This document shows, in pieces, positions 1-37,852 of a stretch of 37,852 bases of DNA. The notes beneath the pieces were generated by a model. That model did no database searches and was not told the origin of the DNA. It was given only the letters and a program-made list of their open reading frames with translations. Location: positions 1 to 37,852 of the forward strand of contig DASZRK010000039.1 in assembly GCA_035549195.1 (NCBI GenBank), in the 5' to 3' direction. The stretch is from a bacterium (GTDB lineage: Bacteria > Oederibacteriota > Muellerivitia > Muellerivitales > Muellerivitaceae). Each line of letters starts with the position of its first letter. The stretch's first letter is position 1. The position numbers and the translations under genes were made by a program.

Positions 1-1086
1 CCACCAATACCCCGACGAACACCTTTACCCCGACCAATACCCCAAGCCCCAGCCCGACCCGCACCAACACACCGACCAACACGCCGACCAACACCCTGGT
101 GAACACTCCCACCGCCACCAATACCCCGACGAACACCTTTACGCCTACCCGGACCAATACCCCCACCGCGACTTCCACCTACACCCCGACGGCGACACCG
201 ACCAATACGAACACGAAGACCTTTACGTCGACCCCCAGCCATACACCGACCGTTACCCCGACCCCGACCAACACGGCCCTGATCACCCCGACCCCGACCA
301 GCACCCCCACCCATACCTTCACCAATACCCGGACCAATACCCCGACCAACACCTTTACGTCCACCAACACACCGACCCAGACCCCGACCGCGACGGCTAC
401 GAACACCCCGATCAACACTTTTACGCCCACGAACACACCCACCAACTCGCCGACACCCACCCGGACCAATACCCCCACCAACAGCGCCACCTTCACGCCG
501 ACCAATACCCCCACCAATACCCTGATCAACACCGCCACCCCGACCAACACCCCCACGAACACGGCCACCAACACCAACACATCGACCCCTTCCCGTACGG
601 CGACGGCAACCGCTACGCCGACCGCCACCAATACCCCGATCAATACGTTCACTCCGACCAACACCCCGACCGACAGCGCCACGGCCACTCCCAGCGCGAC
701 ACCTTCCAACACGGCGACCGACACCGGAACGGCCACCCCGACCCGGACCCCGACCGATACCGCGACCGAAACGGCGACCAATACTCCGCTCAATACCTTC
801 ACCCCGACCAACACGCCGACCAACAGCGCCACAGCCACTCCCAGCGCCACACCCACGGACACCCGTACGCCCACCTTCACCTATACCTTCACGGCCACGC
901 CCACCGTCACCAACACCCCCACCTCCACCTTCACACCCACCGACACCTTCACCTTCACGTTCACCCGGACCCCCACGAATACCTTCACGCCGACCAACAC
1001 TTTCACCCCGACCCCGACCCCGACCTTTACCTTCACCCCGACGGCCACCAACACCGCAACCAACACCCCGACGCCGACCCCGCCGG
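1..1086 (+). repeat. Degenerate Thr-Pro-coding tandem repeat
   Basis: More than 1 kb is built of variants of a short unit such as ACCAATACCCCGACC, read as T-N-T-P-T. Units vary mostly at third positions and in the Asn, Ala, Phe or Ser that separates the prolines. Length and sequence vary too much for a CRISPR or satellite, and the reading frame is kept throughout. The complement reads as a Val-Gly-rich open frame, which is only a shadow. Confidence 0.85.
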
Positions 1087-2375
1087 CCTCAGTGGCCATG
1101 TCCAAGTCGGTGTCGCCCGACAAGGCCCAGTCGGGAAGCAATGTGACCTATACCCTGGCGGTCACCGTGACGGGCAACAACGTCTCCAATACGGTCATCC
1201 TCGACACCCTTCCCGCCGAGGTGACCTACGGCTCCTTCCTTTCGGGCCCGGCCGGGACCACCGCCTCCTACAACCCCGCGCTTTCCCTGCTGACCCTGAC
1301 CCTACCCTCTTCCTTGGCGCCGGGGGCCTACAGCCTGACCTACACCGCCACGGTGAACAGTCTCTTGAAGAGCGGGCTGACCCCCACCAACAACGCCCAA
1401 TTGACCTTCCAGAACGGCCTGCCCGTGACGGCCAGTGCCAGCTTCCAGGTCATCGGGGATTACACCGTGCGCGTGGGGGTCTATAACGAGGCCGGGGAAC
1501 TGGTCAAGCTGGTCCTGACCACCCAGTTGTCCCAACCGTTGCTCAACTTCTCGCTGAGCCCCAGCACCATCACCAGTTTGAACGGGCCCAATTCGGCCAT
1601 CTCGATCTACTACGGGAGCTTCTTCGTGGGATCCTGGGACGGGACCACGACCAACGGATCCCTGGCGACCAACGGGGACTACTACATCAAGGTGGACAAC
1701 ATCGACAGCCAGGGCGTGGACAAGTCCACGACCCAGAAGATCGGCGTCAGCCGGGCCCTCTACAAGAGCACCCTGCTGATCTACAACGAGACCGGCGAGG
1801 TCGTGAAGCACCTCTACGCCTATACCGACGATCCCAACGGCCAAAGCATGAACGGGATCCAGTTCTCGACCGCCCTGCTCCTGCCCGGGGCCGCCCCGGC
1901 GGGGAACGTCCCCAACCAACTGGTCCTCACCCTTTCCAACGGGACCACCCTGGTCTGGGACGGGACGGCGGACAACGGGGCCTTCGTTTCCAGCGGCCAA
2001 TACCTGGTGGAGGTCCACACCTACGACGGGCAGGGCGGCGAGACCACCTTCGCCAAACAGGTCTCCGTCATGGACACCCACCGCAACGACAACCTGGGCC
2101 AAGTGACGGCCTGGCCGAACATCCTCAAGGCCTCCTCGGGCAACATGGTCGTCACTTTCCACAGTTCCTCGACCCTCAACCCCACGCTCGATGTTTCCAT
2201 CTACACCCTGGCGGGCGAGCTCCTGTGGCACCAGCCGGGACCGGCAGGCAGCGGGATGGCGCCCTATGACGCTTCCGACCTGGCCAGCGGCACCTATATC
2301 GCCGTGGTGCGGATGCTCAACGCCAACGGCGGCCTGATGGGCAAACAGACCGTGAAGTTCGTGGTCCTGCGCTAA
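3..2375 (+). CDS. Secreted Thr-Pro-linker protein with DUF11-like and FlgD-like Ig domains (5' partial)
   Basis: The frame is open from the left edge, so the GTG at 99 is internal and the true start lies upstream of the window. About 360 visible residues are a degenerate Thr-Pro-Asn linker of TPTNT/TPTAT units. A DUF11-like (conserved repeat, TIGR01451-type) beta domain follows at about 365-480, with the typical [17 protein letters not shown] opening and a DTLP motif. After it come Ig-like modules related to FlgD_ig, recognisable by [18 protein letters not shown] and [17 protein letters not shown]. The C-terminus (YTLAGELLW to FVVLR) looks like the terminal beta domain of exported proteins. 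The product is probably a large surface or extracellular protein with a stalk-like linker. No catalytic domain is visible. The next gene has the same linker style and a FlgD-like end, so the two may share a location. Confidence 0.85.
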
Positions 2376-2448
2376 AGCCTCCCCCCTCTCGTTCAAAAAC
2401 CCCCCGCCCGGCGTTATAGTAGGCCCCGAACTTTCCCGGAGGCCTTCC

Positions 2449-3702
2449 TTGCGTTCCACCGCCCTTTACGCCGTCCTGGCCTTGATGGCCGTGAGCCTGT
2501 CCCCCCTCCGTTCCCAAGGCCTTTTCCTGACCCGGGCCACCTTGCGGGTCTGCGCCACCGACTTCACCGAGACGCGCCTGAATGGGCACCTGCTGGTCAG
2601 CCAGGATCCCTATATGCGCTCCTCGGACCACAGCGTCACCCTGGAGCTGTCGCCGCAGGCCCTTTGCTATTTCGGGGCCAAGAACCTCCTGACCCTGCGT
2701 TATGAGAACGATGTGGTCAGCAAGAGCGCCGCGGGGGTCCAGGGCAACAAGGTCGGGGCGGCCTATCTCCTGGAGCTGGCCTTCTCGGATGGGAAGGGGA
2801 TGGTCCTGACCTCGGGCGATACCGGGCAGCACCAGGCCCTTTTCGTTCCCGGTCCCGCCCAGGAACCGGAGGGATGGGACTCCCCGGGCTTTTCGGCGGC
2901 GAATTGGGAGCCGGCGAAACTGAGCCCGCCTTTCACCGATGGAACGCCCCGGCTCCAGGACCCGGCCAACGGCAAGGTGATCCCCTATTTGCTGGCCTTC
3001 GATGAGGTGAACGGGAAAGAAAAGGACCGGCGCTTGTTCCGCCGCGAGTTCGACCTGGACATCATCCCCGCACCCGGTTGTCCCCGGTCCCCCACTCCCA
3101 CCTGGACGCCCCGGCCCACCGCGACCCCGCGTCCCACGGCCACCTGGACCTCCACCCCCCGTCCCATGGCCCCGGCCACTTCCACCTTCACCCCCCGTCC
3201 CCGGCCGACCCTGACCCGCACCCCCACTGCGGTGCCGCCCCCGCCCCGGCCCACCGCGACCCCCGTCCCGCGCCGCAAAGCCCCGCCGCCGCCCACTCCC
3301 ACGCGATATGTCCCGCCGGAGCCCACCGACACCCCGGTACGGCGTGTCCCAGGGAAACCCACCGCGACCTTCACGGCGCGGCCCCAGGCCACGGATACAC
3401 CCGAGCCGGTCCGGGCCGCCTCCGCCCCGGAGACCATCGTCTTCGTCGATCCGCCGGTGAACATCCAGGTCCGTTTCGCGGACGGGCCCGGTCATTACCG
3501 CCTGGAAGTCCTGGGGGCCCAGGGTGGGGTCCTGAAGGTCCTTTACGATAAGAAGGTGACCTTCACCAAGGAGGCCTGGATCACCTGGGACGGGACCGAT
3601 GGCGAAGGCCGCTTGATGCCCCTGGGGACCTATTTCGCCCGCTTTGTGAAGGACGGGAAGGTGCTCAAGAAGATCGCCCTGGTCTGGATCAAGGGGGAAT
3701 AG
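2449..3702 (+). CDS. Secreted protein: beta-sandwich N-domain, Pro/Thr linker, FlgD-like C-domain
   Basis: A TTG start at 2449 is supported by GGAGG at 2438-2442, six bases upstream. Residues 1-23 form a signal peptide (hydrophobic ALYAVLALMAVSL, cleavage near SQG). Residues 25-205 look like a galactose-binding or jelly-roll fold: an RVCATDFTETRLNG opening like the accessory domains of glycosidases, then an F-S-x-A-x-W-E-P-A turn. Residues about 206-325 are a Pro/Thr/Arg linker of TPRPTAT-type units. The last 90 residues resemble a FlgD-like Ig domain (YRLEVLGAQGG, WDGTDGEGRLMPLGTY). No catalytic residues are apparent. It follows another Thr-Pro-linker protein and ends two bases inside the ribosome site of the hydrolase gene downstream, so the latter may be co-translated. 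The function is unknown; cell-surface carbohydrate contact is only a guess. Confidence 0.82.
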   Translation: MRSTALYAVLALMAVSLSPLRSQGLFLTRATLRVCATDFTETRLNGHLLVSQDPYMRSSDHSVTLELSPQALCYFGAKNLLTLRYENDVVSKSAAGVQGNKVGAAYLLELAFSDGKGMVLTSGDTGQHQALFVPGPAQEPEGWDSPGFSAANWEPAKLSPPFTDGTPRLQDPANGKVIPYLLAFDEVNGKEKDRRLFRREFDLDIIPAPGCPRSPTPTWTPRPTATPRPTATWTSTPRPMAPATSTFTPRPRPTLTRTPTAVPPPPRPTATPVPRRKAPPPPTPTRYVPPEPTDTPVRRVPGKPTATFTARPQATDTPEPVRAASAPETIVFVDPPVNIQVRFADGPGHYRLEVLGAQGGVLKVLYDKKVTFTKEAWITWDGTDGEGRLMPLGTYFARFVKDGKVLKKIALVWIKGE

Positions 3703-3711
3703 GAGAGAGCC

Positions 3712-4284
3712 ATGCGAAGCCCCTACCTGATGAACCGTTCCGACACCGCGCTCCTGGTCATCGACGTCCAGGAGAAACTGGTGCCCAAGATCCAGGGCCG
3801 GGAAGCCCTGGTCCGCAATGTTCGCTTCCTCCTCGAGGGGGCGGGCCTTTTGGGCGTGCCGGTCCTGGCCACCGAACAATATCCCAAGGGCTTGGGTCCG
3901 ACCCTGCCCGAATTGGCCGAGAAACTCCCGCCCCGCTCCGAGAAACTCGATTTCAGTTGCGCGCAGGTCCCCGGGTGGGTGGAGGGATTGAAGGCGAAGG
4001 GGATCAAGAAGGTCCTGGTCTGCGGCATCGAGGCCCATGTCTGCGTCCAGCAGACCGCCCTGGACCTCCTGGCCTCGGGTTTGCTGGTCTTCCTGGCGGC
4101 GGATGCGGTCGGGAGCCGCTTCGAGGAGGACCGGACCATGGCCCTCAAGCGCCTGGAACAATCGGGCGTCGTCTTGACGACCTCGGAAGCCGCTCTTTTC
4201 GAATGGGCCGGGAAGGCGGGCACCCCCGAGTTCAAGGCCTTGAGCCGACTGGTGGTCGAACGGGACGCCTCCCGCGGGGCCTGA
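3712..4284 (+). CDS. Isochorismatase-family cysteine hydrolase (YcaC-like)
   Basis: 190 residues, the usual length for a single-domain isochorismatase-like hydrolase. The presumed catalytic triad is visible: Asp18 in LLVIDVQ, Lys78 in SEKLDFSC and Cys111 in GIEAHVCVQQT. TEQYPKGLG at 54-62 is typical of the YcaC-related branch, whose substrates are mostly unknown amides or pteridine-like compounds. A true isochorismatase role is unlikely, because no siderophore genes are nearby. The ATG at 3712 has AGGAG at 3701-3705 overlapping the upstream stop codon, which suggests translational coupling. Met7 is an alternative start. No signal peptide, so cytoplasmic. A short inverted repeat (GACCG/CGGTC, 4299-4314) lies just after the gene but has no T-run. 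Confidence 0.9.
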   Translation: MRSPYLMNRSDTALLVIDVQEKLVPKIQGREALVRNVRFLLEGAGLLGVPVLATEQYPKGLGPTLPELAEKLPPRSEKLDFSCAQVPGWVEGLKAKGIKKVLVCGIEAHVCVQQTALDLLASGLLVFLAADAVGSRFEEDRTMALKRLEQSGVVLTTSEAALFEWAGKAGTPEFKALSRLVVERDASRGA

Positions 4285-4368
4285 GATCCCCTTCGTTTGA
4301 CCGGTTCAACGGTCCACCGGGGGATGGAACCGTCCGTCCGGCGGGTATCCCAACGCCTCCCTTTTTTT

Positions 4369-4385
4369 TACTAAAACTTTTAGTA
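4369..4385. promoter_or_regulatory. Palindromic candidate operator upstream of lacI-type gene
   Basis: TACTAAAA-C-TTTTAGTA is a perfect 8+8 bp inverted repeat around one central base, lying 34 bp before the regulator's ATG. LacI-family regulators bind palindromes of this size and often control their own gene. This site resembles the usual CTAAAACGTTTTAG type with one central base missing. The autoregulation call is inference. Confidence 0.5.
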
Positions 4386-4418
4386 CCATGGCCCATCCCG
4401 AATCCATCCGGAGGGCCC

Positions 4419-5444
4419 ATGGGCATCCATCCCACCATCAAGGACGTGGCCAAGAAGGCCGGCGTCTCCATCACCACCGTTTCCTTCGTGCTCAACCGCC
4501 GCACGGACGTGGTCATCAGCGAAGAGGTCAAGAAGCGCGTCCTGGCCGTGGCCCAGGAACTGGACTACCACCCCAGCGCCATGGCGGCGGGGCTGGCGGG
4601 CCGGCGCACCAAGAACCTGGGGGTCGTGTTCTATCTCGAGGACAAGATCATCTCCAACCAGTTCTATTCCTTCGTCATCGAGGGCATCGTCAAGGAGGCC
4701 ATGGACAAGGATTTCAACCTGCTCTTCTCCTATATGGAGTCCACCTACGAGGGGAAGGCCAGCCTGCCCAAGATCGTGCGGGCCAAGAACGTGGACGGGG
4801 TGCTTCTGATCGGCCGCACCGAACCCCGTATGGTCTATGACCTGCAGGAGAAGGGCCTGGCCTTGGTGGCCATCGACAATTTCCCCGGCCTGAAGGCGGT
4901 GGATACCATCCACGCGGACAACCGGCAAGGCGGGATGCTGGCCGTCGAGCACCTGGCCCAGCTGGGGCATAAGCACATCGGCCACCTGACCATCGCCAAG
5001 GGGCGGCCCTCCATCGAGCAGCGCCGGGAAGGCTGGGCGGCGGGGATGGCCAAGGTGGGCCTGGACGCTTCCGCCGGCCTGGTGTTGGAGGCAGGGGCCC
5101 TTTCCTTCCCGGCGGGGCTGGAACGGACGAAGGAGGCCCTCAAACGCAACAAGAAGCTCACCGCGGTCTTCTGCGCCAACGACGAGATGGCCGCCGGGGC
5201 CATCCGGGCGGCCCATGAGCTGGGGCGGTCGGTGCCGGGGGACTTGAGCGTGGTGGGTTTCGACAACATCGCCATGGGATCCTACCTGGACCCCGCCCTG
5301 ACCACCGTGAGCCCCGCCAAGGAATTCATGGGGAAGATGGCCGTCACCCGCCTCTTGGAACTGATGGAGGCCAAGGAAGCCGCCCCCAGGGCCCAGCAGG
5401 TGCCGGTGGAACTCATCGTCCGCCATTCGACGGGGAAGCCCTAA
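4419..5444 (+). CDS. LacI/GalR-family transcriptional regulator
   Basis: 341 residues, standard for the family. The frame is open far upstream, but the ATG at 4419 is chosen because it has GGAGGG at 4409-4414 and opens directly into the helix-turn-helix. That helix-turn-helix (about residues 6-27) carries TIKDVAKKAGVSITTVSFVL. A hinge region follows (YHPSAMAAGLAGRRT), then the periplasmic-binding-like effector domain with LGVVF, the DGVLLIG strand and VVGFDNIAMGSYLDPALTTV near the C-terminus. It most likely senses a sugar or sugar phosphate and represses nearby carbohydrate genes. Candidates are its own promoter (palindrome at 4369-4385) and the DUF4912/GH57/ROK genes downstream. The ligand cannot be told from sequence. 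Confidence 0.93.
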   Translation: MGIHPTIKDVAKKAGVSITTVSFVLNRRTDVVISEEVKKRVLAVAQELDYHPSAMAAGLAGRRTKNLGVVFYLEDKIISNQFYSFVIEGIVKEAMDKDFNLLFSYMESTYEGKASLPKIVRAKNVDGVLLIGRTEPRMVYDLQEKGLALVAIDNFPGLKAVDTIHADNRQGGMLAVEHLAQLGHKHIGHLTIAKGRPSIEQRREGWAAGMAKVGLDASAGLVLEAGALSFPAGLERTKEALKRNKKLTAVFCANDEMAAGAIRAAHELGRSVPGDLSVVGFDNIAMGSYLDPALTTVSPAKEFMGKMAVTRLLELMEAKEAAPRAQQVPVELIVRHSTGKP

Positions 5445-5604
5445 AAGGTTTTTACCGGCCACGGAAGCCTTTTCGTTGACCGTTTAACGCTTTAGAAACT
5501 TCCCGGCCGGGCAACGTTTTCAACCGGTCCCGCCCGGGAGCCGGGTGCTTGTCAAAACAATCGTAAATGGGGATGATGAACCATCAATCCTCCGGAGGGC
5601 CGCC

Positions 5605-6378
5605 ATGCCCCGTAAAAAGAAAGAGACTTCCGAAACAAAACCCGCCACACCCCGCAAACGAAGGACGGCTCCGGCCGCCACCGACAAGGCGGGAGCCAAG
5701 GCCGCTCCCAAACCCCGGGCCCGCAAGGCCGCCGCGCCGAAAAAAGCATCGGTCGAACCCAAGGTGGTGAAGGCCCCGAAGCCCAAGAAGGAAAAGGCCG
5801 TCCAGGAACCCGCCGGTCCCGCTCTACGCCGCCTGCCCCGCAAGGGCGAGACCCAGATGGTGGCCTTCGTGCGGGATCCCAACTGCATCTTCACCTACTG
5901 GGAAGTGACCCCGGAGAGCGCCGAGGAGGTCCGGCGCCAGTTGATGGAGGAATATCCCAACAGCGTCATGGTCCTGCGCCTGCTGCGCCAGGATGCCAAC
6001 GGCCAGATGCAACTGGTCCAGGAGATCCGGGTGAAGCCCGGGGAGATGAACCGTTACGTGGACCTGGCGGGCGACCCGGGCAATTTCGTGGTGGAGATCG
6101 CCCAGAAGGCCCCCTCGGGCAAGACGGTCGTTTACGCCCGCTCCAAGCCGGTGCACACGGGCCCGGGCGCGCCCTGGACGCCCGGGCAGGTCCCGGACCT
6201 TTTGGGCGCCCCGGGCGAGGAGATCCCCCGGGCTTTCCTCGACTATTTCGAGGAAGGGGAAGTGGAAAGCGTCCGCACCCACCCGGCCGGTGTCATTTCC
6301 TCCGCCGAGGCCTTCCGCCTGGAGGTCCTGCGCCGCAAGGGCCGCGAGGACCGTTACGCCGCTTCCCGTCATCAATAA
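5605..6378 (+). CDS. DUF4912 protein with Lys/Ala/Pro-rich N-terminus
   Basis: 257 residues from the ATG at 5605, chosen because TCCGGAGG at 5591-5598 sits six bases before it; an in-frame upstream start has no such site. Residues 1-75 are a low-complexity basic tail (MPRKKKETS, repeated AAPK and KPKKEK), probably disordered. Residues about 84-200 match DUF4912, with the FVRDPNCIFTYWEVTPE signature at 89-105. DUF4912 proteins often sit beside GH57 alpha-glucan enzymes, as here, but have no proven function. A carbohydrate-binding-like fold and a role in glycogen metabolism are plausible. The basic tail could contact nucleic acid, but that is speculative. An inverted-repeat element separates it from the next gene. 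Confidence 0.88.
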   Translation: MPRKKKETSETKPATPRKRRTAPAATDKAGAKAAPKPRARKAAAPKKASVEPKVVKAPKPKKEKAVQEPAGPALRRLPRKGETQMVAFVRDPNCIFTYWEVTPESAEEVRRQLMEEYPNSVMVLRLLRQDANGQMQLVQEIRVKPGEMNRYVDLAGDPGNFVVEIAQKAPSGKTVVYARSKPVHTGPGAPWTPGQVPDLLGAPGEEIPRAFLDYFEEGEVESVRTHPAGVISSAEAFRLEVLRRKGREDRYAASRHQ

Positions 6379-6403
6379 AAAGACCATCGAACCCTTATCC
6401 ATC

Positions 6404-6508
6404 AGGGATGAACGGGGATCGACGGGGATGGCGGAAAGGCTTTTGAAACCCGATCGTCCCATTCTTCCGCCTCATTCCCGGCCATCCCTGTTCATCTGTG
6501 TTCATCCC
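6404..6508. repeat. Inverted-repeat element, ~10 nt unit family (GGGATGAAC type)
   Basis: The left arm from 6404 (AGGGATGAACGGGGATCGAC, then GGGGATGG) pairs imperfectly with the right arm ending at 6508, whose complement begins AGGGATGAACACAGATGAAC and continues GGGATGG. Each arm has three units about 10 nt apart. The element fills most of the 183-bp gap between the DUF4912 and GH57 genes. It shares its three-unit layout with the elements at 12584, 21991, 26794 and 34791. Confidence 0.65.
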
Positions 6509-6561
6509 TATCGAAGGATCCTTTTGGGGGTTTTGGATCTCATCTTTGAAGGTTCCAACCC

Positions 6562-8163
6562 ATGACCCATCCCAGCCCTTCCCCCCAAGGCTATGTGGCC
6601 CTTGTCCTTCACGGCCACCTGCCCTTCGTCCGCCATCCGGAGCATGAACATTTCCTCGAGGAGAACTGGTTCTACGAGGCGCTGTTGGAGACCTATCTGC
6701 CCCTTTTGGAGGTCTTCGAGGGCCTGGTCCGCGACCAGGTCCCCTTCCGCCTGACCCTTTCCATCTCCCCGACGCTCCTTTCGATGTGCGGGGATCCGCT
6801 CCTCCAAAAAAGGGCCCTACGGCACTTGGACCTGCTCTTGGGGCTGGCCCGGAAGGAGAAGAAAAGGCTCGCGGGAGAGCCCGCCTTCTCCCCGGTGATC
6901 GGCATGTATCTCTCAAAGCTGGAGCGTTACCGTCGGGACCTCGAGGAAAAATACCGGGGCAACGTCGCCGAGGGATTCAAGCGCTTCCAGGACCTGGGCC
7001 ACCTGGAGATCATCACTTGCGGGGCCACCCATGGTTACCTGCCGCTCCTGGCTTCCCGGGAGGCGGCGGCGCGGGCCCAGGTGAGGACCGCCCTGGAGGT
7101 CCATGAGGAGTTCTTCGGGAACCCGTCCCGGGGCTTCTGGCTCCCCGAGTGCGGCTATCAGCCCGGCCTGGAGTCCGTTTTCGAGGGGACCCCGGTCCGC
7201 TATACCTTTGTGGATTCCCATGGCCTGCTCCAAGCCGCGCCCCGGCCCCTGGCCGCCACTTTCGCCCCCGTCCGCACTTCCTCGGGGACGGTCTTTTTCG
7301 GCCGCGATGCCCTCAGTTCCAAGCAGGTCTGGAGCTCCAAGGAGGGCTACCCAGGCCATCCCGACTACCGGGAATTCTACCGGGACGCGGGTTTCGACCT
7401 GAGCGAGGAGGAACTGGCCCCCTTCCTCAAGCCCGAGGGCCTGCGCCGCTTCTCCGGGCTCAAATATTTCCGGGTCACCGGGTCCGGGGACGGGAAGGAA
7501 CCCTACGATCCCGGGAAGGCGCTGGAACGGGTCCGGGAACACGCCCGCCATTTCCTGGACCAAAGGCTCCAGGAGGCCCGCAAGGTCGCCCCGGCCATGG
7601 ACCGGCCTCCCCTGATGGCCTGTCTCTACGACGCCGAGCTTTTTGGCCACTGGTGGTATGAAGGACCCGAGTTCCTCGCCGATCTTTTCCGGCAGAACCA
7701 GGCGCAAGGATCGCCCTTGGATTTCATCACGCCCTCGGATTACCTGGAAAGGCATCCCGACCTCCAGACCACCCAGCCCGGGTTCTCCTCCTGGGGATTG
7801 GGGGGTTATTCGGAGGTCTGGCTCAATCCCAACAACGATTGGATCTATCCGGCCCTGGCCGAGGCTTGCGACGAGATGGTCCGGCTCTCCCAACTGCACC
7901 CCAAGGCCCGGGGAACGATCCAAAGGGCGCTGGACCAAGCGGCCCGGGAATTGTTGCTGGCGCAAGCCAGCGACTGGGCCTTCATGCTCCATACGGGCAA
8001 CCACGCGCCTTACGCCGAGTGGCGGGTCAAGACCCACCTGACCCGTTTCCGCCTGCTCCAGGAGGGGATCCTCCACCATTCCCTGGAGGAAGGGTTCCTG
8101 CGGGAACTGGAAGGCAAGGACAACCTGTTCCCCGGCCTGGACCACCGGGTCTTCCTCCCTTGA
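6562..8163 (+). CDS. GH57 1,4-alpha-glucan branching enzyme (DUF1957 type)
   Basis: 533 residues, the usual size for the bacterial GH57 branching-enzyme branch (Thermococcus TK1436 type). It would cut alpha-1,4 glucan and rejoin it as alpha-1,6 branches during glycogen synthesis in the cytoplasm. The GH57 barrel starts with LHGHLPFV (His17, His19). The nucleophile should be Glu196 in GFWLPECGYQPGLE and the acid Asp357 in LYDAELFGHWWYEGPEF. The WLNPNNDWIYPAL segment at 420-432 and the helical C-terminal domain (DWAFMLHTGNHAPYAEWR, 471-488) also match this branch. The ATG at 6562 has GAAGG at 6548-6552. The preceding DUF4912 gene and following ROK gene support a storage-polysaccharide role. Amylase or transferase activity cannot be excluded without assay. 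Confidence 0.93.
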   Translation: MTHPSPSPQGYVALVLHGHLPFVRHPEHEHFLEENWFYEALLETYLPLLEVFEGLVRDQVPFRLTLSISPTLLSMCGDPLLQKRALRHLDLLLGLARKEKKRLAGEPAFSPVIGMYLSKLERYRRDLEEKYRGNVAEGFKRFQDLGHLEIITCGATHGYLPLLASREAAARAQVRTALEVHEEFFGNPSRGFWLPECGYQPGLESVFEGTPVRYTFVDSHGLLQAAPRPLAATFAPVRTSSGTVFFGRDALSSKQVWSSKEGYPGHPDYREFYRDAGFDLSEEELAPFLKPEGLRRFSGLKYFRVTGSGDGKEPYDPGKALERVREHARHFLDQRLQEARKVAPAMDRPPLMACLYDAELFGHWWYEGPEFLADLFRQNQAQGSPLDFITPSDYLERHPDLQTTQPGFSSWGLGGYSEVWLNPNNDWIYPALAEACDEMVRLSQLHPKARGTIQRALDQAARELLLAQASDWAFMLHTGNHAPYAEWRVKTHLTRFRLLQEGILHHSLEEGFLRELEGKDNLFPGLDHRVFLP

Positions 8164-8274
8164 GGCCCAATTCATCGACTTTTAGCGTTGGACGCCCTGC
8201 CTTACCCTGAGGTTTTTTTATTGAAGACCCCGGGCAATCCCTCGAAAATGCCCTCCATCAGAAAGGGGTCGAAC

Positions 8275-9204
8275 TTGAAGACCGTGATCGGCGTGGACTT
8301 GGGCGGGACGAACATCGTCTCGGCGGTGGTGGACGAAAAGGGACGGGTGCTGGGCAAGGACAAGCGCAAGACCATGGCGTCCTTGGGTCCGGCCGGTGTC
8401 ATCGAGCGCATCGCGCAAAGCGTCCGGGCGGCCAGCGCGGCCAGCGGACTTCCTTGGGCCTCCCATAAGGCGGTGGGGATCGGTTCTCCAGGGCCGCTCG
8501 ATTCCAAACGCGGTGTCATCCTCTACACCCCCAACCTCAACTGGCGCAACGTTCCCCTGACGGCGATCCTTAAGAAAAAGCTGGGCAAGAAGGTCTTCCT
8601 GGACAACGACGCCAACCTGGCCGCCTTGGGCGAAAGTTGGATCGGGGCGGGCAAGGGCGAGAAAGTGGTCCTTTGCGTGACCCTGGGCACGGGAGTGGGC
8701 GGCGGGCTCATCGTGGACGGCCGGATCTTCCAGGGCGCCGCGGGGGTCAGCAACCATATCGGCCATATCGTCATCCATCCGGACGGGCCCAAGGCCCCTT
8801 ATGGCAACCGGGGTATCCTGGAACAATACGTTTCCGCCACCGGCATCGTCCGGCTGGCCACGGAGGCGGGCATCAAGCCCCCCAAGGGCCAACCCCTGGA
8901 GGCCCACACTTTCCAGAAAATGGCCGAGGCGGGGGACAAGAGGGTCCTCAAGGTCTATGACCGGGCCGGAAGGATCCTGGGCGTGGGGCTTACCAGCGCC
9001 ATCCATCTCCTGAACCCCAGCGTCGTTATCTTCAGCGGGGGTGTCGCCGGGGCAGGGAACCTGCTTTGGAAGCCCATGAAGAAGGAACTTCAGGAACGCT
9101 GCTTCAAGTCCCACCTAAAAGGCCTGAAATTCCGCATGGCGAAATTGGGCGACAATATGGGTGCCGTCGGGGCGGCCAGGCTCGCCTGGCAGGAACTTTT
9201 TTAG
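8275..9204 (+). CDS. ROK-family protein lacking the zinc cysteines and ExGH glutamate
   Basis: I place the start at TTG 8275 (AAGGGG at 8263-8268, six bases upstream), giving 309 residues that open MKTVIGVDLGGTN, the normal ROK N-terminus. Longer in-frame starts at 8188 or 8248 add an unlikely tail. The ATP-binding DLGGTN (8-13), catalytic Asp112 in FLDNDANLAALGE and TLGTGVGGG (136-144) are intact. Two normally conserved sites are not. The ExGH position reads HIGH (161-164), with His161 in place of the sugar-contacting Glu. The zinc motif CxCGxxGC reads APYGNRGI (174-181), so all three cysteines are lost. It may be a kinase of altered specificity, a zinc-free branch or a non-catalytic sensor. 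The GH57 neighbour would fit a glucose or glucose-like substrate. Confidence 0.88.
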   Translation: MKTVIGVDLGGTNIVSAVVDEKGRVLGKDKRKTMASLGPAGVIERIAQSVRAASAASGLPWASHKAVGIGSPGPLDSKRGVILYTPNLNWRNVPLTAILKKKLGKKVFLDNDANLAALGESWIGAGKGEKVVLCVTLGTGVGGGLIVDGRIFQGAAGVSNHIGHIVIHPDGPKAPYGNRGILEQYVSATGIVRLATEAGIKPPKGQPLEAHTFQKMAEAGDKRVLKVYDRAGRILGVGLTSAIHLLNPSVVIFSGGVAGAGNLLWKPMKKELQERCFKSHLKGLKFRMAKLGDNMGAVGAARLAWQELF

Positions 9205-9257
9205 GACCCGGACCGTCTAAGAAACCCCCATTTTTAAAGGGAAATATTGAAATTAAA

Positions 9258-9286
9258 TTGCTGGGGGGTAGGGGGGGTCCTAGAAT
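9258..9286 (+). promoter_or_regulatory. Candidate sigma-70 promoter for the small secreted protein
   Basis: TTGCTG (9258-9263), a 17-bp spacer and TAGAAT (9281-9286, one mismatch to TATAAT). The -35 is weak. The spacer is almost all G (runs of six and seven), which is unusual for a promoter and could hinder or structure the DNA. It lies 77 bp before the start codon of the small protein. Confidence 0.4.
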
Positions 9287-9320
9287 GTCGCCTTCGACTG
9301 GGGTCCCCCCTGGTCGGTTC

Positions 9321-9344
9321 AAAACGGCGGATGAACGCCGTTTT
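9321..9344 (+). promoter_or_regulatory. 5'-UTR hairpin just upstream of ribosome site
   Basis: AAAACGGCG and CGCCGTTTT form a perfect 9-bp stem around a six-base loop. It ends six bases before the AGGAGG ribosome site (9351-9356). A 5' hairpin placed like this could protect the mRNA or control translation. The trailing TTTT also allows an attenuator reading. Confidence 0.5.
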
Positions 9345-9362
9345 AATTCAAGGAGGCTTCGA

Positions 9363-9575
9363 ATGAAGCGTTTCTTTGCTGCGTTGTCGATGGTGCTGTT
9401 CCTCGGTGCGACCGGGATGGTGATGGCGGATGAAGCTGCTGCTCCTGCCTCGACCCCGGCTGCTGCTGCTCCGGCTGCCAAGCCGATGAAGAAAGCCAAA
9501 AAGGCCAAGAAGATGAAGAAGGCGAAGAAGGCTGCCGCTGCTGCCGCTGCCGCTTCTACTCCGGAAGCCAAGTAA
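9363..9575 (+). CDS. Small secreted Lys/Ala-rich protein
   Basis: 70 residues. The ATG at 9363 has AGGAGG at 9351-9356 with ideal spacing. Residues 1-22 are a signal peptide (MKRFFAALSMVLFLGATGMVMA, written here as positions only for the rest). The mature part is Ala/Pro-rich and then KKAKKAKKMKKAKK followed by an alanine run, giving a very basic, probably disordered peptide of about 48 residues. Codons are richer in GCT than in the neighbouring genes. That choice, a strong ribosome site, a 5' hairpin and two terminator hairpins suggest high expression. The composition resembles acid-shock (Asr-like) proteins and other cationic cell-envelope peptides, but low complexity makes homology unprovable. 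It may bind the envelope, nucleic acid or polyanions. Confidence 0.78.
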   Translation: MKRFFAALSMVLFLGATGMVMADEAAAPASTPAAAAPAAKPMKKAKKAKKMKKAKKAAAAAAAASTPEAK

Positions 9576-9598
9576 GAAAGTTTCGGTTGGTAGACGGT

Positions 9599-9666
9599 CC
9601 CGGGCCTTTGGGCCCGGGGCCGAACTCATGATCGGGCGACCCGCAAGGGCCGCCCGATTTTTTTTG
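9599..9666 (+). terminator. Tandem hairpins ending in a rho-independent terminator
   Basis: First hairpin: CCCGGGCC-TTTG-GGCCCGGG (9599-9618), no T-run. Second: ATCGGGCGACCC-GCAA-GGGCCGCCCGAT (9631-9658), 12 bp with one mismatch, followed by T through 9666. The second is a canonical terminator for the small secreted protein gene. The first could add RNA stability. Confidence 0.85.
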
Positions 9667-9694
9667 TCCTGGGCCTGCCCATGCTGATTGAATT

Positions 9695-9725
9695 TGACAA
9701 ACAACTCATTTAGTAGAAAACTATC
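9695..9725 (+). promoter_or_regulatory. Possible promoter upstream of outer-membrane protein gene
   Basis: A perfect TTGACA lies at 9695-9700. The best -10 candidates are TAGAAA (14-bp spacer) and AACTAT at 9720-9725 (19-bp spacer), so the pairing is imperfect. It follows the terminator at 9599-9666 and would leave a 5' leader of about 120 bases before the ATG at 9853. Confidence 0.35.
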
Positions 9726-9852
9726 CGCAACCGTTTTCGTCGTGGCTTTGGCCTTCTCCATCCGGGTCCTTTGGGTGGATTTTTTTGGGGCCCGAGGTTG
9801 TAACGTTTTCCCTGCGTGGGGAACGGCCATCCAGGTCGGGTTAGGAGAATTC

Positions 9853-10794
9853 ATGAAAAAGGGTCATTGGCTGGGGCTGGGATTGTGCTTGGTCCTGGGA
9901 GCTACAAATCTTTGGGCCGAGGACGTGGTCTATTTGAAGGATGGATCGGTCATCCATGGGACCATCACCGAAGAGGTCCCTGGGAAGAAGATCAAGATCG
10001 AGACGAACGACGGGAACGTTTTCGTCTATAAGATGAAACAGATCGACAAGATCACCCACAGCAAGAAGGCGGAAGCGGAGCCCGCCAATACCACGGCCGC
10101 GGAGCCGGCCTACACCGCCCCCAAGGCCACGCCCGAGCCGAACGATCCGCACGCCCATTTCAGCAAATTCGCCTTCACCTTGAACGCCGGTTTTTGGGGA
10201 CCCTATGTGAACACCGAGTTCAACAACGCCTTGGAAGCGGGGACGGGCAGTAATTCCTATGATTACCTGCCGGGCTGGTTCAAGGCGGGAATGGGATTGG
10301 GCTGGTTCACCAACAACATCGCCCTCCGGTGGACGCTGGAGTTCTCCTATCAGCCGAACAATTACACGACCGATTGGTATTGGGGTGGCTATTACGTTGG
10401 CTCCACCGAGGAGGACACCTCCATCACTTCCGTCGGAACCGAACTGGAAGCCGACCTGGGGTTGGACAGCATCATCAACGCCAACAACGTCACGACCGTC
10501 TATCTACCCTTGATCGGTGGCGTTTGGGCCCAGTCCTGGGATTATTCGGACTCGAACGGGGATACAGAGACCTTCACGGGCAGCACCACGAGCTTCGGGA
10601 CCGGGATCGGCGTCCGGGGTTTTGATTCCAGCAAGATCCTCTGGGACTTCCAGCTCGTCTATCGCTGGGCCCAACGGGGGAATTACCTGTCCGATGGGTC
10701 CGGGTCCACGATCCCCGATGGGAAGGGTGGGGTTATCGACGCCAACGTCACCGGGCTCGACTTGAACTTCACGATCGGGTTCCTGTTCCAATAA
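9853..10794 (+). CDS. Secreted protein with SH3-like domain and outer-membrane beta-barrel
   Basis: 313 residues from the ATG at 9853 (AGGAG at 9843-9847); a longer in-frame start at 9688 falls in the promoter region. Residues 1-22 are a signal peptide cleaved after LWA. Residues 23-70 form a small beta domain (DVVYLKDGSVIHGTITEE ... FVYKMKQIDKI), a motif often found before barrel domains and thought to be SH3/LSm-like. After a Pro/Ala linker, residues about 105-313 show alternating aromatic beta strands (FAFTLNAGFWGPYV, ALRWTLEFSYQP). The chain ends in Phe-Leu-Phe-Gln, close to the terminal aromatic signature of outer-membrane barrels. The protein probably sits in the outer membrane; the cargo or role is unknown. 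It stands alone between two terminators. Confidence 0.8.
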   Translation: MKKGHWLGLGLCLVLGATNLWAEDVVYLKDGSVIHGTITEEVPGKKIKIETNDGNVFVYKMKQIDKITHSKKAEAEPANTTAAEPAYTAPKATPEPNDPHAHFSKFAFTLNAGFWGPYVNTEFNNALEAGTGSNSYDYLPGWFKAGMGLGWFTNNIALRWTLEFSYQPNNYTTDWYWGGYYVGSTEEDTSITSVGTELEADLGLDSIINANNVTTVYLPLIGGVWAQSWDYSDSNGDTETFTGSTTSFGTGIGVRGFDSSKILWDFQLVYRWAQRGNYLSDGSGSTIPDGKGGVIDANVTGLDLNFTIGFLFQ

Positions 10795-10808
10795 AGGTTC
10801 CGTAAAAG

Positions 10809-10844
10809 AAAAGCCGCGGGGAGGGAACTCCCTGCGGCTTTTTT
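10809..10844. terminator. Bidirectional rho-independent terminator
   Basis: AAAAGCCGCGGGGAG and CTCCCTGCGGCTTTT pair over 15 bp with one G-T pair around GGAA, followed by a T-run. On the other strand the preceding A-rich stretch gives a T-run too. It therefore serves both the barrel-protein gene and the convergent ilvD gene. Confidence 0.88.
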
Positions 10845-10866
10845 GTTTTGCGGCGAGGAAAACGGC

Positions 10867-12549
10867 TCAGAATTCGTCGGTGACGGCGCCCTCCGACGCC
10901 GAAGCGACCAGCTTCACGTACTTGCCCAGCACGCCCTTCGGGTAGGGGTTCGGGATGGGCTTCCACTTCTTTTGCCGTTTCTTGAGCTCGGCCGCCGGCA
11001 CATGCAGTTCCAGCTTCTTCTTATTGGCATCGATGGTGATCCTGTCCCCGTTCTGGATGAGCCCGATGGGGCCGCCCACCTGGGCCTCGGGGGCGATATG
11101 CCCCACCACCAGCCCGTGGGTGCCGCCGCTGAATCTCCCGTCGGTGATCAGGCCGACCTTCTCGCCCAATCCCTGGCCCACCAGGGCCGCGGTGATGGCC
11201 AGCATTTCCCGCATGCCGGGCCCGCCTTTGGGGCCCTCATAGCGGATGACCACCACGTCCCCCGCCTTGATCCGGCGCTTCTCAATGGCCGCGAAGGCCG
11301 CTTCCTCGCCGTTGAAGACCTTGGCCGGGCCCGTATGGGTGACGACCTTGAGCCCGGAGATCTTGGCGACCGCCCCTTCGGGGGCCAGGTTTCCCTTGAG
11401 GATGACCATGGGGGCGGTGGGATAAAGGGGCTTATCGAGGGGCGAGATGATGGGCTGGTTCTTGGAGAGGGGCGTGGCCAGTTTCAGGTTCTCCGCCACG
11501 GTGCGCCCGGTGACCGTCAGGCAATCCCCGTGCAGGAGCTTGGCGTCCAGCAGGAGCTTCATGACCGCCGGGATGCCGCCGATGCGGTCCAGGTCCGCCG
11601 CCACGTACTTGCCCGAGGGTTTCAGGTCGGCCAAGTGGGGCACTCTCTTCCCGATACGGTCGAAATCCTCCAGGGTCAGCTTCACCCCGATGGATTTGGC
11701 GATGGCGATCAGGTGGAGCACCAGGTTGGTGGAGCCTCCCAGGGCGAATCCCACGGTGATGGCGTTCTCGAAGGCCTTCTTGGTCATGATGTCCTTGGGG
11801 CGGATGCCTTTCTTCAGCATCTCCACCACCGCCTGGCCCGCGCGGTCGCAGATGACCCGCTTGGGTTCGCCGACCGCGGGCTGGCAGGAATCGTGGGGGA
11901 GGGCCATGCCCATCGCCTCGATGGCGGAGGCCATGGTGTTGGCCGTGTACATGCCGCCGCAGGAGCCGGGGCCCGGGATGGCGCATTTCTCGACCTGCTC
12001 CAGTTGGCGGTGATCGATCTTGCCCGCGCTGTATTGGCCCACCGCCTCGAAGACGGAAACGATGTCGAGCTGCTTGTCCCCGAGCTGGCCGGGGAGGATG
12101 GTGCCGCCATAGACGAAGACGGCGGGGATGTTCAGGCGCCCGATGGCCATCAGGCAGCCGGGCATGTTCTTGTCGCAGCCCCCGATGGCCACCAGCCCGT
12201 CGAAACGCTCGGCGTTGGAGACGGTCTCGATGGAGTCGGCGATGACCTCGCGGGAGACCAGGGAGAATTTCATGCCCTCGTGGCCCATGGCGATGCCGTC
12301 GGCCACCGTGATGGTGCCGAAGATCTGGCCGAAACCCTCGGCGGAGATGACCCCGCGCTTGATCCGGTCCGCCAGCTCGTTCAGGTGGAAGTTGCAGGGG
12401 GTCACCTCGCTCCAAGGGGAGGCGATGCCGACGATGGGCTTCTTGAAATCCGCGTCCTGGAACCCCACGGCCCGGAGCATCGCCCGGTTGGGGGACCGCT
12501 TGTCGCCTTCGGTCATCATGGAGGAGCGTTCGTTGAGTTTCTTGGTCAT
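10867..12549 (-). CDS. ilvD: Dihydroxy-acid dehydratase
   Basis: 560 residues, full length. It converts 2,3-dihydroxy-3-methylbutanoate (and the methylpentanoate analogue) to the 2-keto acid in valine, isoleucine and leucine synthesis. The three iron-sulfur ligands are present: Cys52 (TPCNFHL), Cys125 ([10 protein letters not shown]) and Cys197 ([13 protein letters not shown]). So are metal ligands Asp84 ([11 protein letters not shown]) and Asp126, and Lys127, which is carbamylated in the family. GRFSGGTHG near the C-terminus is also typical. The ATG at 12549 has GAGAGG a few bases upstream. It is transcribed in the same direction as dapF, with a 237-bp gap filled by an inverted-repeat element, so it may have its own promoter. 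It ends at a bidirectional terminator. Confidence 0.97.
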
Positions 12550-12583
12550 GGAAACCTCTCAAAAGGGTATAAACGAAAGGCAT

Positions 12584-12772
12584 TTAACCACAGAGGTCAC
12601 AGAGAGCACAGAGGGAAAATGATCTTAGTAAAAATATGGATAGAAAAGGCATTGGTACGACGATAGGGACTGATAACGGCGATGGATGGTAGGACTTATC
12701 AGAAATGACTGGTTTGATCGGCGTATAAAAATGGATCTGATCTTCTCTGCGTTCTCTGTGCCCTCTGTGGTT
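12584..12772. repeat. Inverted-repeat element, 9-nt unit family (ACAGAG type)
   Basis: The left arm at 12584-12615 reads TTAACC then three ACAGAG cores every 9 nt. The right arm at 12745-12772 is its complement (two ACAGAG cores and one GCAGAG). About 130 bp of AT-richer DNA lies between the arms. The element begins 15 bp after the dapF stop codon and ends 34 bp before the ilvD start, so it fills the whole gap. The copy at 34791-34891 is related. Confidence 0.8.
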
Positions 12773-12786
12773 CGATCGTCTTCGTT

Positions 12787-13680
12787 TTACTTCGAGTTCT
12801 TTTCCAGGGTCTCCAAGAGCTCGCCGGTCACCGTGCCCAGGGCGATCTCCTCGACGGGTCCCCGCATGGTCAGTTCGAAATCGGGGCTCACCTTCAGGAA
12901 GAGGTCCCCGCCGGGCATGTGGAGCGTCAGGTCGCCGTCGGCGCGGCCGGTCTTCACGCAGACCGCCGCCACCGCGCAGGAGGAGGAGCCGGAGGCCAGC
13001 GTATAGCCCGCCCCGCGTTCCCAGATGCGGATGTCCACTTCCTTGCGGTTGCGGGGCACGGCGAACTGCACGTTGGTGCGGTTGGGGAAGAGGGGGTGCT
13101 TTTCCAGGATGGGGCCCACCTCATGGGCCATTTTCTCGGCGGTCTCGACGTCCTTCACGAAGACCACGCAATGGGGGTTGCCCATGGACACGCAATTGAT
13201 CTCCAGACCCTCGCCATCCGGGAGGATGGGGAACTTCTTGCCCAAAACTTCGGAGTCCGTATTCGGGACGTTCACGGGGATCTCGCCGGCCTTGAAGTGG
13301 GCCTTGCCCATATCCACCGTCACCGAGGGGGCCTTGCCGAGCATCACGTGGAGCTGGGCCTGCACCTTTCCCCCGGCGGTCTCGATCTCGAAGAAGGTCT
13401 TTTCAGTGTAGCCGTGCTCGAAGAGGAACTTGCAGAAGATGCGAAGGCCGTTGCCGCTCTTCTCGGCCTCGCTCCCGTCGGGGTTGTAGATGCGGAGCTT
13501 CGCCAGCGATGAACCGCTCTTCTCCAGGGCCAGGATGCCGTCGGAGCCCACGCCCGTGTTTCGGTTGCAGACCCGGATGATGTTCTCGGGGGTCAGCTTG
13601 AAGGAGAGCACGGCCGGGTCCATGACGATGTAGTCGTTGCCTAAGCCGTGCGACCGGACGAATTGGTTCTTGGTGAGCAT
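12787..13680 (-). CDS. dapF: Diaminopimelate epimerase homologue with Ser in place of both catalytic Cys
   Basis: 297 residues, a little over the family's usual 270-280. DapF interconverts LL- and meso-diaminopimelate for lysine and peptidoglycan. The fold markers are clear: HGLGNDY (11-17), GSDGIL (45-50), YNPDGSEAE (65-73), SMGNPH (165-170) and WERGAGYT (220-227). The first catalytic site, normally EMCGNG, reads EKSGNG (Ser75; codon AGC). The second, normally ACGTG or ACGSG, reads ASGSS (Ser230; codon TCC). Each is a clean in-frame codon, with no sign of frameshift. Either serine supports the proton transfer in this branch, or the reaction differs. Cys-to-Ser mutants of classical DapF are nearly inactive as racemases. 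Start ATG 13680 is preceded by GGAGG (complement of 13682-13688). Confidence 0.9.
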   Translation of the reverse strand: MLTKNQFVRSHGLGNDYIVMDPAVLSFKLTPENIIRVCNRNTGVGSDGILALEKSGSSLAKLRIYNPDGSEAEKSGNGLRIFCKFLFEHGYTEKTFFEIETAGGKVQAQLHVMLGKAPSVTVDMGKAHFKAGEIPVNVPNTDSEVLGKKFPILPDGEGLEINCVSMGNPHCVVFVKDVETAEKMAHEVGPILEKHPLFPNRTNVQFAVPRNRKEVDIRIWERGAGYTLASGSSSCAVAAVCVKTGRADGDLTLHMPGGDLFLKVSPDFELTMRGPVEEIALGTVTGELLETLEKNSK

Positions 13681-13827
13681 GGGAGGTCCTTTTGTGGAAT
13701 GAGCGGATATTTTAAGGGGAAATACCTAAAAGTCATTTGGCTTTTCGAAGGATCGGGGGTGGGGTAAATTAATCGAGGCGCGTTCAAACGACCTGTTTTT
13801 TTGTTCAGGCCGCCCAGAGAGAATCCC

Positions 13828-14487
13828 ATGACCGAAAAAGACGCAAAAGATTTTTTTGCCCAAAAGATCATCAGCGCGGCTGGATGGGAAAACATTCCGT
13901 TCGATGATTTGGAGCGGAAAATGCTTTATTGGTCGGCGGAACATGAAGATGCTGAATTGCAGGAAAAGTTCTCCTCCCTTCACGATGAAGTGGAATATGA
14001 AAAAAAAGTCCAGCGCCTTCTTCGGCAGTCCTTTGCACGCGATTTAAAAGAAAATGCCGAACAGGTCGCTGGATATAAAGATGCTTATATGGTATTGAGC
14101 CAAGGTGACCACTATCTATTGGTGATGCTCAATGATTCGATCGGGAACAAATTAAGGAAGTTTAGTTTTTTTGGTGGCTTGGATACGAGGAAAGAATTCC
14201 TGGATTTTTTTCAATATCTAAAGCCTCTTTTGAAGCCGGGGAAATCGCGCGGAAAGGCCGGGCTTGTTTTCAGAATAGTTATTGGTCTCGTTTCGCTGTG
14301 TTTTCTTTATTTACCGATTTTGGCTTTTGTTCAGCATGGAACGAGAGATTTTTCTAAAGCGGGGAGCGATTCGAACTTTTTAAAAATACTAACTTCGTTC
14401 GGATTGATATTAGGATTTATTTGTTATTGGGGCGAGGCGACGTTTAAATATATTCTCCCGTGGTGGATGTGGAGCCGGTTTAAATAA
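13828..14487 (+). CDS. Uncharacterised membrane protein, low GC
   Basis: 219 residues from the ATG at 13828 (purine-rich AGAGAGA upstream, weak). I do not recognise a named family. The N-terminal 150 residues are charged and mostly helical (TEKDAKDFFAQKII ... MLYWSAEHEDAELQEKF), followed by two membrane segments at about 155-176 and 190-212 and a C-terminal PWWMWSRFK. The N-terminal half is probably cytoplasmic. Its base composition is clearly lower in GC than that of its neighbours, with A/T-ending codons, which suggests recent acquisition. It is divergent from dapF and its stop overlaps the convergent YfhO-FkbM gene by 8 bp. Confidence 0.75.
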   Translation: MTEKDAKDFFAQKIISAAGWENIPFDDLERKMLYWSAEHEDAELQEKFSSLHDEVEYEKKVQRLLRQSFARDLKENAEQVAGYKDAYMVLSQGDHYLLVMLNDSIGNKLRKFSFFGGLDTRKEFLDFFQYLKPLLKPGKSRGKAGLVFRIVIGLVSLCFLYLPILAFVQHGTRDFSKAGSDSNFLKILTSFGLILGFICYWGEATFKYILPWWMWSRFK

Positions 14488-17400
14488 CTCGTTTTATAGC
14501 GAAAATATTTGTGTAAGCCCCGTTCTTCCAATCCCTTTTCATAAGTTGGGCGGATGTGACGGGGCTGAGCTTCTTTTCCTTCTCTGAAATCTCCGACAAT
14601 TTGAACCCTAGGGCCTGAAGAGTCGCTAGGAACTTCTTGGGATCGTTACCGCAAAGCTTGATGGAATCAGGCGAGAATTCGGTGATGAGCTTGAGGCCCT
14701 TTCCGGCCTTGATGGTTCTTTTCATCCCGGCCAAGGCCAGGGGCTCGGCGCCCTGGATGTCCATCTTGATGAAGTCCACTTTCCTTTTTTTCAAATAAGA
14801 ATCCAAGGTCAGGGTCCCGATGGTCACGGATTCCCGCCCATCCCCCGAATCATAGACCCGGTGGTCGCCCCGGTTCTTAGGATTGAGGAACAGCTTGGTC
14901 TTTCCGTTCTTGTTCGAGAGGGCCTTGTTGACCAGCACCACGTTCTTGTAGCCGTTCTCTTCCACGTTCTTCTTGAGCAGTCCGAAGTTCGTCGGGTCGG
15001 GTTCAAAGGCATAAACACGGCCTTGGGGTCCCACCCGGCGCGCCGCCAGGAGCGTGTAGTAGCCGATATTGGCGCCCACATCCACCACGGTCTGGCCGGG
15101 CTTGATCTCTTTTTGGAACAACTCGGTCTCGAAGGGCTCATAGACCCCGCGCCTGCCCAATTCCAACGTGTCCTTGTCGTCCAGCCATAGGGTGTGGCCC
15201 AAGACCGCCACTTTCTTGGGTTTAAAAAGGCCGAACAGGAGGTCGTAGGTCCAGCGCAGGACCTTGATGCGGCCCAGTCCATGCCCGCCGATGGAGTAAT
15301 AGATCCCCTGTAAAAGGGCATAGAAAGGGTTCCGCATGCCGAGGACCCGTCGCAGGTAAAAGCAGAAGCCGATCAAGGTCAGCAGGACCCAGGCCATGCC
15401 GCCGTAGAAGAGGGGCTTCGCCCACTTGGGCTCGAAACGGAACTCGACGGAATGTTTGCCCGCCGGAAGGTCCAGGGCCCTCAGGAAATGGTCCGCCGTG
15501 AAGATGTCCGCCGGTTGGCCGTCCACGAAGGCTTTCCAGCCGGGGAACATCACTTCACAGAAGACCACCAGGTTGGGCTTGTCCAGGCTCAACAGGAAGA
15601 ATTGATGGTCGGTGTCCTCGGTGACCAAATGGCAATCGAGCTTCGCGGGGGAGCCCTTCACGGCATAGAAAAGGTCCCCGCCGGAGGCGACATAGGCTTG
15701 CTGGGCCGCGTCGAAACCAGGGGTCCGCATGGCGGCCAGGACCTTGTCGGGTGGTCGGCCATAGAGGACCTCGTCCGGAGCATAGGCCAGGGGAAGGGGT
15801 GGCTGGTGTCGGTAGAAATAGTATGGCCCGTGTCTTTCTTCGGCGAACCCGGGGATGGCGGCCAAGCGCGACCGGGAGAAGATCCCGCCGATGGCTCCCA
15901 ATTGGAGCTGGGCCCGCAAGGGAAGGGCGATGATGTCCTGCTTGGCCCTCAGGACCAATGGGTTATAGCCGCCCCAGTTCTTGACCTTCAGGACGCAGGA
16001 GGCGTTCTGAGGATAGGCCAGCAGGTAGGGCCGTCCCCCGACCTGGATGGGGTAGCCCGTCCGGGTGTCGAAGAAGACGACCCTTTGAGGTCCCAGTTCT
16101 TGGGCGGCTTCCGGGATCCCTTTCGAGTTTTCCCGGAAATCGAAATTGGAAACGGGCCCGGGCTGGAAATCGTCCCAGCCGCTCAGGAGCAAGGGCGCGA
16201 CCAGTCCCAGGGCCATCAGGCCCCTTCCCCAACCCGTGATCCTTGGCCGCCAGGCCGCCAGGAAGATCCCCAAAAGGACCGATCCCAAGGCGATCAACTC
16301 GAATCGGTCCGGGGATGGACGCCAAAGGGCGGCGAGATAAAGAACGAGCCCATAGACCAGGGCGGAATGGAAGAACGGTTTGGAGAGGCGCGGCCCCTCC
16401 TTTCCGTCCTCGAAGGCCCCTTCGAAACCGAAGGCGACCAAGGCGGCCATGGGCAGGACGAAAAGGAACAAGAAGCGATAGGGAACGTGAACGTAAGAAA
16501 CGCCCGGAAGGAGCTGGCAAAGGACGCGATGGAGGGGACTGTATCGCCCCAGGGAAAGAAGAAGGGCCGCTGCCGCCCACAGGCCAAGCCCCAAGGCGGG
16601 CGCAGGGCCCTTTCGCCGGAAGGCCCAAAAGGCCAGGAAGGGCGCCCAAATGCCCAGGTAGCCGAAGTTCCCGATCATTCCCGAATCGCGTGGATCGCTG
16701 CCGACCTGCAGGGCTTCCGCCATGGCCTGGCCCTGGGGCAGGCCGAAGCGGGGCAAAAGGAATTGGTAAAGGGTCCTGGGGTCCAGGGGATAACGGGTGG
16801 AGGCCTCGTAGGCCTGGCCGGCGGTCCCACGGTCACAACGGGAGATGAATTCCAGACCGGGGATGGCTTGGAGGAGGAGGGGGAGCAGCCCCCAAACAAG
16901 CAGGGCCAACACCCTCAAGTTTGGGCGGGTCCGGGCCTTCCACCCGCGCCAAAGCAGGTATCCGACGAGCGCGTAGAAGGCCCCCAGGGACACTTGGGGG
17001 CTCCCGGCCAGGAAGAGGTTCGTGAAGACGAGGCCGAGCCAGAACGCGCGCGGGGCCTTGGGCTCTTGGGTCAGGCGCTCCGCCAGGAAGAAACACCAGG
17101 GTAACCAGGCGAAGGCGGCGATCACGGGCGGGTGGATGATCTCGATCCAGAAGAAGCCCGAGAGAGCGAAGGTGAGGGCGCCCAGGCGGCGGGACCTGCG
17201 GGAGAGCCCCAGGGCCCCCAGCCATAGGTCCGTGCCCCACGCGCCCCAAAAGAGGTGGAAGGCGGAGAAAAGGGTCATCCCCAGGGTCAAGGAGAAGGGT
17301 AGGGTCAACCAGGTGGCCGGATAGAGCGTCATGCTCTGGGGATCGGCGAAGAAGGGCTGTCCGCCCAGGTGGTAGGGGTTCCAGAGGGGGAAGTGCCCTT

Positions 17401-17566
17401 GGGCCAGCTGGTCCTTGAGGAAAGCCCGCCAGGGGCCGAATTGGGCCAGCAGGTCGTTGTCGAAATAGGCCTGCCCCAGGAAAAGGCAGTGGAAGAAGGC
17501 GATGAGGGCAACGCCCAGGTAGAGAAGGGGGGAAGAACTTCCGGTGTCAGGCTTGGGTCGGTTCAA
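14480..17566 (-). CDS. Fusion of YfhO-family membrane protein and FkbM methyltransferase
   Basis: 1028 residues from TTG 17566, preceded by GAGGG nine bases upstream. This start makes the N-terminus align residue for residue with the paralogue upstream (25 residues to IAFF in both); the ATG at 17605 has no ribosome site. Residues 1-740 are a complete YfhO/GT-C-like protein: many membrane helices, a DND (36-38) acidic pair in the first loop, GHFPLWNPY, and a C-terminal beta domain (FPGWKAFVDGQ). After the last helix (about 722-737), followed by arginines and hence cytoplasmic, residues 750-1028 are a full FkbM methyltransferase: VDVGANIGYY (828-837), AFEPDP, KMDIQGAE (935-942). YfhO proteins transfer sugars from lipid carriers; FkbM enzymes O-methylate, often sugars. 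The fusion could link glycosylation with methylation of the same glycan. Confidence 0.88.
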   Translation of the reverse strand: MNRPKPDTGSSSPLLYLGVALIAFFHCLFLGQAYFDNDLLAQFGPWRAFLKDQLAQGHFPLWNPYHLGGQPFFADPQSMTLYPATWLTLPFSLTLGMTLFSAFHLFWGAWGTDLWLGALGLSRRSRRLGALTFALSGFFWIEIIHPPVIAAFAWLPWCFFLAERLTQEPKAPRAFWLGLVFTNLFLAGSPQVSLGAFYALVGYLLWRGWKARTRPNLRVLALLVWGLLPLLLQAIPGLEFISRCDRGTAGQAYEASTRYPLDPRTLYQFLLPRFGLPQGQAMAEALQVGSDPRDSGMIGNFGYLGIWAPFLAFWAFRRKGPAPALGLGLWAAAALLLSLGRYSPLHRVLCQLLPGVSYVHVPYRFLFLFVLPMAALVAFGFEGAFEDGKEGPRLSKPFFHSALVYGLVLYLAALWRPSPDRFELIALGSVLLGIFLAAWRPRITGWGRGLMALGLVAPLLLSGWDDFQPGPVSNFDFRENSKGIPEAAQELGPQRVVFFDTRTGYPIQVGGRPYLLAYPQNASCVLKVKNWGGYNPLVLRAKQDIIALPLRAQLQLGAIGGIFSRSRLAAIPGFAEERHGPYYFYRHQPPLPLAYAPDEVLYGRPPDKVLAAMRTPGFDAAQQAYVASGGDLFYAVKGSPAKLDCHLVTEDTDHQFFLLSLDKPNLVVFCEVMFPGWKAFVDGQPADIFTADHFLRALDLPAGKHSVEFRFEPKWAKPLFYGGMAWVLLTLIGFCFYLRRVLGMRNPFYALLQGIYYSIGGHGLGRIKVLRWTYDLLFGLFKPKKVAVLGHTLWLDDKDTLELGRRGVYEPFETELFQKEIKPGQTVVDVGANIGYYTLLAARRVGPQGRVYAFEPDPTNFGLLKKNVEENGYKNVVLVNKALSNKNGKTKLFLNPKNRGDHRVYDSGDGRESVTIGTLTLDSYLKKRKVDFIKMDIQGAEPLALAGMKRTIKAGKGLKLITEFSPDSIKLCGNDPKKFLATLQALGFKLSEISEKEKKLSPVTSAQLMKRDWKNGAYTNIFAIKRVI

Positions 17567-19835
17567 CCTTGGGTTCCCTCTTTCCGAAAAGCAGGAAGGC
17601 CCCATAGAGCAGGGTGCCCAGCACCCATATTAACCCACCCCAGGCCAAGGGTTCGGCCCAAAGGGGTCGGTAAAGGAACTCGACCTGGTGGGGCCCTGCG
17701 GGCAGGGAAAGGGCGCGGAAGGCATGGTCGGCGGTCAAGATCGCGGCGGGTCGGCCGTCCACCTGGGCCTTCCAGCCCGGATACATCACCTCGGAGAAAA
17801 GGACGAGACCGGGGCGGTCCATCGTGATCTGGAAGTCTTGGTGGTCCGTCCCTTCCGAAAGGATGGAGTAGGCGAAGCCCTTATGAGGGCCTTTGGCATC
17901 GGCCAGTCCGGGGGGCAGGGTGCCTTCCAGGAAGGCCTGCTTCCTGGGGTCGAAGCCCGGGCTCTTCATGGCCGCCAGGACCTGGATCCCGTCCGGCAGC
18001 GCGGCCACTTGATCGGGAGCCCAAAGACGGTCCCCGGGATCCTTCGGGAGATAAAGATGGATGTTGCCCAGGGACTGGTCGGTGAAATCGGGCGAATCGG
18101 CCATGGGCCGGGAGCCCACCACGGCTTGTACCGCCATCAGGCGGAAATAGGTCAGTAGGGGCAGTTGGCGGATCTCCGAGGCTTGGGTGAGCACGATGGG
18201 GTTATAGCCCGCGCTTTGGGAGATCCCCAGGGCCATGGGCCCGTCCTGGGGGAAGGTCCAACCATAGAAGCGGCCGTTCATCTCCACCGGATAGCTCAGG
18301 TCCTGGGTGAAAAAGAAACGTCCCTTGTCCCTTTCGGCCTTGAGGGCGCTGAAGGCGGGGAAACGGGTCTCCAGGTCATAATTGGAAGGAGGGCCCAGGC
18401 TGAAGTCGCCCCAACCGCTCAGGAGCAGGGGGAGCAACAGCCCCGCGCCCAGGAAGATGCGCCCCAGGGGCTTCCAGGTCCGGGTCGCGAGCCCCAGGAG
18501 GATCCCGACGCCGCCCAAAACAAGGGCCAACATCTCGCGCCAAGCCAGGTCCGGATGGGATAGTCCCAACAAGAACAGGAGCAGGGCGTAACCGCCCGCG
18601 GCCCAGGCCCAGTTGGAACGGGCGGGTGTCTCCTCCATCCAGCGCTCCAGGGTCTGGAAGCCGAAGGCCGCCAGCACGCAGCCCACCAGCACATAGGCCT
18701 GGATGATCCGGAAGGGGGCCCGGCTCAGGTCGATGCCGGGAAGGAGCATGCATTCCAGCCGGTGCAAGGGGAAGAAGCGGCCCCAGGCCGACAGGAGGGA
18801 AAGGGCGCCCAAGCCGCTCAGGAAAAGGAGCAGGCTTTTCTCCTTGCGCCGGAAAGCGAGCGCGAAAAGGAAGGGGGCCCAGATGCCGATATAGCCGAAA
18901 GCCCCGAGAAAGTCGTTGGAGTAATACACGGTATCCGTGATGTTCTGGATGGCGATCTCGATGGTCTGGCCTGGGGGCACTCCCAGGGCGGGATAGAGCA
19001 ATTCATAGGTACTGGAGGGCGGCATGGAGAAGAGCGAGTTGAAGTTGTCGTAGGTCTGGCTGGCGTCGCGGCGGTTGGAGTATTTGGAGAACTCATAGGC
19101 GGGGATGAAATGGATGAGCAGCGGCGCGCCGCCCAAAAGGCCCGCCAGGACCACCGCCGGGGCCTTCTTCCAAAGCCCGGGCAGGGGGGGGAGCGACGGG
19201 TCCCGCTTGAGGAGCCGGAAGAGGAAATAAGGAAGGCCGGTATAGAGCACGGTGGTGGTGGATTGGAAGTTGCCGCTGCAGAAGACCAGCGCGAAGGTGA
19301 GCCCCGTGAGGAAGGCCCAGGCGGCGGTCCAGCGTTGGGTGAGGCGCTCCAGGCAGAAGAGCACCCAGGGGAACCAGGCATAGGCCGCCAGGATGGGCGG
19401 GTGGATGATCTCCCACCAGAAGGTACCCGAGAGGGCGAAGGTGAGCGCCCCCAGGCGCGCGGCGTTGTCGCTGAGCCTCAGGGATTTGAGCCAGAGGTGC
19501 ATGCCGAGGGCCGCCAGCACCATGTGCAGGAAGAAGAAGACCGAGAGCCCATAGGGAACGGGGAAGAGCAGGGTCGGGTAGAGCAACGGGTAGGCCATCA
19601 TCACGTTGGGGTCGGCGAAGAAGGGCTGGCCCCCGAAGAGGTAGGGGTTCCAGAGGGGGAAATGGCCCTGGGCCAACTGGTCCTTCACGACGGCGCGGAA
19701 GTGGGCGTATTGGTTCAGCAGGTCGTTGGCGAAATAGGCCTTGCCCAGGACCAGACAAGGGAAGAAGGCGATGAAGGCCACGGCGGTGTAAAGGCCCAGG
19801 GACGTCCAGAAAGCGCGGGCGGCGGTCCGGTCCAT
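17547..19835 (-). CDS. YfhO-family membrane protein (GT-C-like)
   Basis: 762 residues, with about a dozen hydrophobic helices, an AND acidic motif in the first loop (36-38), QGHFPLWNPYLFGGQPFFADPN and HPPILAAYAWFPW. The C-terminal soluble domain has VMYPGWKAQVDG and ends soon after the last helix. This is the paralogue of the YfhO half of the next gene but without the methyltransferase. Family members in Firmicutes add sugars to teichoic acids using lipid-linked donors; here the acceptor is unknown. The ATG at 19835 has TAGGG seven bases after the stop of the glycosyltransferase gene upstream, so the genes are coupled. The downstream gene starts 20 bp before its stop. Confidence 0.9.
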   Translation of the reverse strand: MDRTAARAFWTSLGLYTAVAFIAFFPCLVLGKAYFANDLLNQYAHFRAVVKDQLAQGHFPLWNPYLFGGQPFFADPNVMMAYPLLYPTLLFPVPYGLSVFFFLHMVLAALGMHLWLKSLRLSDNAARLGALTFALSGTFWWEIIHPPILAAYAWFPWVLFCLERLTQRWTAAWAFLTGLTFALVFCSGNFQSTTTVLYTGLPYFLFRLLKRDPSLPPLPGLWKKAPAVVLAGLLGGAPLLIHFIPAYEFSKYSNRRDASQTYDNFNSLFSMPPSSTYELLYPALGVPPGQTIEIAIQNITDTVYYSNDFLGAFGYIGIWAPFLFALAFRRKEKSLLLFLSGLGALSLLSAWGRFFPLHRLECMLLPGIDLSRAPFRIIQAYVLVGCVLAAFGFQTLERWMEETPARSNWAWAAGGYALLLFLLGLSHPDLAWREMLALVLGGVGILLGLATRTWKPLGRIFLGAGLLLPLLLSGWGDFSLGPPSNYDLETRFPAFSALKAERDKGRFFFTQDLSYPVEMNGRFYGWTFPQDGPMALGISQSAGYNPIVLTQASEIRQLPLLTYFRLMAVQAVVGSRPMADSPDFTDQSLGNIHLYLPKDPGDRLWAPDQVAALPDGIQVLAAMKSPGFDPRKQAFLEGTLPPGLADAKGPHKGFAYSILSEGTDHQDFQITMDRPGLVLFSEVMYPGWKAQVDGRPAAILTADHAFRALSLPAGPHQVEFLYRPLWAEPLAWGGLIWVLGTLLYGAFLLFGKREPKVEPTQA

Positions 19836-19842
19836 ACCGGCC

Positions 19843-20880
19843 CTACTTCTTGCGGGCGGCGGGCCGGGCCGCGACGGGGGAGATCTTCCAGCCCTTGGGG
19901 CCCCATTGGGCCTTGTAGAGGTGGGCCTTCATCGGTGGTTTGGGGATGGAGGTGAAGAACCCGGCGATCAGCCCCGCGCCGTAGCAGGCGTGGCGCAGGA
20001 AGATGAGGATGGGCACCTTGAAGAGATCGGGCAGGCGGCGGTGCCAGGAGGCGGCCGAGAAGCCGGTGCCCAGCGCGCCGAGGATGAAGAGGACCAGGGG
20101 AAACCACCAGATGGGTAGGCGGAAGATCCAGTTCCAAGGCCGGAGGTCTTGGGTCGGCCAGAAGGCCGCCGCCAAGGTCAGAAGATAAAGAAGGAAGAAG
20201 GCGGGGGCCAAGTGCACCAGGTCGGACAGGCAGGGGTAGACCTTCATCTGCCGGGCGCGGCCCCGGCCATAGCGGAAGGCCTGCCAACAGAAAGCCTCCA
20301 GGGATTTACGGCGGGAGCGGAAGACCACGCCCCGGGGGTCATAGACCATCCGGTAGCCCTTGTGGAGCAGGCGGTTGAGGAACTCGTTCTCTTCATTGGG
20401 GTAGAGGTCCACCCGGAAGCCGCCTTCCTTCAGGAAGGTCTCCCGGCGCACCATCATGTTGCAGAGGATCAGTTCCTTCTCGGTGGCCTCGCGCACGGCC
20501 CCGATGGCCGCGTAGCGGGCGCGCACCTTGAAACTGCCCATCCAGGAGGCCAGCACCGCGTTCACGGTGCGCTCGAAAGGGATGGCGTCGGGGGGCACCA
20601 GGTTGGGGCCGCCGGCCACGGCGGTCCGGGGGTCCTCGAAATGGGAGGAGAGGTCGTTGAAGGAGCCGGGGGAGACCACGCTGTCGTCGTCGAGGAAATG
20701 CACCAGGTCGGTCCGGCAGGCCTTCACGCCGAGGTTGCGCTGGAGCGAGGGATTGCGGCCCACCGAAAGATAGACCTCCTTGGGCCGCTCGGAGGGGGTG
20801 AGCTTGGCGAGGCCCTTGAGGGCGCCCAGTTCCCTGTCCACCCGGTCCACCGCGATCACGACCCCGATGGTCCTCTTCAT
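19843..20880 (-). CDS. Family 2 glycosyltransferase with C-terminal membrane segments
   Basis: 345 residues. The GT-A fold is visible: IGVVIAVDRVDRELGAL at the start, nucleotide-binding DDD at 64-66 (VHFLDDDSVVSPG), a GGPNLVP loop, and the acceptor/base segment YPNEENEFLNRLLHKGY. A basic FRYGRGRARQ stretch follows at about 215, then three membrane helices at about 225-310. It would transfer a sugar from a nucleotide donor to a lipid-linked or other acceptor on the inner face of the membrane. It lies between the flippase-like gene and the first YfhO gene on the same strand, which fits assembly of a surface glycan. An isolated repeat arm lies in the 130-bp gap upstream. Confidence 0.92.
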   Translation of the reverse strand: MKRTIGVVIAVDRVDRELGALKGLAKLTPSERPKEVYLSVGRNPSLQRNLGVKACRTDLVHFLDDDSVVSPGSFNDLSSHFEDPRTAVAGGPNLVPPDAIPFERTVNAVLASWMGSFKVRARYAAIGAVREATEKELILCNMMVRRETFLKEGGFRVDLYPNEENEFLNRLLHKGYRMVYDPRGVVFRSRRKSLEAFCWQAFRYGRGRARQMKVYPCLSDLVHLAPAFFLLYLLTLAAAFWPTQDLRPWNWIFRLPIWWFPLVLFILGALGTGFSAASWHRRLPDLFKVPILIFLRHACYGAGLIAGFFTSIPKPPMKAHLYKAQWGPKGWKISPVAARPAARKK

Positions 20881-20965
20881 TTTTGGACCGTCAAGAGGGC
20901 TAAGTCCAACAAGAAGATCCTAACGGCAGAGCGGCCGGGATCATTGGACCTGAAAGGATAGGTTG

Positions 20966-20996
20966 TTCTTCGCGTCTTCGTGTCTTCGCGGTGAAG
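20966..20996. repeat. Single repeat arm, 8-nt unit family (CGAAG type)
   Basis: On the minus strand it reads ACCG then three CGAAG cores every 8 nt (spacers ACA and ACG). I find no partner arm in the 130-bp gap, so it looks like half of an element. The same family recurs as a pair at 21991-22099, so the flippase-like gene has a copy on each side in opposite orientation. Confidence 0.65.
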
Positions 20997-21010
20997 CCGG
21001 AGGGTCCTTT

Positions 21011-21976
21011 TCATTTCGGCGCTCCCGTGCTTTGGCCCATGCGGATCGCGCAGGGGATGCCGATGAGCGAGGTCAAGAGGGGTCCGGCCAGCACCGTCAT
21101 CAGGGAGAAGGAGATGAGCCCCGCGTGGGTGACCAGGGGCGTGGTGAAGAAGAAGAACAAGGCGGCCTCCCGCGTGCCGAAGCCAAGGATGGTGATGGGG
21201 ATGAATTCTATCACAATGACGATGGGCAACAGCAGGGCGATGGTGATGAAGGGCATGGGCAGGCCCAAGGCCATGGCGCAGAAATAAGTGCGGACCAGAA
21301 CCACCAGCCAGGCGGCCATGGACAGGGCGAAGGGGACGGTCAATCGCTGGGAGGGGAGGAAGAGGGAGAGCAGGTTCCGGTAGAACTCGGTGCCGTGGGC
21401 CCGCAGTTGGTCGGCCAGCTTGCGGGGAGCGAGGAAGAGCAGGAGTGGTTTGAGGATGACCCGCATCCACTGGGGGTTGAGGAAGAGCGCCATGAGGAGC
21501 ACTCCCATCCCGATGCCCATGAGGGCGGCCACCGCCGGCCCCTTGAACTGGCTCTGGGCGATGAGGGTGATCAGGCCGGTGGCGGCCAGCAGCACCAGGG
21601 CCAGCAGGTCGTAGACCTTGTCGGCCACGTGCACGGCGAAGGCCGAATGGGGCTTCAGGTTGCCCCAGCGGCCGATGCCCAGGACCCGCACGATATCCCC
21701 CAGCTTGGCCGGGGTGACCGCGCCCAGGGGCTGGCCGGCCAGGTAGATCCAGTTGGCCTTGGAGAAAGGGAGATGGGAACCGAAGGTGCGGGCCAAGGCC
21801 TTGAGGCGGAGGGCCTTGATCAACACCTCGGGGAGGATGAAAAGAAGGGCCAGGGCCATCCATTTCCAGTCGGCCTGGGCCAGGAGGCGGCCCACGGTGG
21901 GCAGGTCCACCATGGAAAGCAGGAGGATGAAGAGCAGGAGCCCGAGGAGGAAGGAGAAGGAACTGAGCCGCCTCAT
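21011..21976 (-). CDS. Flippase-like membrane protein (lysylphosphatidylglycerol synthase TM / AglD family)
   Basis: 321 residues with about eight membrane helices and a short cytoplasmic start (MRRLSSFSFLLGLLLFILLL). Conserved features of the TIGR00374/UPF0104 family are present: LKALARTFGSHLPFSKANWIYLAGQPLGAVTPAKLGDIVRV near 57-97 (described by position), the VADKVYDLLAL helix, and the GFGTREAALFFFF loop near the C-terminus. These proteins resemble the membrane half of MprF and occur in glycolipid pathways, where moving lipids across the membrane is suspected. Here, between two glycosyltransferase genes, it may help move a lipid-linked sugar. There is no aminoacyl-transferase domain. Repeat arms lie just outside both ends. 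Confidence 0.9.
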   Translation of the reverse strand: MRRLSSFSFLLGLLLFILLLSMVDLPTVGRLLAQADWKWMALALLFILPEVLIKALRLKALARTFGSHLPFSKANWIYLAGQPLGAVTPAKLGDIVRVLGIGRWGNLKPHSAFAVHVADKVYDLLALVLLAATGLITLIAQSQFKGPAVAALMGIGMGVLLMALFLNPQWMRVILKPLLLFLAPRKLADQLRAHGTEFYRNLLSLFLPSQRLTVPFALSMAAWLVVLVRTYFCAMALGLPMPFITIALLLPIVIVIEFIPITILGFGTREAALFFFFTTPLVTHAGLISFSLMTVLAGPLLTSLIGIPCAIRMGQSTGAPK

Positions 21977-21990
21977 TCGTGACCTCCTTT

Positions 21991-22099
21991 TACCGCGAAG
22001 GGGCGAAGGGACGAAGGGTGCCTGCGAAAGAACGGATCCTTGGAAAGCATCGTGACTCCGGTGCGGTTATTTTCGCTACTTCGTTTCTTCGCGGTGAAC
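21991..22099. repeat. Inverted-repeat element, 8-nt unit family (CGAAG type)
   Basis: The left arm at 21991-22019 is TACCG then CGAAG cores every 8 nt. The right arm at 22070-22099 is its complement with spacers AAA and TAG; its last unit decays to CGAAA. The TAG of the right arm is the stop codon of the GT4 gene, so the element supplies the gene's last residues. Confidence 0.75.
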
Positions 22100-23170
22100 G
22101 AGACTTTGCTCAAGGTTCTCCACGCACAATTTCCAGTCCCACTTCTTCACCAGTTTGGACGCCCCGCCGGGGGTCTTGCGGGCCTTCAAGGCGCGCTCGA
22201 TGGCCTTCGCGAAGGCTTCGGGGGCGGGGTCGGAGCCGAAAAGTACCCGGTCGAACTGGGCGGCCTCCCCCACTTCGGTGGCGGCGACCTTGGCGCCGCT
22301 GGCCAGCGCCTCGCGCAGCTTCATCGAAGCCCGGTGACGGTTCACGGCGTTGTCCCGGTAATAGACCAGGGCGGCGTCGGCCAGGCGCAGGCAGGCGGCC
22401 ACCTGCTGGGGCGCCAGGTAGCCGGTGAAGAAGACCGAGGCCGAGATCCCCAGGTCCCGGGTGAGGGCCTTGAAGCGGCCCTCGTCGGGTCCGCCGCCCG
22501 CCACCAGCAGGCGGGCCTTGGGGGTCCTCTTGAGGATCAGTTTGAAGGCCTGGAGCACGGGTTCCAGGTCGCAGGCCACGTTCAGGTGGGCGGTGAAGAC
22601 CAGCAGGGGCCCTTCCTGGCGGGTCTTGTGCAGGTGACGGGCCACGGGCGGCAGGTGGTGCAGGTCCTTGTGGTCGGCGTGGAAGAGGTCTAGGTCCACG
22701 CCTTGGGGGAGTTGGACGATCTGGCCGGCGGGCACGTGGAAGACCTCCTTCAAGGGACCCAGGAGGAAGGGGGTGTGGTAGGTGACCAGGTCCGCCCATT
22801 TGGGCCAGGGGAGCTGGAGCCATTGGTGGAATCCCCGGAACCAACCGTGGCTGTAGTCGTAGTCCAGGTCGTCCACGTCGATGACCAGCTTCGCGCCCTT
22901 GAGCCTTTGCACCCAAAGGGCGGGCACGGCGGTGGGGTAGGGTTTGATGAGCATGGCGGCGTCGGAGCGGTGCCGGAGGGAGACCCCCAGGTAATAGAGG
23001 GTCGAAAGGACCATGTCGAACCAATAAGGAAGGGAGGGGATGGGATCCACCAAACGGGCCCGGTGTCCCCGTTTGGCCAGGGCCTCGGCGATGTAACGGG
23101 CCCGAAGGGCACAGCCCGTACCCCCGCCCTTGGCGGAGAAGACGAGGATATCGAGGGTTCGTTGGGTCAT
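22076..23170 (-). CDS. Family 4 glycosyltransferase
   Basis: 364 residues from the ATG at 23170; the frame is open upstream but that part reads as a shadow of the divergent gene. No clear ribosome site precedes the ATG. The GT-B fold shows a Gly-rich N-terminal loop (FSAKGGGTGCALRARYIAEAL, 21 residues, cited as positions 10-30), an acceptor-side VIDVDDLDYDY segment, and the donor domain VAGGGPDEGRFKAL followed by NRHRASMKLREALASGAKV, which carries the EX7E-type region. It likely uses a nucleotide sugar to extend a lipid-linked glycan. The last codons VHREETK and the TAG stop come from a repeat arm, so the original C-terminus may have been replaced. It heads the minus-strand glycan cluster. 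Confidence 0.9.
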   Translation of the reverse strand: MTQRTLDILVFSAKGGGTGCALRARYIAEALAKRGHRARLVDPIPSLPYWFDMVLSTLYYLGVSLRHRSDAAMLIKPYPTAVPALWVQRLKGAKLVIDVDDLDYDYSHGWFRGFHQWLQLPWPKWADLVTYHTPFLLGPLKEVFHVPAGQIVQLPQGVDLDLFHADHKDLHHLPPVARHLHKTRQEGPLLVFTAHLNVACDLEPVLQAFKLILKRTPKARLLVAGGGPDEGRFKALTRDLGISASVFFTGYLAPQQVAACLRLADAALVYYRDNAVNRHRASMKLREALASGAKVAATEVGEAAQFDRVLFGSDPAPEAFAKAIERALKARKTPGGASKLVKKWDWKLCVENLEQSLVHREETK

Positions 23171-23281
23171 GTCGGCAGGGAGGATACCAAATAGGGTGGG
23201 CCTTGTCCCCGCTTCCCGGGGCCTGGAAACCCAACGTTTTTGGTAAATTAGGGGGTCTTCATCTCGGGTCGGGAGGATGTC

Positions 23282-23758
23282 ATGGGCAAGTGGATCGGCA
23301 TCGTGGCGGTTCTGTTCGGGGGTTTCCTGCTCTATTGGTTCGAGTTCCATAAGTCGCCCGCCTACCTGGCCTACCTCCAATGGACCAAGGCGACCTCCGA
23401 GGGGGATTGCAAGACCCTCTACAGCATCTCCGACGGCGACGCGCGCAAATGGGTGGACTTCTTTTGCACGCCCCAGGGGGCCATGACCATCATGGGCCAA
23501 GTGACCGGGGGGATGGTGGCCGCGGATGAGGTGCGGAACATCCGCTTGAGCCCCGCCGGGTCCATGATCGGGCTCCAGCACGAGATCAAGAGCGAGAACA
23601 CCGCCGATGACGGCTCGGTGGACCTGGAGGTGGTGGAGACGGTCCTGGCCCGTCCCAGCAATTTCAGCAAGCCCGCGCCGCCCCGCCAGCACAACGTCAA
23701 GTTGAAGGAAGAGGACGGGGTCTGGAAGGTCGTCCAGTTCCAGTCCAAGGACCTGTGA
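23282..23758 (+). CDS. Uncharacterised membrane-anchored protein
   Basis: 158 residues from the ATG at 23282, with GGGAGG at 23271-23276. A single N-terminal hydrophobic segment (WIGIVAVLFGGFLLYWF, residues 4-20) acts as anchor or signal. The rest is soluble and opens with a helix pair (AYLQWTKATSEGDCKTLYSI) and ends in beta strands (HNVKLKEEDGVWKVVQF), an arrangement like an NTF2/DUF4440-type cone fold. I do not recognise a named family. An extended -10-like TGGTAAATT at 23241-23249 may be its promoter. The gene is divergent from the GT4 gene and its stop abuts the methyltransferase gene, so the two are probably co-transcribed. Confidence 0.78.
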   Translation: MGKWIGIVAVLFGGFLLYWFEFHKSPAYLAYLQWTKATSEGDCKTLYSISDGDARKWVDFFCTPQGAMTIMGQVTGGMVAADEVRNIRLSPAGSMIGLQHEIKSENTADDGSVDLEVVETVLARPSNFSKPAPPRQHNVKLKEEDGVWKVVQFQSKDL

Positions 23759-23763
23759 CCGCC

Positions 23764-24432
23764 ATGGGCGAGGACCTTTGGTCGAAGGTCGACTCTTATA
23801 TCGATGGGAAGCTCTTGGCGGGGGACCCGGCCCTGCAATGGGTCCTCCAGGCCAGCGACGAGGCGGGGTTGATGCCCATCGCGGTGTCGCCTTCCCAGGG
23901 GAAGTTCCTGAATCTTCTCGTCAAACTGCGGGGCGCCGAACGGGTGCTGGAGATCGGGACCCTGGGGGGCTATAGCGCCATTTGGATGGCCCTGGGGCTC
24001 CCGAAGGACGGAAAGTTGGTGGCCCTGGAGATCGATCCCAAGGCTGTCGACGTGGCCCGCGCCAATTTCAAGAAGGCGGGGGTGGACCCGGTCGCCGAGC
24101 TTCGATCGGGACCGGCGCTGGCTTCCCTCCAGGAACTGGTGAAGGAAAAAGCCGGCCCTTTCGACCTCATCTTCATCGACGCGGATAAGCCGTCCTATCC
24201 CGATTACCTGGCCTGGTCCCTGAAGCTTTCCCGGGTGGGCACCGTCATCCTCCTGGACAACATGGTGCGCAAGGGCGAGATCGTCACATCTCCCGAGGGC
24301 GACGCCCGGGTGGTGGGGGCCAGAAAGACCTATGACATGATCGCGCGAGAACCCCGCTTGAGCGCCACCGCACTCCAGACGGTGGGCGTGAAGGGCCACG
24401 ACGGCTTCGTGATGGCGTTGGTGGTGGCATGA
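23764..24432 (+). CDS. O-methyltransferase (class I, CCoAMT/methyltransf_3 family)
   Basis: 222 residues from ATG 23764; GTG 23755 overlapping the upstream stop is an alternative. The family layout is plain: an N-terminal helical lid with MPIAVSPSQGKFL (37-49), the SAM loop VLEIGTLGGYS (61-71), acidic ALEIDP, and the metal-binding FIDADKPSYPDYL with the Asp-Ala-Asp pair. The C-terminus ends DGFVMALVVA as usual. It would methylate a catechol-like hydroxyl, using a divalent metal and SAM, in the cytoplasm. The natural substrate in bacteria of this type is not known. It overlaps the next gene by 4 bp (ATGA), a sign of one transcript. Confidence 0.92.
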   Translation: MGEDLWSKVDSYIDGKLLAGDPALQWVLQASDEAGLMPIAVSPSQGKFLNLLVKLRGAERVLEIGTLGGYSAIWMALGLPKDGKLVALEIDPKAVDVARANFKKAGVDPVAELRSGPALASLQELVKEKAGPFDLIFIDADKPSYPDYLAWSLKLSRVGTVILLDNMVRKGEIVTSPEGDARVVGARKTYDMIAREPRLSATALQTVGVKGHDGFVMALVVA

Positions 24433-24950
24433 CCAAGTATTTCGCTTTTCTCAGGGGGATCAACGTGGGCGGGCGGGTCCTGAAGATGGACCTGTTGACC
24501 CGTTATTTCGTGGCCCTCGGCTTCAAGGACGCCAAGACCTTCATCCAGAGCGGGAACGTCGTTTTCACATCTCCCGAAAAGAACGCCAAAGCCCTGGAAA
24601 CCAAGATCGAGAAGAAACTCCTCAAAGAACTGGGCTACGAGGTGCCGACCTTCCTCAGGACGGAGAGGGAACTGGAAGCCCTGGTGGAATTGGACCCCTT
24701 CAAGAAAATGAAAGAGGGGGCCAAGGTCTATATCACTTTTATTAAGGAGGAGTTGAAGGTGAATTTTCCCCATAGCTCGGAAAAGGACGGGGTGAGGATC
24801 TTGGGGGCCCGGAAGAACGACCTTTTCTCTCAGTCCCTTCCCCTCCAGGGAGGAAAATGGGGCTTTCCGAACGTCTATATCGAGAAGCAGTTCAAGATCG
24901 CGGCCACGACCCGCAACTGGAACACCACGACGAAGATATTGGGGAAATAG
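24429..24950 (+). CDS. DUF1697 family protein
   Basis: 173 residues, normal for DUF1697. The signature is at the start (KYFAFLRGINVGG) with SGNVVFTSPE at about 41-50 and a C-terminal TRNWNTTTKIL, where the family has a conserved T-x-R-N-W-x-T motif. The family is common in bacteria, cytoplasmic and without a known function. The start codon overlaps the methyltransferase stop (ATGA), and the stop codon is followed at once by the ribosome site of the zinc-ribbon gene, so three to four genes here probably form one operon. Confidence 0.9.
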   Translation: MTKYFAFLRGINVGGRVLKMDLLTRYFVALGFKDAKTFIQSGNVVFTSPEKNAKALETKIEKKLLKELGYEVPTFLRTERELEALVELDPFKKMKEGAKVYITFIKEELKVNFPHSSEKDGVRILGARKNDLFSQSLPLQGGKWGFPNVYIEKQFKIAATTRNWNTTTKILGK

Positions 24951-24959
24951 GAGGATCCC

Positions 24960-25430
24960 ATGGCCATCCGCTGCCCGAAATGCGACCAGGAATTGACCGC
25001 CGGTCCGGCCCAGCCCTGCCCCCAATGCGGGTATAAGGCATCCCTCCTGCCGGAATGGATCCTTTGGGCGGACATCCTCATCTGCATCCTCGCGGTGGTG
25101 GGGTTCTTCGTGACCAGTTCCCCCGTGCCCCTGGGCGCGGCGGTCCTCACGTTCCTCTACATGATCTATGACCTGGGTGCGCGCAACGCGCACCAGATGG
25201 CGGTCCGGGCCGCCGAGGCCCGGGCGATGCCCGAGGTCCCGACCGGGGACGAAGGGACGGAGGAAGAAGCCGAAGAGGGGCCCGGATCCCTGGAAGATGA
25301 CGGGGAGGCGGATGAGGATGAAGAGCTCATCCCCGAGGAAGAGGACGATAGTACCTGCTCCTCCTGCGGGGCGACCCTGGAAGAAGGGGCCAAGTTCTGC
25401 GGAAAGTGTGGCCAGAAGCAGGCAGGTTGA
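24960..25430 (+). CDS. Membrane protein with a zinc ribbon at each end
   Basis: 156 residues, ATG preceded by GGAGG. The N-terminal zinc ribbon has Cys5, Cys8, Cys20 and Cys23 (CPKC ... CPQC). Two closely spaced membrane helices follow at about 31-70, then an acidic linker rich in Glu and Asp (about 90-130). A second ribbon has Cys133, Cys136, Cys147 and Cys150 (CSSCG ... CGKCG). Both ribbons should face the cytoplasm if the two helices form a hairpin. Proteins of this layout are widespread and uncharacterised. It is the last gene of the 23282-25430 group and is convergent with the DUF1801 gene. Confidence 0.85.
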   Translation: MAIRCPKCDQELTAGPAQPCPQCGYKASLLPEWILWADILICILAVVGFFVTSSPVPLGAAVLTFLYMIYDLGARNAHQMAVRAAEARAMPEVPTGDEGTEEEAEEGPGSLEDDGEADEDEELIPEEEDDSTCSSCGATLEEGAKFCGKCGQKQAG

Positions 25431-25433
25431 GGC

Positions 25434-25823
25434 TTAGGCCTTGGCCTGGTTCAGGAGAGCGGCGGCCTTGATGAGCGCCTTGAAGGCCTTCTCATCCACC
25501 TTGTCCCCCTCGTGGAAATCGATGGCCCGCCGGGTGTTGCCCTCCAGGCTGGAGTTGAAGAGCTTGGAAGGGTCCTTCAACGAGGCCCCCTTGGCGAAGG
25601 TCAGCTTCACCACGCTCTTGTAGGTCTCGCCGGTGCAGAGGATCCCATCGTGCGACCAGACCGGGATGTTCCACTTCCATTCCTCCACCACCTTGGGGTC
25701 GGCTTGCCGGATCAGGGCTCTGAGATGGCCGAGCATCTTGCCCCGCCAATCCTTGAGTTCCTTGATCCGATTATCGATGGTCTGGGATGGGGTCTTGCCT
25801 AGGGCGGTCTTGGTCTTGTTCAT
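25434..25823 (-). CDS. DUF1801 family protein
   Basis: 129 residues from the ATG at 25823 (GAGGA upstream on the minus strand); the longer ORF start at 25886 has no ribosome site. DUF1801 features are clear: helical start (RIKELKDWRGKMLGHLRALI), EEWKWNIPVW, YKSVVKLTF, and the C-terminal SLEGNTRRAIDFHEGDKVDE followed by AFKALIKAA. The family resembles the YdhG/frataxin-like fold and has no proven role. Such genes are frequent near ECF sigma and YCII genes, and an ECF sigma locus starts 100 bp away on the other strand, so a link to it is possible. Confidence 0.88.
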   Translation of the reverse strand: MNKTKTALGKTPSQTIDNRIKELKDWRGKMLGHLRALIRQADPKVVEEWKWNIPVWSHDGILCTGETYKSVVKLTFAKGASLKDPSKLFNSSLEGNTRRAIDFHEGDKVDEKAFKALIKAAALLNQAKA

Positions 25824-25918
25824 GCTGTTCCTCTTTGCCTGGATAGGGTTCCAGGGGAGTATAGGCAGGGTCCGAAAGACGGTCAAACCAGGGCCTGAAA
25901 AAAATATTCAAAATATAA

Positions 25919-25947
25919 TGTCCGGGTCGGGCCGAACGGTTCGTCGT
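25919..25947 (+). promoter_or_regulatory. Candidate ECF-sigma promoter 1 (TGTC-N19-CGTCGT)
   Basis: TGTC at 25919-25922 and CGTCGT at 25942-25947 are 19 bp apart, with GGGTC inside the spacer. The same motif, spacing and distance to the start codon recur at 26902-26930. TGTC/CGTC elements are of the type reported for ECF41/ECF42 sigma factors, and an ECF42-like gene lies at 27452. A sigma-70-like TATAAT at 25914-25919 overlaps the upstream edge. Confidence 0.6.
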
Positions 25948-25994
25948 TCAGATAAGGGGTGATCGACCCCCGATATCAACGAAGGAGGGAACGG

Positions 25995-26375
25995 ATGAAT
26001 ATCCTGCTTTGGCTGCTCCAGATCCTGGTCGCCTGGTTCTGCATCGTGGGCGCGGTATGGAGGTATTTCAATTACAGCACGGCGAAGGACATCGCCTCGC
26101 TCCAGGCGCTTTCCTTCGGGACTTGGAACGCCATCGGGGCCTTCGAGATCGTCTGCTCGTTGCTGTTGATCCTGCCGGCGATCCTGAAGCTGAGTCCCAA
26201 GATCACCCCCATCGTAGCCGCCTGCCTGGCGGTGGAATTGCTCTTGGTGACGGCCTTGCATGTCCATTATTTCGGTTTTCACTATCAAGCCGCCAACCCC
26301 GGGGCTTGGTCCTTCACCCTGGCGGTCCTCTCCGCTTTCATCGCTTTTGGCCGCTTTTCGCTGAAGCGGCGCTGA
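25995..26375 (+). CDS. DoxX-like small membrane protein
   Basis: 126 residues from the ATG at 25995, with AAGGAGG at 25982-25988. Four membrane helices are evident: about 4-22, 45-65, 70-90 and 100-120. The first resembles DoxX-like proteins (WLLQILVAWFCIVGAVWRY). DoxX-like proteins have been linked to oxidative-stress or quinone-related roles, but most lack a defined function. It is the first gene after candidate ECF promoter 1, and the YCII gene follows after only 9 bp, so both are likely controlled by the sigma factor at 27452. Confidence 0.78.
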   Translation: MNILLWLLQILVAWFCIVGAVWRYFNYSTAKDIASLQALSFGTWNAIGAFEIVCSLLLILPAILKLSPKITPIVAACLAVELLLVTALHVHYFGFHYQAANPGAWSFTLAVLSAFIAFGRFSLKRR

Positions 26376-26384
26376 GGAGGCCCC

Positions 26385-26729
26385 ATGTCCAAATTCATGT
26401 TCCTTTTCCGCAGTAATCCGGGGGCCTACCAAAGCACTCCGCCCGAACAGATCCAGAAGCTCCCCCAGCTTTGGAAGGGCTGGGTGGAAAAGTTCGAGAA
26501 GAAGGGCCATTGGATCCAGCCCGGCAACCGGCTGGACTGGGGCGGCAAGGTGATCCGGAACCCGGAAGGGATCGTCACCGACGGGCCCTATGTGGAAGTG
26601 AAGGATTTCGTCCAGGGCTACATGTTCGCCGAGGCCGCGGGCCTGGACGAAGCGGTGGAGCTGTCCAAGGATTGCCCTATCTTCGCCGTGGGCGGAACGG
26701 TCGAAATAAGGCCCTGTTTCGAAGGGTGA
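26385..26729 (+). CDS. YCII-related (DGPF) protein 1
   Basis: 114 residues, typical for the DGPF/YCII family. The characteristic motif is DGPY at 66-69 (VTDGPYVEVKDFVQGY), with the N-terminal MFLFR strand and KGWVEKFEKKGHW helix. YCII-like proteins have a dimeric alpha-beta barrel fold. They are regularly encoded beside ECF42 sigma factors, where their role is unknown. The ATG has GGAGG directly upstream, 9 bp after the DoxX-like stop. A second family member follows at 26980. Confidence 0.9.
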   Translation: MSKFMFLFRSNPGAYQSTPPEQIQKLPQLWKGWVEKFEKKGHWIQPGNRLDWGGKVIRNPEGIVTDGPYVEVKDFVQGYMFAEAAGLDEAVELSKDCPIFAVGGTVEIRPCFEG

Positions 26730-26755
26730 TACCGAACAAAAAGGCTTGGCCGCAA

Positions 26756-26885
26756 ACCCTTCGACTTTGCTCAGGGCCATGAGGCTCTCGAATGGTTTAC
26801 GCAGATCAGCGCTGGATGAAGGCAAAAAGGATCTAGGTTTTAGTCTTTGATTTTATTCGCGATGATCCGCGCCGATTTGCGGTTA
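26756..26885. repeat. Repeat-dense gap: CTTCGAC-type hairpin plus inverted-repeat element
   Basis: 26756-26786 holds a CCTTCGACTTTGCTCAGGGC-type sequence, a small palindromic motif I recall from other bacterial genomes. It is followed by an imperfect inverted pair: left arm 26794-26832 (GCAGAT, GCTGGAT and GCAAAAAGGAT units) and right arm 26850-26885, whose complement reads TTAACCGCAAATCGGCGCGG and continues ATCATCGCGAAT with a unit of about 10 nt. They fill most of the gap between the two YCII genes. Confidence 0.55.
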
Positions 26886-26901
26886 AGAGCCTTGGGTGGG
26901 A

Positions 26902-26930
26902 TGTCGGGGTCCGGGGCGCCCCTTCGTCGT
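26902..26930 (+). promoter_or_regulatory. Candidate ECF-sigma promoter 2 (TGTC-N19-CGTCGT)
   Basis: TGTC at 26902-26905 and CGTCGT at 26925-26930, again 19 bp apart with GGGTC in the spacer. It lies 49 bp before the ATG at 26980; promoter 1 lies 47 bp before its ATG. The equal geometry is hard to explain by chance. Confidence 0.6.
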
Positions 26931-26979
26931 ATGGGTGGAGGCGCAGGACGGCCTCGAAAAAGAAGCGAAGGAGACGACC

Positions 26980-27333
26980 ATGGCCGATTTCATGTATTTG
27001 TTCTGGAACAAGGGCGGGAAGATGCGGCTCGATAGCGCTTCCCCCGAGGAAGTGCAGAGGATGATGCAGAAATGGATGGGTTGGGTCGATCAGCTCAAGA
27101 AGAGCGGGAACCTCAAGGAGACCGGGATGCCCTTGGAAATGACGGGCAAGACGGTGCGGGGGAGCGGCAAAGCGGTCGTGGACGGCCCCTATCCCGAGAC
27201 CAAGGATGCCGTCGGCGGCTTCATGGTGGTCACGGCCAAGGACCTGGACGAGGCGGCCGAGCTAGCGAAAGGTTGCCCGATACTGGACATGGGCGACAAC
27301 TCGGTCGAGGTGCGGCCTGTGAGGAAGATGTAG
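26980..27333 (+). CDS. YCII-related (DGPF) protein 2
   Basis: 117 residues from the ATG at 26980, AAGGAG at 26968-26973. DGPY is at 68-71 (VVDGPYPETKDAVGGF). The N-terminus MADFMYLFWNKG and the MGWVDQLKKSG helix match the first YCII protein, but the two have diverged widely, so this is an old duplication or separate recruitment. It is the last gene before the ECF sigma gene. Its stop codon lies inside the outer arm of the nested hairpin at 27332-27395. It probably belongs to the same sigma regulon through promoter 2. Confidence 0.9.
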   Translation: MADFMYLFWNKGGKMRLDSASPEEVQRMMQKWMGWVDQLKKSGNLKETGMPLEMTGKTVRGSGKAVVDGPYPETKDAVGGFMVVTAKDLDEAAELAKGCPILDMGDNSVEVRPVRKM

Positions 27334-27427
27334 GACCCGCCGGGAATGGAAAGGCGCCATGCGCTTTGGCGACATGGCGCCACAAAGCGGGTCCTGACCC
27401 CCGAGGTCCCGTAGGGACTTTGGGGGT
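27332..27427. promoter_or_regulatory. Nested hairpin and second hairpin upstream of the ECF sigma gene
   Basis: AGGACCCGC (27332-27340) pairs with GCGGGTCCT (27387-27395), enclosing GGCGCCATG (27353-27361) and CATGGCGCC (27373-27381). This is followed by ACCCCC (27397-27402), GTCCC (27406-27410), GGGAC (27414-27418) and GGGGGT (27422-27427). The stems sit between the second YCII gene and the sigma gene. With no T-run they are not standard terminators. They may limit read-through or control sigma translation. Confidence 0.6.
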
Positions 27428-27451
27428 GGGCCGAGGTAGAGTAATGTTCCT

Positions 27452-28705
27452 ATGACCCCCCAAGAAATTCCCCAATTGGTCGACCATCTTTTCCGGCGGG
27501 AGTCGGGGAAGATGGTCGCCTATTTGACCCGCATCTTCGGGGTCGGCCGGGTCAACCTGGCCGAGGACGTGGTGCAGGACACCCTCATCAAGGCCCTGGA
27601 GACCTGGCCCTACTATGGTCTGCCCGACAACCCCTCCGCCTGGCTCATGCGGGTGGCCCGCAACCGGGCCTTCGACATCGTGCGGCGGGACACCCATTAC
27701 CGCCACATCGCCCCCGAACTGACCTACCTCCTGAAGCTTCAGGGGGAGAACGGGCGGGAAGAGACGGTCCCCGACCAGGAGATCCAGGACGACCTGTTGC
27801 GCATGATGTTCTCCTGCTGTCATCCCGACCTGACGCTCGATTCGCAGGTGACCCTCATCCTCAAGACCCTTTGCGGGTTCAGCGTGTCCGAGATCGCCCA
27901 TGCTCTTTTGGCCCAGGAGGATTCGGTCGAGAAACGCCTGGGACGGGCCCGAAAGACCCTGCGGGAATCCGGGGAATTGGTCGCTTTGACCGCCGGGGAT
28001 ATCCCCCAACGCCTGGACGCCGTTCACCAGGCCCTTTACCTGCTGTTCAATGAGGGTTACCACGGAAGCCGGGACCGCGAGGAACCGGAAGAGCTTTGCT
28101 ATGAGGCCATGCGGCTTTGCTTGCTCTTGAGCGAGCATCCCCAGGGGCGTGGTCCCAAAACCTACGCTCTTCTCAGCCTCATGTGCCTGCATGCCGGGCG
28201 CATCAAAGGGCGGGTGGGCGATGACGGGAGCCTGATCCAACTGGAGTTCCAGGACCGCTCCAAATGGGACCAGGCCCTCATTGCCAAGGGGTTGGAATAC
28301 GTGGAAAAGGCCTGGGAAGGGAACCTGGTCAGCGAATACCTGGTGGAAGCCAGCATCGCGGCCCTTCATAGCGGGGCCAGGACCTATGAGGAGACCGAGT
28401 GGGGAAGGATCCTGGAGCTTTACAACCTGCTTTATCACCTGAAACCGACCCCGGTCGTGGCCCTGAACCGGGCCATCGCGGTGGGAAAGGCCAAGGGGCC
28501 CGAGGAAGGATTGACGGCATTGGACCGCATCGAGGGTGCCGAGAAGCTCAAGGACTACCCCTTCTACCCGGCGGCTTTCGGCGAGTTCCATCTTTTGGCG
28601 GGTCGTCCGAAAGAAGCGGCGGGGCATTTCGAGAAGGCCGCCCAGCGATCCCGCAATCCCGGCGAAAAGAACTTTTTTGAACGGAAGCTGAAGACCCTCC
28701 TCTAA
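27452..28705 (+). CDS. ECF-family RNA polymerase sigma factor, ECF42-type with C-terminal extension
   Basis: 417 residues, much longer than a plain ECF factor (about 180-200). Sigma region 2 is at about 15-85 (NLAEDVVQDTLIKALETWP, NPSAWLMRVARNRAFDIVRR) and region 4 at about 110-175 (FSCCHPDLTLDSQVTLIL, GFSVSEIAHALL). The remaining 240 residues are the helical, TPR-like extension (DUF6596 type) of the ECF42 group, with LFNEGYHGSRD and LNRAIAVGKAKGPEEGL. ECF42 factors have no classical anti-sigma factor; the extension is thought to be needed for activity. The YCII genes next to it are the group's usual partners. No strong ribosome site is visible (GAGG at 27433-27436, 15 bases away), and hairpins occupy the leader. 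Confidence 0.92.
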   Translation: MTPQEIPQLVDHLFRRESGKMVAYLTRIFGVGRVNLAEDVVQDTLIKALETWPYYGLPDNPSAWLMRVARNRAFDIVRRDTHYRHIAPELTYLLKLQGENGREETVPDQEIQDDLLRMMFSCCHPDLTLDSQVTLILKTLCGFSVSEIAHALLAQEDSVEKRLGRARKTLRESGELVALTAGDIPQRLDAVHQALYLLFNEGYHGSRDREEPEELCYEAMRLCLLLSEHPQGRGPKTYALLSLMCLHAGRIKGRVGDDGSLIQLEFQDRSKWDQALIAKGLEYVEKAWEGNLVSEYLVEASIAALHSGARTYEETEWGRILELYNLLYHLKPTPVVALNRAIAVGKAKGPEEGLTALDRIEGAEKLKDYPFYPAAFGEFHLLAGRPKEAAGHFEKAAQRSRNPGEKNFFERKLKTLL

Positions 28706-28791
28706 CTTCGGTTACCCGCTTGTAACTCCTTGCCGTAACCCTCCCACTGACCTAAAGATGGTGTGTAAGAAAGAATGGTTTGGAGGCGGTC

Positions 28792-29829
28792 ATGAGCGAC
28801 AAAACGTCCGAAAAAGCCGGTGCCGTGAAGAAGGTCACTCCCTTAGTGGGTCTCCATTGGAAGACCGCCGATCCCTTCCTCTTCATCGCCCACCACGACG
28901 ACGCCTACCCAAAAGGGAACGAAAAGATGGGGCCCCAGGCTTCCCTGGAAGGCCGCAATATCGGCGAGGATTTCGAAGGTATCGACGGTTGGCGCATGTA
29001 CCACGGGGAGACCGTGCCTGGCTTTCCCCAGCACCCGCACCGGGGTTTTGAGACCGTGACCATCGCCCGCCAAGGCTATATCGACCATTCGGACTCCTTG
29101 GGCGCCACCGCCCGTTTCGGCCAAGGGGACGTGCAATGGCTGACCGCCGGCAAGGGCATCAATCATTCCGAGATGTTCCCATTGGTCCACTCCGACAAGC
29201 CCAACCCGGCCGAGCTCTTTCAGATCTGGGTCAACTTGCCCAAAGCGGGCAAGATGGTCGCGCCGTATTTTTCCATGCAATGGGCCGATCAGATCCCCAA
29301 GGTCACGGCTACCGACAAAGCGGGTCGGAAGACCGAGGTCATGCTGGTGGCCGGGGAATTGAATGGGGTGAAAGCCCTGCCTCCACCACCTGATTCCTGG
29401 GCTTCCAAGCCGGAAAGCGACCTGGCGATCTGGACCCTCAAGATGGCTCCGAAGGCCCAATGGACCTTGCCGAAGGCCAAAAAAGGCACCCATCGGACCC
29501 TTTATTTCTTCAATGGAAAGTCCATGGAGATCGGGGGTGTGAAGGTGACCGCCAAAGCGTCCGTGGAGTTGGAGCCGGAGGTCGAGGTGTTGTTGGAGAA
29601 TGGCGACCAAGAAGGGGAATTGCTGCTACTTCAGGGCCGCCCCATCGGGGAGCCTGTGGCCCAATATGGACCTTTCGTCATGAACACCATGGCGGAGATC
29701 CAGCAGACCTTCGAGGACTACCGCCGCACCCAATTTGGCGGGTGGCATTGGGAGACGCCTGACCCGGTCCATCCCCGCACCGAAACCCGCTTTGCCAAGC
29801 ACGCGGATGGTCGTATCGAGCGGCCTTAA
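28792..29829 (+). CDS. Pirin-family protein
   Basis: 345 residues from the ATG at 28792 (TGGAGG at 28781-28786); an in-frame TTG at 28780 falls in the ribosome site. The N-terminal cupin holds the presumed metal ligands His81 and His83 (QHPHRGFETVT) and His125 and Glu127 (GKGINHSEMFP). A second cupin occupies about 190-280. Bacterial pirins act as quercetinases or as redox-sensitive regulators; which applies here is unknown. The last 20 residues (HPRTETRFAKHADGRIERP) recur as a pseudogene at 30537. The gene ends inside a hairpin shared with the convergent lipoprotein gene. It follows the sigma gene but lacks the TGTC-N19-CGTC motif. Confidence 0.93.
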   Translation: MSDKTSEKAGAVKKVTPLVGLHWKTADPFLFIAHHDDAYPKGNEKMGPQASLEGRNIGEDFEGIDGWRMYHGETVPGFPQHPHRGFETVTIARQGYIDHSDSLGATARFGQGDVQWLTAGKGINHSEMFPLVHSDKPNPAELFQIWVNLPKAGKMVAPYFSMQWADQIPKVTATDKAGRKTEVMLVAGELNGVKALPPPPDSWASKPESDLAIWTLKMAPKAQWTLPKAKKGTHRTLYFFNGKSMEIGGVKVTAKASVELEPEVEVLLENGDQEGELLLLQGRPIGEPVAQYGPFVMNTMAEIQQTFEDYRRTQFGGWHWETPDPVHPRTETRFAKHADGRIERP

Positions 29830-29847
29830 GTTTACGAGTTAAGGCCG
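29821..29847. terminator. Hairpin spanning both stop codons of convergent genes
   Basis: CGGCCTTAA (29821-29829) and TTAAGGCCG (29839-29847) form a perfect 9-bp stem with a 9-base loop. Each arm holds the Arg-Pro-stop end of a gene (pirin on plus, lipoprotein on minus). There is no T-run, so it is a weak terminator candidate. Confidence 0.5.
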
Positions 29848-30255
29848 GTCGTCCAGGAAGTGGTGCTTCTTCTTTCCGTGCCCCGGACCCCGGTCATCCC
29901 GGTCCTCGATCCGGATCTCCTTCTTCATGGGGCCCGGCGGCGGGTATTTCACCCGGTGCGCCTCATAGCGGGCCCAGGGTTTGCCCCGTTCCGACTCCAC
30001 GACCACGTAATGCCCGAGGCCGTGGTAACGCGGGGGCAAATGGACGACCCGGCGCCAAGCGGGGCCTTCCTGGTAGAAGTACACCCGGTTCTCATAGTCG
30101 TAATAGACCCCCCAGGCGGGATAGTACCAATAGTGATAAACCACCATGGGTCCCGGATCGTTGCCGACGACGACCATGGTTCGGCCATATCCACAGGACG
30201 AGATCAACACTGGTAGGAAGATGAGCGGAACGAACAGAAGCAGGAGCCTTTTCAT
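29839..30255 (-). CDS. Small Tyr-rich lipoprotein
   Basis: 138 residues from the minus-strand ATG at 30255, with AAGGAGG five bases upstream, which decides this start over the longer frame. Residues 1-20 are hydrophobic and end in the lipobox ISSC, so Cys21 should be lipidated and the protein anchored in the envelope. The mature part is unusually rich in Tyr and Trp at 35-60 (VVYHYWYYPAWGVYYDYENRV) and becomes basic at the end (GHGKKKHHF). The pattern resembles small secreted YXWG-type proteins of unknown role. It is convergent with the pirin gene and shares the stop-codon hairpin. Confidence 0.82.
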   Translation of the reverse strand: MKRLLLLFVPLIFLPVLISSCGYGRTMVVVGNDPGPMVVYHYWYYPAWGVYYDYENRVYFYQEGPAWRRVVHLPPRYHGLGHYVVVESERGKPWARYEAHRVKYPPPGPMKKEIRIEDRDDRGPGHGKKKHHFLDDRP

Positions 30256-30500
30256 GGTTTCCTCCTTGGTTTGCATCGAAGCTGGATAATCGCGACTTTC
30301 GTCGCTTTCCCTTAAATAAATTCTCCGCCCGAATTCCCACGGAAACAACCCGGGTATGGTTGATTGTTCTATGGTGAAGGAAAAGGTGCTAACAACTGGG
30401 CAATGGGGGCGCTACGTCGATTCGGCCAGGGGTGGGATTGTATGTTGGAGGGTCTCAAGGATGTGGCAGAGGGGAATTGCGCGGAAAAGAGGAATACTGC
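30256..30500. other. Non-coding DNA between lipoprotein gene and pirin remnant
   Basis: I see no ORF or RNA gene here. It contains the lipoprotein gene's leader (strong ribosome site at its left edge). At 30388-30398 it holds GCTAACAACTG, which is inversely repeated with one mismatch at 32071-32081. Confidence 0.5.
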
Positions 30501-30531
30501 TTAAAGTGTAAAATGTAGGCCTGACCCCTTT
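30501..30531. repeat. Possible end of an IS200/REP-like element
   Basis: TTAAAGTGTAAAATGTAGGC runs into CTGACCCCTTT. I recall this GTAGGCCTGACCCC motif at the borders of REP-associated tyrosine-transposase elements in many environmental genomes. No transposase gene is present. It directly abuts the pirin remnant. Confidence 0.4.
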
Positions 30532-30536
30532 GTTTG

Positions 30537-30595
30537 CATCCCCGCACCGAAACCCGCTTTGCTAAACACGCGGATGGCCGCATCGAAAGACCTCA
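30537..30595 (+). pseudogene. 3' remnant of a second pirin gene
   Basis: 57 bp repeat the end of the intact pirin gene (29770-29826) and encode the same 19 residues, HPRTETRFAKHADGRIERP. The seven differences fall in six codons and are all synonymous (for example GCC/GCT, AAG/AAA, CGG/AGA). The stop codon is lost and the frame runs on to 30743 with no further similarity. Synonymous-only divergence suggests a functional paralogue that was later truncated, not a fresh copy of the intact gene. The 5' edge abuts the possible element end at 30501-30531. Confidence 0.75.
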
Positions 30596-30617
30596 TAAAA
30601 ACTACGGCCTAGGTCGA

Positions 30618-31970
30618 TTAATAACTTCTCAACACCAAGATGAATTGATTTGCTCGAGAAGGATAAATTTCTTTTATCGGAATGGTCTTATTAGAAATGG
30701 AAATAGTGTTGTTGAGAAGTTTCTCAATTTGAGGAATTATTAAATCAAGGTCTTTTTTGGGAGTCTCAATAAATTTAACGCCCGGCCTAAAAGAATCAAC
30801 TTCACCATAGATATCGCAATACCAATCAATGAGTTGATAAAGTTTTTCGATTTCAAAGGAGATTTTTTGATAATCCGCGTTTGCTAGTTTTTTTAAACAA
30901 CTAAGAATAGAAACCAAAAGCTCTTTTTGAGGCCAAAAATAGACCAAAAAGTCTTTTTTTAACCATGAGTCGCCCGACAAGCGAGGTTCGATAAATCCGA
31001 AACCAATTAACTCGTAATAAATCGATACCAAAAATATATTGATCGCAAGTTGGATATGTGAAATTTCAAAATTTGGGTTGTCTCTAAATGAGAAGTTGAA
31101 TGATTCGTCTCCATGAATAATTCTTGATCTTAAATTGTAAAATCCATTGGCCCAAGAAGTCAAAATTGCTCGAGGTATCTCGTCGTCCTCCAAAGAGAAA
31201 AGTCTGATAAGCCTGTTTTTGAATTTTGCGACAGTCCCGCTTTTGTCTTCGTCATCCTGATGAAGGTCAAACAATGACTCGAAGCATGCGGCTAAGGCAG
31301 CGGTGTCTTCGGGGTTTGAGAAATAGTACTTTCTTGGCTGCCGGAATTTATCGAAAAAACCATTTGAGAAAAAACGCACTGAGTTGATTGCCCTTGCCGA
31401 AAATTTTGGGTTTTCAGAAAAGTATTTGCGGGCAAGAAGTTTCCCTCCGGCTTGAAATAATTCTTCAGAATATGGCGGAACCGTTATTTTGACCGGATCT
31501 TCAGTTTGAGACTCGAAATTAAACTGAAGACTCCATGCGTTCTCTGAGTCTAAATATGACTTGCCCGCTGGAAAAATTTTAAGAAAGGGATTTAGGCATT
31601 CCGAACTGTGAAGTCTGAATTTGTGGAAATTGCTAAAAAAATAAAGAAGGTAAATTGCGTCATAAACAAAATCTTTCAGCTTGGCTTCCGATAAAAGGGC
31701 GAAATACCGCTTGGATACGGAAATGCAGGTTATATTCTGAGGGAGCTGTTTTTTTGTAATGAATTTATTATTTGTTCCGGCTTCAAATGCGATGAAAGTG
31801 CCATGATGTTCAACATATTTGATGAATAATTGGTGGGATTCGGCAGGGAGAAATTCCTTGTAAGAGGAACCACGCCAAAAAATTACGTCGCCAAAATCGA
31901 TAAAATCTTTGTCGCCTATTTCGACAAATGGGAGGGTCGCGACCAATTCGGAATTTACGGATGAAATCAT
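30618..31970 (-). CDS. Apea-like HEPN domain protein (AT-rich)
   Basis: 450 residues in low-GC DNA, unlike the flanking genes. The best clue is FYNLRSRIIHGD at 278-289. The R-x4-H core (Arg281 to His286) within a 'Y-x-L-R-S-x-I-x-H-G' context is the Apea-like HEPN signature. HEPN domains are often RNases or RNA-binding modules in defence and toxin systems, but Apea-type proteins have no known activity. The first 260 residues match no domain I can name; a helical C-terminal part (about 290-450) ends IPQIEKLLNN. The ATG at 31970 lacks a clear ribosome site. It is downstream of the phosphoesterase gene (106-bp gap). Acquired cargo, perhaps defence, is inference. Confidence 0.72.
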   Translation of the reverse strand: MISSVNSELVATLPFVEIGDKDFIDFGDVIFWRGSSYKEFLPAESHQLFIKYVEHHGTFIAFEAGTNNKFITKKQLPQNITCISVSKRYFALLSEAKLKDFVYDAIYLLYFFSNFHKFRLHSSECLNPFLKIFPAGKSYLDSENAWSLQFNFESQTEDPVKITVPPYSEELFQAGGKLLARKYFSENPKFSARAINSVRFFSNGFFDKFRQPRKYYFSNPEDTAALAACFESLFDLHQDDEDKSGTVAKFKNRLIRLFSLEDDEIPRAILTSWANGFYNLRSRIIHGDESFNFSFRDNPNFEISHIQLAINIFLVSIYYELIGFGFIEPRLSGDSWLKKDFLVYFWPQKELLVSILSCLKKLANADYQKISFEIEKLYQLIDWYCDIYGEVDSFRPGVKFIETPKKDLDLIIPQIEKLLNNTISISNKTIPIKEIYPSRANQFILVLRSY

Positions 31971-32076
31971 TGTTCGATACCCAAAACGGATTCCAATGGG
32001 GTTGGTTTTAAAATAAATTCTAGATTATCGGACATTACGTTCTGCTATAGCATTGACGATGCGCTTGCGACAGGTG

Positions 32077-32637
32077 TTAGCTGAAATCTAATGGCAATGG
32101 TCTTTTCCGATCGACGCCGATAATCTTTGTTCCATTTATATCCTTGGTATAGAACTTTTCCAAGTGCCCATGAAGCCAATATTTGGGCTTGTGTCTTTGG
32201 ATATAAAGGTCAAAAGCCTCGAAGCCTTTATGGACCCTGTCTTCATTGGGGGCGGCGCAAGGGGGCGGGGCGTGGGAAACCATGACGTCCACCGGCCCCA
32301 TCTTATTGACCGCTTTCAGCATTTCCTTTTCAGTCAAATGATTCGGTTCGTCCTTATACTTCGGCGCGCCTTTTAAAAAGCCGAACCTTATTCCCTTGAA
32401 TTCCACGATTTTCCCGTGATGGTCATCCAGACCGGGTATTTCCTTTGGGTCGTGGTTACCTAGTACTCCTAAAACCTTCACTTGTTTGGACATCAGCAGG
32501 ATGTAATCGATGGTATTGACCGATATATCCCCCAGGGTCAGGACAAGGTCGAATTGTTCTGGTTTGATCTCCGGCATGGAAAATTCATCGGGGGAGTGAA
32601 TGTCCGCTATGACAAAGGCTTTTATCATTTGTGCCAA
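32077..32637 (-). CDS. Calcineurin-like metallophosphoesterase
   Basis: 186 residues. The metal ligands of the superfamily are visible: Asp12 and His14 (ADIHS), Asp37 (LTLGDIS), Asn61 and His62 (GNHD), a later His in SHAPPP, and the final HGHLEKF (GH present, but the usual second His is Glu). The small size fits the YfcE/MJ0936 type of phosphodiesterase; the substrate is unknown. TTG 32637 has GAGGA upstream (complement of 32644-32648) and 6-bp spacing; ATG 32628 is an alternative. GC is moderate to low. It lies between the HEPN gene and the helical gene (11-bp gap) on the same strand. Confidence 0.88.
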   Translation of the reverse strand: MAQMIKAFVIADIHSPDEFSMPEIKPEQFDLVLTLGDISVNTIDYILLMSKQVKVLGVLGNHDPKEIPGLDDHHGKIVEFKGIRFGFLKGAPKYKDEPNHLTEKEMLKAVNKMGPVDVMVSHAPPPCAAPNEDRVHKGFEAFDLYIQRHKPKYWLHGHLEKFYTKDINGTKIIGVDRKRPLPLDFS

Positions 32638-32648
32638 ACCAAGTCCTC

Positions 32649-33317
32649 TTATTTATCTATCCGGCCAAAACGGTAATCGATGGAATGGTGCAAACCTTTT
32701 TCTTCGTCTGTTTCTTGATCACTCTCCATCTTCTTCACTGCATTTGACCTTTTGATCGGTTTTTCGATATGGCTGACCATTTCCTTGGCTTTTTCCTTGT
32801 CGTATTTCTTCACCAAAAGCCCCGCCTCAATCAGATTTCTTGAACATCTCCAGGATTTGCTATTCCTGGATGATTCCATCAATTCGTCACAGAGCTTAAT
32901 AATAAAATTCTTGGGGCCATTGGATAAGGCGAAAACGAGGGAGAGGAAACCATCGCTTCGGCGAACCGGATCCGGTTCAGAGTTCATCAGAGTCGAAAGG
33001 CGTTGGATCTGGTCATCCAATTCTTGCGTGGGGCCAAAGTCGGCGAGGACACTGAGGGGCCAGGCGGAGACGCTTACGATCCGGTTGGGTTCTTGTTGTT
33101 CATTGGCGGCGGCAAAAGAGGCTTTTAGGAGTTCGGTTCTCTTCCGCAGGTCATCCGTTTTTCTGGCGACGTGAGCGAGGGCCTGACACCGAAACCAAGG
33201 TTCAGTGATTGATTTGGCGAGTTCCAGGGCTTGAACGTATTTCCCTTCTTTTAGAAGGGAACATGTTTTATCCCGGTCGATTGTATGTTGAGGAGGCTTT
33301 AGGTTACCGAACGTCAC
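32649..33317 (-). CDS. Unrecognised helical repeat-like protein
   Basis: 222 residues, mostly helical, with alternating helix pairs rich in Ala and Leu (YVQALELAKSITEPWFRCQALAHVARKT cited as residues 27-54; DGFLSLVFALS; RNLIEAGLLVKKYDKEKAKEMV). This resembles a short TPR or HEAT-like solenoid, so a protein-binding role is plausible. I do not recognise a named family. It starts at GTG 33317, inside the last codons of the radical SAM gene (14-bp overlap, different frame), suggesting coupling. The next gene is the phosphoesterase 11 bp downstream. GC is lower than in the radical SAM gene, so the 30618-33317 group may have been inserted behind it. Confidence 0.68.
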   Translation of the reverse strand: MTFGNLKPPQHTIDRDKTCSLLKEGKYVQALELAKSITEPWFRCQALAHVARKTDDLRKRTELLKASFAAANEQQEPNRIVSVSAWPLSVLADFGPTQELDDQIQRLSTLMNSEPDPVRRSDGFLSLVFALSNGPKNFIIKLCDELMESSRNSKSWRCSRNLIEAGLLVKKYDKEKAKEMVSHIEKPIKRSNAVKKMESDQETDEEKGLHHSIDYRFGRIDK

Positions 33318-34779
33318 GGCCGGTAAGAACGGCGGCGCCGCGCTTGGCGAGTTCCCAACCGCCCTTGATGTTCCACAGGGGGTCGTTCAGGCGGATCTTG
33401 GAGAGCAAGTACTTGGGGCGGAACAGGAGTTCCCGGTAGGCTTCCTGACGCATTTTGACCAGGTCCTCGCCCGTGAGGGCCTCGGTGCGCACCACCGGCT
33501 CGGGGGCTAGCGGGGAATAACGCGACCAATCCTTGTGCAGTAAATAACCCTTCTCCTCGTACCAGGGCCACATTTCGGTGTTCGGCCAGGGCGTGGAGAA
33601 GCAGATCTGGGTATAGAAGGGGTCGATGTCCTTGATGAAGTTAACGGTTTCGCGCCAGGTCTCGCGCGTCTCCCCGGGCAGGCCCAGGATGGTCATTCCA
33701 TAAAAGAGGATGCCCGCCTCCTTGCAGGCCATGGCACATTTGCGGATATCGTCCTTGGTCACGCCCTTGTTGATGTTCTCCAGGATGACTTCCGAGCCGC
33801 TCTCGATCCCCACCGCCAGTTCCTTACAGCCCGAATCGTGCATGAGCTTGAGCGATTGGACGTCGGTCAGGTTGGCGCGCGTGCAACAGACCCATTCCAT
33901 GTTCACTTCGTCCTTGATGAGCTGGGACGCCAGTTCGGCGGTCTGCTTGGAGTTCAAGGCCAACAGGTCGTCGAAGAACAGCACGTTCTTGGCGCCGAAG
34001 TTATCCCGGAGCCACTTGAGCTCCTCGGCCACGTGCTGGGTGGGCCGGGGCCGGTATTTCTCCAAGGCATAAGCGCAGAAGGTGCAGCCGAAGGGACAGC
34101 CGCGGGAGGTCTGGATCATCACGAAGTGGTCGTGGAAGACACCCGTGTGGTAGGGCTCGATGGAAGGGAGCAGGTCGTAGGCGGGGAAGGGGGCGTTGGC
34201 GACATCCATCAGGGAGAAGGGGGCGGTCTTTTGCTGGCCTTCCTTCTCGGTGAAATAGGAGAGCCCGGGCACGTTCTTGAACCAGGCGGTGGACTTGGGC
34301 GGCAGTTTGCCGTCCGGCGTCAACTGGCTTTGGAGCTCGCGGGCCAGGGCCGGGAGCAGGGCGTCCAGCTCGCCCATGAGGTAGAGGTCCACTTCGGGGC
34401 GGCGGGTGATGGTCTCCAGGAACCAGGGCACTTCGGAGATCATCTTGTTGCGGATGACGGTGACGCAGTCGGGGTTGGTGGACTTGGCGAGTTGGAGGAC
34501 CTTCAGGTCCTCTTCCTGGCAGTCGAAGGCCATGCGGGTCACGACCAGATGGGGTTCCCAGGAGCTCATCACCCGGGCCACATCCTCCAACTTAAGGTCG
34601 AAGCCGTTGGCGTCGATGACCTTCACGTCGTAGCCGGCCTGGCGGAGCGAGGCGGCGCCTTGGAGGATGGAGAGCGGGGGATAGACGGAACCCACATCCC
34701 GGTGTTCGTAGCGCTCTTCGCGCACGACGGGGAGGTTTTTGACCCTGGGAGGATTGACCAGCAGGACTTTTAGTTTCAT
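33304..34779 (-). CDS. B12-binding radical SAM protein
   Basis: 491 residues. The N-terminal B12-binding domain (residues 1-150) starts MKLKVLLVNPPRV and has YPPLSILQGAASLRQAGYDV. The radical SAM domain has the standard CxxxCxxC at Cys228, Cys232 and Cys235 (TSRGCPFGCTFC), then FFDDLLALNSKQ and the GIESGSE loop. Members of this family do methylations or ring rearrangements in lipid or natural-product pathways; the substrate here is unknown. It lies on the same strand as a second B12 radical SAM gene and an SDR gene, pointing to a small modification cluster. An inverted-repeat element lies between it and the membrane-anchored gene upstream. Confidence 0.93.
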   Translation of the reverse strand: MKLKVLLVNPPRVKNLPVVREERYEHRDVGSVYPPLSILQGAASLRQAGYDVKVIDANGFDLKLEDVARVMSSWEPHLVVTRMAFDCQEEDLKVLQLAKSTNPDCVTVIRNKMISEVPWFLETITRRPEVDLYLMGELDALLPALARELQSQLTPDGKLPPKSTAWFKNVPGLSYFTEKEGQQKTAPFSLMDVANAPFPAYDLLPSIEPYHTGVFHDHFVMIQTSRGCPFGCTFCAYALEKYRPRPTQHVAEELKWLRDNFGAKNVLFFDDLLALNSKQTAELASQLIKDEVNMEWVCCTRANLTDVQSLKLMHDSGCKELAVGIESGSEVILENINKGVTKDDIRKCAMACKEAGILFYGMTILGLPGETRETWRETVNFIKDIDPFYTQICFSTPWPNTEMWPWYEEKGYLLHKDWSRYSPLAPEPVVRTEALTGEDLVKMRQEAYRELLFRPKYLLSKIRLNDPLWNIKGGWELAKRGAAVLTGRDVR

Positions 34780-34790
34780 GACACCCCAAT

Positions 34791-34891
34791 TTAACCACAG
34801 AGAGCGCAGAGTTCACAGAGAGGGTAAGGCCGAATGGCCGTTAAAAACAGCCCTTGTGGCTTTTCTCCGTGTTCTCGGTGCCCTCGGTGGT
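34791..34891. repeat. Inverted-repeat element, 9-nt unit family (ACAGAG type)
   Basis: The left arm at 34791-34824 is TTAACC then ACAGAG, GCAGAG and ACAGAG cores every 9 nt. The right arm at 34864-34891 has ACCGAG, ACCGAG and ACGGAG cores in the complement, so the arms have drifted. It begins 11 bp upstream of the radical SAM start and ends 10 bp beyond the stop of the preceding gene. Confidence 0.72.
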
Positions 34892-34901
34892 GCAAAAAGC
34901 C

Positions 34902-35579
34902 TTAAGAACCGGTTTCCAGCCGGTATTTGGCGAAGGCCGTCTGGGCCGGGTCGTTGGACGCGTCCCGCAGGTCCTGCCACTTCTGTTCCTTGCCCGAATA
35001 ATCCAGGATCCGAAGGACCATCTCGGTGGTGTTGTCGTCGAAATGCCATTCCTTCAGGGTCACGTTGTTGCCCAGGTTCTCGGCGGATCCCGTGTTGGCC
35101 TTCCTCCAGCGGCGGTATTGGTGGGCCCAGTCGGTGATGGGCACCTTCTGCCCCTTCTCGGCCTCCCACATGGTGGAGATGAAATAGAGCTTGTGGTTGG
35201 GCAGATAGAAGATCAGGTCCTGGGTCGAGGGAGCGCCGTCCCCGGCGGGCTGGGTCAGGGTCACGATGCGGAACTGTTCGTCATTGTTGAAGGGCCGCAG
35301 TTTCTTGCGGGCCTCGGGGAACTTTTGCAGGACCGCGTCCATGTCCGCGCCCAAGGCCAGGTCGCCCGATTGGCGGGGCAGGGGGATCTTGGGGCCGGCA
35401 AAAATGCTGTTGAAGACCCCGGCGCTCCAGAGGGCGGCCAGGATGATGAGGACGAAGAGGAAGCTGACGATCTTCATCTTCAACCCGTCCCCCGCGTTGG
35501 GGGAGTGGGCTTCGGGCTTCACGGCATCGGTTCTCTCGGGGGACTTAGCGGCTGACGGCAGTTTGCGGCGTGTTGGCAT
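34902..35579 (-). CDS. Membrane-anchored uncharacterised protein
   Basis: 225 residues from the ATG at 35579 (no strong ribosome site; ATG 35477 just before the membrane segment is an alternative). A basic, Pro-rich N-terminus is followed by one membrane helix (IVSFLFVLIILAALWSAGVF), so the remaining 160 residues face the periplasm. They contain LALGADMDAVLQKFPEARKKLRPF, cited at about 72-95, and strands like DLIFYLPNHKLYFIST. I do not recognise the family. Its start overlaps the end of the radical SAM gene upstream by 35 bp in another frame, which suggests coupling and a role in the same pathway. Confidence 0.72.
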   Translation of the reverse strand: MPTRRKLPSAAKSPERTDAVKPEAHSPNAGDGLKMKIVSFLFVLIILAALWSAGVFNSIFAGPKIPLPRQSGDLALGADMDAVLQKFPEARKKLRPFNNDEQFRIVTLTQPAGDGAPSTQDLIFYLPNHKLYFISTMWEAEKGQKVPITDWAHQYRRWRKANTGSAENLGNNVTLKEWHFDDNTTEMVLRILDYSGKEQKWQDLRDASNDPAQTAFAKYRLETGS

Positions 35580-37080
35580 TGTTCGCGCTCTCGGGGATAG
35601 GTTCCTGATAGTCCTGCACATGGCCCAACAGCGACCTTAAACCCCGCCAGAGGAGGTCCAGCTCCCGGAAGTGGCGGATGGTGATCAACTGCCGGAACAT
35701 GAAGGTCGGGTTCTTCATCAAACTCCAGGTCTTGCGGGTCCAGGGCGCCGGGTTGACGTTGGTCCGCAGGATCGGATGGCTCATATCGTAACGCTCGTAG
35801 TCTTCCTTGCCGATCAAAAGCCAGTTCTTGTTCACGGCCTCGCGCCAGAGGGGCGAGCCGGGGTAGGCGATGACCACCGAGGCCTGCATGCAGTCGCCGA
35901 AGCGCACCTTATAGTTCAGCAGTTCCTTGGTGACGTTGTAGGTCTTGGTCATGTCCTCCTCGGTCTCCCAGGGATAGCCGAACATGGTGGTGAGGAGCAC
36001 CACCAGCCCCCGGTCCTTGGCCATCTTGACCCCGTTGGAGATCAGGTCCACCGTCTCGCACTTGGCCAGGTGCTTGATGGAGTAGTCGGAGCCCGATTCG
36101 AGGCCGATCTTCAGCAGGCGCCAGCCGCACTTCACCAGCAGGTCCACCACCTCTTCGTTCAGGGTGTCGGCGCGGCAGTTGGAGGAGAACTGGAAGCGTC
36201 CCAACAGATTGCGGGACTTCAGTTCTTTATAGAACTCCTTGAGCCATTCGATGTTGTAGATGGGGCCGGATTCGTTGTCGTCGAAGAATTCCCAGACCCC
36301 GTGCTTCTCGATGCATTCCTGCATCTCGGCCGCCACGTTGGCGGGGGAGCGCAGGCGGGCGGTCTTGCCCCAGAGGGCGTGCTGCCAGATGCAGAAGGTG
36401 CAGACCCCCACGCTGTTGGGGGAGGCGTCGGAGGCGCCGCAGCCGCGGCCGGTGAGGATATAGGCGGTGGGGCGCAGCAGGTAGGCCTCGCCGTAGTCGA
36501 GGAAGCGGGTCAGCTCCCGGTCGATGAAGGGGAGGGAGTCGAGGGCTTCGGTGAGCTTGTGGGGGCCGGTGGTGGCGGCCTTTCCGGCCTCGTCGCGGTA
36601 CCAGACGCCGGGGCCCAGGGGCTCCTTGCCGGCCAGGAATTGGACGATATTGCGGCCCACGATGTCGTAGTCGCCGCCGGTGATGACATAGTCGACCTTG
36701 GAGTTGACGATGGACTCCTCGGGGAAGTAGGACACATGGTCGCCCATGAGGACCATCTTGCAGTTGGGGTAGCGGTTCTTGAGCTCGGCGATGTAGGACC
36801 AGTGGCGCTTGACCACCGGGGCCTTGGTCTCCAGGAAGATGACCTCGGGGCCGAAGGCGTCCAGGTGGCCGTCGAATTCCTCGTCCGACATGCGGCGGTT
36901 GATCCCGTCCAGCCACAGCACATCATGGCCCAGCACCTTCAGGTTGGTGGCCAGGTGCCCCGGGACCAGGGGGAAGATGCGCACTTCGAGCGACTTGGAG
37001 AACTTCAGGTGGCGGTTCTGGGTCAGCAGGGGGAATTCCCCGTCCTTACGGAAGGGGGGATAAAGGATGGCGGCTTTCAT
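35545..37080 (-). CDS. B12-binding radical SAM protein with expanded cluster motif
   Basis: 511 residues. The N-terminal domain (1-150) begins MKAAILYPPFRKDGEFP and has the B12-binding-like LATNLKVLGHDVLWLDG. The iron-sulfur motif is unusual: Cys214 (TGRGCGASD), then 12 residues, then Cys227 and Cys230 (GVCTFC). That is C-x12-C-x2-C instead of C-x3-C-x2-C, so a loop of about nine residues is inserted. The rest of the barrel is normal (FFDDNESGPIYN, KIGLESGSDYS, TTMFGYPWETEEDM). Three cysteines remain for a cluster, so activity is likely. Start ATG 37080 has CGAGG upstream, and a promoter-like sequence lies at 37109-37135. Confidence 0.9.
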   Translation of the reverse strand: MKAAILYPPFRKDGEFPLLTQNRHLKFSKSLEVRIFPLVPGHLATNLKVLGHDVLWLDGINRRMSDEEFDGHLDAFGPEVIFLETKAPVVKRHWSYIAELKNRYPNCKMVLMGDHVSYFPEESIVNSKVDYVITGGDYDIVGRNIVQFLAGKEPLGPGVWYRDEAGKAATTGPHKLTEALDSLPFIDRELTRFLDYGEAYLLRPTAYILTGRGCGASDASPNSVGVCTFCIWQHALWGKTARLRSPANVAAEMQECIEKHGVWEFFDDNESGPIYNIEWLKEFYKELKSRNLLGRFQFSSNCRADTLNEEVVDLLVKCGWRLLKIGLESGSDYSIKHLAKCETVDLISNGVKMAKDRGLVVLLTTMFGYPWETEEDMTKTYNVTKELLNYKVRFGDCMQASVVIAYPGSPLWREAVNKNWLLIGKEDYERYDMSHPILRTNVNPAPWTRKTWSLMKNPTFMFRQLITIRHFRELDLLWRGLRSLLGHVQDYQEPIPESANNANTPQTAVSR

Positions 37081-37108
37081 GAAAACCTCGTTGGCAAGAT
37101 GTCCTTAA

Positions 37109-37135
37109 AGTATAGAACGCGATGGGAGAAGGCAA
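37109..37135 (-). promoter_or_regulatory. Candidate sigma-70 promoter for the radical SAM gene
   Basis: On the minus strand, TTGCCT (37135-37130) and TATACT (37114-37109, one mismatch to TATAAT) are 15 bp apart. It lies in the 66-bp gap between the SDR stop and the radical SAM start. The spacer is one to two bases short of ideal. Confidence 0.45.
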
Positions 37136-37146
37136 CCTTAAGCGGG

Positions 37147-37852
37147 TTAAATTCTACCCCGATAATAGGTGATGGTGTGGCCCAAGCCCTCTTTTAATGA
37201 GACGCGCGGCTCCCATTTCAGGACCCTTTTAGCCTTGGAAATATCGGGCTTGCGCTTGATGGGGTCATCCTGGGGCAGGGGTTTCTTCACGATCTTGGCC
37301 CCCGGTTTACCGCACAACTCTTTCACGGTCTGGGCGAACTTCAGGATGGTGGTCTCCTGGGGGTTGCCCAGGTTGAACACGTCCCCCTCGGTATGGGGGG
37401 CGGACATGGCCAGCCAGATGCCCCGCACCAGGTCGGACACGTAGCAGAAGCTACGGGTCTGCTTGCCGTCGCCGTAGATGGTGAGCGGCTGGCCGTGCAG
37501 GGCCTGGGTGATGAGGTTGGACACGACCCGGCCATCGGTCTCGTTGAGGCGGGGGCCATAGGTGTTGAAGATGCGGATGAGGCGGGCGTTCACCCGGTGC
37601 TTGTGGACATACTCGTAGACCAGGGCCTCGCCGAGCCGCTTGGATTCGTCATAGCAGGAGCGGGGGCCGAAGGAGTTCACGTTGCCCCAGTAGCTTTCCA
37701 CCTGGGGATGGACGGCGGGATTGCCATAGACCTCGGAGGTGGAGGCGAAGAGGAAATGGGCGCCGGTCTTCTTGCAGTATTCCAATAGGCGGTAGGTGCC
37801 CAGCGAGTTGGTCAGGATGGTCTCGATGGAATTCTTCATATAACCCACGGGC
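37147..37852 (-). CDS. NAD-dependent epimerase/dehydratase, UDP-glucuronate decarboxylase-like (5' partial)
   Basis: The frame continues off the right edge; 234 C-terminal residues are visible. The GTG at 37848 is internal, because the typical PVGYMKNSIETI segment of this family runs through it. The catalytic Tyr-x3-Lys is in CYDESKR, and the family's ASTSEVYG with downstream RIFNTYGPR, GDGKQTRSFCYVSDLV and GNPQETTI are all present. The pattern matches extended SDRs that convert UDP-glucuronate to UDP-xylose (UXS) or related sugars, in the cytoplasm. The N-terminal NAD-binding loop is outside the window. It lies next to the radical SAM genes on the same strand and could supply a sugar nucleotide for a modified glycan. 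Confidence 0.9.
   Translation of the reverse strand, partial: PVGYMKNSIETILTNSLGTYRLLEYCKKTGAHFLFASTSEVYGNPAVHPQVESYWGNVNSFGPRSCYDESKRLGEALVYEYVHKHRVNARLIRIFNTYGPRLNETDGRVVSNLITQALHGQPLTIYGDGKQTRSFCYVSDLVRGIWLAMSAPHTEGDVFNLGNPQETTILKFAQTVKELCGKPGAKIVKKPLPQDDPIKRKPDISKAKRVLKWEPRVSLKEGLGHTITYYRGRI

Follow-up and report, generated by a model that had tools for sequence, protein, structure and literature searches.

A widespread clade of DapF homologues with serine at both catalytic cysteine positions: candidate thiol-free diaminopimelate epimerases

Diaminopimelate (DAP) epimerases of the DapF family are described by a textbook two-cysteine mechanism, and the locus reported here raises the question of whether a DapF with serine at both of these positions can still be a working enzyme. 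The window, by which we mean the whole stretch of DNA that was analyzed (37,852 nucleotides), belongs to a genome of candidate division FCPU426 (3.2 Mb, 97.9% complete, a draft in 80 contigs). In the initial annotation, one of its genes was read as a DapF homologue in which serine replaces both catalytic cysteines. This was taken for a functional variant and not decay, one that might reflect an unusual epimerase mechanism, a changed substrate, or a paralogue accompanied by a second DapF at another locus.

The window encodes a DapF variant with serine at both catalytic positions

The dapF-like gene occupies positions 12787 to 13680 on the reverse strand and encodes 297 amino acids from an ATG start with no internal stops. 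Its product scored 237.4 bits over residues 6 to 283 against the NCBIfam DapF model TIGR00652, above the curated cut-off of 114.65, and matched DAP_epimerase (PF01678), the only Pfam family found, at 187 bits with two domain copies. The model for the bifunctional DapF/glutamate racemase (NF038284) gave only 71.9 bits, against a curated cut-off of 350. Residues 71 to 79 read EAEKSGNGL and residues 228 to 236 read LASGSSSCA. When the protein was aligned with crystallized DapFs by HMMER, a check that the initial annotation had proposed, Ser75 fell on the column of the first catalytic Cys (Cys75 in Anabaena DapF, Cys73 in H. influenzae DapF) and Ser230 on that of the second (Cys224 and Cys217, respectively). 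Their codons, AGC at 13456 to 13458 and TCC at 12991 to 12993 (both on the reverse strand), can be read directly, and the coordinates and residue numbers first given for the gene were right. The reading frame, the TIGR00652 score, and the alignments to solved DapFs bear out the double replacement. The protein lacks the catalytic cysteine pair of the family and is a DapF variant, not a canonical Cys-dependent DapF. It departs from known DapFs in its catalytic residues and shares their fold, substrate site, and pathway. We also considered Cys235 as a replacement catalytic Cys and ruled it out, since canonical DapF has an equivalent residue (ACGTGACA) and many Ser/Ser members carry Ser at this position.

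The predicted structure retains the DAP-binding site

The AlphaFold2 model of the protein (pLDDT 97.2) has the DapF fold and, in agreement with the PF01678 matches, two pseudo-symmetric DAP_epimerase domains. Its nearest fold according to Foldseek is inhibitor-bound Anabaena DapF (9mro, rmsd 2.0 Å). In the model, Ser75 immediately precedes helix 76-88 and Ser230 precedes helix 231-243, as the catalytic Cys residues do, and both serines are thereby predicted to lie at the N termini of two opposed central helices. Among the top structural matches are the engineered H. influenzae DapF mutants C73S (2Q9H) and C217S (2Q9J). These are single laboratory mutants, designed for slowed catalysis, with Ser at one catalytic position of an otherwise Cys/Cys enzyme, whereas both serines of the window protein are natural, conserved, and set in clade-specific surroundings. 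Proline racemases were 10 to 16% identical to the window protein and ranked far below the DapFs.

In Anabaena DapF, DAP is contacted by Asn13, Asn66, Asn164, Asn197, Gly76, Asn77, Glu215, Arg216, Gly225, and Thr226 (PMC12039745). The window protein keeps these contacts as N15, N66, N168, N203, G76, N77, E221, R222, and G231, the sole change being Ser232 in place of Thr226, which retains the hydroxyl. This bears on the suggestion of a changed substrate, under which a racemase, epimerase, or eliminating enzyme of DapF fold would act on another amino acid and an unrelated enzyme would epimerize LL-DAP. Histidine racemase and O-ureidoserine racemase are earlier cases of DapF-fold proteins that were given a new assignment, and the Ser/Thr enzyme of the proline racemase superfamily, the 3-hydroxyproline dehydratase B9K4G4, is an eliminating enzyme (PMC4113996). 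However, all DAP contacts are kept, including Arg222, Glu221, Asn66, Asn168, and Asn203 at the distal end, and a dehydratase would find no leaving group on DAP. Taken with the pathway context described below, the conserved contacts disfavor a changed substrate, and we regard it as unlikely. HisR/CntK and the O-ureidoserine racemase DcsC share fold and two-base logic with the window protein and have different substrates; HisR and CntK depend on both cysteines, unlike the window protein, which has no cysteine pair.

The serine pair is conserved across about 20 phyla

As had also been proposed, we searched for further Ser/Ser homologues. All relatives from FCPU426 and allied families carry the same pair, in KSGNG and ASGSS, at 43 to 88% identity, and the DapFs of FCPU426 metagenome-assembled genomes (MAGs) are 84% and 61% identical to that of the window. 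When 85,000 species genomes were scanned with the window DapF, a query biased towards the Ser/Ser type, at least 574 relatives were returned, of which the best 80 are all Ser/Ser. The trait is clade-wide: 103 distinct clade proteins carry the pair, isolate genomes included (e.g., Tangfeifania diversioriginum DSM 27063, Maribellus sp. CM-23, and Apibacter mensalis). The clade spans about 20 bacterial phyla, with members in Bacteroidota, Nitrospirota, Dadabacteria (listed under Thermodesulfobacteriota), Rokuibacteriota, Methylomirabilota, Aquificota, Bacillota, Pseudomonadota, Planctomycetota, Gemmatimonadota, Myxococcota, Chloroflexota, Dictyoglomota, Latescibacterota, Hydrogenedentota, Armatimonadota, Verrucomicrobiota, Sumerlaeota, and one cyanobacterial MAG. 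A diverse set of 289 nearly complete genomes held at least 13 Ser/Ser genomes outside the phylum, in seven families, a figure that is a lower bound since not every DapF of the set was read. With a draft in 80 contigs and named relatives that are MAGs, one might suspect a sequencing, assembly, or alignment artifact, but the recurrence of the same residues in so many distinct proteins leaves this explanation a negligible probability, and clade-wide conservation rules out an isolated mutation or assembly error.

In a tree built without the catalytic motif columns, the KSGNG/ASGSS proteins formed one group (29 representatives, SH-aLRT 98) apart from the Cys/Cys proteins; the Ser/Ser lineage is old and well supported. 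Four further Ser/Ser proteins (L239, L244, L254, and L259) fell elsewhere on long branches. The tree suggests that the double change arose independently several times, although a single origin for all Ser/Ser proteins was not rejected (p-AU 0.48).

Comparison of 88 Ser/Ser with 77 Cys/Cys proteins identified Ser75, Ser230, Gln205, Ile81, Lys74, Ser233, and Ile219 as the best separators. Lys74 (codon at 13459 to 13461; this and the following codons on the reverse strand) is Lys in 87 of the 88 clade representatives and in none of the 77 Cys/Cys proteins, which usually have Met there. Gln205 (13066 to 13068) is likewise found in 88/88 and 0/77. The clade is invariant as well at Tyr17 (13630 to 13632), where Cys/Cys proteins mostly have Phe, and at Pro67. 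Ser233 (12982 to 12984) stands where 75 of the 77 Cys/Cys proteins have Gly; in Anabaena DapF, the backbone NH of the corresponding Gly227 contacts the second catalytic thiolate, and no basic residue lies within 4 Å of the catalytic sulfurs (PMC12039745). The near-invariant Lys beside Ser75 is, at the level of sequence, a notable difference from that enzyme and does not imply an orientation toward the site. Compared with canonical DapFs (Anabaena 9MRO, H. influenzae 1GQZ, and Arabidopsis 3EJX), the window protein thus shares fold, two-domain architecture, DAP contacts, pathway context, and a mostly single copy, and differs in both catalytic residues and in Lys74, Tyr17, Gln205, Ile81, Ser233, and Ile219.

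Lys74 is not an obligate partner of every Ser pair. The four proteins outside the clade, each the sole DapF of a nearly complete genome, read VSGNG, MSGNG, ISGNG, and WSGNG, and a member on an IMG/VR viral contig (L113, 2923 to 3768), which lies downstream of a serine recombinase gene and is probably host DNA beside a prophage end, has EQSGNG in place of EKSGNG. Natural single-serine DapFs also exist, both Cys/Ser (L208, L222, L231, L020, and L029) and Ser/Cys (L016 and L237), and in most cases each appears to be the sole DapF of its genome.

The Ser/Ser protein is usually the only DapF and is under selection

We found no second PF01678 or DapF-family protein, canonical or otherwise, in the window genome, which refutes for this organism the idea of a paralogue beside another DapF. 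Five close relatives, each at least 97% complete, likewise have no DapF other than the Ser/Ser protein, and the same holds for the 13 Ser/Ser genomes from seven other families in the diverse sample. In 39 of 45 genomes of the clade, TIGR00652 matches nothing else; five also encode a Cys/Cys DapF (Clostridium sp. LS, a Paludibacter MAG, two Pseudomonas, and one Planctomycetes MAG), so that the paralogue idea does hold for a few genomes, and one carries an additional Ser-type copy that is broken. Such a broken second copy (G095:C19:90392-90898, L268) lies near the intact dapF in a Burkholderiales MAG. In Pseudomonas nitroreducens (L279, 3010 to 3867), the Ser/Ser gene is flanked by a urea transporter gene and one for a sodium:dicarboxylate symporter, with a Cys/Cys DapF encoded elsewhere. 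This copy may have a different role, and its setting is a further point for action on another substrate, against which stands the usual status of the Ser/Ser protein as sole DapF.

Among FCPU426 relatives, dN/dS was about 0.1 to 0.24, which indicates that the window dapF is under purifying selection, and across the clade Ser75 is encoded by both AGY and TCN codons. Together, these observations fit long-term selection for serine itself. The proposal of a functional variant and not decay is therefore well supported at the level of sequence, by clade-wide invariance of the pair, low dN/dS, an intact substrate site, and the usual lack of another DapF.

Pathway context calls for an epimerase

DapL produces LL-DAP, and LysA requires meso-DAP. 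In the window genome, dapB, at a contig start, is followed by a gene for an FAA hydrolase and then by one for a DapL-type aminotransferase, and lysA lies at the start of another contig. The aminotransferase scored 586.6 bits against a cut-off of 593.25, and that of a relative, in which the cluster lysA-dapA-dapB-FAA hydrolase-dapL is intact, scored 599.7. No plant-type DapL (TIGR03542) was found above cut-off in FCPU426, where the TIGR03540-type gene fits instead. The window genome has no diaminopimelate dehydrogenase (Ddh), and none was found in the 33 genomes searched; MurE was present in all 33, and LysA scored above cut-off in 31. Nearly every MurE that was read, that of the window genome included, has DNPR, which we take to be the motif of the DAP-adding enzyme; one of 30 loci gave no motif call. 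Since DapL supplies LL-DAP and LysA consumes meso-DAP, an epimerase is expected in FCPU426, and the Ser/Ser DapF is the only fitting candidate. In other lineages, the gene adjoins those of the pathway directly: dapL and/or lysA in Bacteroidota, and a DapL-type gene in a Chloroflexota MAG. This adjacency and the lack of Ddh also speak against a Ser/Ser enzyme acting on another amino acid.

The same context weighs on the reading of the protein as a slow or inactive DapF relic with a non-catalytic role, LL-DAP being tolerated in the wall or epimerized at a low level by other enzymes. E. coli is viable without dapF, so that sole-copy status is no strict proof of activity. Moreover, LL-DAP is built into the wall of such mutants, according to work cited in PMC6721243. 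Single replacement of Cys by Ser also all but abolishes the activity of a relative. Nonetheless, a relic would hardly be expected to keep the whole substrate site and both serines strictly across about 20 phyla at the dN/dS values given above, or to coexist with a LysA that needs meso-DAP, and we judge this reading very unlikely.

A serine-based epimerase is the best remaining explanation

Taken together, the sequence and pathway evidence makes it quite likely that the window protein is a working DAP epimerase that converts LL-DAP to meso-DAP without a cysteine pair, using Ser75 and Ser230, for lysine and peptidoglycan synthesis in this member of FCPU426. The evidence favors the epimerase function more strongly than the proposed serine chemistry. 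One serine, as an alkoxide or via a relay, would take the alpha proton, and the other would return a proton from the opposite face; the pKa values of the serines may be adjusted by helix dipoles and by Lys74, Tyr17, Gln205, and Ser233, which are specific to the clade. The details of this chemistry, whether alkoxide, relay, or help from Lys74, are speculation.

That serine is far less suited than cysteine to acid/base catalysis counts against activity. So does the loss of most activity in the C67S and C209S variants of a DapF-fold histidine racemase (PMC11602996), as do a report, as cited in PMC5885031, that the paired cysteines of M. tuberculosis DapF are crucial and the dehydratase activity of the Ser/Thr pair noted above. 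In favor of activity, the natural Ser93/Cys236 4-hydroxyproline epimerase (B9JQV3) of the same fold superfamily is active (PMC4113996). Both B9JQV3 and B9K4G4 retain activity with a natural Ser at a catalytic position; they differ from the window protein in family and substrate, and B9JQV3 keeps one Cys. The 4-hydroxyproline epimerase has a Ser-positioning Asn three residues past the Ser, where the window protein has Gly78.

On balance, we favor the broader proposal that a thiol-free, cofactor-free amino acid epimerase with a Ser/Ser pair for 1,1-proton transfer performs DAP epimerization in a considerable part of bacterial diversity, where the clade-specific Lys74, Tyr17, and Gln205 would allow serine to be the carbon base. 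Since the clade is widespread and its protein usually the sole DapF, the two-cysteine mechanism is probably not valid for all DAP epimerases. Of the readings first offered, an unusual epimerase mechanism is the best candidate that remains. Our full-text search, mostly outside subscription journals, turned up no paper on a naturally occurring Ser/Ser DapF, which does not in itself prove novelty; the pair is common in nature, and we found no biochemically proven DapF that carries it.

If the proposal is true, a thiol pair is not required for DAP epimerization, and the Ser/Ser enzymes would allow the pKa question to be addressed directly. Bacteria of the clade would be predicted to be insensitive to thiol-directed DapF inhibitors and their enzyme to the oxidative switch that C. 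glutamicum DapF is reported to have, and an absent Cys pair would be unsafe ground for calling a DapF inactive.

Surroundings of the window gene

The window dapF lies outside the lysine cluster, which counts against the epimerase reading. It has ilvD on one side and an open reading frame without a Pfam match on the other, a neighborhood that is uninformative. At 14480 to 17605 on the reverse strand, the window encodes a 1041-residue protein with a C-terminal FkbM methyltransferase domain and no Pfam match in the remainder. Inverted paired copies of a ACCACAGAGGNNACAGAGNNCACAGAG repeat occur at 12571 to 12787 and 34794 to 34891. The first pair lies between ilvD and dapF, one arm touching the dapF stop codon. 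With about 70 half-sites genome-wide, against none for the reversed control pattern, the repeat looks from its sequence like a dispersed palindromic element.
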